From assembly GCF_026163685.1 (NCBI RefSeq), contig NZ_JAOXSR010000012.1, positions 1 to 64,000 on the forward strand: a stretch of 64,000 bases of DNA, given 5' to 3'. The stretch comes from Oerskovia flava. Its GTDB lineage: Bacteria; Actinomycetota; Actinomycetes; Actinomycetales; Cellulomonadaceae. The notes beneath the pieces are model-generated. The model was not told where the DNA came from and did not search any database. It saw only the letters and a list, made by a program, of their open reading frames with translations. Shown piece after piece: positions 1-64,000 of the stretch (positions are counted from its first letter, which is position 1; each line of letters starts with the position of its first letter). The translations under genes and the position numbers were made by a program.

Positions 1-1056
1 GCCGGCTTCGATGTCGAGGCAGCGCCCGGAGGCGGGGTTCTTCAGGGTTCCGTTGTTCTGGTGGACCCATTGCTGGGAGGGGTAGCCCCCGCAGTCCCAC
101 AGGTGGGCCTTGGTGCCGTTGGTGGTGCCGCCGGCGACGAGGTCGAGGCACTTGCCGCCGGACTTGAGCGCGGTGCCGTCGAGGGTCCAGTTCATGGCGT
201 CGGCGGTGGTGTTACAGGTCCACTGCTGGATCGCGGTGCCGTTGGTGGTGCCACCGCCGGCGCGGTCGATGCACTTGCCGGACTTGGCGTTCTCGATCTG
301 AGCGTCCGTCGAGGGGTCGGTCGGGTCGGTCGGCTCAGTGGGGTCGGTCGGCTCGGGGTCAGGGTCGGGGTGAGGGTTCCCGGTGCCGCCGTCGAAGGTT
401 ACGTCGCTGCACAGGAAGTACTTCTGGTCCATGTGCGACGCCTTCCAGACGGTCACTACGACGTGGCGCCCGCTGTATCCCGACGTGGTCACGTCGGTGA
501 CGTAGTGCGCCTGATAGCCGTAGCTGCCGGTCTTCTTGACCAGCTCCAGGTCGTCCCAGCCGATCTGCTCGTACAGGGGGTCGAAGCCCTGCTTCGTGAC
601 GTAGACCTCGAGCCAGTCGGCGCCGTGCTGAGCTTCGTCGTAGAGGTCGACGGTGAAGTTGGAGCCGATGCTCTTGGCTACCCATGGGCCGGGGCGGTCG
701 AGCGCTGCGTAGTCGGTCTCGCCGTATCCGCCGGCGCTGCAGATGCGGCCGTCGGGGATGACCTGCTTGTAGTCGTCCCCGGTGTTGTTGGCGTAGACGG
801 CCTTCCACGCTGTGATGGCGTTGGGGTTCTCGTGGTATGTCCGGTAGCACATAGGGTCCTGAGCCTGGTCCGGCTCGTTGCTGCCCCAGCGCTGCAGGCA
901 GCCGTAGTTGCGGGTCTCGGGGGCGATGACCGAGCCGTGCGCAGACGCCTGTGGAGCCTGTGCGACGACGACGAGGGCCATGCCCATCAAGATGGTCAGG
1001 AGTGCGGCGACGCCCATCGCGATGGCGCGGGACGCGGGTGCGAACAAGTGGTTCAT
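1..1056 (-). CDS. Secreted AA10 lytic polysaccharide monooxygenase with C-terminal CBM13 (partial)
   Basis: Copper-dependent oxidative enzyme of family AA10, which cleaves crystalline polysaccharides such as cellulose or chitin outside the cell. The reading frame is open for 352 codons to the left edge, so the C-terminus is missing. The start ATG at 1056 follows GAAGGAAC. A signal peptide (residues 1-39) ends in ASA, placing His40 (HGSVIAPETRNYGC) at the mature N-terminus, as the copper histidine brace requires. The second brace histidine is probably His144 (EAQHGADW). A Pro/Asp/Thr-rich linker (about 227-252) leads to a ricin-B/CBM13 lectin with CLD and QQW repeats. The CBM13 DNA is almost identical to that of the GH49 gene ending at 1679. 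Substrate is not decided by sequence; dextran is not a known LPMO substrate. Confidence 0.9.
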   Translation of the reverse strand, partial: MNHLFAPASRAIAMGVAALLTILMGMALVVVAQAPQASAHGSVIAPETRNYGCLQRWGSNEPDQAQDPMCYRTYHENPNAITAWKAVYANNTGDDYKQVIPDGRICSAGGYGETDYAALDRPGPWVAKSIGSNFTVDLYDEAQHGADWLEVYVTKQGFDPLYEQIGWDDLELVKKTGSYGYQAHYVTDVTTSGYSGRHVVVTVWKASHMDQKYFLCSDVTFDGGTGNPHPDPDPEPTDPTEPTDPTDPSTDAQIENAKSGKCIDRAGGGTTNGTAIQQWTCNTTADAMNWTLDGTALKSGGKCLDLVAGGTTNGTKAHLWDCGGYPSQQWVHQNNGTLKNPASGRCLDIEAG

Positions 1057-1079
1057 GAGGTCGTTCCTTCGGTTCTCGG

Positions 1080-1101
1080 CTGTCAGCGGTTGAGCTGACA
1101 G
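1080..1101. terminator. Hairpin between the DoxX and LPMO genes
   Basis: CTGTCAGC and GCTGACAG form a perfect 8-bp stem around a 6-nt loop. It lies downstream of the DoxX stop and 24 bases upstream of the LPMO start, both on the minus strand. It may end DoxX transcripts or form part of the LPMO leader. There is no U-tract. Confidence 0.45.
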
Positions 1102-1135
1102 GTCGTGCCTGGGGATGACGAGCCTGCGGATGGGA

Positions 1136-1582
1136 TCAGGCATTGCTGCTGTCACTTGTGGTGATCCGTGCAGCGGACTTGGGCCGTGCCGTGAGGGTGA
1201 TCGGCCCGGCGAGGGCCCACCGGCCGGGGCCGAGGGCTGCGACGAGCAGGAAGGCCCAACAGAACAGCGCGGCTTGTTCGCCACCGTTCTGCAGGGGAAG
1301 CAGCCCGTCGGGCTGGTGGTGGACGAAGTAGGCGTAGGCCATCGAGCCGGAGCAGACGACCGCGGCCAGGCGTGTCGCCACGCCGAGCATCACGAGCGTG
1401 CCGCCGACCAGCTGGATCAGCGCGGCCCACCAGCCTGGCCACTGGCCGATGGCGGGGCTCGGGCCGTGTCCTCCGCCGAGTACGCCGAACAGGGTTGCGG
1501 CGCCGTGGCATGCGAAGAGCAGCCCGACGACGATCCGGAAGAGGGCGAGGACGGAACCTTGCGGTGATGAACGCTCCTGCAC
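1136..1582 (-). CDS. DoxX family membrane protein
   Basis: A 148-residue membrane protein of the DoxX/DoxD superfamily, with about four hydrophobic segments (around residues 10-30, 48-70, 74-90 and 104-120). The family is linked to quinone or thiol redox processes, but the role of most members is unproven. The GTG start at 1582 is preceded by AAAGGAG at good spacing. It lies between the LPMO and a GH49 gene on the same strand. A link with LPMO electron supply is conceivable but is only inference from position. Confidence 0.85.
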   Translation of the reverse strand: MQERSSPQGSVLALFRIVVGLLFACHGAATLFGVLGGGHGPSPAIGQWPGWWAALIQLVGGTLVMLGVATRLAAVVCSGSMAYAYFVHHQPDGLLPLQNGGEQAALFCWAFLLVAALGPGRWALAGPITLTARPKSAARITTSDSSNA

Positions 1583-1627
1583 AGTGAGCGCTCCTTTCAG
1601 GAACGGGTAGGTGCGGGACGGAGTGTG

Positions 1628-1667
1628 GAGGTGGCCGCCGGGACAGGCGAGCGCCGACGGCCACCTC
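1628..1667 (-). terminator. Hairpin after the first GH49 gene
   Basis: GAGGTGGCCG (1628-1637) and CGGCCACCTC (1658-1667) form a perfect 10-bp stem with a 20-nt loop. It begins about 12 bases past the stop of the GH49-CBM13 gene on the minus strand, a normal place for a terminator in a high-GC actinobacterium. Confidence 0.5.
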
Positions 1668-1678
1668 GCTGAGTCAGG

Positions 1679-4024
1679 TCAGGTGGTGATGGTCCACTTC
1701 TGGCTGTCCCAGGTGCCGCAGTCCCACAGGTGCAGGCGTGCGCCGTTGGCGGTGGCGCCGGCTTCGATGTCGAGGCAGCGCCCGGAGGCGGGGTTCTTCA
1801 GGGTTCCGTTGTTCTGGTGGACCCATTGCTGGGAGGGGTAGCCCCCGCAGTCCCACAGGTGGGCCTTGGTGCCGTTGGTGGTGCCGCCGGCGACGAGGTC
1901 GAGGCACTTGCCGCCGGACTTGAGCGCGGTGCCGTCGAGGGTCCAGTTCATGGCGTCGGCGGTGGTGTTACAGGTCCACTGCTGGATCGCGGTGCCGTTG
2001 GTGGTGCCGCCGCCGGTACGGTCGATGCACTTGCCGGACTTGGCGTTGATGACCTGGTGGGTGCCGATGCCTGGCCCGGGGTCGGGGTTGGGGTTGGTTG
2101 TGCCCGTGCCCCAGGCGTTCCAGCTGTCCCAGGTGTCCGCGTCGAAGCCGATCCGGCCGAGCTTGTCGGCGGACCAGTTCGTGCCGGCCTTGTCGATCGT
2201 GACCCCGCCGACGGTGTAGTTCTCGACCTTGATGCCGCGGGAGTTGGTGGTCTCGTTGCCGATGGTGACCTTCTGCCCGTCGGCGTTGGTGTACCGCTTG
2301 AGGTGGCTGACCTGGGAGGAGGGGTCCAGGCCGTTCCAGCCGTCGATCTTGAGGTTCTTGATGTGGATGTTCTCGGTGTTCGACAGGGCGTAGATGCGCA
2401 GTGCGCAGTTGGTGGTGCCCTCGACGGTGATGTTCTCGAACCGCATGTTGCGCACCGTGGTCCCGGGGTTCGCCGTCTTCGTCGAGCCCATGTCTTCCCA
2501 GTGGGAGGAGGAGTTGAGGATGCAGGTGTTGTACTTCACGTCCTTCCAGAACATGCGGTTGTGGATGACGTGGGTGTTGGTGACGACGACGTTGTCGATG
2601 TTGCGGGGGGTCCAGCCCCACTGGATGACGGGCCCGTTCTCGTTCTTCCAGATGACGGTGTCGTCGATGTTCACGTCGGAGTGGTACATCTTCAGCACGT
2701 CGTCGTTGGCGTGGAAGAACGTGTTCTTCATGGTGCTGCCGCGGTAGAGCTCGATCCCGTCGGTCTGCCAGTACCAGGACCCGACCTGCTTGTAGTTGTT
2801 CACGCGCATGGAGAACTTGTCCTCGTTGCCGTAGACGACGAACGAGTGGTAGGGCGGCTCGTTGATCGTGACGCCCTGCAGGTCGAGGTGCTGCTGGGCG
2901 TCAGAGGACTCGAACTGCAGCATCTTCACGCAGGTGGCGTGGCAGTTGGAGTCGCCGCTGAGGTGGTTGTAGTTGTTGCGGGTGTCGGCCTCGTAGACGT
3001 ACTGCTCACCGGACAGCACGCCGTATCCGGTGACCTTGTACAGGCCCTGGGTGGCGTGGAAGAACCGGAAGCCGCCCTTCACGTAGGCGCCAGGTGCGAG
3101 GTAGACCCACTTGACGTTGGCAGGCAGGACAGCGTGGTAGTTCGACCCCATGGAGTAGGTGCCGGGCCGGAAGTAGATGATGTCCTGGGTGACGTCGTTG
3201 AGGTTGGTGACCTGCCCGGGGCTCGGGTAGTGGATGCTGCCGGACGCCTCGGTGGGGACAAGGCGTTCCTTCTCAGAACCGGTGAGCAGGGGTTCGGCGA
3301 AGACGAGCACGGAGTTGCGTGGCTCGGTGTGGATTGCGCGGTTGCCCGAGGAGTTGGTGGTGAGGTTGCCGCTGGCACCGGCCATGTCGTTGTACGCGGT
3401 GTACAGCTGCGGGTCGAACTCGACGGAGAAGCGATGGCCGGTCGAGGTGTAGGGCACCTTGATACGGACGGTCGAGCCGTTGACCAGCTGCTTGTCGAAG
3501 TTCAGGTGACGCGGCCGGATGGTGACCTGGTCAGCGGAGGTGAGGCTCTGCCCGGTGCGCAGAGTGACGTCGACCCACACGTCGGTGGCGTACTCGAAGC
3601 TCGACCAGCTCATGGTCAGGTTGGCGCTGGAGGAGAACTCGGCGCCGTCCTCCTTCGAGTACCCGATCTTGCCCTTGCCGCTGCGCGGGATGGACATGTA
3701 CGTGAACGAGTCGTACCGGGTGCCCGGCGCGCCGGCGGTGGCGACCTGGACGTCGTAGAACGACGAGCGGCGCACCTTGTCGCTGGCCGTAGGGCTGGTG
3801 GTGTTGAACTCGTAGTTGTCGTGCCACCAGGTCTGCAGCTGGGCGTTGTCGGCCGTCGATGCCGGGTCTGCGGCGGCCGGTGCGGCGAGACCGGCGAGCG
3901 GCACCGCGGCGGCTACCGGCGGGGCGGGTTGTGCGGATGCGGGTGCGACCAGGGCTGTGCCGGTGATCAGGACCGCTGCGGCGAGTGCGACGAGGCGTCG
4001 TCGATGACGCGGGTGTCGGTGCAT
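1679..4024 (-). CDS. Secreted GH49 dextranase with C-terminal CBM13
   Basis: A glycoside hydrolase family 49 enzyme, expected to cleave alpha-1,6 bonds of dextran outside the cell, as characterised bacterial GH49 dextranases do. It has 781 residues: signal peptide (1-31, ending APASA), GH49 catalytic region (about 60-636), a short Pro-rich linker and CBM13 lectin (about 655-781). The three aspartates known for GH49 are present with exact spacing: Asp422 in QTDGIE, and Asp441 and Asp442 in HANDDV. The ATG start follows GGAGAGGAA. The neighbouring gene is a paralogue with a different C-terminus. Endo- versus exo-action (for example isomaltotriose release) cannot be read from sequence; isopullulanase activity is a less likely alternative. 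Confidence 0.92.
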   Translation of the reverse strand: MHRHPRHRRRLVALAAAVLITGTALVAPASAQPAPPVAAAVPLAGLAAPAAADPASTADNAQLQTWWHDNYEFNTTSPTASDKVRRSSFYDVQVATAGAPGTRYDSFTYMSIPRSGKGKIGYSKEDGAEFSSSANLTMSWSSFEYATDVWVDVTLRTGQSLTSADQVTIRPRHLNFDKQLVNGSTVRIKVPYTSTGHRFSVEFDPQLYTAYNDMAGASGNLTTNSSGNRAIHTEPRNSVLVFAEPLLTGSEKERLVPTEASGSIHYPSPGQVTNLNDVTQDIIYFRPGTYSMGSNYHAVLPANVKWVYLAPGAYVKGGFRFFHATQGLYKVTGYGVLSGEQYVYEADTRNNYNHLSGDSNCHATCVKMLQFESSDAQQHLDLQGVTINEPPYHSFVVYGNEDKFSMRVNNYKQVGSWYWQTDGIELYRGSTMKNTFFHANDDVLKMYHSDVNIDDTVIWKNENGPVIQWGWTPRNIDNVVVTNTHVIHNRMFWKDVKYNTCILNSSSHWEDMGSTKTANPGTTVRNMRFENITVEGTTNCALRIYALSNTENIHIKNLKIDGWNGLDPSSQVSHLKRYTNADGQKVTIGNETTNSRGIKVENYTVGGVTIDKAGTNWSADKLGRIGFDADTWDSWNAWGTGTTNPNPDPGPGIGTHQVINAKSGKCIDRTGGGTTNGTAIQQWTCNTTADAMNWTLDGTALKSGGKCLDLVAGGTTNGTKAHLWDCGGYPSQQWVHQNNGTLKNPASGRCLDIEAGATANGARLHLWDCGTWDSQKWTITT
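1757..2046. repeat. CBM13-coding direct repeat, second copy (first copy at 1-290)
   Basis: These 290 bases match 1-290 in the same orientation, with differences seen only in the stretch around 2008-2018 (three mismatches by eye). Each copy encodes most of a CBM13 lectin, one on the LPMO and one on the GH49 enzyme. Identity including silent positions points to recent duplication or ongoing gene conversion. The first copy may continue past the left edge. Confidence 0.92.
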
Positions 4025-4106
4025 GATGGGTTCCTCTCCTTCGAGGGTCGGGGTGTTGCTCCCGTTTCAGCTCCTGGGGGAGCCGTGCGCCCGCGGTTGC
4101 GGGCGG

Positions 4107-4142
4107 CCGGCGGCACGGGCACGGCTATGCCCGTGCCGCCGG
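4107..4142 (-). terminator. Long-stem hairpin after the second GH49 gene
   Basis: CCGGCGGCACGGGCA and its complement form a perfect 15-bp stem around the loop CGGCTA. It lies between the two GH49 genes on the minus strand. A related hairpin with compensating base changes and the loop CGGCAA occurs at 7577-7612, and the flank GGGAGCCGTGCGCCCGCG is shared as well. The conserved pairing supports an RNA function, most likely transcription termination. Confidence 0.65.
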
Positions 4143-4271
4143 TGGTCGGTGATCGAGCCCTCCTCCGTCGACGACGACGTCGGCGCGCCCGGCGTGGCGC
4201 TCAGGAGGTCTCGTACTTGCGCGGCCCGGTGCCGCCGGACGGCACAGGGCCGCGCTGGTCGGCCGCAGGGG

Positions 4272-7200
4272 TCAGCAGTCGTGTCCGTCGTGGGGGACGT
4301 GCGACGTCGTGCCGCCGGCCAGGTTCGGTCGGGCGGTGGTGGTGACGGTGGCGATCCCGGCGTCGATCGACGTGGTGCGTGCGGCGAACGACTGGAAGGC
4401 GTTCGCGCCGGGCTTCACGTGGGGGAACGTCTTGGTTCCGTAGGCGGTGCTCAGCGTGATCGAGAGCGGGCTGTCACTGGTGTTCTCCGCGCGTACGACG
4501 ACGTACGTCTTGCCGGCCAGGCACCGGGTGCTGGTCGTGACGTCCACGACAGCACCCTCGTCCGTGTCGAGTCCCACGTAGGGCAGGACGACCGGGCCGC
4601 GGGTCCAGTCCATGGCGGTGGCCTGGTTGGTCGAGGCGGAGATGACGTCGAACGCGTTGCTGTCGGAGGTGTCGGTGTCTCGGGCCTGGTTCGTGTCGGT
4701 CCAGTCACCGGCGCCTCCGCCGCCGCGGTAGGGCCCGACGAAGGCGGGGCAGCCGGTGCCCTGCCAGCACTGGGCGCTGTAGATCGGGCGCACGTTGCCG
4801 ATGCCTTCGCCGTCTTCGGCGGCGCTGAACATGGAGACCTGGTAGCCGGCGGTGCGCAGGTCGACTTCGTCGAGCGCGTCGGCGGGAACCGAGCTGATGA
4901 TCTTGCCGCTGGGGATGACAGTCAGCTGGGCGTCGGCGACCCGGGTGAGGTCGGCGTCGTAGGTTCCGCCGCCGAGGCGTGAGGAGTCGTTGCGTCCGTC
5001 CGCGACGACGGCGTACTGCCACGGACCGGCGGCGGAGGTGTTCGTCCCCGGGAGCAGGGGCGTGCGTGCTCTCGAGAACCCGTCGCTGAGGTAGATGTTC
5101 ACCCGCTGGGTGCTCATGCCGTTGCCGCCCCAGGGGTTGCGGATCTCTCCGGCGGTGGAGACCACGAACCGGACGGTGTCACCGTCCTCGTACACGTCGA
5201 GTCCGGTCAGGTCGAAGCTGCCCGGGTTGAAAGCCCCGTCGGAGGGGTAGAGGTAGCTGCCAGGTCCGTGGTCGTCGCCGGCCGGGTCCGGGATGGTGCC
5301 CACCTTGGTCCCGAAAGCGTAGATCGTGAACCGCTGCACGTTCATCACGCCGTTGTCTCCCACGGCCGTGACACGCACGCGGTTGGTGATCTGGTCGAGA
5401 TCGATGTCTGCGGAGAACTGTCCGCCGGTCAGGGTCGCGGGGGTGTCGGTGCCGTTGACGGAGAGGGTGAGCTCGGCGGCGTCCGTGGTGCCGGTGACGC
5501 GCAGTGTCCTCGTCGAGGTGGTCTGGCCGTCCTGCAGCCCGTCGAGGGTCAGGGTCGGGGCGTCGCCGGTGGGCTGGTCGTCGCTGGTGGCGTTCCAGCT
5601 GTCCCAGGTGTCGGCGTCGAAGTCGAGCCGGCCGAGCTCGTCGGAGGCCCAGTTGTCACCGGCCTTGAGGATCGGGATGCCTCCCACGGTGTAGTTGTGC
5701 AGCAGGAGGCCGTCGCCATCCGTGACCTCGTTGCCGATGGTCACCTTGGTCCCGGTCGGGTCGGTGTACCGCTTGAGCAGGTTGACCTGCCCGGACGCGT
5801 CGAGCTCGTTCCACCCGTCGATGTGCAGCCCGTTGATCTCGACGTTCTGCGTGTTCGACAGGGCGAAGACGCGCAGTGCGCAGTTCGTGGCGCCCTCGAC
5901 GCGGGTGTCGGTGAACCGCATGTTCTTCACCGTCGTGGCCGTGTCGGCGCGGTCGGTAGCGCCCATGTCCTCCCAGTGGGAGGAAGAGTTGAAGATGCAG
6001 GTGTTGTACTTGGTGTCCTTCCAGTACATCCGGTTGTGGATGATGTCGGTGTTGATGACGGTCACGTCTTCGATGTCGCGGGGGGTCCACCCCCACTGGA
6101 TGACGGGGCCGTTCTCGTTCTTCCAGATGACGGTGTTCTCGATGTGCACGTCGGAGTGGTACATCTTCAGGACGTCGTCGTTGGCGTGGAAGAACGTGTT
6201 CCTCATCCGCCCGCCGTCGTAGAGCTCGATCCCGTCGGTCTGCCAGTACCAGGACCCGACCTGCTTGTAGTTCTCCACGTTCATCTGGAACCGCTCGACA
6301 CCTACCTCGGTGTCACCGTCGTGGGCGTACACGACGAACGAGTGGTACGGAGGTTCGTTGATCGTGACGCCCTGGATGTCGAGGGTCTGCTGTGCGTCGG
6401 AGGACTCGAACTGCAGCATCTTCACGCAGGTCACGTGGCAGTTGTCATTGACGTTGTGCTCGTAGCCGTTGGTGGTGTCCGCCTCGTACACGTACTGCTC
6501 GCCGGAGAGGACCCCGAGACCGGTGACCTTGTACTGCGACTGGTTGTCGTGCAGGAACCGGAACGCACCCTTCACGTATGCACCGGGCGCCAGGTACACC
6601 CACCTGACGTTCTCGGGGAGCACGGCGTGGTAGGCGGAACCCATCGAGTAGGTCCCGGGACCGAAGTAGATGATCTCTTCGGTGATGTCATCGAGGTTCG
6701 TCACGGAGCCCGGCTGAGGTCGGTAGATGGACCCGGACTCCTCGGTGGGGATGGTGCGCTCGGCTTCGGCGGCGGACGGCTTGGCGTTGGCAAAGATCAG
6801 CATCGCGTTCTGCGGCTCGGTGCTGATCGCACGGTTGCCTGCCGCGTCGGTAGTGAGCGTGCCGCTGCTCCCGGACATGTCGTTGTATGCGGTGATCAGC
6901 TGCGGCTCGAACTCGACCGAGAACCGGTACCCGTCCTCGCTGAAGGGCACCTTGACACGAATCGTGGACTCGTCGACCAGCTGCTTGTCGAGCGCGAGAT
7001 CGGTGGGGCGGATGGTGACCTGTTCGGCGGACGTGATCGCCTGGCCTGTCTTGAGCGTGACGTCGACCCACACATCGGTGGCGTACTCGAAGCTCGACCA
7101 GCTCATCGTCAGGTCTGCCGAGGAGGAGAATTCGGCGCCGTCCTCCTCGGTGTAGCCGAGCTTGCCGTTGCCGCTCCGGGGGACGCTCGTGTACACGAAC

Positions 7201-7496
7201 GAGTCGTAGGTCGTGTCCGGGTCTGAAGCCGTGGTGACCTTCGTGTCGTAGAACTCTGACTGGCGGACCTGGTGGTCGCTGACCGGGTTCGTGGTGGGGG
7301 CAGCATTGTCGTGCCACCAGGTGTGCAACTGATCGGTGTCCGCCGTACTGGCCTCGGCCGTTGCTGCTGGAGCGGGATCGATCGTGGCCGTAGAGGGTGC
7401 CGCCGAGGAGGGCGTGGCGAGCAGGAGACCGGCGAGCAGGACGGCGATGCTGACGGACGCCGTCCCCGTGGCTCGTGGGGTTCGGGCAGTATGCAT
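4272..7496 (-). CDS. Secreted multidomain GH49 dextranase with glucodextranase-type C-terminal module
   Basis: A second, larger GH49 enzyme of 1074 residues. I place the start at the ATG at 7496 because TAGGAGTGG precedes it and a signal peptide (ending about residue 32, ATPSSAA) follows; the open frame extends further upstream. The catalytic region spans about 55-635 with Asp421 (QTDGIE), Asp440 and Asp441 (ANDDV). It continues with an Ig-like domain (about 646-730) and a module starting IPDPAGDDHGPGSYLYP (about 735-980) that resembles the C-terminal binding module of glucodextranase. A final domain of about 90 residues (CLAGKTYVVVRAENTS) is of unknown function. It is paralogous to the adjacent GH49-CBM13 enzyme, so the two probably divide the work on dextran by different carbohydrate-binding parts. 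Confidence 0.9.
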   Translation of the reverse strand: MHTARTPRATGTASVSIAVLLAGLLLATPSSAAPSTATIDPAPAATAEASTADTDQLHTWWHDNAAPTTNPVSDHQVRQSEFYDTKVTTASDPDTTYDSFVYTSVPRSGNGKLGYTEEDGAEFSSSADLTMSWSSFEYATDVWVDVTLKTGQAITSAEQVTIRPTDLALDKQLVDESTIRVKVPFSEDGYRFSVEFEPQLITAYNDMSGSSGTLTTDAAGNRAISTEPQNAMLIFANAKPSAAEAERTIPTEESGSIYRPQPGSVTNLDDITEEIIYFGPGTYSMGSAYHAVLPENVRWVYLAPGAYVKGAFRFLHDNQSQYKVTGLGVLSGEQYVYEADTTNGYEHNVNDNCHVTCVKMLQFESSDAQQTLDIQGVTINEPPYHSFVVYAHDGDTEVGVERFQMNVENYKQVGSWYWQTDGIELYDGGRMRNTFFHANDDVLKMYHSDVHIENTVIWKNENGPVIQWGWTPRDIEDVTVINTDIIHNRMYWKDTKYNTCIFNSSSHWEDMGATDRADTATTVKNMRFTDTRVEGATNCALRVFALSNTQNVEINGLHIDGWNELDASGQVNLLKRYTDPTGTKVTIGNEVTDGDGLLLHNYTVGGIPILKAGDNWASDELGRLDFDADTWDSWNATSDDQPTGDAPTLTLDGLQDGQTTSTRTLRVTGTTDAAELTLSVNGTDTPATLTGGQFSADIDLDQITNRVRVTAVGDNGVMNVQRFTIYAFGTKVGTIPDPAGDDHGPGSYLYPSDGAFNPGSFDLTGLDVYEDGDTVRFVVSTAGEIRNPWGGNGMSTQRVNIYLSDGFSRARTPLLPGTNTSAAGPWQYAVVADGRNDSSRLGGGTYDADLTRVADAQLTVIPSGKIISSVPADALDEVDLRTAGYQVSMFSAAEDGEGIGNVRPIYSAQCWQGTGCPAFVGPYRGGGGAGDWTDTNQARDTDTSDSNAFDVISASTNQATAMDWTRGPVVLPYVGLDTDEGAVVDVTTSTRCLAGKTYVVVRAENTSDSPLSITLSTAYGTKTFPHVKPGANAFQSFAARTTSIDAGIATVTTTARPNLAGGTTSHVPHDGHDC

Positions 7497-7576
7497 AGTG
7501 GTTCCACTCCTAGGGGGTAGGGCGGTGTGATCGGTCATGCTCCCGGGAGGGAGCCGTGCGCCCGCGATGCGGGCCG

Positions 7577-7612
7577 CCGGTGGTGCGGGCACGGCAATGC
7601 CCGCACCACCGG
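7577..7612 (-). terminator. Long-stem hairpin between ROK and GH49 genes
   Basis: CCGGTGGTGCGGGCA and its complement form a perfect 15-bp stem with the loop CGGCAA. It is the sister of the hairpin at 4107-4142. It lies downstream of the ROK regulator and upstream of the GH49 gene, both on the minus strand, and probably insulates the two transcripts. Confidence 0.65.
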
Positions 7613-7618
7613 TGCTGG

Positions 7619-7651
7619 TCAGGTGTACGTCGGGATGAAGCCGGATGGCAT
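7619..7651 (-). CDS. Possible 10-codon peptide with strong ribosome site
   Basis: ATG at 7651 is preceded by a near-perfect AAGGAGGAGCGC ribosome site and encodes MPSGFIPTYT before a TGA, immediately upstream of the hairpin at 7577-7612. An in-frame ATG at 7699 would give 26 residues. It follows the ROK gene. It may be a small peptide, a translated leader, or what remains of a deleted gene start. I do not recognise the peptide. Confidence 0.3.
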   Translation of the reverse strand: MPSGFIPTYT

Positions 7652-7743
7652 GCGCTCCTCCTTGAGCGGGTCATCGACAGTGATGTGGGTGCGACTCATC
7701 GCCGCGCGTCCCCAGCAGGGGTGCGCGGATCGAGCTCTTCGGG

Positions 7744-8895
7744 TCAGTGTCGGGGCAGGTCGGACAGGACTGTTCGCTGGATGGCCACGGCAGCAGCGCC
7801 GCGACCCCACAGGGTCGGGTCGTCGTCGAGAATGCGCAGGTCGAGGGGTGAGGCCTCGGGCTGCCGTGCCTGGTCGATGCCGGCGCGCAGCCTCTGCTCT
7901 CCCACGCGAGCGAGGCGGATGCCCTCACCGGTGAGCAGGATGCGCTCAGGCTGGGCGATGTTCGCGACGGCGGCGATCAACGTGCCGAAGGCGTGAGCCG
8001 AGCGCCCGATGATCTGGTCAGCCAGCGGGTTGCCGGCTGCAGCGAGATCGAGGACTTCGTCGTAGGTGACGGCGTGTCCAAGGACCATCGCGGCTTGGGT
8101 GTGGATCGCCTCGGTGGACAGCATCGCGTCGGCGCATCCGCGGTGCCCTTCGGGGCAGGAGGGGCCGAGCGGGTCGAGCGGGAAGTGGCCGAGGAGACCA
8201 ATGCCGGAGTCTGGGCCCGTGACCAGCCGGTCGTGGATGACTAGCCCGCCGCCGACGCCGGCACCGATGGTCAGCGCGGCAAAGCTATGCACGTCCCGTC
8301 CGTCGCCGAACCAGTGCTCGGCTTCCATGAGTGCGTCCAGGTCGTTGGCGATCACCGTCGGGTGGCCCGTGCGTTCTGCCAGGAGCAGCCCGAGGTCGAC
8401 ATCGTGCCAGTGAAGGAACGGCGCACGCTGGACGAGCGTGAAGTCGCGCACGGAGCCACCGAGCCCGACGCCGACGGCCGCCGGAGCGTGGCCGACGGTG
8501 AGGTCGGACACGAGCGCAGCAAGGGCATCGACGACCGACGCCGGGTCCTGAGTCGTGATCTCTTGCGCGCTGGTCGCCAAGACATCCGCCCGCAAGTTCG
8601 TCAGCACACCGTAGGCGCGAGAACCCGTGAGCTTGATGCCCACGAACTGCTGTAGATCCGCGTCCACGTCCAGGGGCTGCAGAGGTCTTCCACCCCCCTG
8701 TACGTGTACCTCGCGCACCTCGTGGAGGACACCTGTGTCCAGCAGCGGCTTGGTGATGCGCGTCAGGCTCGGGGTCGACAGATCGAGGCGCCGGGCCAGC
8801 TCGGTGCGCGCGAGCGGGCCGTGGAGCAGCACCTCCAACGCCACGCGGCGGGAGGTGGGCGACAACGGCGTCCAGGGTGATGCGGTGTCCAGCAC
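7744..8895 (-). CDS. ROK family transcriptional regulator
   Basis: A 383-residue repressor with an N-terminal winged helix-turn-helix (about 13-60, ARTELARRLDLSTPSLTRITK) and a ROK sugar-kinase-like domain. It keeps the ATP-site motif GAGVGGG (211-217), the NDLDALMEAE segment and His237. The usual zinc motif CxCGxxGC is reduced to CPEGHRGC (Cys247, Cys254), with the middle cysteine replaced by glutamate. The GTG start at 8895 follows GAGGAGCGCAG. It is divergent from the sugar ABC transporter and upstream of the GH49 genes, so it most likely senses a dextran breakdown product and represses both directions. Confidence 0.9.
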   Translation of the reverse strand: MLDTASPWTPLSPTSRRVALEVLLHGPLARTELARRLDLSTPSLTRITKPLLDTGVLHEVREVHVQGGGRPLQPLDVDADLQQFVGIKLTGSRAYGVLTNLRADVLATSAQEITTQDPASVVDALAALVSDLTVGHAPAAVGVGLGGSVRDFTLVQRAPFLHWHDVDLGLLLAERTGHPTVIANDLDALMEAEHWFGDGRDVHSFAALTIGAGVGGGLVIHDRLVTGPDSGIGLLGHFPLDPLGPSCPEGHRGCADAMLSTEAIHTQAAMVLGHAVTYDEVLDLAAAGNPLADQIIGRSAHAFGTLIAAVANIAQPERILLTGEGIRLARVGEQRLRAGIDQARQPEASPLDLRILDDDPTLWGRGAAAVAIQRTVLSDLPRH

Positions 8896-8907
8896 CTGCG
8901 CTCCTCA

Positions 8908-8959
8908 CTGAGTTGGTCAACACTCAGATAATACCGACACGAAACTCGGGTGCAACCCG
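8908..8959 (-). promoter_or_regulatory. ROK gene promoter with two operator-like dyads
   Basis: On the minus strand a -35 like TTGCAC (8955-8950) and a -10 TATTAT (8933-8928) are 16 bases apart. The dyad CTGAGT-N8-ACTCAG (8908-8927) lies just downstream of the -10, and CGGGTgcaACCCG (8947-8959) overlaps the -35. Both sit where a repressor would block the promoter, consistent with autoregulation. Confidence 0.5.
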
Positions 8960-8990
8960 GTCTCGTGACTGAACCGTGACTTTGCCAGGC

Positions 8991-9056
8991 TTGACGTGGG
9001 CTCCCGGTCTCCTGGTTAATGTTGCCACGAAGAAAACCTTCGTCTCGGATCGAAGG
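8991..9056 (+). promoter_or_regulatory. Candidate promoter and leader hairpin of the sugar ABC operon
   Basis: TTGACG at 8991-8996 is a good -35. The -10 is weak (GGTTAA or TTAATG near 9014-9021). CCTTCG (9037-9042) and CGAAGG (9051-9056) form a short inverted repeat in the leader that could be an operator or RNA hairpin. The binding-protein gene starts at 9131. Confidence 0.4.
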
Positions 9057-9130
9057 GGAACCCTGGCGGCGTCGACGACGCGGCTGGGCCGAGAGCAGGA
9101 CGACGACGTCGTCGACTCAGGAGGTACGGA

Positions 9131-10420
9131 ATGCGTAAGTACACGGCGGTGCTGGCTGCTGGTTCGCTCGTTCTCGCGCTAGGCCTTGGTGCCTGCTCGA
9201 CCAGCGGGGACGATGCTGGGGGCGCCGAGGACGGCAAGACGCTCAAGATCTGGTGGTGGGAGAACGATGACTCCGCCCTGTCGCAGGCCTGGGACACGGC
9301 GATCGACATCTTCGAAGAGGAGCACCCAGGCGTCGAGGTGCAGTTCGAGCTCAAGACCTACGAGCAGATGCAGCAGTCGGGGCAGCTCATCCTCGACTCG
9401 AACGACGCTCCGGACGTGCTGGAGTACCTCAAGGGCAACGCCACGGCGGGAGTTGTCTCCAAAGCAGGCTTGCTGACCGACCTGACCGACGTCGCCGTCG
9501 AGCGCGGCTGGGACGTGGAGAACACCGCGCAGGATGTCGGCCTGTACGAGGACGGGATCATGGGATCCGGCCAGCGATACGGGGTGACGAACTACGGCGA
9601 GTACGTCGGTCTGTTCTACAACACCGACATGCTCACCGAGTACGACCTGGACACGCCGGAGACGCTCGCCGACCTCGAGACGATCATGCAGACGTTCGTG
9701 GACGACGGCATCACTCCGCTCGCGCTCGGCTCGGCGGACTACCCGGGCCCGCATCTGCTGTACGCACTGGCCCTGTCCCACATGGACGACGACTCGCTCG
9801 CCGCGTTCCAGCAGTTCACGGGCGAGCCTGATTGGACGGCCTGGGAGCGCGCCGCGACAACCTTCACCGAGTGGGTCGACAAGGGATACATCAGCACCGA
9901 TTCCACTGGTATCCCCGCGCAGGACTCGGGCAACGCGTTCGTCGCGGGCCAGTACCCGCTGTTCTACTCCGGCACCTGGTGGGCGGGTAGCTTCACCGCA
10001 GACATCACCGACTTCGCGTGGAACCAGGTCCTCTTCCCAGGGAACGACCTGCACCCGGGCTCGGGCGGCAACCTGTGGGTCGTGCCGGCCAAGGCGAAGA
10101 ACAAGGAACTCGCCTACGACTTCATCGAGATCACCCAGCGACCGGAGGTGCAGAACCAGCTCGGTGACCTGGGAGGTGTTCCGGTGGCCGCTGGGGACAG
10201 CGGAGTGAGCGAGCCGGTCGGCCAGCTCGTCACCGCCCGGTTCAGCGAACTGCTCTCGGGAGAAGGCGGCAAGCTCGCCTGGTACCCCGACTGGCCGGTC
10301 GCCGGACTCAACGACGTCCTGATCGCCCAGACCTCGGACCTGGTCCAGGGCAACGTCGAGCCGGCGCAAGTGGCGTCGAACATCCAGGCCGCCTACGACG
10401 CCGGAAAGCCGCAGGGCTGA
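9131..10420 (+). CDS. Sugar ABC transporter substrate-binding lipoprotein (CUT1)
   Basis: A 429-residue extracellular solute-binding protein of the family that delivers oligosaccharides to CUT1 importers. It is a lipoprotein: hydrophobic leader with lipobox LGAC (Cys22). The mature protein has the family pattern with LKIWWWENDDS at the start, SNDAPDVLEY, and the C-terminal helical part ending in NIQAAYDAG. The ATG follows CAGGAGGT. It is the first gene of the operon divergent from the ROK regulator; the setting next to GH49 and alpha-1,6-glucosidase genes suggests isomalto-oligosaccharides as ligand, which is an inference. Confidence 0.92.
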   Translation: MRKYTAVLAAGSLVLALGLGACSTSGDDAGGAEDGKTLKIWWWENDDSALSQAWDTAIDIFEEEHPGVEVQFELKTYEQMQQSGQLILDSNDAPDVLEYLKGNATAGVVSKAGLLTDLTDVAVERGWDVENTAQDVGLYEDGIMGSGQRYGVTNYGEYVGLFYNTDMLTEYDLDTPETLADLETIMQTFVDDGITPLALGSADYPGPHLLYALALSHMDDDSLAAFQQFTGEPDWTAWERAATTFTEWVDKGYISTDSTGIPAQDSGNAFVAGQYPLFYSGTWWAGSFTADITDFAWNQVLFPGNDLHPGSGGNLWVVPAKAKNKELAYDFIEITQRPEVQNQLGDLGGVPVAAGDSGVSEPVGQLVTARFSELLSGEGGKLAWYPDWPVAGLNDVLIAQTSDLVQGNVEPAQVASNIQAAYDAGKPQG

Positions 10421-10437
10421 ACTCGTCTGCACCAGAT

Positions 10438-10469
10438 CCGGTGGCGCGAGCCAGAGCTCGCGCCACCGG
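10438..10469 (+). terminator. Intercistronic hairpin between binding protein and permease genes
   Basis: CCGGTGGCGCGAG and CTCGCGCCACCGG form a perfect 13-bp stem around CCAGAG, 18 bases past the stop of the binding-protein gene and 19 bases before the first permease. Hairpins here commonly limit read-through or protect the upstream mRNA, giving more binding protein than permease. Confidence 0.6.
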
Positions 10470-10487
10470 GTCACGAAGGAAACGACA

Positions 10488-11438
10488 ATGACCTCGTTGC
10501 CCAGCATGTCCGCCCGCGCGCGTCGTAGCCTCACCACTGAGCGTCCTTCCGGGTACTGGTGGTACATCGTCCCGGGAGCCCTCGGCTTCCTCGCCGTGGT
10601 GCTCGTCCCGTTCGGGATGAACATCTTCTACAGCCTGACGGCATGGAGCGGCGTCGGCGATCCGCAGTTCGTCGGTCTGGACAACTACGCCCAGCTGATG
10701 GGCGACGCCACGTTCTGGACCTCCTTCCGCAACAGCGCCTTCTTCGTCGTCGCGATGGCGATCTTTCCCACCGCGATCGGCGTGCTCGTAGCCGCGGTCC
10801 TCTTCGACTTCATCGCCCCGAGGTTCGGTGCTCGGACCTCGAGTCTGCTGCGCGCACTGTTCTACCTCCCGCAGATCTTGCCGATCGCTGTCGCCGGCGT
10901 GCTGTGGAAGTGGATGTACCAACCCGAGTACGGAATCATCAACACCTTGTTCAGCTCGGTCGGCCTCGACGGGCTACGACAGAACTGGCTCGGAGACTCC
11001 GATCTGGCCATCTACTCGGTGATGAACGTACTCATCTGGCTACAGATCGGATACACGGTCGTGCTGTTCATGGCCGGCTTGTCTCGTGTGGACCCGGCTC
11101 TGCACGAGGCCGCCGAACTCGACGGAGCAGGGTGGTGGCAGCGGTTCCGCATGATCACCCTTGTCCAGCTGCGGCCCGAAATCGCGGTCGTCCTCATCAC
11201 CACGTCGGTGGCGGCGCTCAAGGTGTTCGCGCCGATCTTCGTCCTGACCCGTGGTGGGCCCGGAACAAGCACGATCGTGCCTGCGTACTTCTCCTTCTCC
11301 AACTTCTTCACCACGACCCGTGTGGGGTATGGCGCTGCGGTCGCCACCGTCCTGGCTTTGCTGGTGACGATCATCGCGGTCGCCCTGTTGCGCTACCAGA
11401 CCCGCACCACGGAAGGGTTCGACGATGACGGTCGATAA
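10488..11438 (+). CDS. Sugar ABC transporter permease (MalF-type)
   Basis: A 316-residue inner-membrane permease of the CUT1 family with six predicted helices. The cytoplasmic EAA loop, which contacts the ATPase, reads EAAELDGAGWWQRFRMITL (about 205-223). The ATG is preceded by AAGGAAACG. Its last 14 bases overlap the next permease, so the two are translationally coupled. No ATPase gene is in the locus, so a shared MsiK-type ATPase encoded elsewhere is likely, as is usual in actinobacteria. Confidence 0.92.
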   Translation: MTSLPSMSARARRSLTTERPSGYWWYIVPGALGFLAVVLVPFGMNIFYSLTAWSGVGDPQFVGLDNYAQLMGDATFWTSFRNSAFFVVAMAIFPTAIGVLVAAVLFDFIAPRFGARTSSLLRALFYLPQILPIAVAGVLWKWMYQPEYGIINTLFSSVGLDGLRQNWLGDSDLAIYSVMNVLIWLQIGYTVVLFMAGLSRVDPALHEAAELDGAGWWQRFRMITLVQLRPEIAVVLITTSVAALKVFAPIFVLTRGGPGTSTIVPAYFSFSNFFTTTRVGYGAAVATVLALLVTIIAVALLRYQTRTTEGFDDDGR

Positions 11439-12348
11439 GCTCACCCGCAACGCTGTCGCCTCGCCAGACGGCTCAGTGCCTCCTGCACCCTCAGCGCCAC
11501 TGCGGCAGCGCGGTGGAGCACGTACGCGCCGTCGGGTCAGCGGCTGGGTCGTGCTCATCACGCTCAGCGTGGTGGCGCTGCTGATGATCTTCCCGTTCTG
11601 GATTGCGCTGATCAACGGCTTCAAGCCCGCCGGCGAGTACATCCAGTCCGGCCCGATCTCGATACCCACAGAACTCGACTTCTCCGCGCTGGTCGACTTC
11701 TGGCGAGGAGTCGATTTCAACCGGAAGCTGCTCAACAGCGTGGTCATCTCCGGCAGCGTCGCACTCATTGCGGCAGCGCTGTCCCTTCTGAGCGCGTTCG
11801 CGATCGGCATCGGCAAGCTCAGGGGCCGGGTGTGGATCCTCGCGGTCTTCATGGTTGCTTTCACCATTCCGCAGGAGGCCCTGGTCTACCCGTTGTTCGT
11901 GCTCACGCGCGACCTGGGGCTGTACGACACCCTGACCGGCATCATCATCATCCTCGCCGTACTGCAGAGCGCATTCGGAACCTACATGCTCTCCTCGGTC
12001 CTGGGTGCCTTCCCCAAAGAAGTGCTCGAGGCTGCACGCCTGGACGGCGCGAGTCGGCGGCAGATCCTCGGGCGGGTCGTCCTGCCGCTGACCCGCCCCA
12101 CACTGTCGGTGCTCGTCACCTTCTTCTTCATCTGGACCTGGAACGACTTCTTCCTGCCCCTCATCCTGCTTCCCTCGGCGAAGAACCAGACCGTCTCGGT
12201 CTCTCTCGGCGCACTGTCTGGGCAGTACACCTCGGACCCCACTGCGCTCGCCGCGGCTTCGCTGGCCGGCATCCTGCCCGCCCTGGTGTTCTTCCTCATT
12301 TTCCAGCGCACCCTTATGCGCGGCGTCAACCTCGGCGCTATCAAGTAG
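11425..12348 (+). CDS. Sugar ABC transporter permease (MalG-type)
   Basis: A 307-residue partner permease with six predicted helices and the EAA loop EAARLDGASRRQILGRVVLP. It ends in the typical short MalG-like tail (RGVNLGAIK). The start overlaps the first permease by 14 bases. With the binding protein it forms the importer; together with the downstream GH13 enzyme it indicates uptake of short glucans followed by cytoplasmic hydrolysis. Confidence 0.92.
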   Translation: MTVDKLTRNAVASPDGSVPPAPSAPLRQRGGARTRRRVSGWVVLITLSVVALLMIFPFWIALINGFKPAGEYIQSGPISIPTELDFSALVDFWRGVDFNRKLLNSVVISGSVALIAAALSLLSAFAIGIGKLRGRVWILAVFMVAFTIPQEALVYPLFVLTRDLGLYDTLTGIIIILAVLQSAFGTYMLSSVLGAFPKEVLEAARLDGASRRQILGRVVLPLTRPTLSVLVTFFFIWTWNDFFLPLILLPSAKNQTVSVSLGALSGQYTSDPTALAAASLAGILPALVFFLIFQRTLMRGVNLGAIK

Positions 12349-12361
12349 CACACCACCTACC

Positions 12362-12403
12362 CTCCTGGCCTGGTGCCCACCGCCCCGGTCACCGGGCCAG
12401 GAG
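12362..12403 (+). terminator. Hairpin between MalG-type permease and GH13 gene
   Basis: CTCCTGGCC and GGCCAGGAG pair over 9 bp with a 24-nt loop, in the 110-base gap before the glucosidase gene. It may partly terminate or stabilise the transcript; the downstream gene keeps its own AAGGACC ribosome site. Confidence 0.4.
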
Positions 12404-12458
12404 ATCGCTCGGGCCCAGCAGAACACCGGCCCGCCCGACACACCTCACAAGGACCGCC

Positions 12459-14195
12459 ATGACGCTCACCCAGCCCGACCACGCCGCCACCACCACCGAC
12501 CCCCAGTGGTGGAAGAGCGCCGTGGTCTACCAGATCTATCCCCGTTCCTTCGCCGACTCGAACGCGGACGGCGTCGGCGACCTGCGCGGCATCCGCTCCC
12601 GCCTCGACCACCTGCAGCGGCTAGGTATCGACGTCATCTGGCTCTCACCGATCTACCGCTCACCGCACGCCGACAACGGCTACGACATCAGCGACTACCA
12701 GGGCATCGACCCCACCTTCGGCACCCTCGCCGACTTCGACGCACTCCTCGCCGACGTGCACGCGCGCGGCATGAAGCTCGTCATGGACCTCGTCGTCAAC
12801 CACACCAGCGACGAGCACCCCTGGTTCGTGGAGTCACGCTCGAGCATCGACAACCCCAAGCGCGACTGGTATTGGTGGCGACCAGCCCGTGACGGCTTCG
12901 CACCCGGCGACCCCGGTGCCGAGCCGACCAACTGGGAGTCCTTCTTCTCCGGCCCCACCTGGACCCTCGACGAGTCGACCGGCGAGTACTACCTGCACCT
13001 GTTCGACCCCAAGCAGCCCGACCTCAACTGGGAGAACCCCGAGGTCCGCCACGCCGTCTACGACATGATGCGCTGGTGGCTCGACCGCGGTGTCGACGGT
13101 TTCCGCATGGACGTCATCAACCTCGTCTCCAAGGACACCGCTCTGCCCGACGGTGCACCCGGCGCAACCGGACTCGGCAACGGCTTCCCCCACTACGCCA
13201 ACGGGCCTCGCATCCACGAGTTCATGCAGGAGATGCACCGCGAGGTCTTCGACGGACGAGACGGGCAGTACCTCACCGTCGGGGAGATGCCCGGCGTCAC
13301 CTGGCAGGACGCGGTCCTGTTCACCGACCCGGCGCGGCGCGAGCTCGACATGGTGTTCCAGTTCGAGCACGTCAACCTCGACCACGGACCCGCCGGGAAG
13401 TTCGACCCCCAGCCCCTGGCGCTGCGCGACCTCAAGGCGTCCCTCGGACGCTGGCAGCACGAGCTCGGAACGACCGGCTGGAACAGCCTCTACCTCGGCA
13501 ATCACGACCAGCCACGCAGCGTCTCCCGGTTCGGTGACGACGGCGAGCACTGGCGAAGCTCTGCGACCGCCCTGGCGACCGTCCTGCACCTGCACCGCGG
13601 CACCCCGTACGTCTACCAGGGCGAAGAGATCGGCATGACCAACGCCCCGTTCAGCGGCGTCTCCGCGCTGCGTGACGTCGAATCACTCAACCACTACCAC
13701 CGTGCCATCGCCGCCGGCGCAGACCCCGACGCAGTCATGGCCGCGCTGCGCACCATGGGTCGTGACAACGCCCGCACACCCGTCCAATGGGACGGTACGC
13801 CCCAGGCCGGATTCACCACGGCCACCCCCTGGATCGCGGTCAACCCCAACCATGCCTGGCTCAACGCCGCAGCCCAGTACGACGACCCCGACTCTGTCTA
13901 CAACCACTACCGACGCCTCATTGAACTACGCCACACCCAGCCTGTCGTCGCTCACGGTGACTTCATCATGCTCCTCGCAGACCACCCGAGCGTGTACGCC
14001 TATCAGCGCCACCACGAGGACACCACACTGCTCGTCGTGGCGAACCTCGCCGGCGAGGCAATCGACATCGAGCTGGACGTCGTGGCGTACCACCTGCTCC
14101 TGAGCAACGCCGACGACTACACGGCGCCCATCGACGAGCAGCTCACGCTCCAGCCCTGGGAGGCCAGGGTCTACATCACGACATCCCCCCGGTGA
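12459..14195 (+). CDS. GH13 oligo-1,6-glucosidase / alpha-glucosidase
   Basis: A 578-residue cytoplasmic (no signal peptide) GH13 enzyme that releases glucose from isomalto-oligosaccharides. Conserved regions are visible: DLVVNHTSDEH, GFRMDVINL with nucleophile Asp218, acid/base Glu276 in VGEMPG, and LGNHDQPR with Asp350. The QPDLNW signature (187-192) marks the oligo-1,6-glucosidase group, and Val219 right after the nucleophile is the residue associated with alpha-1,6 rather than alpha-1,4 specificity. I chose the ATG at 12459 (AAGGACCGCC before it); the frame is open much further upstream inside the permease gene. It completes a dextran-to-glucose pathway with the GH49 enzymes and the transporter. 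Confidence 0.92.
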   Translation: MTLTQPDHAATTTDPQWWKSAVVYQIYPRSFADSNADGVGDLRGIRSRLDHLQRLGIDVIWLSPIYRSPHADNGYDISDYQGIDPTFGTLADFDALLADVHARGMKLVMDLVVNHTSDEHPWFVESRSSIDNPKRDWYWWRPARDGFAPGDPGAEPTNWESFFSGPTWTLDESTGEYYLHLFDPKQPDLNWENPEVRHAVYDMMRWWLDRGVDGFRMDVINLVSKDTALPDGAPGATGLGNGFPHYANGPRIHEFMQEMHREVFDGRDGQYLTVGEMPGVTWQDAVLFTDPARRELDMVFQFEHVNLDHGPAGKFDPQPLALRDLKASLGRWQHELGTTGWNSLYLGNHDQPRSVSRFGDDGEHWRSSATALATVLHLHRGTPYVYQGEEIGMTNAPFSGVSALRDVESLNHYHRAIAAGADPDAVMAALRTMGRDNARTPVQWDGTPQAGFTTATPWIAVNPNHAWLNAAAQYDDPDSVYNHYRRLIELRHTQPVVAHGDFIMLLADHPSVYAYQRHHEDTTLLVVANLAGEAIDIELDVVAYHLLLSNADDYTAPIDEQLTLQPWEARVYITTSPR

Positions 14196-14308
14196 CGGTG
14201 GGCGGCCGCACGTCATGGCCGTGCCGCGTGCAGCAGTGACGGCCGTACTGTCATCGCTGTGACCACGAAGTTGACTACTGGGACGTCCTTCGCGATGAGG
14301 CCAGCTCG

Positions 14309-14482
14309 ATGGAGACTCTGTTCGCGGTCTTCGCCAACGTCCTGGAACTCGACGGGCAGGGCGAGCCGGTGAACGAGAAGTACGCCGGGCGACGAGCTGC
14401 GACGTGGCTCTACCGGTACTGCACGGGCCGCATGCCCGAGGGCGAGGCAGAGCTCGAGAGTTGGGAAGTCGCGCTCTACTGA
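14309..14482 (+). CDS. Short hypothetical protein, possibly a gene remnant
   Basis: An open frame with good codon bias gives 57 residues from the ATG at 14309, ending EAELESWEVALY. The same frame reads sensibly upstream (CHRCDHEVDYWDVLRDEAS) back to a TGA near 14238 but has no start codon or ribosome site there, which suggests a 5' truncated gene. I do not recognise the family. It sits beside a transposase scrap. Confidence 0.4.
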   Translation: METLFAVFANVLELDGQGEPVNEKYAGRRAATWLYRYCTGRMPEGEAELESWEVALY

Positions 14483-14503
14483 CATCCAAGAGTCAGCCGT
14501 GCA

Positions 14504-14590
14504 CCAGGCGATGATCGCGGCCACGGCGACGGCGCCGTGGTACATGGTGGCGTGCGCGTCGTAGCGGGTGGCCGGCCACCGGCTGATTCG
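14504..14590 (-). pseudogene. Remnant of an IS5-type transposase C-terminus
   Basis: On the minus strand a short stretch reads RWPATRYDAHATMYHGAV followed by a hydrophobic AAIIAW, the pattern found at the C-terminus of IS5/IS427-group DDE transposases (ATRYDK...YxxxxxxAxIxxW). No catalytic DDE residues, inverted repeats or longer frame are present. It marks an old insertion at the edge of the dextran locus. Confidence 0.55.
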
Positions 14591-14698
14591 TCGCGCTGGC
14601 GGTCGGCTTCTGGTCATCGCGCGCTGGGGCCACGGCCCGGACGCCGCAGGCGCGGAAGTCACGCAAATGACCTACCCCACGCCCAGAGCGGTGCGCGC

Positions 14699-14734
14699 AT
14701 GGCGGTAATGCGCACACATGCGAGGATACTGACA
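14699..14734. promoter_or_regulatory. Candidate GlxA-regulator operator, copy 1
   Basis: On the minus strand TGTCAGTATCCTCGC, 8 bases, then GCATTACCGCC. The same arrangement (TGTCACTATCCTCGC, 8 bases, GCATTCACGCC) occurs at 17252-17287 in front of the quinone oxidoreductase. This copy is 36 bases upstream of the regulator gene start. Confidence 0.55.
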
Positions 14735-14769
14735 CAGCCGACACGCGTCGACCGGATCGGAGTCGGGTG

Positions 14770-15720
14770 ATGCAGCAGCGACCGCATCGGGTGATGGTCC
14801 TGGTGCTCGACGGGGCGCGCCCGCTGGACGTCGGGATCCCGACGGAGGTGTTCCATCCGGAGACGGGGTTCCCCTACGAGGTGTCGGCATGCGGGGTCAC
14901 CGCCGGTACTGTGCCGGCCGACGGGAACTTCGGCTTCGCGGTCCCGCGGGGCCTGGACGCGCTCGCCGACGCCGACACGATCGTCGTCCCGGGGTACGCA
15001 CCGGCGGGTCGGCCGATACCAGTGGCGGTGACCGAAGCGCTCCGGAGCGCCGCGTCCCGCGGAGCACGCGTCGTGTCGATCTGCTACGGCGCGTTCGCCC
15101 TCGCCGATGCCGGGCTGCTCGACGGCCTGAGGGCGACGACGCACTGGGACGCGGCGGCGAAGCTCGCGGATCGGCACCCGCAGATCACGGTCGAGCCGAA
15201 CGTGCTCTTCGTCGACGAGGGGTCCATCCTCACCTCGGCGGGGGCCGCCGCCGGTCTCGACCTGTGCCTGCACCTCGTCCGGCGCGACCTCGGCGTGAGC
15301 GCGGCGAACGACATCGCGCGCGGGCTCGTCACCGCGCCCTACCGGACCGGGGGCCAGGCCCAGTACCTGCCGAAGGCCAGCGCGGCATCCCGTGGCGAGA
15401 CCCTCGCCGCGACGCGTGAATGGGCGATGGCGCGGCTCGGAGAGCAGCTGACGATCGCCGAGCTCGCCGCACACGCACGGATGTCGCCCCGCACGTTCTT
15501 GCGCCGCTTCGCCGAGGAGACCGGCCGCACCCCGCTGCAGTGGATCCTCCGGGCGCGGGTCGACACGGCCCGCGAACTCCTGGAGAGCACGAGGCTGTCG
15601 GTGGACCGCATCGCGGAAGAGGTCGGCCTGGGCACCGGGTCGAACCTCCGGCTGCACTTCCGCCGCCTCCTGGACGTGACACCCTCGGAGTACCGGGCCA
15701 CCTTCTCCGGGCGGGGATGA
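14770..15720 (+). CDS. GlxA family transcriptional regulator (DJ-1/PfpI plus AraC)
   Basis: A 316-residue regulator with an N-terminal DJ-1/PfpI-like domain (about 8-170, with the nucleophile-elbow sequence SICYGAFALADAGLL) and a C-terminal AraC-type DNA-binding domain with two helix-turn-helix units (about 225-312, LTIAELAAHARMSPRTFLRRF and VDRIAEEVGLGTGSNLRLHF). The ATG at 14770 follows GGAGTCGG; a GTG at 14767 is an alternative. A near-identical 35-base element before this gene and before the minus-strand oxidoreductase suggests that it controls itself and that gene. Confidence 0.9.
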   Translation: MQQRPHRVMVLVLDGARPLDVGIPTEVFHPETGFPYEVSACGVTAGTVPADGNFGFAVPRGLDALADADTIVVPGYAPAGRPIPVAVTEALRSAASRGARVVSICYGAFALADAGLLDGLRATTHWDAAAKLADRHPQITVEPNVLFVDEGSILTSAGAAAGLDLCLHLVRRDLGVSAANDIARGLVTAPYRTGGQAQYLPKASAASRGETLAATREWAMARLGEQLTIAELAAHARMSPRTFLRRFAEETGRTPLQWILRARVDTARELLESTRLSVDRIAEEVGLGTGSNLRLHFRRLLDVTPSEYRATFSGRG

Positions 15721-15775
15721 ACCACCGCGATCATGGCTCGAGTGCCTGGAGCGTTCCGCGACGAGACGCGACAGC

Positions 15776-16075
15776 TCACGCTCCGGCGTCCGCACCGTCG
15801 ACGAGCACGGCCCGGTAGGTCGCGCCCTGGAAGCGGTTCTGTGCCACCTCCTGGTACTCCTTGCCGAGGTACCAGTCCTTCGCCGCCGCCGCGTCGGGGA
15901 ACTGCACGACGACGACGCCTTCGATCGGCGGCCCCTCGAGCACTTCGTGCGGGCCGTAGTCGACGAGGACCTGCACGTCGTGGCCGTCGAACGTGCTGTC
16001 GGCGCGTTCCGCGTAGCGGTCGAGGGCTTGCTGATCGGTGGTGGTGTCTCGCTGGAACACGATGTATGCGGTCAT
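15776..16075 (-). CDS. DUF1330 domain-containing protein
   Basis: A 99-residue protein of the DUF1330 family, a small ferredoxin-like alpha/beta fold. It has the typical MTAYIVF start, GPPIEGVVVVQFPDAAAAKDW core and YRAVLVDG end. The ATG at 16075 follows GGAGG. It is 82 bases downstream of the quinone oxidoreductase on the same strand and convergent with the GlxA regulator, so it may be part of the same regulated unit. No enzymatic role is established. Confidence 0.88.
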   Translation of the reverse strand: MTAYIVFQRDTTTDQQALDRYAERADSTFDGHDVQVLVDYGPHEVLEGPPIEGVVVVQFPDAAAAKDWYLGKEYQEVAQNRFQGATYRAVLVDGADAGA

Positions 16076-16157
16076 GTCGTCGGTCCTCCGTCGTACTCAG
16101 CAGGTTGTTGGTTGGGTCATCCCATGCGGTACGGAGACGTCGCTCCGCTCGGTCCCT

Positions 16158-17165
16158 CTACGAGATGCGAGGGGGAAGCGCAACGGTCTCGCCGGCCACG
16201 TCGATCGCGACCTTGCCGCGGAGCGCGTACGACCGCCTGTTCTCCAGGAGCTCGTGAGCCTCGCCCATGCGAGCGAGCGGGAGGGTCGCGCCGATGACCG
16301 GCTTCACGAGCCCGCGCTCGACCAGCCTCGTGAGCGCGTCCAGCTTTCCTCGGTTCTGACGCGTGAAGACGAAGTGGTAGGCGGCGTTCCGGCCCCACGC
16401 TTCGATGAGGTTCTGCGGCTGCGCGAGGTCGACGATGCTCACGACGCGTCCGGAGTCGGCGAGCGTCAGCGGGCTCCGGGTGAGCGTGTCGCCGCCGATC
16501 GTGTCGAGGACGACGTCGACCCCCTCGCCTCGCGTCATCTCGGCCACGGCATCGACGTAGTCCGTCGAGGTGTAGTCGAACGCCGCATCCGCTCCGAGGG
16601 AGCGCACGAACTCATGGTCACCGGCTCTCGCGGTGGTGATCACTCGTGCGCCCATCGCCTTCGCGACCTGGATCGCGATCGAGCCGACACCGCCCGTGCC
16701 CCCGTGGACGAGGATCGTCTCCGCCACGGTGAGCTGCGCTCGTGTCACCAGGGCTTCCCAGACCGTTCCGCCGACGAGAGTCAGGCTCGCCGCCTCCAGG
16801 TGACTGATGTTCGCCGGCTTCCGGCCGACGAGCTCGACGTCGGCGACGTGCTGCTCGGCGTACGAGCCCGGGCCGCCGAAGATGCGGGGCGTGTAGTACA
16901 CCCCGTCACCGACGCTGAACTCGGTCACGTGAGACCCGACCTCCTCGATCACGCCGGAGATGTCGTGCCCGATGATCGCCGGGAGCGGCACCTGGTCCGC
17001 GTAGTCTCCGCGACGGATCTGGAAGTCGAGCGGGTTGACGGCGGTCGCGTGGACGCGCACCCGTACCTGCCGGGGTCCGACCTGCGGTACGGAGACGTCA
17101 CGCAGTTCGAGAGCATCCGCCCCTCCGAAACGGGCGAGCACAACGGCCTTCATCGAGTCAGTCAC
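16158..17165 (-). CDS. NADP-dependent zinc-type oxidoreductase (quinone oxidoreductase-like)
   Basis: A 335-residue member of the MDR superfamily, quinone oxidoreductase group. The N-terminal GroES-like fold runs from about 5-120 and the Rossmann domain carries the nucleotide motif [19 protein letters not shown]. It lacks the structural zinc cysteines. I chose the GTG at 17165 because GAGGAGC lies just upstream; MKAVV at 17153 is the internal alternative. It probably reduces quinones or reactive carbonyls with NADPH. A likely GlxA-regulator site is found about 90-120 bases upstream. Confidence 0.9.
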
Positions 17166-17251
17166 TTCGGTGCTCCTCAGCGTGGTTCTGTGCGCACGAC
17201 GCGCCGGGAATGGTGGCTTCCCAGTCTCGTGTGCACGTTCCACGCGCACCA

Positions 17252-17287
17252 GTGGCGTGAATGCCAGTATCCGCGAGGATAGTGACA
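17252..17287. promoter_or_regulatory. Candidate GlxA-regulator operator, copy 2
   Basis: Matches the element at 14699-14734: TGTCACTATCCTCGC, 8-base spacer, GCATTCACGCC on the minus strand. It contains a local dyad TATCC-GCGA-GGATA. It lies in the 264-base gap upstream of the oxidoreductase (start 17165); no other gene is evident in that gap. Confidence 0.55.
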
Positions 17288-17429
17288 AGCCTACGCATCA
17301 GCACCGGGTCACACCTCTGAGACGATGAGTTCCTGACGGGCCCTGTCCATGCGAGGTCCTGGCGTGGGCTGCGACGAAGCTGTACGTAGCCGGTCTCGGT
17401 CGTGAGGACTCTCGGGTTCGGAGGCACGG

Positions 17430-17976
17430 ATGCTCGACGACGAGGACGTCGGGTTGGAGGACCCGGACGACCGAGCGTTCGCGGCAGCGCTCAGGCGAGA
17501 GGTCGCGGCGTGGGCCCGGCCGCCTGACCATCTGATGGTCGATCCACCCATCGCGAGCTCTCCGTTCGTCGCGTGGATGGACGTGCTGGCAGACGGCTCC
17601 GCCATCCTGACGATCGGCGTGCACGTCGCCGACGGCACGGCCGTTGGCGACGAGCTGCACAGTCAGCTCTTCCTGCTTCCGGAGCGCCCGACATCGATCC
17701 GCTTCCAGGCGTCGGGATCACCACAACCTCCTTGCCGGGCTGACCAGCGAGCGGCTCCTGTCGCTGGTCAGCCACGACTACGCGCGCCAGGAGTGGGTTC
17801 GCCGGGGCGTTGTCTATGCACACCGGTACGTCGTCTCCTCGACGGGTGAACCGCCGTCTGAGCGGTACGACCACAGGGACGCGCCCAAGCGCTTGCGCTC
17901 CAGGGGCCAGCGGTGGAGACACATTCGCGAGCTCGGCGAGCCTGATCGCGTCGTCCCCGTGAGCGTGGAGTACTGA
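17430..17976 (+). pseudogene. Hypothetical protein gene with a frameshift
   Basis: The ATG at 17430 has a good GGAGG site and opens a frame (MLDDEDVGLEDPDDRAF...LFLLPERPTSIRFQAS) that becomes low-quality after about 17715. From GAT at 17716 the next frame carries the plausible continuation DHHNLLAGLTSERLLSLVSHD to VVPVSVEY, ending at 17976. The two parts together would make about 180 residues. A single indel near 17710-17720 explains it. I do not recognise the family. A sequencing error is possible. Confidence 0.6.
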
Positions 17977-18015
17977 TCGGTACCCGAACCTCGGCGGCCG
18001 AGGACGCCGTCGCTC

Positions 18016-18939
18016 TCAGGACGGTTCCGGCTGCGGGGTCAGCGCGGGGTACGTCACCCCGGTGAGCTCCTCGGAGACGGTCCACAGCCGCTGCTGGGCG
18101 ACCTGGTCGTGGGAGTCGGGGCTGGAGCTGACCGGCTTGGGGTGCCCCTTGACCTCGCGCCGGTCGCCGGGTCCGTAGTACTGGCCGCCGACGACGGCGG
18201 GGTCGGTCGCGGCGCGCAGGGTGGGTAGCGCGCCCATCTCGGCGGTCTGGCCGAGCAGCGGAGCGATCCAGGTGACGGGCGTCCGCAGGACGGCGGGGGT
18301 GTTGCGGAGGAGGTCGGTGCGGGACAGGCCGGGGTGCGCAGCGGTGGCGATCGTGGTGCCGAGGGGTGCGAGGCGGCGCTGCAGCTCGTACGTGAACATC
18401 AGGTTGGCGAGCTTCGACTGGCCGTAGGCGCCGACGCGGCTGTACGAGCGCTCCCACTGCAGGTCGTCGAAGTGGATGGCGGCCCGGATGCGGTGACCGG
18501 TGCTGCTGACCGTCACGACGCGCGACCCGGGTACGGGCAGGAGCCGGTCCAGCAGCAGGCCGGTGAGGGCGAAGTGTCCGAGGTGGTTGGTGCCGAGCTG
18601 CAGCTCGAACCCGTCCGCCGTGGTCTGCCGCGGGGTGTACATCACGCCGGCGTTGTTGATGAGGAGGTCGATCCGGTGGTGGGTCGCGCGCAGGTCGGCC
18701 GCCGCGGACCGGATCGAGTCGAGCGACGTCAGGTCGAGGGCCTGCACGGTGACGTCGCCGGTGATGCGGGCGGTTGCCTGCTCGCCCTTCTCGACGTCTC
18801 GGACGGCCAGGACCACCGCGGCCCCGCGCTCGGCGAGCATCCGGGCGGTCTCGAAGCCCAGTCCGGTGTTGGCGCCGGTGACGATCGCGACGCGGCCGTG
18901 CTGGTCGGGGATGTGCTGCTCGGTCCATGTGTCGCTCAC
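18016..18939 (-). CDS. SDR family oxidoreductase (retinol dehydrogenase-like)
   Basis: A 307-residue short-chain dehydrogenase/reductase. It has the NADP(H)-binding TGANTGLG motif (about 21-28), NNAG (about 94-97), the catalytic Ser in VTVSSTG, and YGQSK with catalytic Tyr and Lys. The extended C-terminus resembles WW-domain oxidoreductase/retinol dehydrogenase-like bacterial proteins. The GTG start follows GAGGAGC. It is divergent from a TetR gene, with three operator-like dyads between them, so it is probably the main target of that repressor. Substrate unknown. Confidence 0.9.
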   Translation of the reverse strand: MSDTWTEQHIPDQHGRVAIVTGANTGLGFETARMLAERGAAVVLAVRDVEKGEQATARITGDVTVQALDLTSLDSIRSAAADLRATHHRIDLLINNAGVMYTPRQTTADGFELQLGTNHLGHFALTGLLLDRLLPVPGSRVVTVSSTGHRIRAAIHFDDLQWERSYSRVGAYGQSKLANLMFTYELQRRLAPLGTTIATAAHPGLSRTDLLRNTPAVLRTPVTWIAPLLGQTAEMGALPTLRAATDPAVVGGQYYGPGDRREVKGHPKPVSSSPDSHDQVAQQRLWTVSEELTGVTYPALTPQPEPS

Positions 18940-18955
18940 GGTGCGCTCCTCAAAG

Positions 18956-19022
18956 AACCACTGGTCTGTTACGACCGAACGTAAAGGACCGCCGGTCTGC
19001 TGTCAAGAGACCGGTGGTCTCT
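18956..19022. promoter_or_regulatory. Three tandem TetR-type operator dyads
   Basis: AACCactGGTCTG (18956-18968), GACCgccGGTC (18987-18997) and AGAGACCggtGGTCTCT (19006-19022) share the core ACC-N3-GGT. They fill the divergent promoter region between the SDR and TetR genes. The third is a 7+7 palindrome ending 16 bases before the TetR start. Confidence 0.65.
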
Positions 19023-19038
19023 CCGCTAGCCTGGGGGC

Positions 19039-19704
19039 GTGACCTTCCAACGGGCGCGCAGCGCGGAGCAGCGGGAGATCCGCCGCCGGGCGATCCTGGA
19101 CACGGCGGCGGCGATGCTCGACGAGATGCCCGTTGCCGAGGTCAGCCTCAACGAGCTGAGCCGGCGGGTGGGTCTGGCCAAGTCGAACGTCCTGCGGTAC
19201 TTCGAGTCGCGCGAGGCGGTGCTGCTCGAGCTGCTGGACGAGTTCCTGGGGCGCTGGCTCGCCGAGCTGGCGGACGAGCTCGCCGACGGCGTCGAGGAGC
19301 ACGCGGCTCCGCAGGTGCGCGCGAGCCAGCTGGCCGACGTCCTCAGCCGGTCGCTGGCAGACCGGGTGGTGCTGTGCGACCTGTTCGGCGCGCAGGGCGG
19401 CGTCCTGGAGCACAACGTCTCGGTCGAGGTGGTCAAGCGGCACAAGCGGGCCTCGCTCGCCCGGCTCACGGCGATGTCCGACCTCGTGCTCGGTCACGTG
19501 CCCGAGCTGGGCGACGGCGCGCAGCTGTTCTGCCTGATGAGCCTCGTCTCGGCAGGCGCCCTGTCGTCCTACGTGCCACCGCCGCCCAGCCTCCTCGCCG
19601 CCTACGCGGACGAGCCCGCCCTCGGCGTGCTCCACGTGGAGCTGCACGAGGCGCTGCGGGTCGCCTTCACCTCGGCGCTCCTGGGTGTGCTGCCGCGCGA
19701 CTGA
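19039..19704 (+). CDS. TetR/AcrR family transcriptional regulator
   Basis: A 221-residue repressor with a TetR N-terminal DNA-binding domain (about 12-60, recognition region LNELSRRVGLAKSNVLRYF) and a helical ligand-binding C-terminus. The GTG start at 19039 lies just past the third operator dyad and there is little room for a ribosome site. It probably represses itself and the divergent SDR gene; the inducer is unknown. Confidence 0.9.
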   Translation: MTFQRARSAEQREIRRRAILDTAAAMLDEMPVAEVSLNELSRRVGLAKSNVLRYFESREAVLLELLDEFLGRWLAELADELADGVEEHAAPQVRASQLADVLSRSLADRVVLCDLFGAQGGVLEHNVSVEVVKRHKRASLARLTAMSDLVLGHVPELGDGAQLFCLMSLVSAGALSSYVPPPPSLLAAYADEPALGVLHVELHEALRVAFTSALLGVLPRD

Positions 19705-19774
19705 ACAACGGCATGACCACGTCGGTCGCAGCGCACGTGCGATGGGCGGATCTCGAGGCGCACGGGTCGTCCCC

Positions 19775-20359
19775 CTACGACGTCTCGGTTCCCGGGTTGG
19801 TGTAGATCCCGTTCACGAGCAGGTCGATGCAGTCGTCGAGGGTCGGGCCGGCACCGACAGCAGCGGTGAACAGGGTGCCGAGCAGGACGAGAGCCGCGCG
19901 GGCAGGTTCGAGATCGGTGCGGATGCGGCCGTGCGCTTGTTCTGCCGCGAGGTAGTCGGCGAGGTGGCGGGGTGCGCCGGAGAGCTCCGGATGGGCGGTG
20001 AGCCGTTCAGCCCTGGCGTGTGCGAGCTCGGGATCGATCAGCATGGCGAGCTCGAGCGGCAGGACGGACTGCTTGAGAGTGGCGAGCTGGTGCAGGCAGG
20101 CGCGGATGTTGTCTTCGACGGTGTCGAGGCCGGCTCTGTCGGGTAGATCGGCGAGCCACTGGTCGACGTGGGCGTTCTGATGCATCACCGCTGCTGCGAA
20201 CAGTGAGAGCTTGTCGGGGAAGTGGCGGTAGATGGTGGCCTCGGAGACCCCTGCCTCGTCGGCGATCGCTCGCGTGGTGGCACGCGCGTATCCGTCTCGC
20301 GTGGCGACCGTGAGTGTCGCGTCGAGCAGGTTGGTGCGGGTGTGGGGTCCCCGAGGCAT
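19775..20359 (-). CDS. TetR family transcriptional regulator
   Basis: A 194-residue TetR protein (helix-turn-helix about 26-46, ATTRAIADEAGVSEATIYRHF). The ATG follows GAAGGACG. It is the last gene of an operon after the ABC ATPase (22113) and permease (21166), only 9 bases downstream of the permease stop. The long palindrome at 22123-22148 in front of the operon is its probable operator, giving autoregulation of an exporter. Confidence 0.9.
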   Translation of the reverse strand: MPRGPHTRTNLLDATLTVATRDGYARATTRAIADEAGVSEATIYRHFPDKLSLFAAAVMHQNAHVDQWLADLPDRAGLDTVEDNIRACLHQLATLKQSVLPLELAMLIDPELAHARAERLTAHPELSGAPRHLADYLAAEQAHGRIRTDLEPARAALVLLGTLFTAAVGAGPTLDDCIDLLVNGIYTNPGTETS

Positions 20360-20368
20360 GGTCGTCCT

Positions 20369-21166
20369 TCAGTCGGTGATGTCCCGTCGTGTGAAGACGG
20401 CGAGGGTGACGCCCAGGCAGACGAGCACGTAGGCCGCAGCGAGAGCGAGTGCGGACCCGTAGGGAATCACGTCGTTCCCGCCCGATGCCAACGCGCTGAT
20501 CGTCGACCCGGGCAGCCAGTTGCGCAGGCCGTCGAAGGCTGCGCTGAGCACGGACTCCACCACGAGCACCCATCCTGCACCAGCAGAGACGGCGATCGCC
20601 GCGGAGCGGGTCACGACGGCGAGGACGAGGCCGATCATGCCCCACACGAGCAACGCGAGAAAGAGGTTGACCCAGGCGCCGGCCAGGACCGACGCCACGT
20701 CCGTGCCCCACGCGGTGAGGTCAAGGTCCGACGTCCCGCCGATCATCGGTGCGACGAGCAGGTCGACGACGACGGCGACGGCTGTCGCGACTGCTGTCCA
20801 CACGACCAGGGCGCCGACCTTCCCTGCCACGAGCTTCCAGCGGCGCGGCTGCGCCGACACGAGGAGCCGTACGAGGCCCGTGCTGTGGTCGCTAGCTGTC
20901 AGGACCGCCCAGAACGCCAGGGTGACGACACCGAACATGCTCGAGGCCGACGCGAGCGGCGCGACAAGACCCTGCGCCGACTGGAGCATCTCCAGCGTGG
21001 GGAACGCAACCCCGGGGCCGGCCGCCGGCACGCCCGCGGGATCGGTGGAGAGCTGGAAGATCACCACGACGATCATCACGGTGAACAGCGCGGTCAGTCC
21101 GAGCCATGCCCCGAGCACGCCTGGGCGCCTCGACCGGGTCAGTTCGCTGCGCAGTGCGTCGATCAT
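20369..21166 (-). CDS. ABC-2 type transporter permease
   Basis: A 265-residue membrane protein with about six hydrophobic segments and the layout of ABC-2 exporters that pair with a single ATPase. The ATG at 21166 overlaps the ATPase stop (ATGA) and is preceded by GGGGAG. It should form the channel of an exporter for a drug, peptide or lipid-like compound; the substrate is not evident. Confidence 0.87.
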   Translation of the reverse strand: MIDALRSELTRSRRPGVLGAWLGLTALFTVMIVVVIFQLSTDPAGVPAAGPGVAFPTLEMLQSAQGLVAPLASASSMFGVVTLAFWAVLTASDHSTGLVRLLVSAQPRRWKLVAGKVGALVVWTAVATAVAVVVDLLVAPMIGGTSDLDLTAWGTDVASVLAGAWVNLFLALLVWGMIGLVLAVVTRSAAIAVSAGAGWVLVVESVLSAAFDGLRNWLPGSTISALASGGNDVIPYGSALALAAAYVLVCLGVTLAVFTRRDITD

Positions 21167-22113
21167 CGGTTCTCCCCTCCGGCCTGACGGGCGCGGTCTG
21201 CTGCGATCTCACCGTCGTCGGTCCCCGTCAGCCCGAGGAACACCTGCTCCAGCGACTCTCGGACCGTCCGCAGCTCTGACAAGGTGATACCGGCCTGCGC
21301 GGCCTCGCGGTTGATCGCTGCCGCTTCGCCGACCGCGGCACGCACCCGCACACCCGTCTCGGTCGCCTCGACGGTCCGTCCGGCACGGCGCAGGGCGGCC
21401 GACAGGCTGTCCAGGTCCCGCGCGTGCTCGGGTTCGATCTCGACGTGCCCAGCGACCTGAGCCAGCAGGTCGGTGATCGGCCCGGCGAAGAGCAGCTCAC
21501 CGAAACGGATGATCACCAGGTGGTCGCACACGGTCTCGATCTCGGCGAGCAGGTGCGAGGAGACCACCACCGTGCGGCCCTCGCGAGCGAGACGGCCCAA
21601 CAGTCCACGAATCTCCACGATCCCCGACGGGTCGAGACCGTTCGTCGGTTCGTCGAGGATGAGCAGCTCGGGGTCGGGGAGCAGCGCCGCGGCGATCCCC
21701 AGGCGTTGCTTCATCCCCAGGGAGAAGCGCTTGACCGGTTCGCGGTCGCGTCCGGTGAGCCCTACGGTCTCGAGGACCTCGTCGACCCGCGACGCAGGCA
21801 GCCCACGCACCTGCGCCAGCGACATCAGGTTGGTCCGCGCCGACAGCCCTGCCACGAATGCCGGGTTCTCGACGAGGGCTCCCACCCGGCTCAGGTAGTC
21901 GCCCTTCCCCCCGACCGGCTCGCCCAGCACACGAAGCGAACCGGAAGTCGGTCGAATCAGTCCCAGGAGCATCCGGATCAGCGTTGACTTGCCGGAGCCG
22001 TTGGGGCCGACCAGGCCCACCACTCCACCCAGCGGGATCTGGAGACTGACGCGATCAACGGCGACGACGTCGCCGAAGCGGCGCGTCAACGTACTGGCTT
22101 CGACGGCACTCAT
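21163..22113 (-). CDS. ABC transporter ATP-binding protein
   Basis: A 316-residue ATPase with Walker A GPNGSGKST, signature FSLGMKQRL, Walker B LLILDEPTNGLDP and the switch histidine in VSSHLL. The signature has M in place of the common Q/G (SLGMKQR), as in DrrA/BcrA-type exporters. The GGAGG site overlaps the leader just below the palindromic operator. It energises the adjacent ABC-2 permease. Confidence 0.92.
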   Translation of the reverse strand: MSAVEASTLTRRFGDVVAVDRVSLQIPLGGVVGLVGPNGSGKSTLIRMLLGLIRPTSGSLRVLGEPVGGKGDYLSRVGALVENPAFVAGLSARTNLMSLAQVRGLPASRVDEVLETVGLTGRDREPVKRFSLGMKQRLGIAAALLPDPELLILDEPTNGLDPSGIVEIRGLLGRLAREGRTVVVSSHLLAEIETVCDHLVIIRFGELLFAGPITDLLAQVAGHVEIEPEHARDLDSLSAALRRAGRTVEATETGVRVRAAVGEAAAINREAAQAGITLSELRTVRESLEQVFLGLTGTDDGEIAADRARQAGGENR

Positions 22114-22122
22114 GACACCTCC

Positions 22123-22148
22123 AAAGTAAGTGAGTACCCACTTACTTT
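22123..22148. promoter_or_regulatory. Palindromic TetR operator AAAGTAAGTG-N6-CACTTACTTT
   Basis: A perfect 10+10 inverted repeat with a 6-base centre, AT-rich against the local background, directly upstream of the ATPase-permease-TetR operon. Its form (AAGTAAGTG...CACTTACTT) is typical of TetR/AcrR operators. Confidence 0.75.
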
Positions 22149-22164
22149 AGCAGCAGTGCAGATG

Positions 22165-22182
22165 CCCGGGCCGTTGCCCGGG
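22165..22182 (-). terminator. Hairpin after the PPOX-fold gene
   Basis: CCCGGGC and GCCCGGG form a 7-bp stem with the loop CGTT, downstream of the minus-strand gene ending at 22238 and upstream of the next operon's operator. Probably a factor-independent terminator lacking a clear U-tract. Confidence 0.45.
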
Positions 22183-22237
22183 GGCTTGGGCTGGCGACCG
22201 GCACCGGCACCAGACCTCGGCCGGCTCGTCGCCGCGC

Positions 22238-22747
22238 CTACGGGGCCGGTCTCTCCTCCGGCTCGCCCTGGTACCCGACGAGCCAGGTCGGGTCGATGGC
22301 GTACATGCGGATGTCCTCGCCCCACGTCGTCGGGTCGGTGCCGTAGTGCCCGGTCCAGTGGGAGATCACCTCGTCCCACGTCGGGTCTTCCGGCGTGAGC
22401 AGGACCGCGGTGCCGTGGCAGAAGACGCCGATCCGTTCGCCGTCGACGTGCGCCGCGCTGACCGCGGGCCTCGCCTCGAGGTGTCGGGCCTTCGCCGCGC
22501 CGCCGTCGGTGCCGAAGGTCCACCGCCCGTGGAGGAAGTGCCCGTCCACGGCGCTCACGCGCGGCTCGCCCCGGGCTGTCACCGTCGCGAGGCTCAGGAC
22601 CTTCATGCCGGTGAGCGCGGCGACCACCTGGGCCGCGTCCATGCGGCGGTCGTCGCTCACGATCGCCTGCAGGTGGCGCGTGCTGCGCCCGTGCGACGCC
22701 TCGATCAGCGCGTCGAGCGCGGCCAGCTCCGTCGGTGTCTCGTGCAT
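22238..22747 (-). CDS. Pyridoxamine 5'-phosphate oxidase-fold protein
   Basis: A 169-residue FMN-binding split-barrel protein: LATVTARGEPRVSAVDGHFLHGRW is the typical first strand pair of PPOX-like flavoproteins, followed by a barrel and TWLVGYQ near the end. The start is uncertain: ATG at 22747 or GTG at 22753, neither with a clear ribosome site. It is divergent from an ArsR-type gene. A redox or heme/F420-related role is possible but not shown. Confidence 0.82.
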   Translation of the reverse strand: MHETPTELAALDALIEASHGRSTRHLQAIVSDDRRMDAAQVVAALTGMKVLSLATVTARGEPRVSAVDGHFLHGRWTFGTDGGAAKARHLEARPAVSAAHVDGERIGVFCHGTAVLLTPEDPTWDEVISHWTGHYGTDPTTWGEDIRMYAIDPTWLVGYQGEPEERPAP

Positions 22748-22811
22748 GGTCACGACAGTAGGCGCCGCCTCTGACGAAGAGCGGCCACCCCAGGGTGGGT
22801 GCGAAGCGACT

Positions 22812-22850
22812 GCGTATTCCTTGACACGAATATGCGTGATGAGGAATGCT
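22812..22850 (+). promoter_or_regulatory. Promoter region of the ArsR-SRPBCC gene
   Basis: TTGACA (22821-22826) matches the -35 consensus. It is enclosed by a spaced dyad, GTATTCC (about 22813-22819) and GGAATGC (22843-22849), and by CACG-AATATG-CGTG, which together resemble an ArsR-family operator overlapping the promoter. Confidence 0.4.
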
Positions 22851-22856
22851 CAGCGT

Positions 22857-23759
22857 ATGGAGACCTTCCTCGCCGCACTGGCCGACCCGGCGCGCTGGCG
22901 GCTCGTCACGCTGCTGGCCGAACGTCCTCGACCGGTCGGTGTGCTCGCCCAGCTCGCCGGGGCGCGCCAGCCCCAGACGACGAAGCACCTGCAGACCCTC
23001 GAGCGCGCCGGCGTGGTGACGTCCCAGCGCTCGGGCCAGCGCCGGGTCTACGCGCTGCGGTCGGAAGCCTTGCGGGAGGTCGCGTCGACGCTGAGCGGGC
23101 TCGCCGACACCGCGGACCAGGTCGGGGCGCGCGAGACGTACGAGCGCTACGGGCTCAGCCTGTCCTCCGAGCGGTCCGCCGCCACGCAGCAGGGGTGGGC
23201 CGACGGGCGCTCGTTCACCTTCTCCCGCTCGCTGGCCGCGCGTCCCGACGTGGTCTGGCGCCACCTGACCGTGGCCCCGTTGCTCGCCCGGTGGTGGACG
23301 CCGGACGACCTGCGCGTGTCCGCGCTCGTCTTCGACGCGCGGCCGGGTGGGGAGATCCTCCACGAGTACCGCGACGTCGAGGACGTCGACGGGTCGGACG
23401 TCGTCGTCGGGCGCGCGCGGGGAGAGGTCGTCGAGGCGCAGCCGGAGAAGCGCCTGGCATACCGGCTCTCCCCGCTCCTGCCCGACGGCGAGATCGCCTT
23501 CACCGCGCACGTCGCCCTCGACCTGGGCGTCAGCGACACCGGCACGGCCCTCGACGTCCACTACCGGGTCTCCGACAGCACGGTCGACTCGGCCGACTTC
23601 ATCGCGGGCATCGAGATCGGGTTCGGACAGAGCCTCGACACGCTCGTGGCGACGCTCGCCGCGTCGCCGCACGACACGGACACGGACACGAAAGCGGACA
23701 CGGACACCGGCATCGGCATCGACATCGACATCGACATCGACACGAGGAGCACACCATGA
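22857..23759 (+). CDS. ArsR-type regulator fused to an SRPBCC (AHSA1-like) domain
   Basis: A 300-residue fusion. Residues about 1-95 form an ArsR winged helix (METFLAALADPARWRLVTLL, QTTKHLQTLERAGVV). Residues about 120-275 form an SRPBCC/AHSA1-like lipid-cavity domain (FSRSLAARPDVVWRHLTV, ARWWTPDDLRV). The last 25 residues are a low-complexity tail of DT and DI/GI dipeptides encoded by tandem repeats. I chose the ATG at 22857 by alignment to ArsR starts; 22839 is an alternative. Such fusions usually sit with, and probably control, a partner gene: here the DHFR-like gene overlaps by 4 bases. Confidence 0.87.
   Translation: METFLAALADPARWRLVTLLAERPRPVGVLAQLAGARQPQTTKHLQTLERAGVVTSQRSGQRRVYALRSEALREVASTLSGLADTADQVGARETYERYGLSLSSERSAATQQGWADGRSFTFSRSLAARPDVVWRHLTVAPLLARWWTPDDLRVSALVFDARPGGEILHEYRDVEDVDGSDVVVGRARGEVVEAQPEKRLAYRLSPLLPDGEIAFTAHVALDLGVSDTGTALDVHYRVSDSTVDSADFIAGIEIGFGQSLDTLVATLAASPHDTDTDTKADTDTGIGIDIDIDIDTRSTP
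23672..23745 (+). repeat. Short tandem repeats (GACACG / GACATC) at the gene end
   Basis: Repeating six-base units of GACACG, then GGCATC and GACATC, run for about 70 bases in frame, coding a DTDT...GIGIDIDID tail. This is the only simple-sequence repeat of this size noticed in the window and could vary in length by slippage. Confidence 0.75.
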
Positions 23760-24352
23760 CCACGACCGACCGCACGGTGACGGCGAACATCAGCCTCACG
23801 CTCGACGGGCGCTACAACGGGCCCGGCGGGCCTGGCGACTTCGGGCCCTTCGCGCCCTACGTGACCACCGAGACCGCGCGTGACCAGCTGACGCGCATCT
23901 GGGAGAACGCGACGACGGCGGTGATCGGGCGGGTCAACGCCGAGGGGTTCATGGGGTACTGGCCGCCGGTCGCGCACGACGAGGACGCCGACCCGCGGGA
24001 CCGCGGGTACGCGCGGTGGTTGGTCGACACGGAGAAGGTCGTCTTCTCGAGCACCTTGACCCGAGCGCCGTGGGATCGCACCCGCGTCGTGAACGCCCCC
24101 GTCGCGGAGACCGTCGCCGCGCTCAAGAGCTCCGGTGAGGGCGAGATCCTGGTGAACAACAGCGCGAGCATCATCAAGCCGCTGCTGTCCGCCGGGCTGA
24201 TCGACCGGCTGTACCTCATGGTCTTCCCCGAGATCGCGGGTGGTGGGCAGCGCCTGTTCGACGACGGTCTGCCGGCGTCCACCTGGACGCTGGCCTCCCA
24301 GGAGACCGGTTCGCTCGGCGAGCTCGCCATGGTCTACGACCGCGTCCGGTGA
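23756..24352 (+). CDS. Dihydrofolate reductase / RibD C-terminal family protein
   Basis: A 198-residue protein of the RibD-C/DHFR-like family, which binds NADPH. Features include ANISLTLDGRYNGPGG at the N-terminus, a VVFSSTL strand, the GEGEILVNNSASIIKPLL segment and PEIAGGGQRLF, all typical of YwjB/YyaP-like proteins. The ATG overlaps the TGA of the ArsR-SRPBCC gene, so translation is coupled. Function is unknown; a role as a substrate reductase is likely from the fold. Confidence 0.9.
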   Translation: MTTTDRTVTANISLTLDGRYNGPGGPGDFGPFAPYVTTETARDQLTRIWENATTAVIGRVNAEGFMGYWPPVAHDEDADPRDRGYARWLVDTEKVVFSSTLTRAPWDRTRVVNAPVAETVAALKSSGEGEILVNNSASIIKPLLSAGLIDRLYLMVFPEIAGGGQRLFDDGLPASTWTLASQETGSLGELAMVYDRVR

Positions 24353-24387
24353 CCTGAGGCTGACGCCGCCGACCTATCCTCGGAGCC

Positions 24388-25794
24388 ATGTTCCGTCCCG
24401 AGGCGTCCACGACCGAGATGCTCGCGGCGCTGATGCGCCAGGGCGCGCGACTGCCGGGGACACCCGAGCTCGATGCGTTCACCGACGCGGTGGCGGCCGC
24501 GTGGGAGGCGGTGGGTCTGGGCGTGCACCGCGACGCGGTGCCGTTGGCACCGTGGGGTGCTTCGAGCGCGTCGCTGCAGGTGGAGGGTCCGGACGGGACG
24601 GTCCGGGAGGTTCCGGTCGCCTCGGTCGTCCCGCACAGCCCGGACACCGGGCCACGGGGCGTGTCCGGGCCGCTCGGGGACGCGGGCCGTGGACGACGGC
24701 GGGCGGTGCGGGGGCGGGTCGCGGTCCTCGACGTCGAGGTCCGCCCGTTCCCGGTCGACCTGGCCGTGGAGCCGCTCGCCACGTCGCCGACGGACTGGCG
24801 GGCGCCGACGTCGTTGCTCGCCCCGGTCGTGTCGGCCGAGCTGCTGGGGCGGAGGTTGCGCCGGCTCGCGCGAGCCGGCGCCGTCGCCGTGGTGCTGGTG
24901 TGGCGGGGGCTGCCGGAGGACGTCGTGGTCGACCAGTGGCTGCCGTTCACGCTGCCGGAGATCGGGCTGCCGGCGGTGTGGGTGGCCGGCGAGCACGCCG
25001 ACCTCCTCGGTGACGGGCGGGCGACGCTGACGGTGACGACGGCCCCGGCCGGGCCGCCGCGCGGGGAGTCCGTGTGGTGCGTGGTCGAGGGGACGGCCAG
25101 CGCCGACGAGACGGTGCTGGTCACGACGCACACCGACGGCCCGAACCCGGTCGAGGAGAACGGTCCCGTAGCGCTCGTCGCGCTCGCCCGGGACCTGGTG
25201 GCGAACCGTCCGCGCCGCACGCACGTCCTCGTCGCGGCGTCGGGACACCTCGCGATGCCGCAGCTGCCGCACCACGGGCAGTGCACGGCCACCTGGCTCG
25301 AGCAGAACCGCGCGTGGTGGGACGGCTCGGCCGGCCACCGCACGGCGGTCGCCGGCGTCGTGGTCGAGCACGTCGGTGCCCGCGACGACGACGGGACGCC
25401 CGAGATCGAGCTCGTGCACACCACGACGCCGGAGCTCCAGGCGCTGACCGCGACCGCGTTCGCCGCCCGGTCGGTGCCGCACCGTGCGGTGCTCGCCGCC
25501 CCGCGCAGCCTCGTGCACTTCGGCGAGGGTGAGCCGCTGCACCAGCGCGGCGTGCCCGCCGTCGCGTCCCTCGCGGTGCCGAGCCGGTTGCTGCAACGCG
25601 CCGCGCCGGGGGACGAGCAGTGGGAAGCGCGCGTGGACCCCGCGCTGGTCGAGGACCAGGTGGCGGCCTACGCCCGCGTGCTCCGGGCGATCGACGCGAC
25701 ACCGGCCGACCGGCTCGGTCACGTGCACCGGCACGGACCCGTGGCCCGGGTGCGCGACGCGCTGCGGCTGCTGCGCTGGGTGCGCTCGCGCTGA
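24388..25794 (+). CDS. M28-like metallopeptidase family protein
   Basis: A 468-residue protein. The middle (about 110-220) has a PA-like protease-associated domain, and the C-terminal half has an M28 aminopeptidase-like fold. The start of the zinc site is visible as THTDG (His248, Asp250), followed by NPVEENG, where M28 enzymes carry catalytic and metal-binding acids; VVEHVGA and a late HFGEGEPLHQRG segment fit the remaining ligands. There is no signal peptide. Because the classical DNASG is replaced by EENGP, activity on peptides is not certain. The ATG follows CGGAGCC. Confidence 0.75.
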   Translation: MFRPEASTTEMLAALMRQGARLPGTPELDAFTDAVAAAWEAVGLGVHRDAVPLAPWGASSASLQVEGPDGTVREVPVASVVPHSPDTGPRGVSGPLGDAGRGRRRAVRGRVAVLDVEVRPFPVDLAVEPLATSPTDWRAPTSLLAPVVSAELLGRRLRRLARAGAVAVVLVWRGLPEDVVVDQWLPFTLPEIGLPAVWVAGEHADLLGDGRATLTVTTAPAGPPRGESVWCVVEGTASADETVLVTTHTDGPNPVEENGPVALVALARDLVANRPRRTHVLVAASGHLAMPQLPHHGQCTATWLEQNRAWWDGSAGHRTAVAGVVVEHVGARDDDGTPEIELVHTTTPELQALTATAFAARSVPHRAVLAAPRSLVHFGEGEPLHQRGVPAVASLAVPSRLLQRAAPGDEQWEARVDPALVEDQVAAYARVLRAIDATPADRLGHVHRHGPVARVRDALRLLRWVRSR

Positions 25795-25833
25795 CGCGCG
25801 GACCCGCACGACCGCCGTCGCCCACGGGCTCGC

Positions 25834-26655
25834 TCAGTGCGGCTCCCAGGTCACGACGATGCGTCGCAGCAGCCTGACGAGGACGTTGAGCGTGATGCCG
25901 AGGGCCGACAGGATGATCAGCAGCGCGAAGACCGCGGGGGTCTCCATCCGCCCCTGGGCCTGCAGGATGAGGACGCCGAGGCCCTTCTGCGCCCCGACGA
26001 ACTCGGCGACGATCGCGCCGATCATGGCGTTGGCCACGGCGAGCTCGAGGCCGCTGAAGATCTGCGGCAGCGAGGCGGGCACCAGGAGCCGGACCCGCAT
26101 CTGCATCGGGCTGGCCCCGTTGACCCGGAAGAGGTCGATCTGGTCGCGGTCGACGCTGCGCAGCCCGTGGATGGTGTTGACGAGCACGGGGAAGAAGGCG
26201 AGGAGCACCACCACCACGACCTTCGACGGCAGGCCGAACCCGAACCAGATGACGAACAGCGGCGCGACCGCGACCTTCGGGATGGACTCGATCGCGACGA
26301 TGTACGGGAAGACGATGCCGTACACCGTGGGGAGCTGCGCCAGGGTGATCGCGAGCGCGAGGCCGAGCGTGACGCCGATGGCCAGGCCGAGGAAGACCTC
26401 GGTCATCGTGGCGGCCGCCGCGTCGAGGTACCGGGGGAAGGCAGCGGGGTCCAGCAGGGCCCGCATGACGTCGCTGAAGACCGGCACGACGTACGAGGGC
26501 GTGCCGAGCGCCGTCGGGAGGAACTGCCAGGCCAGGAGCAGCGTGGCGAGGACGGAGAGCGAGCCGACGACCTGCTGACGACGGCCGCTGCGACCGCGGG
26601 AGCGTGGGGCGGTCCCGGTCTGCGCAGCGCGGGTGGGACTCTGTGTGGCGGTCAT
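25834..26655 (-). CDS. ABC transporter permease (NitT/TauT type)
   Basis: A 273-residue permease of the SsuC/TauC/ThiX family with six predicted helices and the EAA-like loop LFRVNGASPMQMRVRLLVPASLP. The start overlaps the ATPase stop by 4 bases. It is the last gene of a four-gene operon (binding protein, amidohydrolase, ATPase, permease), so it imports a small organic compound that the amidohydrolase may process. Confidence 0.92.
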   Translation of the reverse strand: MTATQSPTRAAQTGTAPRSRGRSGRRQQVVGSLSVLATLLLAWQFLPTALGTPSYVVPVFSDVMRALLDPAAFPRYLDAAAATMTEVFLGLAIGVTLGLALAITLAQLPTVYGIVFPYIVAIESIPKVAVAPLFVIWFGFGLPSKVVVVVLLAFFPVLVNTIHGLRSVDRDQIDLFRVNGASPMQMRVRLLVPASLPQIFSGLELAVANAMIGAIVAEFVGAQKGLGVLILQAQGRMETPAVFALLIILSALGITLNVLVRLLRRIVVTWEPH

Positions 26656-27419
26656 GCGGCGCTCACCTCGAAGTGTCGACGGATCCTCGCGCAGAGGGCG
26701 GCGAACTCCGCCGTCCCCATCAGCTCGAGGGTGCGTTCCTTGCCGAACGGGATGCTGATCTCCTCGACGATCCGTCCGGGGCGGGGGCTCATGACGATCA
26801 CCCGCTCGGCGAGAAAGACGGCCTCGGGGATCGAGTGCGTGATGAGGACGGCGGTCTTGTGGGTCTCGCGCCAGATGCGGTTGACCTCGACGTTGAGCGC
26901 GTCGCGGGTCATGGCGTCGAGTGCGCCGAACGGCTCGTCCATCAGCAGGAGCGAGGGCTCGTGGACGAGCGCCCGGCAGATGGCGGCGCGCTGCTGCATA
27001 CCGCCGGACAGCTCGTTCGGGCGCTTGCGCGCGAAGTCCTCCAGGCCCACCATCCGGAGGAGCCCGAGGGCCGTCTCCTTGTCCGCGGGGGTCGCGCGCC
27101 GTTCGAGCGTGACCGGCAGCAGGACGTTCGCGAGGATGTCGAGCCAGGGCAGCAGGGTCGCCTTCTGGAAGACCATGCCGACGTCGGACGAGCGGCCCCC
27201 GCCGAGCTCCTTGGCCCCGAGGATCCCGACGCCGTGCGTGTGCTCCTCGAGGTTCGCCAGGATCTTGAGCAGCGTCGTCTTGCCGCAGCCGGAGGGCCCG
27301 ACGACGGCGACGAACTCGCCCTCGTCGATGGTGAGGCTGACGTCCTGGAGCGCGACGACGTCGCCGGTGCGGGTGCTGTAGACCTTGCCCAGGTGGTCCA
27401 GCTCGACGAGCGGCCTCAC
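26652..27419 (-). CDS. ABC transporter ATP-binding protein (NitT/TauT type)
   Basis: A 255-residue ATPase: Walker A GPSGCGKTT, Q-loop MVFQKATLLPW, signature LSGGMQQR, Walker B LLLMDEPFGALD and ITHSIPEA. I place the start at GTG 27419, which overlaps the amidohydrolase stop (GTGA), although the frame is open far upstream. The sequence is of the SsuB/TauB/NrtD group that energises import of sulfonates, nitrate, thiamine precursors and similar compounds. Confidence 0.92.
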   Translation of the reverse strand: MRPLVELDHLGKVYSTRTGDVVALQDVSLTIDEGEFVAVVGPSGCGKTTLLKILANLEEHTHGVGILGAKELGGGRSSDVGMVFQKATLLPWLDILANVLLPVTLERRATPADKETALGLLRMVGLEDFARKRPNELSGGMQQRAAICRALVHEPSLLLMDEPFGALDAMTRDALNVEVNRIWRETHKTAVLITHSIPEAVFLAERVIVMSPRPGRIVEEISIPFGKERTLELMGTAEFAALCARIRRHFEVSAA

Positions 27420-28777
27420 GTCGGGATCCCGTAGACGGCGCGGAGGTTGCGGTGCAGGACGCGGTCCGCGAGCCACGTGGCCTGCCGGACGGTCCACAAC
27501 CGGTCCGTCACCCCGGCGTGCAGCACGGTGTCCAGGGCAGCCCGGGAGCGGGCGGTCGCCGACACGTGCAGCTCGGGCGACCCGGTGTCCGTGCCGAACA
27601 TGACGCGGTCGGCCGGGAGCAGCTCGAGCCACTCCTCCAGCACCCGCACGGTGGCGTGGTGGTGCAGGTACGGCATCCAGGAGAAGTCCAGGTGCACGTT
27701 GCCGTGCATCTGGGCCAGGGCGGTGAGGTACGAGGAGTAGGGGAAGCCGCCGTGGATGAGGATCACCTGCAGGGTGTTGAGCGCAGGGTCGCCCAGGAAC
27801 TCCTCCAGCAGGAGCGGGTTCGCCGTGGAGATCCGCAGCCCGGGCTCGGTGTGCCCGAACCCGGTGTGGATCTGCATCGGCATCGCGGCGGAGACGGCCC
27901 ACTCGGCGATGAAGTACGCCAGGTGGTCGGCCAGCGCCTTGTGGGCGGCGGGGTCGAGCTCCGCCTCGCCCTCGCGGCCGTCGAACGGTCTGGCGGCGCC
28001 GGTCTGGAGCGTCGCCCAGGCGTCCTTGGCCGTCTGCTCGTCGGTGCGGACGAACTCGAGAGAGCGGACGTACGCGGAGGCGATCTTGAGCCCGACGAAC
28101 CCGGCGGCGCGGCGTCGTTCCAGGGAGGCGAGGACGAACTCCTTGTAGGTCTCCAAGGAGGTGGGCAACGCGGTCCCCTCGAGCTCGAGCTGCCGCTGCA
28201 GGACCCGACCGAAGATGCGGCGGAAGCGCGGGGTGTCGGTGCCTCGCCCGATCCACCGCGGGTGGCCGAAGGGGAAGAGGTAGGGGTCGATCCGGGCGAT
28301 CGGCTTGTAGCGCGCGTGCGGCCACAGGTCTGCGTCGATCTCGGGGATGTCGGTGAGGACGGACTCCGTGCCGGACAGCAGCAGCGCGCGGTCGTAGAGG
28401 CCGACCGGGTCGCTCAGCCGCGCCTCGCGGCTCATGGCGTCCGCCTGCTCCGCGGACGACGGCCCGTACAGCGCCTCGCACCCGTCGCGCAGCGCCACGG
28501 CATGGACGGTCGTCTGCTGGTACACCAGGCTCTGGGCGACGAGGTCGGGGATGTCGAGGCTGGTGCCCAGAGACTCGGCACGCTCCTGGTCCCCGGACTC
28601 GACGGCGGCCATGTAGCGCTGGTAGTCCGCGTGGGGCACGTGCCCCTCGACGTGCCCGTGCGCGTTCTCGAGCTCGTAGTGGCCCACTCCGCTGACCGGC
28701 TGCCCGGGGCGGACGTAGCCGGCGTGGGAGTGGTGGTCGATCGCCGGGATTCCCTCGGTGTAGCGGGGGGCGCTCAT
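27416..28777 (-). CDS. Amidohydrolase family protein
   Basis: A 453-residue metal-dependent hydrolase of the amidohydrolase-2 type (PF04909-like TIM barrel). It has an N-terminal metal motif IDHHSH (about 13-18), IHTGFGH in the middle, IHGGFPY, and GTDTGSPEL near the C-terminus with the expected catalytic aspartate. The ATG at 28777 overlaps the binding-protein stop (ATGA). Its place inside an import operon suggests that it acts on the imported compound, as a hydrolase or decarboxylase. The substrate cannot be read from the sequence. Confidence 0.87.
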   Translation of the reverse strand: MSAPRYTEGIPAIDHHSHAGYVRPGQPVSGVGHYELENAHGHVEGHVPHADYQRYMAAVESGDQERAESLGTSLDIPDLVAQSLVYQQTTVHAVALRDGCEALYGPSSAEQADAMSREARLSDPVGLYDRALLLSGTESVLTDIPEIDADLWPHARYKPIARIDPYLFPFGHPRWIGRGTDTPRFRRIFGRVLQRQLELEGTALPTSLETYKEFVLASLERRRAAGFVGLKIASAYVRSLEFVRTDEQTAKDAWATLQTGAARPFDGREGEAELDPAAHKALADHLAYFIAEWAVSAAMPMQIHTGFGHTEPGLRISTANPLLLEEFLGDPALNTLQVILIHGGFPYSSYLTALAQMHGNVHLDFSWMPYLHHHATVRVLEEWLELLPADRVMFGTDTGSPELHVSATARSRAALDTVLHAGVTDRLWTVRQATWLADRVLHRNLRAVYGIPT

Positions 28778-29889
28778 GCGTCCCACTCCTGCGCGGCCGT
28801 CACGACGGCTGCGCCGTCGAAGTCGTTGTACGTCTCGACGAACTGGTTCTGTACGTGAGCCTGGGCGTCGATCGGTGCCGAGAGGATCCCGGAGTCGGCG
28901 GCGAAGTCCGCCCAGGCGTCCACGGCTTCGGGGGTGTAGGCGCCCCAGGTGCCGTTGCCCTCGGGATCGCCGGCCACGAGCAGCTCGATCCGCCGCTCCA
29001 GCGAGGTGAGGTCGATCTCGAGCTGTTCGTCCTCGCTCACGCCGGCGAGGCGGGTCTCGGGGTGGTCGGTGTACATGATGCGCAAGGCGGCCTCGGGGTT
29101 CGTGGCGGTGAACAGCGTCGCCTTGGCCACGGCGCGGCCGAACCCCGCGACGACGTCGGGGTCCGACTCGAGGTAGTCGGGCGACGTGAAGTAGGTGGTG
29201 GAGAACAGCGACTCGACCTCGGGGGTGGTGAAGTAGGTGAGCTCGGCACCCGTGGCCTCGAACGCGGCGTACTCGGTGTCCCAGAGGGAGAGCGCCTGCA
29301 CCTGGTCGGACTCCAGCGCCTGGAGTGCGGCGGCACCGGTCCCGACGGCGATGTTGCCGAAGTCCTCGCCTTCGGTGAGGCCCACGGACGCGAGGATCCC
29401 GTTGGAGAGCAGCAGGTTGCTGCTCCCGAGGCTGGACTGGCCGATCGAGGTGCCGGCGAGGTCCTCCAGGGACTGCACGGGACCGTCGGCGAGCGAGACG
29501 ATGGAGCCCGTCTGCTGGCGGATGTAGTTGTAGACGAGCTGGACGTCGGTGCCGGCCTCGATGGCCTGCCAGAGCGGTTCTGGTGGTGTCGAGCCGATCT
29601 CGAGGGAGCCTGTGCTGACTCCTTGGACGATCGAGGTCGAGTCGGTGGTGTGGACGATCTCGAGCTCGATGCCCTCGTCGTCGAAGTAGCCGAGGTGCTC
29701 CGCGACAGCCATGGGGGAGTTGTTCGCTCCCATCTGGGTCGGGATGCCGAACCGGACGGTCACGGGAGAGCTCGAGGAGCCGCCCGTGGATTCGTCGGCG
29801 GTGGAGCAGGCGGTGAGCGCGGCCGTCGTGACGACGGCGAGGGCGGCGGTGACGGCGGCGGTGCGTGCGCGTCCGTGGTGCGTGGTCAT
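28774..29889 (-). CDS. ABC substrate-binding lipoprotein (NMT1/SsuA-like)
   Basis: A 371-residue lipoprotein with lipobox LTAC (Cys28). The mature sequence has the pattern of NMT1/THI5/SsuA-like binding proteins: VRFGIPTQMGANNSPMAVAEHLGYFDDEGIELE, then SLEIGSTPPEP and a GQSSLGSSNLLL loop that contacts ligand in this family. It is the first gene of the operon. The ligand is unknown; sulfonate, thiamine precursor and aromatic compounds are all possible. Confidence 0.9.
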   Translation of the reverse strand: MTTHHGRARTAAVTAALAVVTTAALTACSTADESTGGSSSSPVTVRFGIPTQMGANNSPMAVAEHLGYFDDEGIELEIVHTTDSTSIVQGVSTGSLEIGSTPPEPLWQAIEAGTDVQLVYNYIRQQTGSIVSLADGPVQSLEDLAGTSIGQSSLGSSNLLLSNGILASVGLTEGEDFGNIAVGTGAAALQALESDQVQALSLWDTEYAAFEATGAELTYFTTPEVESLFSTTYFTSPDYLESDPDVVAGFGRAVAKATLFTATNPEAALRIMYTDHPETRLAGVSEDEQLEIDLTSLERRIELLVAGDPEGNGTWGAYTPEAVDAWADFAADSGILSAPIDAQAHVQNQFVETYNDFDGAAVVTAAQEWDA

Positions 29890-29982
29890 GGGTGTCTCCT
29901 TCAGGCGGTCAGGGCATGGCGAATCCGGGCACGGCGGAGAAGGGCGCGGCGACGAGAGGCGCGGCAGAGGAGGAGTGGCAGT

Positions 29983-30019
29983 GGGGGAGCGGCGGGGCGC
30001 CGGCGGGGGGTGGGGCGGG
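29983..30019 (+). other. G-rich tract with G-quadruplex potential
   Basis: Five runs of three to six guanines (29983-29987, 29994-29997, 30005-30010, 30012-30015, 30017-30019) with loops of 1-7 bases lie between the XRE-cupin gene and the binding-protein gene. In RNA made from the minus strand this would be a C-rich stretch. The 133-base gap contains no gene. Confidence 0.45.
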
Positions 30020-30022
30020 CGG

Positions 30023-30640
30023 TCAGTTCGCGGACGGGTCCGGGGAGAGTCGTCCCTTGTGCAGAGGAACCGAGGGGGGCGAGACCACCCATACGGCTTC
30101 GGCCGGTTCTGTGCCGGTGTTCAGGACGGCATGGGGGACGTCGGTCCGGAACTCGATGCTGTCGCCGACCTCGAGGGTGGTCACCTCGCCGTCCACGGTG
30201 ATCTGGAGACGGCCCCGGATCACGAGGCAGATCTCCTGCGAGTCGCCGTGGGTGTAGCTGTCGTCGCCGGTGCCCTGGCCGGGGGCGTACTCCGTGACGA
30301 GGACCTCGACGTTGCCGATCGGGGGTTGGGTGATCTCGTGGTGGACCACGGCGCCGTCCGAGAGGATGCGGGGGCGGTCCTTCTTGCGCAGCACACGACC
30401 CGTGGTGGGGGTCGGCTGGAAGAGCTCCAGCCAGGTGACGCCGAACGCCTCGGCGATGGACCGGATGGCGGCCAGGCTCGGGTTGGCGTTCCCGTTCTCG
30501 ATCTGGCTGATGTACCCGGCGCTGACGCCGGCCCGGGTGGCGAGCTCCCGCATGGACATACCGGTCCGTCCACGCAGGTCTCGAACTCGCTGGCCCATCG
30601 CGGCGTTGTCCGGTGTTGGCATCCTGGCCTCACTAAGCAT
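30023..30640 (-). CDS. XRE family regulator with cupin domain
   Basis: A 205-residue regulator: XRE helix-turn-helix (about 15-70, MRELATRAGVSAGYISQIENG) and a C-terminal cupin (about 125-200, with HGDSQEICLVIRGRLQITVDGE and DVPHAVLN). The ATG at 30640 has AAGGAG eight bases upstream; the frame is open further up. This PuuR/SutR-like form usually senses a small metabolite and regulates neighbouring transport and catabolic genes, here most likely the NitT/TauT operon downstream. Confidence 0.9.
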   Translation of the reverse strand: MLSEARMPTPDNAAMGQRVRDLRGRTGMSMRELATRAGVSAGYISQIENGNANPSLAAIRSIAEAFGVTWLELFQPTPTTGRVLRKKDRPRILSDGAVVHHEITQPPIGNVEVLVTEYAPGQGTGDDSYTHGDSQEICLVIRGRLQITVDGEVTTLEVGDSIEFRTDVPHAVLNTGTEPAEAVWVVSPPSVPLHKGRLSPDPSAN

Positions 30641-30641
30641 C

Positions 30642-30708
30642 GTGTTTACTCCTTGTGAACTCAACGTATGCCGGGGGCCATGACGGAACAAGCACTTGCT
30701 GTAAACAC
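30642..30708. promoter_or_regulatory. Inverted pair GTGTTTAC / GTAAACAC upstream of the XRE gene
   Basis: GTGTTTAC (30642-30649) and GTAAACAC (30701-30708) are exact complements 51 bases apart in the promoter region of the XRE-cupin gene. The spacing could allow looping or two half-operators. The second lies near TTGCAAACC. Confidence 0.4.
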
Positions 30709-30772
30709 TCTGTTGCAAACCAGTTAACAGGGCGTTCAGTCACGGTGCTGCGTCAGCTCGGCGGCCGGGGTT

Positions 30773-30800
30773 CACGGTGTGCTGAATACAGCACACCGTG
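30773..30800. promoter_or_regulatory. 28-bp palindromic operator of the CmtR-like repressor
   Basis: CACGGTGTGCTG-AATA-CAGCACACCGTG is a perfect 12+12 inverted repeat ending 14 bases before the ATG of the ArsR-type gene. Its position over the promoter of the sensor-exporter operon supports metal-responsive repression. Confidence 0.75.
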
Positions 30801-30814
30801 TATCGTCATGCCCC

Positions 30815-31147
30815 ATGGAGACGGTCACCCTCACCCACACGGCGGCGCTGGTCCGGCTCGGGTACGCGCTGTCGGACGACACCCGGGCGCGGATCCTGCT
30901 CACGCTGCGGGAGGCGCCGGCGTACCCGTCGGACCTGGCGGACGCGCTCGGCGTCTCGCGCCAGGTGATGTCGAACCAGCTCGCCTGCCTGCGCGGGTGC
31001 GGGCTGGTCGAGGCGATCCCGGACGGGCGTCGCACCTGGTACCGCCTCGCCGACCCCCACCTGGCGCCCGCGCTGAGCGATCTCCTCCAGCTCGTCGTGA
31101 CGGTCGACCCGACCTGCTGCTCGTCCGACGGGTGCACGTGCGCATGA
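30815..31147 (+). CDS. CmtR-like ArsR family metal sensor (Cd/Pb)
   Basis: A 110-residue ArsR/SmtB repressor. The segment NQLACLRGCGLVEAI closely matches the DNA-recognition helix of mycobacterial CmtR, with Cys58 and Cys62 at the Cd/Pb-binding positions. A cysteine-rich C-terminus (Cys101, 102, 107, 109) could give the third ligand. The ATG at 30815 lacks a ribosome site, so the message may be nearly leaderless. The next gene overlaps by 4 bases and encodes a CDF transporter, so the pair is a metal sensor and exporter. Confidence 0.88.
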   Translation: METVTLTHTAALVRLGYALSDDTRARILLTLREAPAYPSDLADALGVSRQVMSNQLACLRGCGLVEAIPDGRRTWYRLADPHLAPALSDLLQLVVTVDPTCCSSDGCTCA

Positions 31148-31839
31148 CACCGGTCTCCCTCGGTCCTCGTCCCCTGTCCGCCGCCCGGCGTGCCACCCTC
31201 GAGCGCCGCGTCCGGTGGATCGTCGCGGCGACGATCGGCTACAACGTCGTCGAGGCGGTCGTCGCGATCACCGCCGGCCGCATCGCGTCGTCGGCGGCGC
31301 TCGTCGGGTTCGGGCTCGACTCGCTCGTCGAGGTCCTGTCCGCCGCTGCGGTCGCCTGGCAGTTCTCCGCCCCCGACCCGCGTCGGCGCGAGCGCACCGC
31401 GGTGCGCATCATCGCGGTCGCGTTCTTCGCGCTCGCGCTCCTCGTCACGGTCGACGCGGTGCGGACGCTGCTGGGAGCCGCCGAGCCGGACCACTCGACC
31501 GTCGGCATCGTCCTCGCCGCCGTGAGCCTGGTGATCATGCCGTTCCTGTCGTGGTTCGAGCGCCGAACGGGCCGTGAGCTCGGCTCGGCGTCCGCCGTCG
31601 CGGACTCCCACCAGACCCTGCTGTGCACGTACCTGTCTGCCGTCCTGCTCGTCGGCCTCGTGCTCAACTCCACCCTCGGGTGGACCTGGGCCGACCCTCT
31701 CGCTGCCCTCGTGATCGCGGCCGTCGCCGTCAAGGAGGGCCGCGACGCGTGGCGTGGCGACGCGTGCTGCACCCCCGCGGGAGCGCTGCTCACCGGCACC
31801 GAAGTCGACGCCTGCGCCGACGGCTGCTGCGGCCCTTGA
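31144..31839 (+). CDS. Cation diffusion facilitator-type transporter
   Basis: A 231-residue membrane protein of the CDF/cation-efflux family with six predicted helices and no long cytoplasmic C-terminal domain. Metal-site candidates are GFGLDSLVE in helix 2 and ADSHQT in helix 5. The C-terminus is rich in cysteine (CCTPAG, CADGCCGP), which fits thiophilic metals. The ATG overlaps the sensor stop (ATGA). It likely exports Cd, Pb or Zn using the proton gradient. Confidence 0.88.
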   Translation: MTPVSLGPRPLSAARRATLERRVRWIVAATIGYNVVEAVVAITAGRIASSAALVGFGLDSLVEVLSAAAVAWQFSAPDPRRRERTAVRIIAVAFFALALLVTVDAVRTLLGAAEPDHSTVGIVLAAVSLVIMPFLSWFERRTGRELGSASAVADSHQTLLCTYLSAVLLVGLVLNSTLGWTWADPLAALVIAAVAVKEGRDAWRGDACCTPAGALLTGTEVDACADGCCGP

Positions 31840-31872
31840 CTCCGCCCTTACGTCATAGTTGTAGATGGAGGC

Positions 31873-33150
31873 ATGAGACCACTATCCGTTGCATATCTGT
31901 CGTCCTACCTGCTCTCCATGCTCGGCAACGCGATCGCAGCCGTCGCCCTCCCGCTGATCGTCCTGCAGGTCACGGGCAGCGTCCTCGGGGCGGGTGCGGT
32001 CGCAGCGGCGACTGCGATCCCGGCCTTCCTCGCAGGCCTCCTCATGGGGGTGGTGATCGACCGGATCAACCGGCGCACGTCGTCGGTGGTCACGGACATC
32101 GTCTCCGGGCTCGCGATCGCGGCGCTGCCGGTGATCGACATGATCTCCGGCCTGAGCCTGGGCTGGTTCATCCTCTTCGGAGTCATCGGGTCGATCGGCG
32201 ACGTGCCGGGCCTGACCGCCCGTGACGCGCTGGTCCCGGCGATCGTGCGGCACGGCGGCATCACCGCTGAGCGCCTCATCGGTCTGAAGGAGAGCCTCGG
32301 GGCGGTCGCGATGCTGCTCGGCCCTGCGGCGGCCGGCACGCTCATGGTGCTCTTCGACGGGTCGACCGTCCTGTGGATCACCGCCGGCACCTCGCTCGCG
32401 GCTGCTCTCATCACGATGTTCATCCCTCGCCGGGTCGGCGAGATCACCACGACCTCCGACCTCGCGGCGCAGGACGTCGCAGCGGGCGTCCCGCAGGCGA
32501 CCAGCGGCTGGTCACAGCTCCGGGACGGCTGGCGCGTGCTGCTGCGCAGCCGGTTCCTCGTCGCGACGACGACGATCAGCGTCATCGTGGCGATCGTCCT
32601 CGCGGCGCTCCAGGGGCTGGTCCTGCCCGTGTACTTCACGATGATCGACCGGCCCGGGATGCTCGGGTTCGTGCTCACGGCGCTGGCCGCCGGGATGCTG
32701 CTCGGCGGCGGGGTCTACGCCGTCGCGGGCTCTCGCGGCCGACGCCGCGCCTGGTACCTCACGGGGCTCGCGGGGTCGACCGTCGGGTTCGCGATGATCG
32801 CCCCCCTGTCCTCGATGTGGGTCGTCCTGGCCGGGGCGTTCGTGGTGGGTCTCTTCGGCGGGCTGTTCAGCAGCCTCATGGGTGTGCTGATGATCGAGCG
32901 CATCCCGGAGGACATGCGCGGGCGGATCATGGGCACCCAGAACTCGATCATGACCGCCGCGACACCGGTGGGCATCATCGTCGCCGCCGTCGTCATCGAG
33001 TCCACGAGCGTGCAGACGGCCGCGATCGTCATCTCGGCCGTGTGGCTGGTCGCGCTCGTCGTCGGGCTCGCGGCGCGCTCGCTGCGTACCCTGGAACGCG
33101 AGTCGGAGCAGACGGCGGAGGTCGAGACGGTGGGTGCCAGCAGTGCGTAG
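31873..33150 (+). CDS. MFS transporter
   Basis: A 425-residue major facilitator with 12 predicted helices and the drug-exporter-like N-terminus AYLSSYLLSMLGNAIAAVALPLIVLQVTGS. The A-like loop between helices 2 and 3 reads GVVIDRINRR. GGAGGC precedes the ATG. Its last 17 bases overlap a MerR regulator, so it is probably part of an inducible multidrug or toxin efflux pair. Substrate unknown. Confidence 0.9.
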   Translation: MRPLSVAYLSSYLLSMLGNAIAAVALPLIVLQVTGSVLGAGAVAAATAIPAFLAGLLMGVVIDRINRRTSSVVTDIVSGLAIAALPVIDMISGLSLGWFILFGVIGSIGDVPGLTARDALVPAIVRHGGITAERLIGLKESLGAVAMLLGPAAAGTLMVLFDGSTVLWITAGTSLAAALITMFIPRRVGEITTTSDLAAQDVAAGVPQATSGWSQLRDGWRVLLRSRFLVATTTISVIVAIVLAALQGLVLPVYFTMIDRPGMLGFVLTALAAGMLLGGGVYAVAGSRGRRRAWYLTGLAGSTVGFAMIAPLSSMWVVLAGAFVVGLFGGLFSSLMGVLMIERIPEDMRGRIMGTQNSIMTAATPVGIIVAAVVIESTSVQTAAIVISAVWLVALVVGLAARSLRTLERESEQTAEVETVGASSA

Positions 33151-33922
33151 CAGCGAGCTCGCCCGCCTGGCCGGTGTCACCGTGCGCACGCTGCGGCACT
33201 ACCACCAGGTCGGTGTGCTCGAGGAGCCGGAACGAGGTCTCAACGGATACCGCGACTACGACGTCCGCGACCTCGTCCGGCTCCTGCGGATCAAGCGTCT
33301 GGCGTCGCTCGGCATCCCGCTCGACCGGATGCCCGCGCTGCTCGACGACTCGGCGGACAGCACCGACGTCGACCCCGCGGGGGGTGCCGACGCGCTCCTG
33401 GAGGAGCTGGACCGGGAGCTGGCCGAGCAGATCGACCGGCTCTCCGGCCAGCGGGCGGTCATCGCGCAGCTGCGCGGTCACCGGGTCTCCCCGGACGTGC
33501 CGCCCGAGCTCGCGCCGTTCTTCGCGGTGTTCGCCGCCACCGGCCTGACGCGCGAGCTGCTGACGATCGACCGCGACCAGTCCGTCCTCCTGGCGCACTT
33601 CGCGGGCGCGGAGGGGATGGCGCAGCTGACCCACTTCTACGAGCGGCTCTCCGCCCCGGACCTCGTCGGGGAGGTGGCTGCCGTCACCGCACGGTTCGCG
33701 CGCCTCGGGCCGGGTACGAGCGAGCAGGAGATGGCGAGCCTGGTCGAGGACTTCGCCCAGACGTTCCAGGGCGTCATCGCCGAGCTCGGCGAGCTGGACC
33801 CGCCGCTCGATCTCAGCAGCTCCGCCGTCCTCGTCGAGGACTACGCGGCCGAGGCGCTCAACCCGCAGCAGCGGCAGGCGATGGCCCTGCTCGTGGCCCG
33901 GTTCGACCCGCCCGACGCCTGA
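33134..33922 (+). CDS. MerR family transcriptional regulator
   Basis: A 262-residue MerR protein with N-terminal winged helix (about 6-75, SSELARLAGVTVRTLRHYHQVGVL), a coiled-coil region (about 90-115) and a helical C-terminal domain for effector binding. The GTG start at 33134 lies inside the transporter gene; GTG at 33143 is an alternative. It probably activates the MFS exporter in response to its substrate. Confidence 0.9.
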   Translation: MPAVRSSELARLAGVTVRTLRHYHQVGVLEEPERGLNGYRDYDVRDLVRLLRIKRLASLGIPLDRMPALLDDSADSTDVDPAGGADALLEELDRELAEQIDRLSGQRAVIAQLRGHRVSPDVPPELAPFFAVFAATGLTRELLTIDRDQSVLLAHFAGAEGMAQLTHFYERLSAPDLVGEVAAVTARFARLGPGTSEQEMASLVEDFAQTFQGVIAELGELDPPLDLSSSAVLVEDYAAEALNPQQRQAMALLVARFDPPDA

Positions 33923-33930
33923 CGCGCGGG

Positions 33931-34380
33931 TCAGCCCGCCGCGCCGGTCTCCACCGCGTCGACGACATCGCCCGGCAGGCTGTCCCGCGCGCTCTCCAGG
34001 AGGACGGAGTATGCGGTTCCCGCGCCGTCCGTGCGAGCCTCCACGACCGTGCCCGTGGGGTCCAGGCGCAGTACGGCGTCCGTCGTGACGAGGAACGCGT
34101 CGTCCGAACCTGGGTCAAGGCCGTCGACCGTGAATCCCCGGAACCCGAGGCTCGTCGGCGGGCTCGCCGGCGGCTCGGCCGCACGACCGAGCGCGTCGAT
34201 GGCGGCGACCACAGCCTCCGCTTCGTCGTCCGCGAGGCCCCACGAGGGGTTCTCGCGACCGGAGTAGACGTCGGCGGTCACGGTCGCAGCATCGTCGCCG
34301 GCTCCCGAGCACGCACCCAGAGCTGCGACGACCGCGAGCGGCAGCACGGCGCACGCCGCGCGCCTCACCGCCTGGCTCAC
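33931..34380 (-). CDS. Hypothetical lipoprotein
   Basis: A 149-residue predicted lipoprotein: signal peptide with lipobox LGAC at Cys24. The mature part starts with Ala/Thr-rich sequence (AATVTADVYSGRENPSW) and contains no domain I recognise. The GTG start at 34380 overlaps the stop of the methyltransferase (GTGA), so the two genes form an operon on the minus strand; the frame itself is open much further upstream. Confidence 0.75.
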   Translation of the reverse strand: MSQAVRRAACAVLPLAVVAALGACSGAGDDAATVTADVYSGRENPSWGLADDEAEAVVAAIDALGRAAEPPASPPTSLGFRGFTVDGLDPGSDDAFLVTTDAVLRLDPTGTVVEARTDGAGTAYSVLLESARDSLPGDVVDAVETGAAG

Positions 34381-35198
34381 GCTGCGGCCTCGCCCGCGGC
34401 GACCGTGCCGGTGCCGACGAGGGTGGTCGCGTCGACGGTCGCCAGTCCGCGGTGCTGGAGCTCGGCGAGGTAGCGGACGCGGACGTCCTCGCGCTGGGCG
34501 TCGTCCAGGTCGGCGACGAAGCCCCGGTAGCCCGAGCCGACGACGAGGCGCCACGCGAGGTCGTCGTCGAGCCGCAGCGTGTGCGGCGCCTCGTGCACGG
34601 TGACGTCGCCGAGCCCGAGTCCGGTGAGCCACTCGCCCCACGCGTCGACGGTGTTCACGCGCGAGATCAGGGGGGTCTCGCCGTCGCTGTCGGCCTTGAA
34701 GGGATCGGGAACGCCCACGACCTCGGCGAGCGCCGAGCCCACCGGCTCGATGGCGCCGCGCCGCCAGATGGTGAGCGCGGCCCGCCCGCCGGGCCGGGCG
34801 AGCGAGAGCAGGTGCCGTGTGCCGGCCTCCATGTCGGGGAAGAAGAAGACGCCGAGCACGCACTGGACCAGGTCGTAGGTGGCGGGCCGGCCCCAGGTGG
34901 TGGCGTCGGCCTGGACGGTGTGCAGGTGCGGCAGGCCGCGGGCGCGCTCGCGCAGGATGCTCAGCAGGCCGGTGGAGAGGTCGACGGCGTCGACGTGCCC
35001 GTCGGGCCCGACGGCGCGCGCGGTGGGCATGGCGCTCGCACCGTCCCCGCAGCACGCGTCGAGGACGCGTTCCCCGGACGCGGGACGGCTGACGGCGAGC
35101 GTGCCGTGCGCGACGGGTTCCCACAGGTCGGGGCGCAGCCGGGAGAAGTCGGTCGCTGCGGCGTCGAACGCGGCGGTGAAGTCCTCGGTGCCGGGCAT
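34377..35198 (-). CDS. Class I SAM-dependent methyltransferase
   Basis: A 273-residue methyltransferase with the SAM-binding motif I VLDACCGDGAS (about 45-55), acidic motif II VDAVDLS, motif GGRAALTIWRR and the UbiE/Coq5-like order. The substrate is unknown. It is divergent from the wall-anchored protein gene across a 128-base gap that carries a Zur-like box. Confidence 0.9.
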   Translation of the reverse strand: MPGTEDFTAAFDAAATDFSRLRPDLWEPVAHGTLAVSRPASGERVLDACCGDGASAMPTARAVGPDGHVDAVDLSTGLLSILRERARGLPHLHTVQADATTWGRPATYDLVQCVLGVFFFPDMEAGTRHLLSLARPGGRAALTIWRRGAIEPVGSALAEVVGVPDPFKADSDGETPLISRVNTVDAWGEWLTGLGLGDVTVHEAPHTLRLDDDLAWRLVVGSGYRGFVADLDDAQREDVRVRYLAELQHRGLATVDATTLVGTGTVAAGEAAA

Positions 35199-35217
35199 GA
35201 CTCCACCCTACGGGTAC

Positions 35218-35247
35218 TTGCTGAGAATGAAAATCAGTATGTACAGT
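35218..35247 (+). promoter_or_regulatory. Promoter with Zur-like box before the anchored-repeat operon
   Basis: A -35 like TTGCTG (35218-35223) and a -10 TACAGT (35242-35247) are 18 bases apart. Between them is TGAGAATGAAAATCA (35222-35236), containing TGAAAATCA, the left half of actinobacterial Zur boxes. The right half is degenerate, so the match is only partial. Confidence 0.45.
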
Positions 35248-35326
35248 CACCGTCGAGTGCGTCTGTCTCCGACGCGCAGCGCATGACGTCGCCGCCCGGG
35301 TATGGCGGCCTAGAGAGGAACTCCCT

Positions 35327-38300
35327 GTGCACTCCCTCGCTCGAACGAGGCCGCTCCTGGCGATCCTGGGCGCGTTCGCCCTGCTCGCCGGCCTAGCGGT
35401 CCCCGCCAGCCTGTCCCCACCCTCAGCGGCTGCCGTCACCACGACGGCCGCCGTGCCCGACCGCGAACGTGTGCTCACGCACGGGCACGTCGACGGCTTC
35501 GAGGTCACGTACGACGCCGGGAGCGGCAAGGTCGTCCTGAGCGTCAAGGACGACACCCGCATCTACGAGCCCGGCTCGGTCTACTGGGCCCCGGAGGTCA
35601 CGACCTTCGCGTACGAGGACGAGCGCTCGACCATGACGCTGCCGCCCGCCGCGGGTCCGTGGGCCTTCCTCGGTGTGCACGGTGAGACCCGGGCGTGGCT
35701 CGGGAGCCAGACCGGCGGCGACCAGGGGTACGCCCCCTGGGTCGGCTGGAGCACCGAGCGGCTCCGCGGGAGCCTCGACGGCACGGGGATCACCCCGGCC
35801 TCGGGCTCACCGGTCTCGCTCGACGTCCGCATCGACGGCCCGGGCGACGTGTTCGCGTTCCAGAACGGGTCGTTCGGCGAGCCGATCAACCGGTACGTCG
35901 ACACCACGACGTCGGCCGGTGGGACCATCCCGGTCACCTCGAACGCGCACGTCCACACGAACTGGATCTTCACGGCCGAGGGCGACTACACGCTCGTCGT
36001 CACGCCGTCGCTCGCGACGACCGAGCACGGCACCATCGCCGGTGACCCCGCGACGTACCACGTCCGCATCGGGGAGCGCGCGCCCGAGCCGGTGACCACC
36101 TCGGTGTCGGTGACGGCCGACGCGCCCGAGCACGTCGAGGGTGACACGGCGACGTTCACCGCGGCGCAGGAACCCCAGACGGAGCTGTCGACGTACCGCT
36201 GGGAGATCGCGCCCGCGGGCAGCGACGAGTTCGCCCCGGTCGAGGGTGCGACGTCGGACACCTACGAGCGTGGGATGACCCTGGCCGACGACGGCGCCCG
36301 TGTGCGGGCGGTCCTGCTCGACGGCGAGCGCGCCGCGGGCACGTCCGATCCGGTCACGCTCAGCGTGGCCCAGGCGGCGCCGGCGTACGTCCTGACGATC
36401 GAGGGCCTGGAGGACGGGTACATCTCGGGTGACGACCTCCGTCTCGACGCGGTCCTCGAGCCCGCGGCGGACGGCGTGACGTACCGGTGGGAGCGCCGCG
36501 ACGCACAGGACACGGACTTCACCCCCGTCGACCCGGCCGTCGACGGCCCGACGTTCTCGACGACGGTGACCGCCGACCTGGAGGGGACGGCGTTCCGCGT
36601 CGTCGCGCTGGACACCGAGGGCGCCGAGCTCGCGACGTCGGGGCCGGTCGAGGTCGGCGACGTCGGCGACGAGCCGGGCCCCGACCCCGAGCCGGTGACC
36701 ACCAGGGTCACGGTGTCGGCCGACGCGGCCGAGCACGTCGAGGGCGAGACCGCGACCTTCACCGCGTCGCAGCAGCCGCGGACGGAGCTGTCGACGTACC
36801 GCTGGGAGATCGCCCGCTCGGGCAACACGTTCACCCCGGTCAAGGGGGCGACGGCGGCGACGTACGACCGGAAGCTGACCCTGGCCGACGACGGTGCTCG
36901 GGTGCGCGCGGTCCTGCTGGACGGCGAGCGTGCCGCGGGCACCTCCGCTCCGGTCACGCTCGCAGTCTCCGCGAAGCCCGCGCCGCAGCCGACGCCCGGC
37001 GAGTCCGAGCCGAACCGCGAGTTCGTGCTCTCGCGGGGCCACGTCGACGGCTTCGAGGTCACGTACGACGACGACTCGGACGACCTCACGCTGTCGATCA
37101 AGGACGACACCCGGATCTACGCACCGGGCTCGACCTACCGCTCGCCCGAGGACGTGACCATCGCGTACGAGGACGAGCGAGGCGTGCAGCGGCTCCCGAC
37201 CGCCGACGGCGTGTGGTCGTTCCTCGGTGCGCACGGGGGCAAGGACGCGTGGATCGGGTCGCAGACCGGCGCCGACCAGGAGTACCTGCCGTGGGTCGGC
37301 TGGAGCACCGAGCGTCTGCTCCCGTCGCTCGCGGGCTCCGGGCTCACCCCCGCGTCGGGCTCGCCGGTGACGCTGAACGTCACCGTCGAGGGCCCGGGCG
37401 AGGTCTTCACCTTCCAGAACGACTCCTTCGGCAACCCGATCAACCGCTACCTCGACACCACCAGGTCCGCGAACGGCAGCATCCCCATCACGGCGAACGC
37501 CCACGTCCACACGAACTGGGTCTTCACCGCCGCTGGGGACTACCACCTCACGGTGACTCCGAGCCTCAAGACGACCGCAGGCCGGACGATCTCGGGCGAG
37601 CCTGCGGACTACCACGTCCGGGTCGGCGCCTACACGCCGCCGTGGGAGCCGCTCACGGACGAGGAGCTGACGGAGGGCAACCGGGGCGACCTGACGCTCG
37701 ACGCCTCCTCGTACGAGCTCGGTGACCTCGCCGAGGCGTCGTCTCCGTCGTTCACCGACGGCCAGGAGCTGGTCGCGTACGTCTACTCCGAGCCCACGAG
37801 CGCCGGGACGGCCTCCGCGCAGGCAGGTGCCGTGCTCGTGACGATCCCGACCTCCGTCGGGACGGGGGCCCACAAGCTCGCCGTGTACGACTCCGCGAGC
37901 GGCGAGCTCGTCGGGTGGGCGCCGTTCACGGCGACCGCGGCCGGTGGGCCGGGCTCCGGCGGTGGCACGGGCGGCGGTACCGGCGGTGGCATCGGTGGCG
38001 GTGCCGGAGCGGGCGGGGGAGCGGGCGGCGTCGGCTCGCAGCTCCCCGGTGCCGCCGGGTCGGCAGCGCCCGACCCGTGCGTGCCCACCCCGGTCACGAG
38101 CCAGGTGAAGTCGGCGGCCCCGGGCGGGATCTCCGACGGTCACTTCGACTTCGGCTCGCGCGTCGAGGACGGCGAGCTCGTCGCCTCCGTGAAGGACGAC
38201 CGCAAGCAGCCCGCGAGCTGGGTCGCACCGAGCTCGCTGACGTTCCGTCTCGGCGACGCGTCGAAGGACGAGGTGCCCGCAGGCGGGGACTTCTCGTTCC

Positions 38301-38881
38301 TCGGCGCTGCCGGTACGCCGATCTGGTCGATCGGCCAGGTCCAGGAGTCCGGTGTGCCGTGGCTCGGGTGGAACACCCAGCACCCGACGCTCGTCGAGGC
38401 CGCGACCGGACCGGTCACCTACACGCTCGACGCCGTCGACGGTCCCGGAAAGCTGGGCGTCTACGCGACCGGCAACTTCGGCGGCGTCGGCGCGAAGTAC
38501 TTCGGGACCATGGACGGCTTCCCGCGGAGCACCTCCGTCCCGCTCAACCAGCACGTCCACGGCAACTGGGCGTTCACCGAGCAGGGCGTCTACAAGGTGA
38601 CCTTCACCCTGTCCGTCCCGGTCGCGGGCGGCAGGACCCTCTCGGACACGGCGACCCTGACGTTCTCGGTGGGGGACAGCTCCGGCACCACCACGAAGAC
38701 GACGTACGTCGGCAAGACGGCGTCCGGTGAGAGCTGTGAGCTGAGCGCGGAGCAGCGGGCGGCGCTCGCGACGACCGGCGCCGACCCCCTGTCGGCGCTC
38801 GCGCTCGGCGCGCTGCTGCTCGTCACGGGCAGCGCGATGTACGGGGTCTCGCGACGGCGTCGGACCGGGTCGGCCGTCTGA
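35327..38881 (+). CDS. Cell wall-anchored HVHxNW-repeat protein of the anchored-repeat ABC system
   Basis: A 1184-residue surface protein. After a signal peptide (to about residue 36) come a first anchored-repeat domain (about 48-248, HVHTNW at 208-213), three Ig-like repeats (about 255-347, 352-444 and 457-548, the first and third nearly identical), a second repeat domain (about 566-767, HVHTNW at 726-731), a Gly-rich spacer (about 873-905) and a third repeat domain (about 935-1116, HVHGNW at 1076-1081). It ends with LATTG (1147-1151), a hydrophobic segment and an Arg tail, the LAxTG signal for sortase E-type anchoring. The GTG start follows AGAGGAA. These repeats occur only with this ABC transporter family and probably bind metal at the surface; that function is inferred. 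Confidence 0.9.
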   Translation: MHSLARTRPLLAILGAFALLAGLAVPASLSPPSAAAVTTTAAVPDRERVLTHGHVDGFEVTYDAGSGKVVLSVKDDTRIYEPGSVYWAPEVTTFAYEDERSTMTLPPAAGPWAFLGVHGETRAWLGSQTGGDQGYAPWVGWSTERLRGSLDGTGITPASGSPVSLDVRIDGPGDVFAFQNGSFGEPINRYVDTTTSAGGTIPVTSNAHVHTNWIFTAEGDYTLVVTPSLATTEHGTIAGDPATYHVRIGERAPEPVTTSVSVTADAPEHVEGDTATFTAAQEPQTELSTYRWEIAPAGSDEFAPVEGATSDTYERGMTLADDGARVRAVLLDGERAAGTSDPVTLSVAQAAPAYVLTIEGLEDGYISGDDLRLDAVLEPAADGVTYRWERRDAQDTDFTPVDPAVDGPTFSTTVTADLEGTAFRVVALDTEGAELATSGPVEVGDVGDEPGPDPEPVTTRVTVSADAAEHVEGETATFTASQQPRTELSTYRWEIARSGNTFTPVKGATAATYDRKLTLADDGARVRAVLLDGERAAGTSAPVTLAVSAKPAPQPTPGESEPNREFVLSRGHVDGFEVTYDDDSDDLTLSIKDDTRIYAPGSTYRSPEDVTIAYEDERGVQRLPTADGVWSFLGAHGGKDAWIGSQTGADQEYLPWVGWSTERLLPSLAGSGLTPASGSPVTLNVTVEGPGEVFTFQNDSFGNPINRYLDTTRSANGSIPITANAHVHTNWVFTAAGDYHLTVTPSLKTTAGRTISGEPADYHVRVGAYTPPWEPLTDEELTEGNRGDLTLDASSYELGDLAEASSPSFTDGQELVAYVYSEPTSAGTASAQAGAVLVTIPTSVGTGAHKLAVYDSASGELVGWAPFTATAAGGPGSGGGTGGGTGGGIGGGAGAGGGAGGVGSQLPGAAGSAAPDPCVPTPVTSQVKSAAPGGISDGHFDFGSRVEDGELVASVKDDRKQPASWVAPSSLTFRLGDASKDEVPAGGDFSFLGAAGTPIWSIGQVQESGVPWLGWNTQHPTLVEAATGPVTYTLDAVDGPGKLGVYATGNFGGVGAKYFGTMDGFPRSTSVPLNQHVHGNWAFTEQGVYKVTFTLSVPVAGGRTLSDTATLTFSVGDSSGTTTKTTYVGKTASGESCELSAEQRAALATTGADPLSALALGALLLVTGSAMYGVSRRRRTGSAV

Positions 38882-38883
38882 TC

Positions 38884-40455
38884 GTGGCGGTCCCCCCTCC
38901 CGCCGACCGGCGGCGGCACCTGTGCGGTGCCGCCGCCGGCCTGGCGGCCCTGACCCTCGCGGGCTGCGCGCTCGCCACGCCCGGTGACTCCGGCGACTCC
39001 GACGGCATCAGCGTCGTCGCGACGACCGGGGTCCTCGCCGACCTGGCGCGCAACGTCGTCGGCGACCGTGCCACGGTGACCTCGCTCGTCCCCGACGGCG
39101 GCGACCCGCACTCGTACGAGCCGTCCCTGCGCGACGTGCGCGACGTCGTCTACGCCGACGTCGCCTTCAGCAACTACATGCTGCTGGAGGAGCACAACAT
39201 CATCAAGATGCTCGACGCCAACCTGCCCGACGGCGTCCCGAACGTCTCGCTCGCGGAGTCCGCGGTGAAGTACGCCGCCGAGATCATCCCGCTCGTCGAG
39301 AACGTCAACCTCGACACGATCTGGCTCGGCCTGGCCGTCAGCGGCACCGGGGAGCAGCACGGCGCGACGCGATCCTCGGACGTCCTGCTGCGCGCCACCG
39401 ACCTCGACGGTCCCGGTCAGCTCACGGGCTATCTCACCGAGACGTTCGGGCAGCCCCGCATCTACTTCGACTCTGCGGACGGGTTCGACGGGTCGGACGT
39501 CGTGACGCTGCCCACCGACGCCCACACGCACATGAGCTGGACCTTCTCGGAACCCGGTGTCTACCGCCTCACGCTGGCGGCCGAGCTCCTGCCGACACCC
39601 GAGGCGGACCCCGTCGCGATGGGCTCGTCGACGGTGACCTTCGCCGTCGGCATCGACCCGTACTCGGTCTCGGGCGCCCAGGGCGCCGAGGTGCTCGACG
39701 GCGGCCACGCCGACCTGTCGGTGCAGCTCGACGCGGGCGAGATCGTCGTCGCCTCGGACTCGTCGGACGACGTCGGCGGTCACCACCACCTGCACGACCC
39801 GGACGAGACCGTGATCTCGATCCCCAACAAGGCGCTGGCGCCTGTCCCGGCCGGGCAGGACTTCCGCTTCCTCGGCCGGGCGGGCGAGCAGATCTACCAG
39901 CTGCCCCAGGCGGTGCTGGGCAAGCACGTGCACGGGGAGATCGACCCGCACCTGTGGCAGGACGTGCGCAACGCCCAGGCGTACGTCGAGATCATCCGCG
40001 ACACGCTCGTCGCGGCCGACCCCGAGGGCGCCGACGAGTACCGGGCCAACGCCGACGCCTACCTGCGGACGCTCGAGGAGACCGACGCCTACGTCCAGGC
40101 GACGATCGCCGAGATCCCCCGCGAGCGGCGGTACCTCGTCACGACGCACGACGCGTTCGCGTACCTCGGCGCCGCGTACGACCTCGACATCGCGGGGTTC
40201 GTGACCCCGAACCCGGCGACCGAGCCCAGCGTGGCCGAGCGCGCCAAGCTCACGCAGACCGTCCGCACCCTCGAGGTCCCGGCCGTCTTCCTCGAGCCCA
40301 ACCTCGCCGCGCGGTCCTCGGTGCTCACGGAGGTCGCGAAGGAGAACGGTGTGCAGGTGTGCCCGATCTACTCCGACGCCTTCGACGCCGAGGTCACCAC
40401 CTACGTCGAGATGATGCGCGCGAACGCCGACTCGTTGCGCCGCTGCCTCTCCTGA
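38884..40455 (+). CDS. Anchored-repeat ABC transporter substrate-binding lipoprotein (ZnuA-like)
   Basis: A 523-residue lipoprotein (lipobox LAGC, Cys28). The N-terminal part is a ZnuA/MntA-type cluster A-I binding protein (TTGVLADLARNVVGD, GGDPHSYEPS). It is interrupted at about residue 130 by repeat-like insertions (DAHTHMSWTF, GGHADLSVQLDAG and HHHLH) and resumes at HGEIDPHLWQD. Likely metal ligands are His in DPHSYEPS, His in HGEIDPH, His in TTHDAF and Asp in YSDAF. It starts at GTG 38884, two bases after the upstream stop. The metal is most likely zinc or manganese. Confidence 0.9.
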   Translation: MAVPPPADRRRHLCGAAAGLAALTLAGCALATPGDSGDSDGISVVATTGVLADLARNVVGDRATVTSLVPDGGDPHSYEPSLRDVRDVVYADVAFSNYMLLEEHNIIKMLDANLPDGVPNVSLAESAVKYAAEIIPLVENVNLDTIWLGLAVSGTGEQHGATRSSDVLLRATDLDGPGQLTGYLTETFGQPRIYFDSADGFDGSDVVTLPTDAHTHMSWTFSEPGVYRLTLAAELLPTPEADPVAMGSSTVTFAVGIDPYSVSGAQGAEVLDGGHADLSVQLDAGEIVVASDSSDDVGGHHHLHDPDETVISIPNKALAPVPAGQDFRFLGRAGEQIYQLPQAVLGKHVHGEIDPHLWQDVRNAQAYVEIIRDTLVAADPEGADEYRANADAYLRTLEETDAYVQATIAEIPRERRYLVTTHDAFAYLGAAYDLDIAGFVTPNPATEPSVAERAKLTQTVRTLEVPAVFLEPNLAARSSVLTEVAKENGVQVCPIYSDAFDAEVTTYVEMMRANADSLRRCLS

Positions 40456-40478
40456 ACCTCCACCACCGAAGGACAGAC

Positions 40479-41498
40479 ATGACACCCCGCACCCTGCGGC
40501 TCCTCGCACCGCTCGTGCTGGCCGGGACGCTCGCCGCAGCCCCTGCCACCGCGACCGCCGTCCACACCGACACCGACCCCGGCCTCGACCAGAGAGTCGG
40601 TGCCGACGAGGAGACGGTCGACGGCCGCGAGGTCGTGGCCCAGGGCCACGTCGACATCGGACCACGCTTCCTCGACGGGACGTGGACGCTCCAGGCGCGC
40701 GACGACCGCCAGGTCCCGCCGGTGTGGCGCTCCACCGAGGAGACGGTCGTGCACGTCGTCGACGAGTCCGTCCTGCCCGCCCCGGAGAGCCCTGACTTCG
40801 CGTTCCTCGGCGTCGAGCCCGAGACGCCGCTGTGGGTCGTACCGCAGGTGCAGAACCAGGAGGTGACCTGGCTCGGGTGGAACACCCAGGACCCGGAGGT
40901 CACCGAACGGATCGACCGCGGTGCGACGCTACGGCTCGACGGCGTGGACGGACCGGGCGCGTTCTTCCTCTTCCTCCAGGAGGGTGTCACCGGTCCGCCG
41001 AACGTGCTGTGGAACTCCGGCGAGGCCTATCCACAGGACCTGTGGATGGAGGTCAACACGCACGTCCACGCGAACTGGGTCTTCACCGAGCCCGGTGTGT
41101 ACACGTTCGACGTCACGGTCCTCGCGGACCTCACCGACGGCTCGCAGGTGGAGGACTCCGGCGTCCTGCGGTTCGCGGTCGGCACCGAGACGGACCCGCA
41201 GACCGCGTTCGCCGCAGCCGCGACGGAGGAGGAACCGGCCGACGAGTCGCCGGAGACACAGGACGCGGGAGCCGACGACACGGCCGAGAGCCAGGCGCCG
41301 CAGGCCGTCGCCACCGAACCCGCCACCGATCCGGCCGACGCCGACGGCTCGCAGGACTCCGCCGTCTCGACCGTCGTGCTCTGGGGTGGCATCGCGCTCC
41401 TCGTCCTGCTCGCGGCCGTCGTCGCGACGGTCGTGCGCGGCCGCCGCGCGCGAGCGCTCGCCGAGCTCGAGGCCGACCAGGCCGGGGGCGGGTCGTGA
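40479..41498 (+). CDS. Membrane-anchored HVHxNW-repeat protein
   Basis: A 339-residue protein with a signal peptide (to about residue 27), one anchored-repeat domain (about 45-230, with GHVDIG and HVHANW), an acidic Pro/Ala-rich stalk (about 235-290) and a C-terminal helix with a basic tail (RGRRARAL), so it is held in the membrane rather than the wall. GAAGGAC precedes the ATG. It may hand metal from the wall protein to the binding lipoprotein; this is inference. The ATPase gene overlaps its stop (GTGA). Confidence 0.88.
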   Translation: MTPRTLRLLAPLVLAGTLAAAPATATAVHTDTDPGLDQRVGADEETVDGREVVAQGHVDIGPRFLDGTWTLQARDDRQVPPVWRSTEETVVHVVDESVLPAPESPDFAFLGVEPETPLWVVPQVQNQEVTWLGWNTQDPEVTERIDRGATLRLDGVDGPGAFFLFLQEGVTGPPNVLWNSGEAYPQDLWMEVNTHVHANWVFTEPGVYTFDVTVLADLTDGSQVEDSGVLRFAVGTETDPQTAFAAAATEEEPADESPETQDAGADDTAESQAPQAVATEPATDPADADGSQDSAVSTVVLWGGIALLVLLAAVVATVVRGRRARALAELEADQAGGGS

Positions 41499-42337
41499 CG
41501 ACGTCCGCGACCACCGCCACGCCCGACCGGGCGGTGGCTTCCCCGGCCGAGGCGCCCTCGCCGGAGGCCGCGGTCCTGCGCGTGCGGGACGTCGCGGTCG
41601 AGCTCGGCGGCCGACTGGTCCTGCACGACGCGAACCTCGACGTGCGGGCCGGTGAGCTCGTCGGGCTCATCGGGCCCAACGGGGCGGGGAAGACGACGCT
41701 GCTGCGCTCGATCCTCGGTCTCGTGCGCCGCCGGTCGGGCGAGGTGCTGGTGGACGGTGCCGCTGCGCGCGGCGCCTCGACCTCGATGGGCTACGTGCCC
41801 CAGCGGCACGAGTTCGCGTGGGACTTCCCGATCTCGGTCGAGGACGCGGTGATGTCCGGCCGCGTCCGGCGGATCGGGTGGCTGCGCCGGGCCGGTGTCG
41901 CCGACTACCGCGCCACGCGCGAGGCGCTCGACCGCGTCCGCATGACCCATCTGCGCAAGCGTCCTGTCGGCGAGCTGTCCGGTGGTCAGCGCCAGCGGGT
42001 CCTCGTGGCCCGCGCCCTCGCGCTCGGTCCGGGGGTGCTGTTGCTCGACGAGCCGTTCACCGGCCTCGACGTACCCACGCAGGAGCTCCTCACCGACCTC
42101 TTCGCCGAGCTGGCGCGCGAGGACGGCAAGGCCGTCCTCATGACCACGCACGACCTCGTGGCGGCGATGCACGCCTGCACGCGCATCTGCCTGCTCAACC
42201 GCACCGTCGTCGCGACGGGCACCCCTGCCGAGCTCGACGACCCGGCCCTGTGGATGCGGGCCTTCGGCATCTCGCAGACCTCGCCGCTGCTCTCGGCGCT
42301 CGGCCTCTCCACGACCGACCGGAAGGCGGACGCGTGA
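41495..42337 (+). CDS. Anchored-repeat ABC transporter ATP-binding protein
   Basis: A 280-residue metal-type ATPase (ZnuC/MntB group): Walker A GPNGAGKTT, Q-loop YVPQRHEFAWDFP, signature LSGGQRQR, Walker B VLLLDEPFTGLD, switch TTHD. An Ala-rich N-terminal extension precedes the domain. The GTG start at 41495 overlaps the upstream stop by 4 bases, and the permease start overlaps the end of this gene likewise. Confidence 0.92.
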   Translation: MTTSATTATPDRAVASPAEAPSPEAAVLRVRDVAVELGGRLVLHDANLDVRAGELVGLIGPNGAGKTTLLRSILGLVRRRSGEVLVDGAAARGASTSMGYVPQRHEFAWDFPISVEDAVMSGRVRRIGWLRRAGVADYRATREALDRVRMTHLRKRPVGELSGGQRQRVLVARALALGPGVLLLDEPFTGLDVPTQELLTDLFAELAREDGKAVLMTTHDLVAAMHACTRICLLNRTVVATGTPAELDDPALWMRAFGISQTSPLLSALGLSTTDRKADA

Positions 42338-43275
42338 TCTCCCTCGGCGAGTTCATCCAGGACTTGCTCAACCCCGACCTCGCGTTCCTGCCCAAGGCGC
42401 TGCTCGTCGCCGTCATGTCGAGCGTGGTCTGCGGCGTCATCGGGTGCCACGTCGTCCTGCGCGGCATGGCCTTCATCGGTGACGCCGTCGCGCACGCCGT
42501 GTTCCCCGGGCTCGCCATCGCGTTCGTGCTCCAGGGCTCGCTCGTGATCGGGGGAGCGGTGGCGGGCGTCGTCACGGCGGTCCTCGTCGCGGTGTTCTCC
42601 CAGAACCGCCGCCTCAAGGAGGACTCCATCATCGGCGTCTTCTTCGTCGCTGCCTTCGCGCTCGGCATCGTCATCATCTCCACAGCACCCGGCTACGCGG
42701 GCTCGCTGCAGCAGTTCCTGTTCGGGTCGATCACCGGCATCCCCGACGAGGACGTCTACGTCGTCGCGATCGCCGGGGCGATCCTGCTGCTGGTCGCCTT
42801 CCTCCTGCACAAGGAGTTCGTCGCGGTCAGCCTCGACCGGGAGATGGCCCGCTCGGCGGGGCTGCCGGTCTTCTGGCTCGACCTCGCGCTCTACGTCCTG
42901 GTGACGATCGCGATCGTCCTGTCCGTGCAGACGATCGGGAACATCCTGGTCCTCGCGCTCCTCATCACGCCGGCCGCGGCCGCGCGCCTGCTCACCGACC
43001 GGCTCGGACTGATGATGTTCCTCGCGCCGGTGATCGGGGGAGCGTCCGCGCTCGTCGGTCTCTACCTGTCGTGGAGCCTCGACCTGCCCGCGGGCGGCAC
43101 GATCGTGCTCGTGGCGACCGCCGTCTTCCTCGTGGCCTGGTTCTTCGCCCCGCGCCACGGACTGCTCGCACGACGGCGCCGGCACGGCTCGGCCCGCACC
43201 CCCGAGCAGGAGGCGGAGAACCAGGGCGTGGCGGCCGGGGAGCGGGCCACGCTCGGCGGGGTCCCGACGGGCTGA
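42334..43275 (+). CDS. Anchored-repeat ABC transporter permease
   Basis: A 313-residue ABC-3 family (ZnuB/MntC-like) permease with eight or so hydrophobic segments. It includes GCHVVLRGMAFIGDAVAHAVFPGLA, characteristic of metal permeases, and the typical SLDREMARSAGLP loop. The GTG at 42334 overlaps the ATPase stop (GTGA). It completes a zinc or manganese importer with the ATPase and binding lipoprotein. Confidence 0.92.
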   Translation: MISLGEFIQDLLNPDLAFLPKALLVAVMSSVVCGVIGCHVVLRGMAFIGDAVAHAVFPGLAIAFVLQGSLVIGGAVAGVVTAVLVAVFSQNRRLKEDSIIGVFFVAAFALGIVIISTAPGYAGSLQQFLFGSITGIPDEDVYVVAIAGAILLLVAFLLHKEFVAVSLDREMARSAGLPVFWLDLALYVLVTIAIVLSVQTIGNILVLALLITPAAAARLLTDRLGLMMFLAPVIGGASALVGLYLSWSLDLPAGGTIVLVATAVFLVAWFFAPRHGLLARRRRHGSARTPEQEAENQGVAAGERATLGGVPTG

Positions 43276-43400
43276 GCCGCAGGCATCCTGTCACGACCGG
43301 ACCTCCGGTGCGCCCGTACCTCGTGCGGCCCACCACCGTGCGTCCCAGGTCGTCCTCGCGGACGACTCGGGCGTCCCCGCCGTCGGGCAGGATGGTCGCC

Positions 43401-44153
43401 GTGACCGACGCCGTCCCGCCCTCCTCGTCCGCGCCCTCCGCCGCCAGGACCGTGGGTCCCTCGACGGTCGACCTCCTCGTCCTCTGGGCTGGTATCCCGG
43501 CGCTCGGCGCCGGGCTCGCGTACGGGGTGCTGCGCCTCGCGGGCTGGTACACCGGTCTGCCGTGGGCACCCTTCCAAGGACCCGCGCGTCTCGTCGACGA
43601 GCTGCTCGGGGAGCGCGGAGCCCTCGGGGTCGCGATCGCCCTCGGGCTCGGGGCGCTCGCGGGCGCGGTGTTCGCGGGCTTCGCGCGGCGAGACATCGCG
43701 GTGGTGACGGTCGCACCCGAGCGGGCGAGCGTCGTCCTGCACGGCACGGCGACGGAGCTCGACCGGGCGGAGGTGACCTCCGTCTACGTGGACCGCAAGG
43801 CGCTCGTCGTCCTCGGAGGTCCGGACGGTGCCGGTGAGCTCGCGCACGCGGTCACGGAGCTGGGGACACCTCGCCTCGCCGACGCGTTCCGTGCCCAGGG
43901 CTGGCCGTGGTGCGACGAGGACCCGTACGCGGGCGCGCTGCGCCGCTGGGTCCCCGGCGACGAGAGCCTCCCGGCGAGCGCCGACGCGGTGCTGCGGGCT
44001 CGTGCGGTGATGCTCGAGGCGGGCACGTCCGACGACGTCGCCGACCTGCGCCGTGAGCTCTCACGGCTCGGCGTCGTGGTGCGTGACGTCGACAAGAAGC
44101 AGTACTGGCGCCCTGCGCGCCCGGGAGGGGTGCGGGGCGCCGGTACCGCGTGA
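43401..44153 (+). CDS. YqeB-like membrane protein
   Basis: A 250-residue protein with two predicted N-terminal helices (about 22-45 and 68-90) followed by a cytoplasmic PH-like domain (DIAVVTVAPERASVVLHG) and a C-terminal helical part (RRELSRLGVVVRDVDKKQYWR), matching the plan of Bacillus YqeB-family proteins. The start is uncertain: GTG 43401 (AGGATGG upstream) or ATG 43392. Its relation to the metal island is only positional. Confidence 0.78.
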   Translation: MTDAVPPSSSAPSAARTVGPSTVDLLVLWAGIPALGAGLAYGVLRLAGWYTGLPWAPFQGPARLVDELLGERGALGVAIALGLGALAGAVFAGFARRDIAVVTVAPERASVVLHGTATELDRAEVTSVYVDRKALVVLGGPDGAGELAHAVTELGTPRLADAFRAQGWPWCDEDPYAGALRRWVPGDESLPASADAVLRARAVMLEAGTSDDVADLRRELSRLGVVVRDVDKKQYWRPARPGGVRGAGTA

Positions 44154-44165
44154 CGGAACCGCGGC

Positions 44166-44459
44166 TCAGTGCTCGTCGTAGTGGTCCTCGTGGGCCGCGT
44201 GCTTGTGCCCGTCGTGCACGTAGTCGACGTGGTCGCCGTGGTCGACGGACTCGTGCCCGCATTCCGGGCCGTGGGTGTGCTCGTCGGACGAGTGCTCGGC
44301 CTTCGCCTCGTGCTCGTCGTAGTGGTCGCCGTGCACGGCGTGGCGGTGGGTGCCGTGCAGGAAGTCGACGTGGTCGCCGTGCTGCACGGACTCGTGCCCG
44401 CAGCCGTCGCCGTGGGTGTGCTCCGCGACGCTGTGCTCTGCGTGGGTGTCGGTGGTCAT
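44166..44459 (-). CDS. Histidine-rich repeat protein, probable zinc buffer
   Basis: A 97-residue soluble protein in which 25 residues are histidine. It is built from two repeats of about 45 residues, each carrying EHTHGxxCGHESVxHGDHVDxxH and HxHAxHxDHYDEH. Such proteins in actinobacteria are often misnamed zinc transporter permeases, but there is no membrane segment. The start overlaps the stop of the SmtB-type sensor by 4 bases. High histidine and one cysteine per repeat suggest binding or delivery of zinc; that function is inferred. Confidence 0.88.
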   Translation of the reverse strand: MTTDTHAEHSVAEHTHGDGCGHESVQHGDHVDFLHGTHRHAVHGDHYDEHEAKAEHSSDEHTHGPECGHESVDHGDHVDYVHDGHKHAAHEDHYDEH

Positions 44460-44809
44460 CGTCCGGTCTCCTCCGTGTCGTGGTCTTGCGCGGCGCGCAC
44501 CGCGGGAACCTCCTGGACGTGCGCGAGAGCATCGGCGACGACGTGGGACACGTGCGTGTCCGCGACGCTGTAGACCACCTCCCGGCCGGTGCGGGTCGCG
44601 GTCACCAGGCCGCCCTGTCGAAGGGTCCGGAGGTGCTGGGAGACCAGCGGCTGGGACAGCCCGGTGCTCTCCGTCAGCGCCCCCACGGTCCGGGGCTCGT
44701 CACCCACGAGGTGCAGCAGCCTCAGTCGTGACTCGTTGCCGAGGATCCTGAAGAGCTGCGCGGCATCCGCGAGGCCTTGCTCTGTACGCACAGCAGCAGT
44801 CCACCACAC
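44456..44809 (-). CDS. SmtB/ArsR-type zinc sensor
   Basis: A 117-residue (GTG 44809) or 111-residue (GTG 44791) ArsR/SmtB repressor with recognition helix SQPLVSQHLRTLRQGG. The C-terminal helix contains D84-x-H86-x10-H97-x2-E100, exactly the alpha5 zinc site of SmtB and CzrA. It should release DNA when zinc is abundant, so it may switch on the His-rich protein that overlaps it by 4 bases. An AT-rich palindrome overlaps its start region. Confidence 0.9.
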   Translation of the reverse strand: MWWTAAVRTEQGLADAAQLFRILGNESRLRLLHLVGDEPRTVGALTESTGLSQPLVSQHLRTLRQGGLVTATRTGREVVYSVADTHVSHVVADALAHVQEVPAVRAAQDHDTEETGR

Positions 44810-44832
44810 ATATAAACATATTGCAATATTAC
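44804..44832. promoter_or_regulatory. AT-rich operator of the SmtB-type sensor
   Basis: ACATAT-AA-ACATAT followed by the palindrome ATATTGCAATAT (44818-44829) makes a sharply AT-rich island in GC-rich DNA directly upstream of the sensor gene. ArsR/SmtB operators are typically AT-rich imperfect dyads of this size. Confidence 0.6.
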
Positions 44833-44869
44833 TATGTCTTGATGATGGTTCTCAGATGCCTCTCCGTCG

Positions 44870-45967
44870 CTACGCGTGCGCGGCATCGCCGACGAGGTGA
44901 CGGTGGACCGCGGCGACGTCCGCCGCGGCGACCGGCTCCCCGGGCCTGACGGCGCAGTCGTCGAGCCGTGCCCGCAGGCGAGGCAGGTCCATGCCTGCTC
45001 CGATGCACACGAGCCGGCTCGTCCGGCCCTCGGGTGCCCGTCGGGTACGGCTGAAGCGGACCTGCCGGCCGACCACGTGCGCGACGACGAGGTCGTCACC
45101 CTCGGGCGTGGCGAGCCGCAGGACGCCCTTGGCGCGGAACATCCCGGCCGGCCGGTCGTCGAAGAGGGCCGCGACTCGCCCCGGGTGCAGCGGGACGTCG
45201 CTCACGAGCTCGAGCGAGTCGTACTGCCCGTGCACGTGCGGGCCGTGGTCCACGCCCTCGTCGTCCCGCCCATGAGCCTCGTCGCCACCGTGAGCCTCGT
45301 CGTCACCACGGTCGTCGGTCCACGCGGCCGCGACGCCGAGCGTCGGCTGCCAGGGTCCGCGCCGGCGGGGTGGCGCGTCGAGCAGGAGGAGCGGGTCCAC
45401 GCGCCCCTCGATCGTGCGCACCAGCGGTGCGTCGGGGTGGAGCGCGCGGCAGCGGCCCTCGACCTGGTCGATCGTCCCCGCCGCCGCGTCCGCCTTGTTC
45501 AGCACCACGACGTCCGCCGTCGCGAGCCGCCTGGCCACCTCGGGATGCCGGTCGAAGGTGGTGAGGGCCTCGGACGCGTCGACGACCTGGACGAGCGCCG
45601 CCACGTGCGCGCCGGGGTGGATCGCGACGCGCCGGGCGAGGGTGGCCGGGTCCGCCAGGCCGCTGGCCTCGAGCACGACGACGTCCACGTGGGCGGTCGG
45701 TCCCGTGAGCCGGTCGAGCATCGCGGGGAGCTCGTCGTCCTCGGCCGCGCAGCACAGGCAGCCGCCCGTGGAGCTCTCGATCGACTCGGCGCCGCCGGTG
45801 ATCAGCAGCGGGTCGATGCCCGTCCGACCGAAGTCGTTGACGATGACCGCGATCCGCGAGTCCCCGGCGCTCGCGAGGAGATGGTTGACCAGTGTCGTCT
45901 TCCCCGCGCCGAGAAAGCCGGCGACGACCACCACCGGGACGGTGCGCGGCGTGGTGGGGCGAGCCAT
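44870..45967 (-). CDS. CobW/COG0523 family GTPase
   Basis: A 365-residue P-loop GTPase of the metal-chaperone family: Walker A GFLGAGKT (17-24), metal-binding CLCC (70-73), base-recognition NKAD, and a linker rich in His and Asp (about 213-240, HGGDEAHGRDDEGVDHGPHVHG). The C-terminal CobW domain follows. These proteins (ZagA, YeiR, ZNG1-type) insert or mobilise zinc when zinc is scarce. It starts at ATG 45967 next to a Zur-like box and is head-to-head with the SmtB operator region. Confidence 0.92.
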   Translation of the reverse strand: MARPTTPRTVPVVVVAGFLGAGKTTLVNHLLASAGDSRIAVIVNDFGRTGIDPLLITGGAESIESSTGGCLCCAAEDDELPAMLDRLTGPTAHVDVVVLEASGLADPATLARRVAIHPGAHVAALVQVVDASEALTTFDRHPEVARRLATADVVVLNKADAAAGTIDQVEGRCRALHPDAPLVRTIEGRVDPLLLLDAPPRRRGPWQPTLGVAAAWTDDRGDDEAHGGDEAHGRDDEGVDHGPHVHGQYDSLELVSDVPLHPGRVAALFDDRPAGMFRAKGVLRLATPEGDDLVVAHVVGRQVRFSRTRRAPEGRTSRLVCIGAGMDLPRLRARLDDCAVRPGEPVAAADVAAVHRHLVGDAAHA

Positions 45968-45974
45968 CGGTCGA

Positions 45975-45989
45975 TGATAGTGCTTCTCA
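45975..45989 (-). promoter_or_regulatory. Zur-like box TGA-N9-TCA at the COG0523 gene
   Basis: TGATAGTGCTTCTCA shares TGA...TCA and 10 of 15 positions with actinobacterial Zur sites by eye. It ends 8 bases upstream of the GTPase start, overlapping the 3' end of the LysR gene. The match is partial, so this is tentative. Confidence 0.35.
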
Positions 45990-46877
45990 TCTGCAGGCGG
46001 CGGCGTCCTCGAGGAGCTCGAGCAGCTGCGGCGCGGGGGAGGCGGACCGGTCCCACGGGCCGGTCACGACCGACACCACCCAGTGCGGCGCCCGGTCCTC
46101 GGGGACCGCGACCTGGACGAGGCGCGCGGCCTGCGGCTTCGCGGCGACGTGCCGCGGGACGAGGGCGATCCCGAGCCTGCGGTCCACGAGGTCGAGCAGC
46201 GTGTGGACGTCGTTCACGGTGAACCGGACGCGCCGGCGCACACCGTGGACGTCGCACGCGGCGTCGTTGAGCGGCCGCACGCCCCACGAGTCGTGGAAGT
46301 CGATGAAGTCCTCCCCGGCCAGGTCCTGCCACTCCAGGCGCGACCGGCTCGCGAGCGGGTGCTCCGGCGGGCACAGCAGGACCAGCGGCTCGCTGCCCAG
46401 CGTCCGCTGGGAGAGCGAACCCAGGTGGTCGGTGGTGGCGACGAAGGCGACGTCGAGGTCGCCGTCGCGCACCTGGGTGAGCAGCTCGTGCGAGCCGGCC
46501 TGGACGAAGTGGATCTCCACCTGCGGGTAGCGCCGGTGGAAGCGCTCGAGGAGGGCCGAGACGTCGAGCACCCCGAGGCACTGCTCCGACCCGACCCGCA
46601 GGGCGCCGGAGAGCTCGCGGGTCGCCTGGACGACGGCGTCGCGCGCTGCCGCGGCCTGCGCGAGCATGGACCGGGCGTGCGGCAGCAGCGCCAGGCCGGC
46701 GTCCGTCGGCCGGACCCGGCGCGTCGTGCGGGTGAAGAGCACGGTGCCGAGCTCGTTCTCGAGGCTGCGGACCGCCGCCGAGAGGCCGGACTGGGACACG
46801 CCCGTCACTGCGGCGGCGCGGGTGAACTGCTCCTCGTCCGCCAGGGCGACGAGGTACTCCATCTGGCGCAGGTCCAT
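45987..46877 (-). CDS. LysR family transcriptional regulator
   Basis: A 296-residue LysR regulator: N-terminal winged helix (about 1-60, MDLRQMEYLVALADEEQFTRAA, VSQSGLSAAVRSLENELG) and a substrate-binding domain from about 90. It is divergent from the aldo/keto reductase gene at 47011 across 133 bases, where GAAGAACCACTAG...GGACTTC (about 46900-46924) forms an imperfect dyad that may be its site. It likely activates the reductase genes. Confidence 0.9.
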   Translation of the reverse strand: MDLRQMEYLVALADEEQFTRAAAVTGVSQSGLSAAVRSLENELGTVLFTRTTRRVRPTDAGLALLPHARSMLAQAAAARDAVVQATRELSGALRVGSEQCLGVLDVSALLERFHRRYPQVEIHFVQAGSHELLTQVRDGDLDVAFVATTDHLGSLSQRTLGSEPLVLLCPPEHPLASRSRLEWQDLAGEDFIDFHDSWGVRPLNDAACDVHGVRRRVRFTVNDVHTLLDLVDRRLGIALVPRHVAAKPQAARLVQVAVPEDRAPHWVVSVVTGPWDRSASPAPQLLELLEDAAACR

Positions 46878-47010
46878 TCATCGCTCCTGGTCATGAATCG
46901 AAGAACCACTAGTTGTTGGACTTCTAGGTTACGGGTTCCTACCCTCGTGGACGACGGGTCGTGCCCGAGCCGGGCACGACCTCTCCCGATCACGAAGCGA
47001 GGAAGCTCCT

Positions 47011-47871
47011 ATGCAGCACCGCACTCTCGGCGACCAGCAGGTCGGCGCGATCGGCCTCGGCGGGATGCCCCTGTCGATCGAGGGACGCCCCGACGCCGAG
47101 CGCTCCGTCGCGACGATCCACGCCGCGCTCGACGCCGGCGTGACCCTCATCGACACCGCGGACGCCTACCACCGCGACGGGGGCGAGGTCGGGCACAACG
47201 AGGAGCTCATCGCCCGGGCGCTGGGGTCCTTCGGCGGCGACACCTCCGACGTCCTCGTCGCCACGAAGGGCGGCCACCTGCGGCCCGGCGACGGCACCTG
47301 GACCCGCAACGGCGACCCGACGTACCTCAAGCAGGCCGCCAAGGCGTCGGCCCTGCGGCTCGGCGTCGACGCCATCGGCCTCTACCAGTTCCACCGCCCG
47401 GACCCCGAGGTGCCCTACGCCGACTCCGTCGGCGCGCTGGGCGAGCTCCTCGACGAGGGCGTGATCCGGATGGCCGGGATCTCGAACGCCGACGTCGCGC
47501 AGATCGACCTCGCGAACGAGGTCCTCGACGGGCGGCTCGTCTCCGTGCAGAACCAGTTCTCGCCGCGCTTCCGCTCGAGCCAGGGCGAGCTCGAGCACTG
47601 TGCGCAGCTCGGGATCGCGTTCCTCCCGTGGAGCCCGCTCGGCGGCATCGCGAACGCCGGGGAGCTCGGCGCGCGGCACGCCGCCTTCCGGGAGGTCGCC
47701 GACGCCCACGGGGTGAGCGTCTACCAGGTGACGCTCGCGTGGGAGCTCGCGCTCGCGCCCGTCGTCGTCCCCATCCCCGGCGCCTCGCGCCCGGCGAGCA
47801 TCCAGGACTCGGCGCGTGCCGTCGACCTCCACCTGAGCGCGGACGAGGTCGCCCGCCTCTCCGCCGCGTGA
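47011..47871 (+). CDS. Aldo/keto reductase
   Basis: A 286-residue NADPH-dependent TIM-barrel reductase. The catalytic tetrad is visible: Asp and Tyr in DTADAYHRDG, Lys in ATKGGH and His in YQFHRPDP. PIPGASRP near the C-terminus binds NADP phosphate. It is divergent from the LysR gene and 55 bases upstream of a second reductase of the same superfamily. Substrate unknown. Confidence 0.92.
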   Translation: MQHRTLGDQQVGAIGLGGMPLSIEGRPDAERSVATIHAALDAGVTLIDTADAYHRDGGEVGHNEELIARALGSFGGDTSDVLVATKGGHLRPGDGTWTRNGDPTYLKQAAKASALRLGVDAIGLYQFHRPDPEVPYADSVGALGELLDEGVIRMAGISNADVAQIDLANEVLDGRLVSVQNQFSPRFRSSQGELEHCAQLGIAFLPWSPLGGIANAGELGARHAAFREVADAHGVSVYQVTLAWELALAPVVVPIPGASRPASIQDSARAVDLHLSADEVARLSAA

Positions 47872-47926
47872 GCCTGCCGACGACCCGTCCGGCCGGCACC
47901 CATCCCACCAGTCCACAGGAGCACTC

Positions 47927-48862
47927 GTGAAGACCTTCACCCTTCCCGGGACGGACATCACCGTCCCCAACGTCGTCCTCGGCCTCATGCGCATCCAGGA
48001 GAAGTCGGACGAGGAGGTCCGTACGCTCGTGCGCACCGCCCGTGACGCCGGCATCTCGTTCGTCGACCACGCCGACGTGTACGGCAGCGACCTGCACGGG
48101 TGCGAGCGCCGGTTCGCCGAGGCGCTGGACCTCACGCCCGCCGAGCGCGAGGCGACCGTCATCCAGACCAAGTGCGGGATCGTGCGCGAGGGCCCGTACT
48201 TCGACTTCTCGTACGAGCACATCATCGAGTCGGTGCACGGGTCGCTCGAGGCGCTGCGGACCGACTACATCGACATCCTCCTGCTGCACCGGCCCGACGC
48301 CCTCGTCGAGCCCGAGGAGGTCGCCCGCGCGTTCGACGAGCTCGCCGCGGCGGGCAAGGTCCGGGCGTTCGGCGTCTCGAACCACACCCCGCGCCAGATC
48401 GACCTGCTGCGCAAGCACGTGCAGCAGCCGATCGTCGTGAACCAGCTCCAGCTGTCCGTGACGCATGCGCCGCTCGTGACCCAGGGCGTCGCCGCGAACA
48501 TGCAGGCGCTGGACCAGTCCGTGGTCCGCGACGGCGGCGGCCTGCTCGACTACTGCCGCCTGAACGACATCACCGTCCAGGCCTGGTCGCCTTTCCAGGC
48601 AGGGTTCTTCGACGGGGTCTTCCTCGGCTCGCCGCGGTTCCCGGAGCTCAACGCGGTGATCGACCGGCTCGCGGCCGCCTACGACGTCCCCGCGATCGCC
48701 ATCGCGACGGCGTGGATCACCCGGCACCCGGCGCGGATGCAGGTCGTGCTCGGCACGACGAGCCCGGAGCGGGTGGCCGGTGCCGCGCAGGGCTCCGAGA
48801 TCCTCCTGACCCGGGCCGAGTGGTACGAGCTGAGCCGCGCCGCCGGGTACACGGTTCCCTGA
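47927..48862 (+). CDS. Aldo/keto reductase (YdhF-like)
   Basis: A 311-residue aldo/keto reductase closest in style to E. coli YdhF: VVLGLMRI, DHADVYGSDLHGCERRF (with the catalytic Asp and Tyr), TKCGI (Lys), LLHRPDALVEPEEV (His) and VVLGTTSPER for NADP binding. CAGGAGC precedes the GTG. It follows the other reductase in an apparent operon regulated by the LysR protein. Confidence 0.92.
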   Translation: MKTFTLPGTDITVPNVVLGLMRIQEKSDEEVRTLVRTARDAGISFVDHADVYGSDLHGCERRFAEALDLTPAEREATVIQTKCGIVREGPYFDFSYEHIIESVHGSLEALRTDYIDILLLHRPDALVEPEEVARAFDELAAAGKVRAFGVSNHTPRQIDLLRKHVQQPIVVNQLQLSVTHAPLVTQGVAANMQALDQSVVRDGGGLLDYCRLNDITVQAWSPFQAGFFDGVFLGSPRFPELNAVIDRLAAAYDVPAIAIATAWITRHPARMQVVLGTTSPERVAGAAQGSEILLTRAEWYELSRAAGYTVP

Positions 48863-48940
48863 CCTGCGGGGATGTCGGAGGCCACCTGTACTCTCGGCGT
48901 GCGGTCACCTGTACGTGACCCACGATCGAGGAGGACGACG

Positions 48941-49618
48941 ATGCCCACCACCCCCGCGCCTGCGGACGATCCCACGACCGGACCCCCGGCAGGCGGCGGA
49001 CCGGGAGCCGCGTTCGTCGAGCACTTCGCCTTCCTGTGCGCGGGGGAGGACGACCGCGGGCTCCTGCGCGGGCTGGCCGCGACGGTGCGGAGCTTCGAGG
49101 TCGCGGACGACGGCTCGGCGCACGCCGTCCTGGGGTGGGTCGGCGAGCCGCACGACGTCCGCTGCGGGCCGCCGTTCGTCGGCAGGCCCGCTCCGGGGGT
49201 CCCGGCAAGCTACGTCGACGTCGCGCGCACGCACAACGGGATCTCGTGGGAGTCCTACGGTGGGGGGCCGCTCGGCCACCCCGGCCTGGGCGCGGACGGA
49301 CTGCCCGACAGCGTCGGGGTCTGGGAGCACGACGCGCTCGAGGAGGGCGACAACGAGGAGTTCCTCGCCCGCCTCGGTGCCGCGGGTCTGTCGCCTGCGG
49401 ACCTGCAGGAGGCGTTCGGCTCGGGCCAGAACTGGATCCTCTTCGACCCCCTGCGCGCGACCACCGGCGGCGAGCACGCAGTGGCGTTCGTCAGCCACGA
49501 GAGCTGTGAGTGGGAACCGATGGCCAGCACCGAGGGCGTCGGCTACGGCACCGTCCTGCTGTGGCAGCTCTCCGACTACTTCCTCGACACCGAGCTGATC
49601 CACGACACCCACAACTGA
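48941..49618 (+). CDS. Hypothetical protein
   Basis: A 225-residue soluble protein with a Pro/Thr-rich N-terminus, an acidic composition and many tryptophans in the second half (GISWESYGGG, QNWILFDPL, CEWEPMASTEGVGYGTVLLWQLSDYFL). The general look recalls SMI1/KNR4-like or suppressor-type globular proteins, but I cannot assign it. The ATG follows GAGGAGG. It is convergent with the VOC gene. Confidence 0.75.
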   Translation: MPTTPAPADDPTTGPPAGGGPGAAFVEHFAFLCAGEDDRGLLRGLAATVRSFEVADDGSAHAVLGWVGEPHDVRCGPPFVGRPAPGVPASYVDVARTHNGISWESYGGGPLGHPGLGADGLPDSVGVWEHDALEEGDNEEFLARLGAAGLSPADLQEAFGSGQNWILFDPLRATTGGEHAVAFVSHESCEWEPMASTEGVGYGTVLLWQLSDYFLDTELIHDTHN

Positions 49619-49630
49619 GCGGAGTCCTGC

Positions 49631-50155
49631 TCAGCGCACCGGTACGCTGCTGCGACCCTCTGCCCGGCCGCTCAGCTCCGCGTCGAGCGTCGCCTGCGCG
49701 ACCCGCATCTGCTCGATGTAGACCGGGTCCTGCATCCGCTGCCACATGAGGTCCTCGGGCACGTCCTCGACGTGGCTGACGACCCACCAGATATTGCCGA
49801 ACGGGTCCTTGACGCGCCCACCTCTCTGCCCGAACGCGCTGTCTCCCAGCTCGGTCACCACGTCGGCTCCGGCCGCCGACGCCTTGGCGAAGGTCTCGTC
49901 CGCGTCCGGCACGAACACGCGTAGCAGGCTGGGCATGACGGGCCACTCCGGGCGGCGGTCGAACGCCAGCACGACGGTGTCGCCGACCCGGATCTCGCCG
50001 TGCCCGACGGAGCCGTCCTCGGTCATGACGCGGGCCACCTCCTCGCCGTCGAACACCTCGGCCACGAAGTCGAGGAAGGCACCTGTGTCGTCGGTGACGG
50101 CCCACGGGGCGATGCTGGTGTAGCCGGCAGGGGCACTGTTCTGCAGTGCGGTCAT
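49631..50155 (-). CDS. VOC family (glyoxalase-like) protein
   Basis: A 174-residue vicinal-oxygen-chelate protein of the PhnB-like group: two beta-alpha-beta-beta-beta halves, with FLDFVAEVFDGEEVARVM in the first and DADETFAKASAAGADVV...KDPFGNIWWVVSH in the second. The ATG at 50155 has GAGGAATC upstream. Members range from dioxygenases to antibiotic-binding proteins; no substrate is assigned. Confidence 0.88.
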   Translation of the reverse strand: MTALQNSAPAGYTSIAPWAVTDDTGAFLDFVAEVFDGEEVARVMTEDGSVGHGEIRVGDTVVLAFDRRPEWPVMPSLLRVFVPDADETFAKASAAGADVVTELGDSAFGQRGGRVKDPFGNIWWVVSHVEDVPEDLMWQRMQDPVYIEQMRVAQATLDAELSGRAEGRSSVPVR

Positions 50156-50287
50156 GACGATTCCTCTCGGGCTGCTTCTCGCTGTCATCGACGACGATAG
50201 AGAGGGTAGAGGTCAGATGCTGTCCTAGACTCTGCACCGCGTGCGGGTTCCGAGGAAGCCGCGATCCCTGACCCGCGGCCGACGGCG

Positions 50288-50650
50288 CTAGTCGGTCGTC
50301 TCGAGGACGCGCACGACGAGTACGTCACACTGCACGGGGTAGGACTCGGCGCACGCCTCGCCGGTCCAGACCTCGACCCGCGCACCGGTGACGAGGGCGT
50401 CCCGGGGCAGGCTCTCGTCGTCAGGCCCGACGACGACGGTGTCCTCGGTCAGCAGTGACATGCCCTCGAAGTACTCGTCCGAGGGCTCCGCGAGCGCGGG
50501 CCCGTCCGCGACCACCCCGACGACGGTGGGCTCCCCGCCCGGGATCGGGCCGCCGCACGCGGTGAGCGTGACGAGAAGGGCCAGCGGCATGGAGAGAGCG
50601 AGCGCGCCACGGCGCGCTCGCTCCCGTCGGTCGAGGGCTCCGGGTCTCAT
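50288..50650 (-). CDS. Hypothetical lipoprotein
   Basis: A 120-residue predicted lipoprotein with a basic N-terminus, hydrophobic core and lipobox LTAC (Cys32). The mature part (VVGVVADGPALAEP, GARVEVWTGEACAESYPVQCDVLVVRV) resembles small OB-like, DUF3221-type extracellular proteins. It lies just downstream of a DoxX gene on the same strand. Confidence 0.7.
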   Translation of the reverse strand: MRPGALDRRERARRGALALSMPLALLVTLTACGGPIPGGEPTVVGVVADGPALAEPSDEYFEGMSLLTEDTVVVGPDDESLPRDALVTGARVEVWTGEACAESYPVQCDVLVVRVLETTD

Positions 50651-50675
50651 GACCCGATCATGCCCGATCGTGAGC

Positions 50676-51157
50676 TCAGCGCCGGGTGGACCGGCGGGTG
50701 GCCCACGCGTCGACCGACCACACGCCGGGCCCGGTGAGCGCCAGGGCCGCGGCGGCGGCTGCGAGGACGAGGACGAGCTCGTACCCGCCGTCGCCCGCGA
50801 AGAACCCGGCCGAGAGGTGGACGAGGAACAGCGCGCCGAGCATGGTGACGGCGTAGAGCGCCGCGACGACGCGCGTGCCGAGGCCGAGCAGCAGGGCGAC
50901 GCCGCCGACGAGCTCGAAGAGTGCCACCGCCGGACCGGCCACGCCGGCGGCCGGGATGCCCATGTCGCCGAACGCGGCGCCCGTCCCGCTCAGCGTGAAC
51001 GTGAAGACCTTCTGGGCGCCGTGCGCGATCATCACGATCGCGAGCACGACCCGCAGGACGAGAAGCCCTGCGGCGGTGGCCGACGGGTGGTGGAGACGAG
51101 CACGCTGTGCGCGCGAGTGGTCTGGGTGGTCGACGAGGTGGCAGAGCTCGTGGGCAT
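50676..51157 (-). pseudogene. DoxX family membrane protein with an apparent N-terminal frameshift
   Basis: The ATG at 51157 has a strong GGAGGA site and opens MPTSSATSSTTQTTRAHSVL, but that frame soon stops. The DoxX body (LLVLRVVLAIVMIAHGAQKVF ... GGVALLLGLGTRVVAALYA ...) lies in another frame with its first in-frame start (GTG) only at 51047, inside the first membrane helix. One indel near 51068-51078 would join the two parts into a normal DoxX protein of about 160 residues. Sequencing error or a genuine mutation are both possible. Confidence 0.6.
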
Positions 51158-51189
51158 CGGATGATCCTCCGGGAGGCGCTGTCGGACGG

Positions 51190-51213
51190 CAATAGTTGAA
51201 GAGTCAACGATTG
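51190..51213. promoter_or_regulatory. MarR-type palindrome before the DoxX gene
   Basis: CAAT-A-GTTGA-AGAG-TCAAC-G-ATTG is a 24-base inverted repeat with one internal mismatched pair, 33 bases upstream of the DoxX ATG. The form is typical of MarR-family redox sensors that control DoxX genes, but no marR gene is nearby. Confidence 0.6.
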
Positions 51214-51258
51214 CGACGGTATCAGACAGGGTCGTTTCGGGCCTTTCGCCCTGTCTCG

Positions 51259-53874
51259 TCAGATCTTCGCGGGATCAACCGTCGCCCGGTCGGACGATTC
51301 GCCTGCCGTGCCCGCCGTGTCGGTGTGCGGGTGACGTCGTTCGAGGGCGGACCCTTCGACGTCGACGTCGGGCAGGATGCGGTCGAGCCACCGCGGCAGC
51401 CACCACGCCTTGTCACCCGCGAGGTGCATGAGGGCGGGGACGAGCAGCATCCGGACGACGAACGCGTCGACGAGGACGCCGAACGCGAGCGCGAACCCGA
51501 TGGGGCGGATCATCGCGCTGTGCGAGAAGACGAAACCGCCGAAGACGGAGATCATGATGATCGCGGCGGCGGTCACGACGGCCCGGCCGGCTCGCAGGCC
51601 CTGCACGACGGCGAGGCGCGCCGGGGTGCCGTGGGCGTACGCCTCCCGCATGCCGGTGCCGAGGAACAGCATGTAGTCCATGGCGAGCCCGAACAGGATG
51701 CCGACGAGGATCGTGGGCAGGAAGTTCAGGACCGGGCCGGGGCTCTCGACGCCGAAGACGCCGGAGAGCCAGCCCCACTGGTAGATCGCGACGACGCCGC
51801 CGAGCGCCGCGAAGTAGGACAGGATGAAGCCGAGGGTCGCGATGACGGGCACGAAGATCGACCGGAAGACCAGGATGAGGATGATGAGCGACAGCCCGAC
51901 GACCACGGCGAGGTAGAACGGCAGCGCGCCGGCCAGCTTCTCCGAGATGTCGATGTTGCCGCTCGCGGCACCGGCGACACCGATCGGGTAGGTGCCCTGG
52001 TCGCCGTCGAGGGGTGAGAGTCCGCGCAGCGAGTGGACGAGCTCCTCGGTGGACTCGCTCGTGGGTCCCTCGGCCGGGATCACCTGGAACGCGGCGAGCG
52101 ACCCGTCCTCGGAGCTCCCGATCGGTGCGACGGCGACCACGTCGTCCTGCGCGAACAGGGCCTGCGCGACGTCGACCTGGGTAGCGAGCACGTCCTCGTC
52201 CCCGGACGCCACGGGGACCTCCGCGACCACGAGGAGCGCGCCGTTGACACCCTCCCCGAACTCGGTGGCGATCGTGTCGTACGCCCGGTACTGGGTGGAG
52301 TCGTGCGACTCGGTGGAGCCGTCCGGGAGGTTGAGCCGCAGGTCGAGGGCGGGGATCGCGATGACGAGCAGCCCGACGACGCCGATGAGCACGCGACCCA
52401 CGGCCCGCCCGGTCGACAGGGGTCGCAACGCCGGGGTGGCCGGTGCGGTCCCCGCAGGTGCGGCGTCCGGGGCGGCGTCGGTCCGGCCCGACGGCGCAGG
52501 GTGCGTCGCGGCGAGCGCGGCCCGTTCCTTGCGGCTGAGGATGCGCTCGCCCACGAGGCTCAGGAGGGCCGGGGTGAGGGTGATCGCGACGAGCACGGCG
52601 ATGGCGACGCACATCGCGCCGACCGTGCCCATGAGCCCGAGGAACGGGATCCCGGTGACGTTGAGGGCGAGCAGGGCGATGAGCACGGTCGCTCCGGCGA
52701 ACACCACGGCGTTGCCCGAGGTGCCGTTCGCGAGCGCGATCGACTCCTGGACGCCGTAGCCCTCCTTGAGCTGCCGCCGGTGGCGGTTGACGATGAACAG
52801 GGAGTAGTCGATCCCGACGGCGAGGCCGAGCATCAGCCCGAGCATGGGCGTCACGGACGCCATGTCCACCACGCCGGACAGCGACATGGCCCCGAGCGCG
52901 CCGATGCCGACGCCGATGAACGCCGTGAGGATCGGCAGGCCGGCACCGATCAGCGTGCCGAGCATCACGAGGAGCACGATCGCGGCGACCGCGACGCCGA
53001 CGATCTCGCCGACGCCGAGCAGGTCGGGCACCCCGGCCGCGATGTCCGAGGAGAAGTCGACCTGCACACCCTCGACGGGACGCTCCTCGAAGGCCGCGAC
53101 GACGGCGTCCTTGGTCTCCTGGGTGATGTCCATCTGGGCGTCGGTGAACGAGACCGGGGCGACCGCGGCGCCGCCGTCCTCGGACACGGTGCGGATCTCT
53201 GCCGCCATGTCGAGCAGGGCCGTGCCCTGCTCGAGCTGCGCGCCACGCCGCTCGAGCTCGGCCGTCTGCGTCTCGAGCGCGGTGGACTGCTCCTCGAGCG
53301 TGGCCAGGCCCTGGTCGATCCGCGTCTGCTGGGCGTCCAGTTCGGCCTCCGCCTGGGCGAGCAGCCCGGCCGCCTCCGCCTGGGCGCGGGCCTCGTCGAG
53401 GGCCACCTGCCCAGCCTCGAGCTCTGCCCGGGCGTCGTCGATCTCGGTGCGGCCGGCCTCGATCTGGGCGGCGCCGTCGTCGATCTGCGCGCGCCCGCTC
53501 TCGAGCTGGGCCTGCTGCTCCGCACGGTCGGCCTCGGTCGCGAACGGGTTGATCACGGCCTCGACGCCGTCGACGCCGGAGGCCGCCTCGATGACCTCGC
53601 CCAGCGCGGTCTGCTGTTCCTCGGTGAACGCGGAGCCGTCGTCGGTCTGCAGCACGACGGTGCCGGTACCGCCCGATGCCGCGGGGAACTCGGTGGCGAG
53701 CTGCTCGGTGATCTCCGCCGTCGGGGTGTCCGGGATGGAGAAGCTGTTGGCGAGCGTGCCGCCGCCCAGCGCGAACGCGACGCCGACGGCGACGAGGAGT
53801 GCGAACCATGCGGCGACGACGGTACGGGCGCGGCGCGCGGCGGCGCGCCCGACGCGGTAGAGGAGCTCAGCCAT
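51259..53874 (-). CDS. MMPL family transporter
   Basis: An 871-residue RND-superfamily exporter of the MMPL type with 11-12 predicted membrane helices in two clusters. A long charged helical segment in the first extracellular domain (about 110-230, repeats like AQIEAGRTEIDDARAELEAGQ) should form a coiled coil, as in Gram-positive YdgH/YdfJ-like proteins. Motifs GLAVGIDYSLFIVNRHR and FGLAMDYMLFLGTGMRE carry the proton-relay Asp-Tyr pairs. The TetR gene overlaps its start by 8 bases. Substrate could be a lipid or drug. Confidence 0.9.
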   Translation of the reverse strand: MAELLYRVGRAAARRARTVVAAWFALLVAVGVAFALGGGTLANSFSIPDTPTAEITEQLATEFPAASGGTGTVVLQTDDGSAFTEEQQTALGEVIEAASGVDGVEAVINPFATEADRAEQQAQLESGRAQIDDGAAQIEAGRTEIDDARAELEAGQVALDEARAQAEAAGLLAQAEAELDAQQTRIDQGLATLEEQSTALETQTAELERRGAQLEQGTALLDMAAEIRTVSEDGGAAVAPVSFTDAQMDITQETKDAVVAAFEERPVEGVQVDFSSDIAAGVPDLLGVGEIVGVAVAAIVLLVMLGTLIGAGLPILTAFIGVGIGALGAMSLSGVVDMASVTPMLGLMLGLAVGIDYSLFIVNRHRRQLKEGYGVQESIALANGTSGNAVVFAGATVLIALLALNVTGIPFLGLMGTVGAMCVAIAVLVAITLTPALLSLVGERILSRKERAALAATHPAPSGRTDAAPDAAPAGTAPATPALRPLSTGRAVGRVLIGVVGLLVIAIPALDLRLNLPDGSTESHDSTQYRAYDTIATEFGEGVNGALLVVAEVPVASGDEDVLATQVDVAQALFAQDDVVAVAPIGSSEDGSLAAFQVIPAEGPTSESTEELVHSLRGLSPLDGDQGTYPIGVAGAASGNIDISEKLAGALPFYLAVVVGLSLIILILVFRSIFVPVIATLGFILSYFAALGGVVAIYQWGWLSGVFGVESPGPVLNFLPTILVGILFGLAMDYMLFLGTGMREAYAHGTPARLAVVQGLRAGRAVVTAAAIIMISVFGGFVFSHSAMIRPIGFALAFGVLVDAFVVRMLLVPALMHLAGDKAWWLPRWLDRILPDVDVEGSALERRHPHTDTAGTAGESSDRATVDPAKI

Positions 53875-54565
53875 GGGGGTCCTTCGGACGAGGGCGGGTC
53901 GGTGGAGTGGTGCGGGCTGACCCGTGGCCGTGGCGTGAGGTCTCCAGGAGCTGCTCCAGGAGCTGGTCCCAGGTGCGGCGCGACGCAGGGTCGTCGCCTC
54001 CGCCGGTCAGTGCCCACCAGTGGCGGTGGATGACGATCAGACCGCTCACCAGGCCTCCGACGAGGAGGTGGACGGTCAGCTCGTCGGCGCCGGGGTGGCG
54101 GCGCAGCATCGCCGCGGCCAGACGCTCGCTCAGCAGGGTGAACGAGTGCAGCAGCAGCACGGCCTGGTGCGCGGACGGCGCGGAGCCCTCCGCACCGAGC
54201 ACTCGCGTGAGGTACGACATCGGGGCGACGAGGTCGGTGGACCGGAGCGCGTCGGCGACCTCCTCGAACATCGCGGACGACGCGTCGTCGTCGGCCGTGC
54301 TCGCGGCGACCGAGGCGCTCGTCGCACTCTCCAGCGCGTCGACCACCGCACCGAGCCGGTCGCTGCACACCGCGGTCACGACGTCGTCGACCGACGCGAA
54401 GTGGTTGAACACGGTGCGCCGTGAGACGTCGGCCCGATCGGCGAGCTCGTCGACCGTGAAGTGGGCGCCGTCCCGCTCGTCCATGAGCGCCGCCGCCGCC
54501 GTGACGATGGCGTTGCGGTAGCGCGACCGGAGGGCCGCACGGCGATCGGGGGAGGGCTCGGGCAC
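53867..54565 (-). CDS. TetR family transcriptional regulator
   Basis: A 232-residue TetR protein (helix-turn-helix about 35-58, TVDELADRADVSRRTVFNHF) with a helical C-terminal domain and a Pro/Arg-rich tail. It overlaps the start of the MMPL exporter gene, so the two form an operon. The dyad TGCACTGAGTGCA at 54588-54600 upstream is a likely operator. Confidence 0.9.
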   Translation of the reverse strand: MPEPSPDRRAALRSRYRNAIVTAAAALMDERDGAHFTVDELADRADVSRRTVFNHFASVDDVVTAVCSDRLGAVVDALESATSASVAASTADDDASSAMFEEVADALRSTDLVAPMSYLTRVLGAEGSAPSAHQAVLLLHSFTLLSERLAAAMLRRHPGADELTVHLLVGGLVSGLIVIHRHWWALTGGGDDPASRRTWDQLLEQLLETSRHGHGSARTTPPTRPRPKDPHG

Positions 54566-54587
54566 TTACTTACACTAGGTGCACGGA

Positions 54588-54600
54588 TGCACTGAGTGCA
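54588..54600. promoter_or_regulatory. Dyad TGCAC-TGA-GTGCA in the TetR/PPOX divergent promoter
   Basis: A perfect 5+5 inverted repeat with another GTGCAC half-site just upstream (54579-54584), in the 108-base gap between the TetR gene and the PPOX-fold gene. A probable TetR operator. Confidence 0.45.
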
Positions 54601-54673
54601 ACCTCCGGTCGGTTGCCGAGGTGCCGCTCCGCCTCCTGCCGTACGGTCGAGACCGGACCACCGAGGAGGCCTC

Positions 54674-55099
54674 ATGTCCCGACCGCCGCTGCCGCCCGAC
54701 ACCATCGAGCTGCTCCGCCGCCCCAACCCGGCCGTCATGGCCACCCTGCGCTCCGACGGCACCCCCGTCTCCGCCGCCACCTGGTACCTGTGGGAGGACG
54801 ACGGTCGCGTCCTCGTCAACCTCGACGCGCAGCGCGTGCGCCTGGGGCACCTGCGCCGCGACCCCCGGGTGACGCTCACCGCGCTCGCGGGCGACGACTG
54901 GTACACGCACGTCACCGTCATCGGCCGCGCCACCGAGCTGCGCGGCGACGACGACCTCGTCGGCATCGACCGCCTCTCGCAGCACTACACCGGGCGGTCG
55001 TACCCCGAGCGCTCGCGACCACGCGTGAACGCGTGGATCACCGTCGACCGGTGGCACGGGTGGGGCGCGGCGAAGGACAGCGACCAGGCCTCGACCTGA
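54674..55099 (+). CDS. PPOX class F420-dependent oxidoreductase-like protein
   Basis: A 141-residue split-barrel flavin or F420-binding protein: LLRRPNPAVMATLRSDGTPVSAATWYLWEDDGRVLVN and RRDPRVTLTALAGDDWYTHVTVIGRATEL are typical of actinobacterial F420-dependent PPOX proteins. GAGGAGGCC precedes the ATG. It likely uses F420 for a reduction; substrate unknown. Confidence 0.87.
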   Translation: MSRPPLPPDTIELLRRPNPAVMATLRSDGTPVSAATWYLWEDDGRVLVNLDAQRVRLGHLRRDPRVTLTALAGDDWYTHVTVIGRATELRGDDDLVGIDRLSQHYTGRSYPERSRPRVNAWITVDRWHGWGAAKDSDQAST

Positions 55100-55113
55100 C
55101 CGTCAGGCGGCTC

Positions 55114-55569
55114 TCAGCCGTCGTCGCGACGCGTGGAGCGAGGGCCGCCGCGCAGCTGCTTGGTCTGACCGCGCTGCTTCTTCGCGGCCAGACGGCGCTC
55201 CTGGGAGCCGCGCGTCGGGCGGGTGGCGCGGCGGCCCTTCGCCGGCGGGGCGATGCCCTCGGCGACGAGCGAGACGAGCCGCCGGGACGCCGCGGCCCGG
55301 TTGCGGAGCTGTTCGCGGTGCTCCGACGCGGCGACCGTGAGGACGCCGTCGACCAGGCGGGGACCGAGGCGCTCCGTGAGCCGGGCGCGCTGGGTCGCAG
55401 TGAGGACGGCGGACCCGGTCACGTCCCACGAGAGCTCCACCCGGGAGTCGGTCGTGTTGACGCCCTGCCCGCCCGGGCCCGACGAGCGGGAGAAGCGCCA
55501 GGTCAGCTCGGCCTGCGGGATCGTCAGCGCAGGCGTCACCGGCAGGCCGGAGCGGGTCGGGGAAGGCAC
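55114..55569 (-). CDS. arfB: Alternative ribosome-rescue factor ArfB (peptidyl-tRNA hydrolase)
   Basis: A 151-residue release-factor-like protein with the catalytic GGQ motif (RSSGPGGQGVNTTDSRVEL) and a basic, Lys/Arg-rich C-terminal tail (RGSQERRLAAKKQRGQTKQLRGG) that enters the empty mRNA channel, as in E. coli YaeJ/ArfB. It frees ribosomes stalled without a stop codon. The GTG start at 55569 has no clear ribosome site, so the exact start is uncertain. Confidence 0.9.
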   Translation of the reverse strand: MPSPTRSGLPVTPALTIPQAELTWRFSRSSGPGGQGVNTTDSRVELSWDVTGSAVLTATQRARLTERLGPRLVDGVLTVAASEHREQLRNRAAASRRLVSLVAEGIAPPAKGRRATRPTRGSQERRLAAKKQRGQTKQLRGGPRSTRRDDG

Positions 55570-55626
55570 ACGACCATCGTGCCCCACGGCTGGCTGGCGC
55601 GGGGGCGCGTGCGAGATGCTGGGCCG

Positions 55627-55917
55627 ATGGAGCTCGAGCTCAGCGGAGAGATCTGGTACTGGCGAGGTCCCGCCCCGTTCTACTTCGTCACGGTGCCACC
55701 GGACGAGAGCGCCCGGCTGCACGACGTCGCGTCGTCGGTCACCTACGGGTGGGGGATGATCCCCGTCGTCGCGCGCATCGGGTCGACCGAGTGGGAGACC
55801 TCGCTGTTCCCGCGCGACGACCTCTACGTCGTCCCGCTGAAGGCGCGGGTGCGTCGGTCCGAGCAGATCGACGACGGCGACACGGTGACCGTCCGCCTGA
55901 CGGTGAGCGTCCGATGA
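55627..55917 (+). CDS. DUF1905 domain-containing protein
   Basis: A 96-residue protein of the DUF1905 family, small beta-barrel: LSGEIWYWRGPAPFYFVTVPPD, YGWGMIPVVARIGSTEWETSLFPRDDLYVVPLKARVR, all typical. No known function. The following gene overlaps its stop (ATGA). Confidence 0.88.
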   Translation: MELELSGEIWYWRGPAPFYFVTVPPDESARLHDVASSVTYGWGMIPVVARIGSTEWETSLFPRDDLYVVPLKARVRRSEQIDDGDTVTVRLTVSVR

Positions 55918-56612
55918 TGCGGAGGTCCGATGATGTGGAGCGGCCGATGATGACCTGGGAGCCCGACGTCGGGCGCGGGGCCTGGCTCGCGGGGCCGTTC
56001 GAGGACGTGTGGCCCGTGCCGCGCGGCTTCGACGCGGCGGTCGCGGCGCTCCACCCGGCGGACGAGGACGGAACCCGCGAGCGCGGACGTCTCGACGTCG
56101 AGCTGCTCGCGGGCGTGGCCCGGCACCTCGCCGCGCACACGTCCACCCCGCAGGACGGTGTGGCGGCGATCTGGGAGGGCTGGGGCGGCCTCGTCTCGGC
56201 GTCCGGCCGCGCGCCCCTGGTCGACCCCGGCCGGGTGGGCTTCTTCGCGGGGATCGCCGGGGGGCTGAGCGAGCGGTGGCGCCGCCGCGGCGAGCCGGCG
56301 CCGGACCCCGGGATCCTGCCACCGGAGGTCGCCGCCGGACCGCGGTTCCGACTGCCGCCCGGCGGCGACTACATCCTCTTCCGCGCCGGGGCGAAGCGTT
56401 TCGTCGACCCGCGGTGGGTCGACGACGCCCCGTGGCTGGACGCGGTCGGGCGGCACTCCCCGGAGACGCCGAGCCTCCTGTGGCCTGACGACCACGCGTG
56501 GGTGCTCGTGACGGACACCGAGGCCGACCGGACCGTCGTCGCCGGGTCCCGCGCCCTCGTCGACGCGCTCACCCGCGACAAGACGATCGAGACCGCGCCC
56601 GCTCACTGGTGA
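55914..56612 (+). CDS. Hypothetical protein
   Basis: A 232-residue protein from the ATG at 55914 that overlaps the DUF1905 stop. Three CCGATGATG elements (55912-55952) give several possible starts; ATG 55947 has GGAGCGG before it. The sequence is tryptophan- and arginine-rich (DVWPVPRGFDAAVAALHP, AAIWEGWGGLVSASG, PPGGDYILFRAGAKRF, SLLWPDDHAWVLVTDTEAD), with no recognised domain and no membrane segment. Coupled translation suggests a link with DUF1905. Confidence 0.72.
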   Translation: MMRRSDDVERPMMTWEPDVGRGAWLAGPFEDVWPVPRGFDAAVAALHPADEDGTRERGRLDVELLAGVARHLAAHTSTPQDGVAAIWEGWGGLVSASGRAPLVDPGRVGFFAGIAGGLSERWRRRGEPAPDPGILPPEVAAGPRFRLPPGGDYILFRAGAKRFVDPRWVDDAPWLDAVGRHSPETPSLLWPDDHAWVLVTDTEADRTVVAGSRALVDALTRDKTIETAPAHW

Positions 56613-56681
56613 GCGCACCTCGCGACCCCGGCGTCGTGCGCCTACCGTGAAGCACCCGACGCCGACCGACCCAGGAGCAGC

Positions 56682-57125
56682 ATGCCGAGCGACCTCACGC
56701 TGAAGACGATGAACGTCGTGCACCGTGCACTGATGAAGGTCACGGGCGGGCGGGTCGGTGCGCGCGTCGGCACGATGCCCGCGCTCGAGCTGACGACCGT
56801 CGGGCGGAGGTCGGGCCAGCAGCGCTCGGTCATGCTCACGGCGCCGCTCGTGCTGGGGGACACGCTCGTCGTCGTCGCGTCCCGCGGTGGTGACGACGTG
56901 CACCCCGCCTGGTACCTGAACCTGCGGGACAACCCGGAGGTGCTGGTCGCCGTCTCGGGCGGCGAGCGCCGGGCGATGTCCGCGCGAGCGGCCTCGCCGC
57001 AGGAGCGCGAGGACCTCTGGCCGCGGGTCGTCGAGGACTGGCCGCTGTACGGGAAGTACCAGACCCGCACCACGCGCGAGATCCCCCTGGTCCTCCTCGA
57101 GCCGCGCGAGGCTGCCGCCGCGTAG
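56682..57125 (+). CDS. Ddn-like deazaflavin (F420)-dependent nitroreductase family protein
   Basis: A 147-residue split-barrel protein of the Ddn/deazaflavin-dependent reductase family: LELTTVGRRSGQQRSVMLTAPLVLGDTLVVVASRGGDDVHPAWYLNLRDNPEV is the family hallmark. The end (YGKYQTRTTREIPLVLLEP) also fits. It uses F420H2 to reduce quinones or nitro compounds in characterised members. Confidence 0.9.
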   Translation: MPSDLTLKTMNVVHRALMKVTGGRVGARVGTMPALELTTVGRRSGQQRSVMLTAPLVLGDTLVVVASRGGDDVHPAWYLNLRDNPEVLVAVSGGERRAMSARAASPQEREDLWPRVVEDWPLYGKYQTRTTREIPLVLLEPREAAAA

Positions 57126-57211
57126 CGCCGAACAGCTCGTCCGTCGTGCGCGGGGGCGACGTCGTGGCACGGTACGGCCCGACGTCGCGGGGTGGCCGCT
57201 AGGCTCGCGGC

Positions 57212-57679
57212 ATGTCGGACGAGCGCGTGGTGGCGTGGGGTGCGGAGCTGCGGGCCGTGCACCGGCGCTTGCGCGCCGCGCTCGACCTCGCGCGCGAGAC
57301 CGTCGAGGACGCCGCCTCCGCCGCGCAGCCGTCGCGGGACCTCCTGCTCTACTGCCGCGGGTTCTGTGCCGCGCTCACGGGCCACCACCGGGGAGAGGAC
57401 CGCAGCCTCTTCGCCCTGGTGCTCGACGAGCGCCCCGACCTGGCACCGGTCGTCGACCGGCTGAAGCAGGACCACAGCATGATCGACCACCTGGTCGGTG
57501 CGCTCGAGCACGCCGTCACGTCCGGGGCGGGCCGGGACACGGTGCTCGGGCACCTCGACGGGATCGACGCCGTGATGGAGAACCACTTCCGGTACGAGGA
57601 GAAGGAGCTGGTCGCCGTCCTCGACGGTGTGCACCGACCCGAGCTCGACCGGCAGGAGCTGTTCGGCCCCCTGGCGTGA
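57212..57679 (+). CDS. Hemerythrin domain-containing protein
   Basis: A 155-residue four-helix bundle protein with a hemerythrin-like domain: LRAVHRRLRAAL, GHHRGEDRSLFALV, LKQDHSMIDHLVGALEH and ENHFRYEEKELV supply the His/Glu ligands of a di-iron site. Such proteins may sense oxygen or iron or handle NO. It is convergent with an Lrp regulator, with a hairpin between them. Confidence 0.88.
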   Translation: MSDERVVAWGAELRAVHRRLRAALDLARETVEDAASAAQPSRDLLLYCRGFCAALTGHHRGEDRSLFALVLDERPDLAPVVDRLKQDHSMIDHLVGALEHAVTSGAGRDTVLGHLDGIDAVMENHFRYEEKELVAVLDGVHRPELDRQELFGPLA

Positions 57680-57684
57680 GCGCG

Positions 57685-57702
57685 GCAGCGCGCGTGCGCT
57701 GC
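57685..57702. terminator. Bidirectional hairpin between hemerythrin and Lrp genes
   Basis: GCAGCGC-GCGT-GCGCTGC is a perfect 7-bp stem with a 4-base loop in the 27-base gap between two convergent genes. Confidence 0.5.
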
Positions 57703-57706
57703 ACGC

Positions 57707-58144
57707 TCAGGGGGCGGTAGACGCCCCGCGCAGGGCCAGCCGGGTCTGGGTCTGCGCGGTGCCTGCCTCCTTCTTGAGCCGTCGGAGCAGGTGGTCGAGC
57801 GCCGCGGTGTCGCGGGCGCGGACCCGCAGCAGATAGTCGTACGGTCCGGTGACGTGCACGGCGTCCGTGATCTGGGGCTCGGCGACGGCCCAGGTGAGGA
57901 ACGCCTCCGAGTCGCGGTCGGGGTGGAGCCGGACGTCGATGAACGCTTCCAGCCCGGCCGCAGGGTCCGGGCGGTCGGAGCCCAGCACGGCCCGGTAGCC
58001 GAGGATCACGCCGCTGCGCTCCAGCCGGCGCACCCGCGCGACGGTGGCGTTCGTGCTCAGCCCGACCTGTCGCCCGATCGCACTGAACGAAGCGCGGCCG
58101 TCGTCCCGGAGGATGCCGAGAATCTGCTCGTCGAGGTCGTCCAT
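57707..58144 (-). CDS. Lrp/AsnC family transcriptional regulator
   Basis: A 145-residue Lrp/AsnC protein: N-terminal helix-turn-helix (DDLDEQILGILRDDGRASFSAIGRQVGLSTNATVARVRRLE) and RAM domain with ITDAVHVTGPYDYLLRV. It is divergent from a LysE-type exporter gene, the usual pairing in which an amino acid activates export through the regulator. Start is the ATG at 58144; the frame is open upstream. Confidence 0.91.
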   Translation of the reverse strand: MDDLDEQILGILRDDGRASFSAIGRQVGLSTNATVARVRRLERSGVILGYRAVLGSDRPDPAAGLEAFIDVRLHPDRDSEAFLTWAVAEPQITDAVHVTGPYDYLLRVRARDTAALDHLLRRLKKEAGTAQTQTRLALRGASTAP

Positions 58145-58197
58145 GTGGTGAATCGTCCCACGGTAACGGTGCGATACGGCGGTCTGCGCTGTGAAGG

Positions 58198-58848
58198 GTG
58201 GTGACATTGGCACGTGTGGAGCACCTCCCCGTTCTCGTCGCAGGCCTCGTCGCCGGGCTCGGCGTCGCCGTGCCGCTCGGGGCCATCGGGGTGCTGCTCG
58301 TCCAGGAGGGAGCGTCCCGTGGTCGAGCTGGGGGAGCACCCGCGGCCGTCGCGGTGGCGAGCGTCGACCTGCTCTACTGCGTCGCTGCCGTCCTCGGTGG
58401 GTCCGCCGCTGCGCCGGTGGTCGCGACATGGGGGCCGTGGCCGCAGGTGGTGGGCGGCGCGGCGCTCGTCGCGATCGCCGCGGTCGGCCTGGTGCGCTCC
58501 CGGCGCACGGCACCCGGCGCGGCGCGCGAGACCACCGCCGGCCGCGGGTCGTCGTGGCGTCGATACGCCCTGTTCTTCGGCCTGACCGCGATCAACCCCG
58601 CGACGCTGGTCTACTTCGCCGCGATCGTCACCGGGCTGTCCAGCATCACGACGTCCGCCGAGGCCGCAGCGGCCTTCGTCGTCGGGGTCGGGCTCGCCTC
58701 CTTGGGCTGGCAGCTGCTGCTCGTCGTCGCCGGTGCGTTCCTGCACGGGAGAGCGGGCCCACGGCTGCACGCGGTGACCTCGCTGGTCGGCAACGGCGTC
58801 GTCGGTGTCCTCGGTGTGTCGATGATCGGCGCCGGACTGCTCGGGTAG
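58198..58848 (+). CDS. LysE family translocator
   Basis: A 216-residue membrane protein of the LysE/RhtB family with six predicted helices; VPLGAIGVLLVQEGASRG is the conserved N-terminal loop and TAINPATLVYFAAI the second-half motif. GTG at 58198 or 58201 starts it. Divergent from the Lrp gene, so probably an amino-acid exporter under its control. Confidence 0.88.
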   Translation: MVTLARVEHLPVLVAGLVAGLGVAVPLGAIGVLLVQEGASRGRAGGAPAAVAVASVDLLYCVAAVLGGSAAAPVVATWGPWPQVVGGAALVAIAAVGLVRSRRTAPGAARETTAGRGSSWRRYALFFGLTAINPATLVYFAAIVTGLSSITTSAEAAAAFVVGVGLASLGWQLLLVVAGAFLHGRAGPRLHAVTSLVGNGVVGVLGVSMIGAGLLG

Positions 58849-58949
58849 CGCGGCGCGAGGCGTCCCTGGCTCGCGAGTGCCCGGTCGTGGTGCCTACCGT
58901 CGAGCACGCTCCGAGCGGCGGGGCGTACCTGGGTCGAGAGGAGCACGAC

Positions 58950-59528
58950 ATGACCCCCGCACTGCGTTCCGTACCGATCCTCCGCCGTCTGGCACGCGGG
59001 GTCGAGGACGCCGCCGGGCTGGACCCGCACGCCGCGAGGATCCGCCGGGTCGCCGACGCCGTCGTCCCCTCGTCAGGCCGCGTGCGGGCCGAGCTGCACG
59101 GGCGCTCGATCGGGCACGCCGCGCACGCGGCGCTCACGGACCTCCCCGTGGGGCTGTGGACGAGCGCCGCGGTGCTCGACCTCACCGCCGGTGACCAGGG
59201 GGCCCTCGCGGCCCGCCGGCTCGTCGGGCTCGGCGTCCTCGCCACGGTCCCCACCGTGCTGACCGGGCTCGCCGACTACCTCGCCGTCGACGGCAAGGGG
59301 CGGCGCGTCGGCGCTGCCCATGCGTCGCTCAACGGCGTGGCCACCGCCCTGTACGGGGCGTCGTGGTTGCTGAGACGCAAGGGGCGCCGGGGTGCGGGCA
59401 TGGCGGCATCCACGCTCGGTCTCGCGATCGGAGGAACCGGAGCGTTCCTCGGCGGCCACCTCGCCCACGCGCTGCGCGAGCCCCCGGCCGGCCTCGCCGT
59501 GGAGGACGCTCCCGCAGACTCGCCGTGA
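58950..59528 (+). CDS. DUF2231 domain membrane protein
   Basis: A 192-residue membrane protein with four predicted helices in the DUF2231 region (about 55-175). SIGHAAHAALTDLPVGLWTSAAVLDL and GLADYLAVDGKGRRVGAAHASLN match the family, which often links to Rieske proteins, and the histidines may bind heme or metal. GAGAGGAGC precedes the ATG. Function unknown. Confidence 0.86.
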   Translation: MTPALRSVPILRRLARGVEDAAGLDPHAARIRRVADAVVPSSGRVRAELHGRSIGHAAHAALTDLPVGLWTSAAVLDLTAGDQGALAARRLVGLGVLATVPTVLTGLADYLAVDGKGRRVGAAHASLNGVATALYGASWLLRRKGRRGAGMAASTLGLAIGGTGAFLGGHLAHALREPPAGLAVEDAPADSP

Positions 59529-59656
59529 GCGCCCCCGGGACGGCACTCGTGAGGGAGGTCGGCGCGGAGTTCACGCGGTCTGCGTGATGCCCCGCACGTG
59601 GCGACGCGCCTAGCGTCGATCACGTCCGGTCTGACCCGTCGTCGAGGGGAACGGTC

Positions 59657-60049
59657 ATGAGCGAGAACCGCAGCGAGGTGGCAGTCGGAGCGATCGTGTT
59701 CGCCGGGACGATGATGGTCGTCATCGGCGTCCTGCACGCGATCCAGGGCTTGGTCGCCCTCTTCAACGACACCTTCTACGTCGTGGGCGAGGAGTGGGTC
59801 TTCTCGTTCGACGTCACCACGTGGGGCTGGATCCACCTGCTCCTGGGCATCCTCGTCGCGTTCGCCGGGTTCGCCGTCTTCCGGGGCGCGGTGTGGGCAC
59901 GCACCATCGGCGTGCTCGTGGCCGGGGCGAGCGCGATCGTGAACTTCGCGTGGCTGCCCTACTACCCCGTGTGGGGCCTCGTGATCATCGCCATCGACGT
60001 CCTCGTCATCTGGGCGCTCACCGCGCACGGCCGAGACGTCGTTCCCTAG
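59657..60049 (+). CDS. DUF7144 family membrane protein
   Basis: A 130-residue membrane protein with four hydrophobic helices. [34 protein letters not shown] and [34 protein letters not shown] match a family common in actinobacteria without known function. It is convergent with the DNA ligase gene and overlaps it by 4 bases at the stop codons. Confidence 0.85.
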
Positions 60050-61647
60050 ATCGTCTGGACGCCGCCCAGCGTGCGGACGGTCTCGATGGTGTCGGCCTCG
60101 GCGGCGGACTTGTCGTCGCGGTAGCGCAGCACGCGCGCGAAGCGCAGGGCCAGGCCGCCGGGGTAGCGGGTGGAGCGTTGCAGGCCGTCGAACGCGATCT
60201 CGACGACCTGCTCGGGTCGCACGTGCACGACGTACCCGTCGCGTGACGTCGCGAGCTCGGTGAACCGCTGCGTCTGCCAGGCCAGCATCTCGTCGGTCAT
60301 GCCCTTGAACGTCTTGCCGAGCATGACGAACCCGCCGTCGGGGTCGCGCGCGCCGAGGTGGATGTTCGACAACCACCCGCTGCGTCGCCCCGACCCCTGC
60401 TCGACGGCGAGCACGACGAGGTCGAGCGTGTGCCGGGGCTTGACCTTGACCCAGCCCGCGCCGCGGCGCCCGGCCGCGTACGGGGCGTCCAAGGCCTTCA
60501 CGACGACGCCCTCCTGGCCCTGCGCGACGGCGTCGGCGAAGAAGTCGGCCGCCTCGGTGGCGCCGGACGTCACGAGGCGACGGACCGCGCTGTGCTCCGT
60601 GACGGCGTCGAGCACCTCCAGGCGTCGGACGAGCGGCTCGTCGAGCAGGTCCGTGCCGTCCGCGTGCAGGACGTCGAAGAAGAACGGGGTGAGCTCGAGA
60701 CTCTCCGCGAGCTCGGCGTCGGAGGCGGGGGCGTCCCGGGTCGCCGAGCGGGAGGCCGTCTCCTGGAAGGGGCGCGGGACGCCGTCGGGCCCGACGACGA
60801 GCGCCTCGCCGTCGAGCACGAGGTCGTCGCCGGGCAGGCGGCGCACGGCCTCGACGATCTCGGGGACGCGCGACGTGATGTCGTCGAGCGAACGGGTGTA
60901 GACGTGCACGTCGTCGCCGCGCCGGTGCACCTGGATGCGGATGCCGTCGAGCTTGACGTCGATCGCGACCTCGACGCCGGTCACCTCTCCTTCCGCGCCT
61001 CCCGTCGTGCCGACGCCGAGCTTGTCGAACGCGGCGGCGACGTCCGGCGCGGACTGCGCGAGCATCGGGCGCACCGGTCGCCCGACCTCGAGCGTGAACG
61101 TCGCGAGCGCCGCGAGCGGGTCGTCGGCGAGGAGCACGGTCCGGGCCACGGGACCGGTCGCGCCGCGCAGCATCACGGCCCGTCGGACGCCGTCGGCGGG
61201 GACCCCGACCGCCTCGGCCACCGCGTCGACGACGACGGCGTCGAGCGCACCCTGCCGCAGCTCGCCGGCGACGAGCCCGCGCAGGAACGCCTGCTCACGC
61301 TCGGTGGCGGCTCCGAACAGCGTGGCTGCTGCGGCTCCGCGGGCGGAGTCCGACCCGGGTCCGGACAGCGCGGCCATGTGCTCGAACGCGGCGTCGACGT
61401 GGGCGACCGTGAGGGTCGCGTCGTCCGCGGGCGGCGGCAGCCCGCGCAGCGACGCCCAGCCGAGGCCCGTGCGGCGCTGGCGCAGCGCCCCGGCGAGGTA
61501 GGCGACGGCGATCTCGACGTCCGACCCGGGGTCCGTGCCCGACGTCGCGGCGCGGCGCAGCAGGTCCGCGATCGCGGCACGCTTGGCGAGCCGGGAACGG
61601 GTGGCGGCGACGGCGTCGGACGTCGCGGTGACCTCGGCGAGGAGCAT
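60046..61647 (-). CDS. ATP-dependent DNA ligase (LigB-type)
   Basis: A 533-residue ATP-dependent ligase with N-terminal helical DNA-binding domain (about 1-190), adenylation domain with nucleophile Lys232 in KLDGIRI, motifs LDGEAL, FFFDVLH, GVVVKAL and WVKVKP, and a C-terminal OB domain. This is the stand-alone mycobacterial LigB-type arrangement, not the polymerase-fused LigD. It joins DNA nicks, probably in repair, beside the essential NAD ligase. No Ku gene is in the window. Confidence 0.92.
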
Positions 61648-61713
61648 GCTCCATCCTCACGCCGCACCGTGCGCGCCGCTCGCCGACCCGTCCGGGCTGG
61701 TAGAACTGGTCGC

Positions 61714-62424
61714 ATGGCGACGCGCTACGTGAGCGACCTCGCGCGAGCGAACTGGAGCTCGCTCATCTGCGGCGCCGTGGGCGCCGGGGCCGCCATCCTG
61801 TACCTGAGCCGGAGCCCCGACCCCGACGCGATCGGCACCACGACCATCTTCATGGTGTTCTACCTCGCTGCGTGGCCGACGTTCGTGGGGACGTACCTGG
61901 TGTGGACGCACGTCGTGTACGCCCGGCAGGGCCCGCGGGAGCTGGATGCCGCCGCTCAGCGCGAGCGGCAGTCCTTGCGACGGCGGTGGATCAAGTTCTT
62001 CGGCTACGGCGGAGCGACGAGCTGGGCGTTGACCGGCGCCGTCGTCGCCGTGGCCCTGACGATCGTCGTCGCACAGGATCCGGCCTTCCGCGACAACTGG
62101 ATCTACACCCTCCTCGGTCTGCTGACGGTCGCGAGCTCGTGGGCGCTCATGGTCTACTCGTTCGCGCTCGAGTACCTGCGACTCGCGACGGACCGTTCCG
62201 AGTCCGGCCCGAGCATCGAGGTGAACGTCGAGGGTGACAGGCGGTTCACGGACTACCTCACCCTCGCCGTGCTGGTGTCGACGATGGCCGCGACGGTGTC
62301 GGCGACCATCCGCTCGCGTCGTGCGTGGACACTCGTCCGCGTCAACGTCCTCTTCGCCTTCACGTTCAACTCCGTCATCGTCGCGATGATGGTCTCGCTC
62401 CTCTTCGGCGGACTACTGACCTGA
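61714..62424 (+). CDS. DUF1345 domain membrane protein
   Basis: A 236-residue membrane protein with six predicted helices. The features [33 protein letters not shown] and [16 protein letters not shown] correspond to the DUF1345 family. No function is known. ATG at 61714 has weak ribosome-site evidence; the frame is open upstream through the antisense of the ligase gene. Confidence 0.86.
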
Positions 62425-62545
62425 GCACCGCTCGATCACACCGCGGCCGTCGCCCGGCGCTCCTGGCCCAGGGTCGCTGCGGCTCGGCTCATCGTTTCGA
62501 GCCTAGGGTGGCGCGACCGCGCGACGTCGGGCAAGGTCGTGAGGG

Positions 62546-64000
62546 ATGACTGGATCGATGACGACCCCACGCGCCCGAGTCCTCTCCGCCGCCACCGTCG
62601 CGGCCCTACTCGTCGGCGGGATCCCCGCCGCTGCCGGTGCCTCTCCACCCACCGCGCCCACGACGGCACCCACAGCACCTACCGCGCACCAGGTCGACGC
62701 GCCCGTCCCGGAGATCGCCTGGGTGGCGTGCGACGGCGAGGGCCTGGAGGCGTACGAGTGCGCCGACGTCGAGGTGCCGTCCGACTACGACCGCCCCCAG
62801 GGACGCACGACGACGATCGCCCTCACCCGGCTGCCCGCGACGGGCACGGGCGAGCCCACGGGCAGCGTGCTGGTGAACTTCGGCGGCCCGGGCGGCCCGG
62901 GTGTCGAGACGCTGCACCTGGTGGGCGAGGTCATGTTCGACCCGGAGGTGCGCGAGAACTTCGACGTGGTCGGCTTCGACCCGCGCGGCGTCGGGCAGTC
63001 CGACCCGGTGACGTGCTTCCGGGACGCGGAGCGGGAGAACGCGCTGCTGATGTCCTTGCCCGCGATCCCGCTGACGTCGGGCGAGGAGCGGCGCACGATC
63101 GCCGGGTTCGCGACGATCGCCGCGGGGTGCCAGCTCATCTCGGGGGACCGGCTCGCGACGTCGTCGACCGCGAACGTGGCCCGCGACATGGACCTGCTGC
63201 GCCAGGCGCTCGGCGACGAGGAGCTGACGTACGTCGGATACTCCTACGGCACGATCCTCGGGGCGACGTACTCGGCGCTCTTCCCGGACCGGGTCCGGGC
63301 ACTCGTCCTCGACGGCACGATCGACCCGGTCGAGTGGTCGGGCAAGGGTTCGAGCGACTCGATCGGCACCCGGACCCGGCAGGGCGCCGGTGCGACGGAG
63401 ACGTTCGACGAGTTCACGCGTCTGTGCGCCGAGGCCGGCTCGGAAGGGTGCGCTCTCGCAGCGCTCGGCGACCCGGCCGACGTCGTCGAGGACGTGTATG
63501 CCGCGCTGCGGGAGTCGCCGGTGGAGGTGCCGATCAGCGAGGACGAGACGGTGCGGATCACCTACGGCGACGTCGTCGGGCTCGCCTTCCAGTCGCTCTA
63601 CAACACGGCCGGCTGGCAGGACCTCGCCCTGGCGTTCGCCGAGCTCGCGGTCCTCACCGGCGTCTCCGGGCCGAGCATGCGCGCGCAGGGCGGCGACCTG
63701 CCGATCGTCGGCGACCTCCTGCGCCGCCTGGGCCTGGCCGAGGACTACCCGTCGATCGGCGGGGCGCTCGCGAGCATGTGCATGGACACGCACAACCCGC
63801 TGCGCTCGTGGCAGTACCCCGCGCACGCGGACGCGCAGGACGAGCTGTACCCGCACTTCGGACGGATGCGCGCCTGGGTCGGTGCGCAGTGCGCGCCGGT
63901 CCTCGTGCGCGACACCGATGCCTACACCGGACCGTGGGAGCAGACGACGCAGGAGCCGGTGCTCGTGATCGGCACCCGGTTCGACCCGGCGACGCCCTAC
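62546..64000 (+). CDS. Secreted alpha/beta hydrolase (S33 TAP-like peptidase), partial
   Basis: An open frame runs for 485 codons to the right edge. Starts at 62546 and 62558 are both in frame; AAGG lies nine bases before 62546. A signal peptide (to about residue 32, AAAGAS) is followed by an Ala/Pro/Thr linker and the alpha/beta hydrolase fold: oxyanion region NFGGPGGPGV, FDPRGVGQSDPV, nucleophile elbow GYSYG, LVLDGTIDPVEW. This is the tripeptidyl-aminopeptidase-like group of actinobacterial secreted exopeptidases. The C-terminal TAP domain, with the catalytic His, lies beyond the edge; GTRFDPATPY begins it. Confidence 0.88.
   Translation, partial: MTGSMTTPRARVLSAATVAALLVGGIPAAAGASPPTAPTTAPTAPTAHQVDAPVPEIAWVACDGEGLEAYECADVEVPSDYDRPQGRTTTIALTRLPATGTGEPTGSVLVNFGGPGGPGVETLHLVGEVMFDPEVRENFDVVGFDPRGVGQSDPVTCFRDAERENALLMSLPAIPLTSGEERRTIAGFATIAAGCQLISGDRLATSSTANVARDMDLLRQALGDEELTYVGYSYGTILGATYSALFPDRVRALVLDGTIDPVEWSGKGSSDSIGTRTRQGAGATETFDEFTRLCAEAGSEGCALAALGDPADVVEDVYAALRESPVEVPISEDETVRITYGDVVGLAFQSLYNTAGWQDLALAFAELAVLTGVSGPSMRAQGGDLPIVGDLLRRLGLAEDYPSIGGALASMCMDTHNPLRSWQYPAHADAQDELYPHFGRMRAWVGAQCAPVLVRDTDAYTGPWEQTTQEPVLVIGTRFDPATPY

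Follow-up and report, generated by a model that had tools for sequence, protein, structure and literature searches.

Near-identical CBM13 modules on a GH49 dextranase and a neighbouring AA10 LPMO suggest recent copying within a probable dextran-utilisation cluster of Oerskovia flava

How did two different enzymes encoded almost side by side come to carry nearly the same carbohydrate-binding module, and what might the module do on each of them? The question arises at the beginning of a 64,000-nucleotide stretch of Oerskovia flava DNA (contig NZ_JAOXSR010000012.1, positions 1 to 64,000; hereafter the window), in which the LPMO and dextranase genes are neighbours with a single DoxX gene between them. 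The initial annotation had reported a near-perfect match of bases 1-290 to bases 1757-2046, and the comparison gave exactly three mismatches, at left-copy positions 253, 261 and 262; two of these, but not the third, are silent. A chance match is excluded by far (E 1.2e-145 for window 1-291). Two CBM13 copies exist, in direct orientation, and DoxX-LPMO is flanked by them. The features of the locus are as follows.

1 to 291, minus strand: left copy of the repeat, the first 97 residues of the LPMO CBM13, with the remainder on contig C9
1 to 1056, minus strand: AA10 LPMO with a C-terminal CBM13 (Pfam LPMO_10 and Ricin_B_lectin); start codon likely at 1054-1056 by our own reading
292 to 393, minus strand: Pro/Thr/Asp-rich linker, missing in relatives, whose frames end one residue past AA10
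394 to 939, minus strand: mature AA10 catalytic domain, beginning at the copper-binding His1 (alignment to 6ndq and 4oy6; His1 and the second brace His conserved)
1136 to 1582, minus strand: DoxX-family membrane protein, between dextranase and LPMO (Pfam DoxX PF07681, E 1.2e-9)
1668 to 2047, minus strand: right copy of the repeat, comprising the dextranase CBM13, the stop codon and 11 nt past the stop (380 bp, 6 differences from the LPMO copy)
1679 to 4024, minus strand: GH49 dextranase with a C-terminal CBM13 (Pfam GH49N, GH49 and Ricin_B_lectin; closest solved structure, the 6NZS dextranase)
4272 to 7592, minus strand: second GH49 gene, with glucodextranase B and C domains in place of CBM13 (domain matches)
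7744 to 8895, minus strand: ROK-family protein, likely a sugar-responsive regulator
9131 to 12348, plus strand: ABC sugar transporter (binding protein 9131-10420, permeases 10488-11438 and 11425-12348)
11832 to 14195, plus strand: ORF with a GH13 alpha-amylase-family catalytic domain (Pfam Alpha-amylase, E 8.2e-159; domain from about 12531)

Both hosts are the enzymes that had been named for them. The left one matches LPMO_10 (PF03067, E 7.6e-36, profile positions 1-183 of 183) and carries a Ricin_B_lectin/CBM13 domain. The right one matches the GH49 N-terminal domain (PF17433, E 3.4e-88) and the catalytic domain that follows (PF03718, E 9.8e-46), and its CBM13 (Ricin_B_lectin PF00652, profile 4-126 of 126) consists of three repeats at residues 657-777. 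Its similarity to 6NZS (1055 bits) suggests dextranase activity on alpha-1,6-glucan.

The repeat had been reported as shorter than it is, since the first base of the window is also that of a contig, C4, in a draft genome of 22 contigs. The match itself is genuine, and the rest of the left CBM13 copy was found at the end of contig C9: the last 216 bases of C9 (31543-31758) match window 1668-1883, the final 127 are exactly the first 127 of C4, and the LPMO gene, whose 3′ end is cut by the contig end, is completed in frame to a stop codon on C9 (31554-31758). Exact 127-base overlaps were seen at nine contig-end pairs, C4/C9 among them, a pattern that a de Bruijn assembly with k=127 would produce, and one further pair overlaps by 192 bases. 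The start of C4 and the end of C9 pair solely with each other (among 43 of the 44 contig ends), in a comparison from which 21 pairings (six ends of three short contigs, with all 300 bases matching in every combination) were dropped as uninformative. We infer from these ends that C9 joins C4. Once C9 and C4 are joined, the whole repeat (window 1668-2047) measures 380 bp and its copies show 6 differences (98.4% identity); on the LPMO and the dextranase alike it contains a complete CBM13, the stop codon and a further 11 nt. The initial annotation had also raised an assembly artefact, which is unlikely. The left copy does sit at a contig end of a draft genome, and a chimeric end could place it there; against this, the frame runs from AA10 through the linker and CBM13, crosses the join and terminates at the same codon, the 127-base overlaps are systematic, and differences near both edges, together with differing sequence contexts, distinguish the copies. 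We consider a chimera very improbable. Other contig paths also fit the ends, namely two or more tandem copies of a DoxX-LPMO-CBM13 unit, or a GH49-CBM13 gene running into C9 with a separate DoxX-LPMO-CBM13 circle.

The next question is how old the second copy is. Recent copying of the CBM13 is supported by silent divergence, which is 0.023 between the copies but reaches 0.194 when this GH49 is compared with its nearest GH49 relative found in the family. The modules differ at four residues, and two of these changes immediately precede the QxW motif of the third repeat. Very recent transfer or gene conversion had been proposed earlier, and only the first part is needed. Ongoing conversion homogenising two old copies could account for the 252-bp core (1757-2008) that is fully identical between them; however, each copy, compared with relatives by eye, has private amino-acid changes, and an old CBM13 on the LPMO is unsupported because none of the 16 linked AA10 relatives has a CBM. 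Ongoing conversion is thus an improbable explanation.

The relatives of both modules, which the initial annotation had suggested comparing, also bear on the direction of copying. A genome scan for the CBM13 returned 18 relatives, one of which (L057, 33% identical, from Acidobacteria) was set aside, and all of the remaining 17 lie at the end of GH49 enzymes. In 16 of the 17 loci, L056 being the exception, an AA10 gene follows downstream on the same strand, as it also does in all three chromosome-length contigs of the Streptomyces group; in the five non-Streptomyces loci the AA10 lies about 2 kb off, leaving space for other genes between. Each of the 16 linked AA10 relatives ends one residue past the AA10 domain. 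Because the relatives' CBM13s sit on GH49 and the linked AA10s stop just past their domain, we propose that the module was originally the dextranase's and that the LPMO gained a copy. The ancestral core would have consisted of genes for a GH49 dextranase ending in a CBM13, for DoxX and for an AA10 LPMO of one domain, in that order. Within this lineage the 380-bp stretch was probably duplicated and the duplicate joined in frame to the LPMO via a new Pro/Thr-rich linker. A search of the genome for a linker donor gave short similarities to other low-complexity stretches only, with no clear donor.

One could also envision that recombination inserted DoxX-LPMO into a resident GH49-CBM13 locus, or duplicated it in tandem with that locus, so that the CBM13 is a direct repeat flanking a 1756-bp unit. 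The copies would then be equally old and neither a donor, the LPMO fusion would be a by-product of the junction, and the unit could loop out or amplify. The direct orientation of the copies around DoxX-LPMO fits this scenario, as does a relative (G184) whose GH49 is 91% identical and which lacks an AA10 of this type (best 52%). The flank after the CBM13 end of G184 slightly resembles the C9 flank, but the similarity is not significant (47 of 500 shuffles did as well for the 3′ flank of the LPMO copy, and 309 of 500 for that of the dextranase copy). Furthermore, no insertion is needed because the GH49-CBM13-DoxX-AA10 order already exists in Streptomyces, and the 11.8-kb stretch of C9 that was searched holds no second DoxX or AA10 remnant. 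Recombination therefore seems rather unlikely, and copying of the dextranase module onto the LPMO is the reading we retain.

The neighbouring ROK, ABC transporter and GH13 genes also speak for this reading. The true start of the GH13 ORF is probably near 12350, and its product is likely an alpha-glucosidase. No promoter-like site was found in either region scanned (the end of C9 and window 1000-4400); terminator-like sites numbered none on the C9 end and four in window 1000-4400, where shuffled sequence averaged 2.0, so that the scans say little. Taken as a whole, the locus is probably a dextran-utilisation cluster in which the CBM13 of the dextranase was copied onto the LPMO, which would hold both enzymes on the same glucan.

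As the initial annotation had supposed, the two CBM13s likely bind the same carbohydrate, four residue differences notwithstanding, and targeting to the dextranase's substrate is the likeliest role of the module on the LPMO. Held there, the LPMO would oxidise the material that the dextranase degrades and stay bound to it, and DoxX, as a guess, may supply redox or copper at the membrane. The copy also hints that the LPMO works on dextran-like glucans.

How do the dextranase-side AA10s relate to others? In a tree (L114 removed by a length filter), the dextranase-side AA10s, including one copy (L107) that is not beside a GH49, cluster together with support of 100/99, apart from 43 others, and all 29 family AA10s that were placed fall outside the group. 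The copper-brace histidines, His1 and His108 in 4OY6 numbering, are kept in 21/21 clade members and 41/41 others (the signal cleavage site is presumed; long-branch L126 and L127 were omitted from the 43). At position 35, Tyr replaces Trp in all 21 dextranase-side AA10s, whereas 39 of the 41 others have Trp; a change of Arg53 to Ala is likewise fixed in the clade. Among 392 genomes of the Streptomyces fumanus genus, AA10s at E ≤ 1e-95 number seven, all with frames of 226-246 aa, and the same seven genomes contain the GH49. The genus of O. flava is represented in the collection by this one genome. In the family survey (221 genomes including this one, E ≤ 1e-20) other AA10s were found, the best 56% identical, and the order sample (396 genomes including this one) gave no other AA10 match at E ≤ 1e-72, a cut-off that could miss the most distant members (one scored E 4.1e-72 elsewhere). 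A tblastx comparison of C9 and C13 for synteny gave scattered fragments under one joint E-value and was not counted.

We tentatively suggest that the dextranase-side AA10s are a distinct clade whose members, fed by a DoxX partner, attack insoluble alpha-glucans of an alternan-like, mutan-like or branched-dextran kind instead of chitin or cellulose, and that the LPMO here took the dextranase's CBM13 for the same target. We know of no AA10 that acts on alpha-glucan, and this would be the first. The known AA10 substrates, according to a review, are chitin and cellulose (PMC10154629), so an alpha-glucan would widen the range of LPMO targets and would matter for how biofilm glucans of the dextran and alternan types are degraded. 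The locus captures an early stage of module transfer between two enzymes of one cluster, in which the donor can be told from the recipient. The larger point is that it draws attention to a set of AA10 LPMOs associated with GH49 dextranases.

Neighbouring Caldicellulosiruptor genes share near-identical CBM3s, and a literature search returned no precedent for an LPMO with DoxX, for Caldicellulosiruptor CBM3 shuffling or for CBM gene conversion. Among characterised proteins, DexKQ of Arthrobacter oxydans KQ11 (PDB 6NZS) shares the GH49 catalytic part, all 577 residues aligning gap-free. Unlike the CBM13-bearing dextranase here, its structure has two domains, and the main text of that report contains neither "CBM" nor "carbohydrate-binding" (PMC6723167). 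The CBM13s of alpha-galactosidase 3A21 and xylanase 1ISV are of the same CBM13/ricin-B sequence type but more distant; the closer relatives sit on GH49 enzymes. The best solved relatives of the LPMO by sequence, 4OY6 (ScLPMO10B) and 6NDQ, belong to the same AA10 family and have the copper-brace histidines, yet fall apart from the dextranase-side group. Modular AA10 LPMOs likewise join AA10 to a CBM, but from other families, CBM2, 3, 5, 10, 12 or 73, which are mostly crystal-surface binders according to the review, whose main text does not contain the term CBM13 (PMC10154629).

The near-identical CBM13 modules that the initial annotation placed on an LPMO and a dextranase are real, as positions 1-290 and 1757-2046 of the window differ at three positions. 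The suggested alignment to the left of the window was informative: base 1 of the window is also base 1 of its contig (C4), and the left copy carries on at the end of another contig, C9, of the same 22-contig, 4.11-Mb draft genome. When window positions 1680-2056 were used as a query against the whole genome, three places were matched, namely the dextranase copy, the window start and the C9 end, and the last base of C9 (31758) lies exactly at the repeat match. C9 closes with the same 127 bases that open C4, and among 43 of the genome's 44 contig ends (all except the C22 end), these two were matched solely by each other. Exact 127-base overlaps were found for nine pairs of ends, C4/C9 included, and a 192-base overlap for one pair. 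We infer that the 127-base overlaps are the mark of a de Bruijn assembly with k=127, halted in repeats longer than k. C9 also encodes (L004:3933-6629) a replicative helicase DnaB of 898 aa that, because it has an insertion of ~400 aa and a weak LAGLIDADG match (21.5 bits against a cut-off of 22.5), is a probable intein carrier, the insertion probably being the intein.

The LPMO frame runs across the C4/C9 join through the whole CBM13 and terminates at the codon where the dextranase frame also stops. The full repeat spans window positions 1668-2047 (380 bp), of which 369 bp are coding, stop included, and 11 nt lie past the stop. The two copies differ at six positions in six codons, silently at codons 10 and 13 and with a change of residue at codons 11, 98, 114 and 115; a core of 252 bp (1757-2008) is identical. 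By domain search, the genes of the locus are, in the direction of transcription:

7592-4272, minus strand, GH49 with glucodextranase B/C domains (first)
4024-1679, minus strand, GH49-CBM13 (second)
1582-1136, minus strand, DoxX (third)
1056 into C9, minus strand, AA10-CBM13 (fourth)

They adjoin genes for a ROK protein, an ABC sugar transporter and a GH13 enzyme, and judging from these families the locus resembles one for dextran or isomalto-oligosaccharide utilisation. Over 577 residues, the catalytic part of the GH49 and the solved dextranase 6NZS form a gap-free alignment, and the AA10 of the LPMO is the sole one found in the genome at E <= 1e-20. The GH49 directly upstream (4272-7592) has glucodextranase B and C domains in place of CBM13, and the same GH49 pair occurs in the family relative G184. 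At the repeat, the assembly graph is a loop from CBM13 through DoxX and the LPMO back to CBM13. More than one tandem unit of 1756 bp would yield identical contigs, as would a GH49-CBM13 gene leading into C9 together with the 1756-bp unit as an independent circle; if that unit were excised, GH49-CBM13 and then the C9 flank would remain. The simplest reading is one pass through the loop.

A CBM13 match at E <= 1e-20 was found in 98 of 221 family genomes, the source genome counted, and the best outside the source genome, among the matches listed, is 53% identical. Closer fragments that fall short of this cut-off open contigs C2 and C13 of G184, one 79% identical over 19 residues and preceded by a GH49 domain, the other 93% identical over 28 residues. 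The GH49-CBM13 of G184 (L138, L139) is likewise broken within CBM13, the middle part being absent among the matches, which might mean that this part is repeated in G184 as well or dropped out of the assembly; we assume that the two fragments belong to one gene.

A scan of ~85,000 species genomes gave 18 CBM13 loci, of which 17 were kept after a 33% identical Acidobacteria match (L057) was set aside. The kept loci, from Streptomyces, Saccharothrix, Actinokineospora and one genome labelled Nocardia, are 64-72% identical. Comparison with related genomes, which had been proposed for both modules, placed the CBM13 behind a GH49 domain in 17 of 17 loci, with a same-strand AA10 downstream in 16. No AA10 was found at the remaining locus, L056 (Streptomyces sp. 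ISL-36), where a broken GH49-CBM13 frame (2782-4307) is followed only by a DoxX fragment, as expected if the locus is decaying or poorly assembled. The AA10 lies at ~0.25-0.75 kb in 11 Streptomyces loci and at ~2 kb in the other five, which leaves space for further genes (viewed in L040 only), and its identity to the window's AA10 is 79-87% in the former and 54-59% in the latter. BLAST detected DoxX in 11 of the 16 loci with AA10; a DoxX-like frame was seen by eye in L040, and the S. fumanus locus L042 had no BLAST match to DoxX. All 16 linked AA10s end one residue past the AA10 domain and carry no CBM; the same holds for L107, an additional S. microflavus copy that stands alone. Three further Streptomyces-group genomes, in which a chromosome-length contig carries the cluster, show the identical gene order. 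Because the CBM13 lies behind GH49 in all 17 kept loci and the relatives' AA10s are without a CBM, it is well supported by sequence comparison that the module was originally the dextranase's and that the LPMO gained a copy.

Silent divergence between the two CBM13 copies is 2/86.3 sites (0.023), as against 75.2/386.7 (0.194) when the window's GH49 is compared with its nearest family counterpart, from G184 (91% amino-acid identity). Given similar rates, these values would clearly make the copy younger than the G184 split. With G184 and Streptomyces-type sequences as outgroups, Ala11 and Ser98 of the LPMO copy and Ser115 of the dextranase copy look ancestral by eye; Asp114 matches G184 at a position that varies in the other outgroups. 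Since apparently ancestral residues are split between the copies, both seem to have changed since the duplication. Recent copying, as originally proposed, is supported; the changes in both copies do not point to ongoing gene conversion. The LPMO-side flank past the shared 11 nt is slightly like the G184 flank (47 of 500 shuffles as good), and the dextranase-side flank is not (309 of 500). Either copy may thus have kept the original 3' surroundings; for this reason, an insertion or tandem-duplication route to the two copies is kept as a rival. Our verdict is that the CBM13 was copied within the dextran locus in a real, recent and directional event.

A phylogeny built from 64 AA10 rows separates 20 dextranase-side AA10s (the window's included) and L107 from 43 others, among them the solved structures 4OY6 and 6NDQ, with branch support of 100/99; the midpoint root serves for drawing, and the group is a clade only if the root lies outside it. 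The family rows are the 29 best fetched loci, a subset of the family matches at E <= 1e-20. All 21 group members have Tyr for Trp35, Ala for Arg53 and Lys for Gln169, versus Trp in 39, Arg in 36 and Gln in 39 of 41 others, and the copper histidines are present in all AA10s compared. Among 392 genomes from the genus of S. fumanus, AA10 of the dextranase-side type (E <= 1e-95, frames of 226-246 aa) occurs in seven and GH49 (E <= 1e-150) in the same seven, and the two genes adjoin in each. Four of the seven were already known through the CBM13 search and three are independent of it; hypergeometric figures for this co-occurrence overstate the evidence because neither the genomes, which share ancestry, nor the genes, which are linked, are independent. 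The linkage is not absolute, since L107 has no match to GH49, DoxX or CBM13 within its 12-kb stretch. G222, the S. microflavus genome that holds locus L041, carries a second AA10 of the dextranase-side group; this copy (L194:4099-5196) is solitary, with no GH49 in its 12-kb stretch, and neighbouring ORFs resemble phage or plasmid primases when judged by eye.

Dextran is soluble. Mutan and alternan are described as insoluble in a study in which growth on dextran and alternan was limited to isolates with predicted GH49 (PMC11475409). Action of an LPMO seems more plausible on insoluble glucans than on soluble ones; alternatively, chitin or cellulose from the same niche might be the AA10 substrate. 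A review (PMC10154629) gives CBM families 2, 3, 5, 10, 12 and 73 on AA10s, and the term CBM13 is absent from its main text. A CBM13 survey (PMC11212257), in its available part, includes two dextranases and makes no mention of AA10, LPMO or monooxygenase. A literature search, with most subscription journals outside its scope, found no title on an LPMO within a dextranase cluster. The larger interest lies in an AA10 group tied to GH49. CAZymes are known to exchange modules; an AA10 with a dextranase-derived CBM13 is a new combination.

Follow-up and report, generated by a model that had tools for sequence, protein, structure and literature searches.

A predicted Zur-controlled zinc acquisition locus in Oerskovia flava with a circularly permuted repeat in its binding lipoprotein

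Genes and features of the locus

The window analysed here is the whole 64,000-nucleotide stretch at positions 1 to 64,000 of contig NZ_JAOXSR010000012.1 from Oerskovia flava, a 4.1-Mb actinobacterial genome whose nearest named relatives for the importer locus belong to Cellulosimicrobium. All eight genes that the first-pass annotation had read in the block 35327-45967 are present, and all but the His-rich protein have matches to named families. The first gene (35327..38881, + strand) encodes a wall-anchored protein with three HxD/HxH repeats resembling CmrA/ZnuG (three matches to NF038134; TIGR03773, 346 bits). When aligned to the curated repeat profile NF038134, which has 184 positions, repeat domain 1 (35471..36067, +; 109 bits) covers profile positions 1-183 in normal order, domain 2 (37025..37624, +; 129 bits) positions 1-184 and domain 3 (38129..38671, +; 162 bits) positions 2-184, and each repeat carries HVD/HFD and HVH pairs. 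The C-terminus reads as a LAxTG-type sortase signal, LATTG (38765..38779, +), followed by a hydrophobic stretch and an RRRR tail; with this end, and with two sortase genes elsewhere in the genome, the protein has the features of a sortase substrate. The wall protein is followed by a ZnuA-type substrate-binding lipoprotein (38884..40455, +; TIGR03772, 744 bits), in which the Pfam ZnuA domain is found in two pieces flanking an insert, by a membrane-anchored, ZnuE-like protein with a single repeat (40479..41498, +; NF038134, 187 bits), by the ABC ATPase (41492..42337, +; TIGR03771, 363 bits) and by the ABC permease (42334..43275, +; TIGR03770, 471 bits). The binding protein, ATPase, permease and wall protein all exceed the curated cut-offs of the TIGR03769-03773 families (350, 269, 297 and 190 bits, respectively). 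The proposed reading as an anchored-repeat ABC importer that works with zinc-binding proteins of the wall and the membrane is supported; in its core members the system does not differ from these NCBIfam anchored-repeat families (TIGR03769-TIGR03773 and NF038134).

The HxD/HxH motif is present in the wall protein, the membrane protein and, in reversed order, the binding protein. In the membrane repeat protein, His57, Asp59, His195 and His197 are invariant in 43 sequences, and its AlphaFold model (mean pLDDT 84) ends in a C-terminal helix (297-336). A sequence search returned no relative of the repeat domain with a solved structure and a Foldseek search with the membrane-protein model no match at E <= 0.001, so the fold is left without assignment to a known zinc domain.

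The remaining three genes lie on the strand opposite to the importer genes and form two transcription units, with arsR overlapping the gene of a small His-rich protein. The COG0523 (CobW-type) GTPase is Zrg/YciC-like (44870..45967, -) and combines the CobW N- and C-terminal domains (PF02492, 132 bits; PF07683, 59 bits) with the CxCC motif of this group (GGCLCC). The ArsR-family sensor (44456..44809, -; NF033788, 82 bits) is of the SmtB type: the alpha-5 zinc motif D-x-H-x10-H-x2-E/H known from SmtB/CzrA is complete (DTHVSHVVADALAHVQE). The small His-rich protein (44166..44459, -), a probable zinc buffer, consists of two similar His-rich repeats and contains 25 His and 2 Cys among its 97 residues; it matched none of the curated families searched and is not the Cys-rich chain of an SmtA-type bacterial metallothionein. 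A ninth gene within the block (43359-44153, +) encodes a YqeB-like PH-domain protein, which recurs at no related locus examined and was rejected as a part of the system. Elsewhere, the genome holds three further ZnuA proteins and two Fur-family genes, one Fur-family gene adjoining the second znuA.

The core of binding protein, membrane repeat protein, ATPase and permease recurs in 78 of the 80 related loci, an arrangement far beyond chance, with further repeat proteins in nearly all of them; it is also found in 18 loci of the family. Genes for a COG0523 protein, a His-rich protein and ArsR lie near the importer in 10, 9 and 7 of the 80 loci, respectively. Since recurrence is limited to the importer core and repeat proteins, the view of all eight genes as a single conserved cassette was rejected.

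The repeat inside the binding lipoprotein

The same repeat does occur inside the ZnuA-like lipoprotein, as the earlier reading had it, but it is circularly permuted rather than simply inserted. The second half of the repeat (profile positions 74-184; 39298..39648, +; 59 bits to NF038134, matched by the AlphaFold strands) is placed first and holds the HxH pair (His214, His216), and the first half (profile positions 1-73; 39691..39912, +; 37 bits) is placed second and holds the HxD pair (His275, Asp277), i.e. the halves are split at profile position 73/74. The insert follows the first metal ligand of the ZnuA pocket and precedes the second. When counted with a profile built from the membrane repeat protein, the second half precedes the first in 116 of 119 binding proteins, compared with 390 copies in normal order in other proteins of the same loci. 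In the AlphaFold models of the membrane and binding proteins the strands match one for one in rotated order, and no strand of the intact domain is missing or doubled. The permuted domain is likely to have arisen by duplication and trimming of tandem repeats such as those of the wall protein. The strand order, together with PMC12445094, suggests that the four HxH/HxD residues would cluster together in the insert.

Outside the insert, the binding protein is a cluster A-I protein by its fold (Foldseek) and by its His-His-His-Asp pocket (His76-His356-His422-Asp498), whose third ligand is a His that matches AztC, where MntA has Glu; the lipobox cysteine C28 is invariant. It shares the fold of AztC/ZnuA/TroA (TM-score to target 0.78 with AztC, 5w57) but differs from these proteins in that a permuted zinc domain of 190 residues replaces their short, often His-rich loop, and in that the pocket itself has been lost in some relatives. 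His214, His216, His275 and Asp277 are invariant in all 119 binding proteins, while pocket residues are altered in six of the 119. Among these six, the gene of L218 is possibly broken, the change in L084 is confined to a single aligned position, and L075 and L086 could come from one species. All four pocket ligands have been lost in L078 and three in L076, both with a complete operon. Because the HxH/HxD residues are invariant while the pocket varies or is lost, this pattern suggests, short of proving a function, that selection in the altered-pocket lineages acts most strongly on the permuted domain rather than on the pocket.

Predicted Zur boxes and the arsR promoter

A Zur-box matrix trained only on boxes near importer genes of other genomes was used to score 63,986 positions of the window, and its top three predicted sites coincide with the upstream regions of the block's three transcription units: TGAGAATGAAAATCA ahead of the operon of wall protein and importer (35222..35236, +; score 19.1, the best of all positions; chance expectation 0.07), TGAGAACCATCATCA 13 bp upstream of the arsR -35 (44840..44854, -; 17.9, second-best) and TGAGAAGCACTATCA 7 bp before the start of the COG0523 gene (45975..45989, -; 14.9, third-best). 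The next score was 9.0, barring a match of 12.6 that overlaps the box at 35222. A simpler pattern search returned the same three sites (0.18 expected). The second half of the 35222 box is weak (AAATCA) and the arsR box has two mismatches to the consensus. Zur-like boxes near wall- or binding-protein genes were found in 37 of 80 loci, compared with a mean of 0.43 for the shuffled consensus, and 78 matches were counted over 18 loci, compared with none in a Markov control. Elsewhere in the genome, the second znuA and a FecCD-type importer are each preceded by a similar site, and a further one lies close to another repeat protein. The proposal that the block responds to zinc is supported by these sites and, at the level of sequence, a Zur box precedes the operon as in the Znu-type system of C. 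diphtheriae; the eight genes at the Oerskovia flava locus can be described as one predicted Zur regulon, not a conserved cassette.

In the predicted arsR promoter, a -35 hexamer TTGCAA (44821..44826, -) lies inside a conserved AT-rich inverted-repeat element that recurs before arsR, at a spacing of 17 bp from a putative -10 (TGGACT, 44798..44803, -). As the annotated ArsR start overlaps this predicted -10, the true start is probably the downstream GTG at 44791. The TTGCAA-bearing element is conserved in 20 distinct arsR promoters, which were collected by similarity to one protein with near-identical promoters counted once, and it is a probable ArsR operator. In 11 of these 20 promoters the best match to the Zur matrix within the upstream 150 bp lies 13-14 bp from the element (about 0.3 expected by chance, p about 1e-15), and a weaker or second box at 13-14 bp was seen by eye in four more.

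Relatives of the His-rich protein are encoded in 80 of the 297 genomes of the order, often directly after arsR, and nearly all ArsR relatives paired with the His-rich gene carry the motif D-x-H-x10-H-x2-E. The His-rich gene and the importer co-occur in 25 genomes of the order against 12.4 expected (p = 1.5e-5, a statistic that ignores phylogeny). A relative with a preceding sensor gene is found even on a Pantoea plasmid, and one member of the family is annotated as 'zinc transporter permease'. No obvious earlier description of the arsR/His-rich pair was found among literature titles, an absence that is no proof of novelty. The pairing of sensor and small metal-binding protein resembles smtB-smtA of Synechococcus, in which an ArsR-family zinc sensor is paired with the Cys-rich metallothionein SmtA; unlike SmtA, the protein encoded here is rich in His and has two Cys, and the unit has a Zur box in addition. 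SmtB-type sensors normally open their promoters at zinc excess, and a His-rich buffer is therefore more likely to serve zinc relief or excess than the starvation relay in which it had been placed.

Comparison with studied systems and alternative explanations

The metal and mechanism of this transporter family had been called poorly studied, a statement overtaken by work on the C. diphtheriae homologue between 2019 and 2025 (PMC6711530, PMC12445094). There, znuAECB, znuF and znuG as well as CmrA and CmrA2 are repressed by zinc through Zur (PMC6711530), and znuAECB with znuF-znuG corresponds to dip0438-dip0445 (PMC6711530; PMC12445094). According to PMC12445094, ZnuE is required in low zinc, deletion of znuA has only a modest effect, and the wall proteins ZnuF and ZnuG are dispensable in the presence of the importer and growth-inhibitory in its absence; the HxD/HxH domains of the membrane and wall proteins were linked to zinc binding, and His-to-Ala mutants still shifted with zinc. 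The modest znuA effect, the dispensable wall proteins and the shift of the mutants leave the transfer role and even the exact zinc site unproven, and these genetics do not match the simple relay from wall to membrane to cytoplasm that the first-pass annotation had drawn. The stronger conservation of the insert agrees with the weak znuA mutant phenotype. ZnuA of C. diphtheriae is described as having the HxD/HxH motifs in reversed order, and the passages of PMC12445094 covered do not describe a circular permutation or its conservation.

The two systems share a ZnuA with reversed motif, a membrane-anchored ZnuE, ATPase and permease, wall proteins with one to three HxD/HxH domains, Zur control, predicted from sequence here, and a Zur-regulated GTP-binding protein (Zrg in C. 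diphtheriae, part of the same regulon). They differ in that the first operon gene here encodes the three-repeat wall protein and in that the COG0523 gene and the arsR/His-rich pair adjoin the importer. Streptococcal Pht proteins, surface His-motif proteins thought to hand zinc to the binding protein AdcAII (discussed in PMC12445094), offer a similar picture of zinc being passed on, but their sequence motif is unrelated and it is in the Oerskovia flava system that the binding protein shares the surface domain. Overall, the block is very probably a regulon for zinc acquisition under Zur control, centred on an anchored-repeat ABC importer like ZnuAECB-FG of C. diphtheriae.

Chance could instead have brought an ordinary importer together with a COG0523 gene and an arsR/His-rich pair that have nothing to do with it, as the low counts of these genes near importers and the existence of His-rich relatives in genomes without the importer would allow; we consider this very improbable, since the window's three top-scoring Zur-like sites are distributed over the three transcription units and the His-rich gene lies within about 7 kb of the binding-protein gene in 7 of the 25 genomes holding both, far above chance. 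Hardly more likely is an importer mainly for manganese, or for manganese and zinc, next to a zinc-type sensor that is an unrelated neighbour. The top PDB profile match of the binding protein is the manganese protein MntA, NCBIfam MntC scores 173 bits on it (below its cut-off), and pocket ligands of this family alone do not fix the metal; against this stand the AztC-like third ligand, the Zur boxes before the operon here and in many relatives, and a homologue that zinc and Zur repress and that sustains growth when zinc is scarce (PMC6711530; PMC12445094). Of the two metals left side by side in the earlier reading, zinc is thus the best-supported one on the strength of the His-His-His-Asp pocket, the predicted Zur boxes and the studied homologue, and manganese as the main metal was rejected on the same grounds. 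The inserted halves could likewise be read as two degenerate partial repeats, given that each scores below the intact repeats and that the binding-protein model has a moderate overall confidence (pTM 0.60, mean pLDDT 78.5). There is very little room for this reading, as the split at 73/74 is clean, each intact-domain strand is found once, pLDDT is near or above 90 across most of residues 147-340 and the HxH and HxD residues do not vary; one permuted domain is the preferred interpretation.

A more serious competitor concerns the direction of control at the arsR promoter. The arsR/His-rich unit may be repressed by Zn-Zur and expressed in a narrow range, the His-rich protein being a starvation-phase store or chaperone, as would be in line with the dual Zur and SmtB control of smtB-zur in M. 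smegmatis (PMC7174638) and with the possibility that a dimer bound 13 bp above the -35 still hinders the polymerase. We give this a sizeable minority chance. The whole of the Zur box is upstream of the predicted -35, at the recurrent distance of 13-14 bp, and in S. coelicolor Zur activates zitB, a zinc-excess gene, from a box likewise wholly upstream and 8 nt above the -35 (PMC5472717); zitB differs in that it encodes an exporter, in its gap of 8 nt instead of 13-14 and in the sensor element that covers the -35 here. On the position of the box and the zitB precedent, with the smtB-zur precedent weighed, we lean slightly towards activation of the buffer upon zinc sufficiency.

In the regulon reading that we prefer, low zinc would cause Zur to leave the boxes at 35222 and 45975, whereupon the wall protein, binding lipoprotein, membrane repeat protein, ATPase, permease and COG0523 GTPase would be made. 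Zinc would be gathered on the surface by the wall protein and presented at the transporter by the membrane repeat protein, and the permuted domain may allow zinc to pass between the binding lipoprotein and the other repeats and on to the pocket or the permease. The opposite arm would be formed by the arsR/His-rich pair: the SmtB-type repressor should let go in zinc excess and, with a Zur box at an activator-like place, the cytoplasmic His-rich buffer may be switched on once zinc returns. Zinc transfer between repeat domains, Zur activation of arsR and the buffer role of the His-rich protein are the putative steps of this scheme. It is possible but rather doubtful that the scheme holds jointly in its full form, with the permuted repeat as the working zinc-receiving site of this binding-protein family, zinc handed from the wall over the membrane to the binding protein through domains of one kind, a classical pocket that is partly dispensable, and arsR-hisR as a two-sensor module not described before, whose His-rich buffer is activated by Zn-Zur, de-repressed by the zinc-released SmtB and protective of the zinc-starved cell when zinc returns.

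With its importer core, the locus joins a zinc system that is already under study in a pathogen; what it adds is the permuted domain with its invariant residues, and a His-rich gene whose promoter combines two sensors. The 'reversed' motif of ZnuA, a puzzle so far, can be read as the surface domain in intact but permuted form, found family-wide and kept where the pocket is gone. This reading fits the unexpected experimental result that ZnuE is more important than ZnuA; these comparative results offer specific tests to the zinc-uptake field. The arsR-hisR promoter, in which the Zur box keeps a fixed distance from the sensor element, is a readable candidate for an actinobacterial coupling of starvation and excess control and supplies a hypothesis for the function of a widespread family of His-rich genes.

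Candidate zinc-related loci elsewhere in the source genome

The Oerskovia flava genome (G000) carries, outside the window, the gene for a second large secreted protein (locus L081, about 5434-8610, minus strand; G000:C12:205935-206468), which is a candidate CmrA-like protein. It combines one choice-of-anchor M repeat with a bacterial Ig-like domain, and a Zur-like site, AGAGAATCAATATCA, lies upstream of the gene. In the same locus, a strong Zur-like box, TGAGAATGAGTATCA (G000:C12:212159-212173; 14160 in L081), is located 10 bp upstream of a FecCD-type permease gene, followed by one gene for a periplasmic binding protein and one for an ATPase; this set is possibly a zincophore importer. A Zur-like box also accompanies a second znuA gene (G000:C18:70298-73476). 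A Fur-family gene lies about 2 kb downstream of this znuA, and the two genes probably belong to a znuABC-zur operon.

The YqeB-like gene and plasmid relatives of the arsR/His-rich pair

The window also encodes a YqeB-like bacterial PH domain fused to a cysteinyl-tRNA ligase anticodon-binding-like domain (43359-44153); this gene is flanked by the importer on one side and the His-rich gene on the other. The arsR/His-rich pair is also present on a conjugative plasmid of the gammaproteobacterium Pantoea ananatis (L225). A Citricoccus plasmid (L226) has a partial relative annotated as 'zinc transporter permease', a label that neither its size nor its sequence supports.

Related importer loci

Upstream of the wall-protein genes in L065, L068, L077, L079 and L080, from Promicromonospora and related genera, two Zur boxes are found about 36-40 bp apart, a near-constant spacing. 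In the binding proteins of two further importer loci, L078 and L076, most or all of the classical ligands of the pocket are gone, while the permuted HxH/HxD domain is retained; these proteins are separation-of-function cases made by nature.
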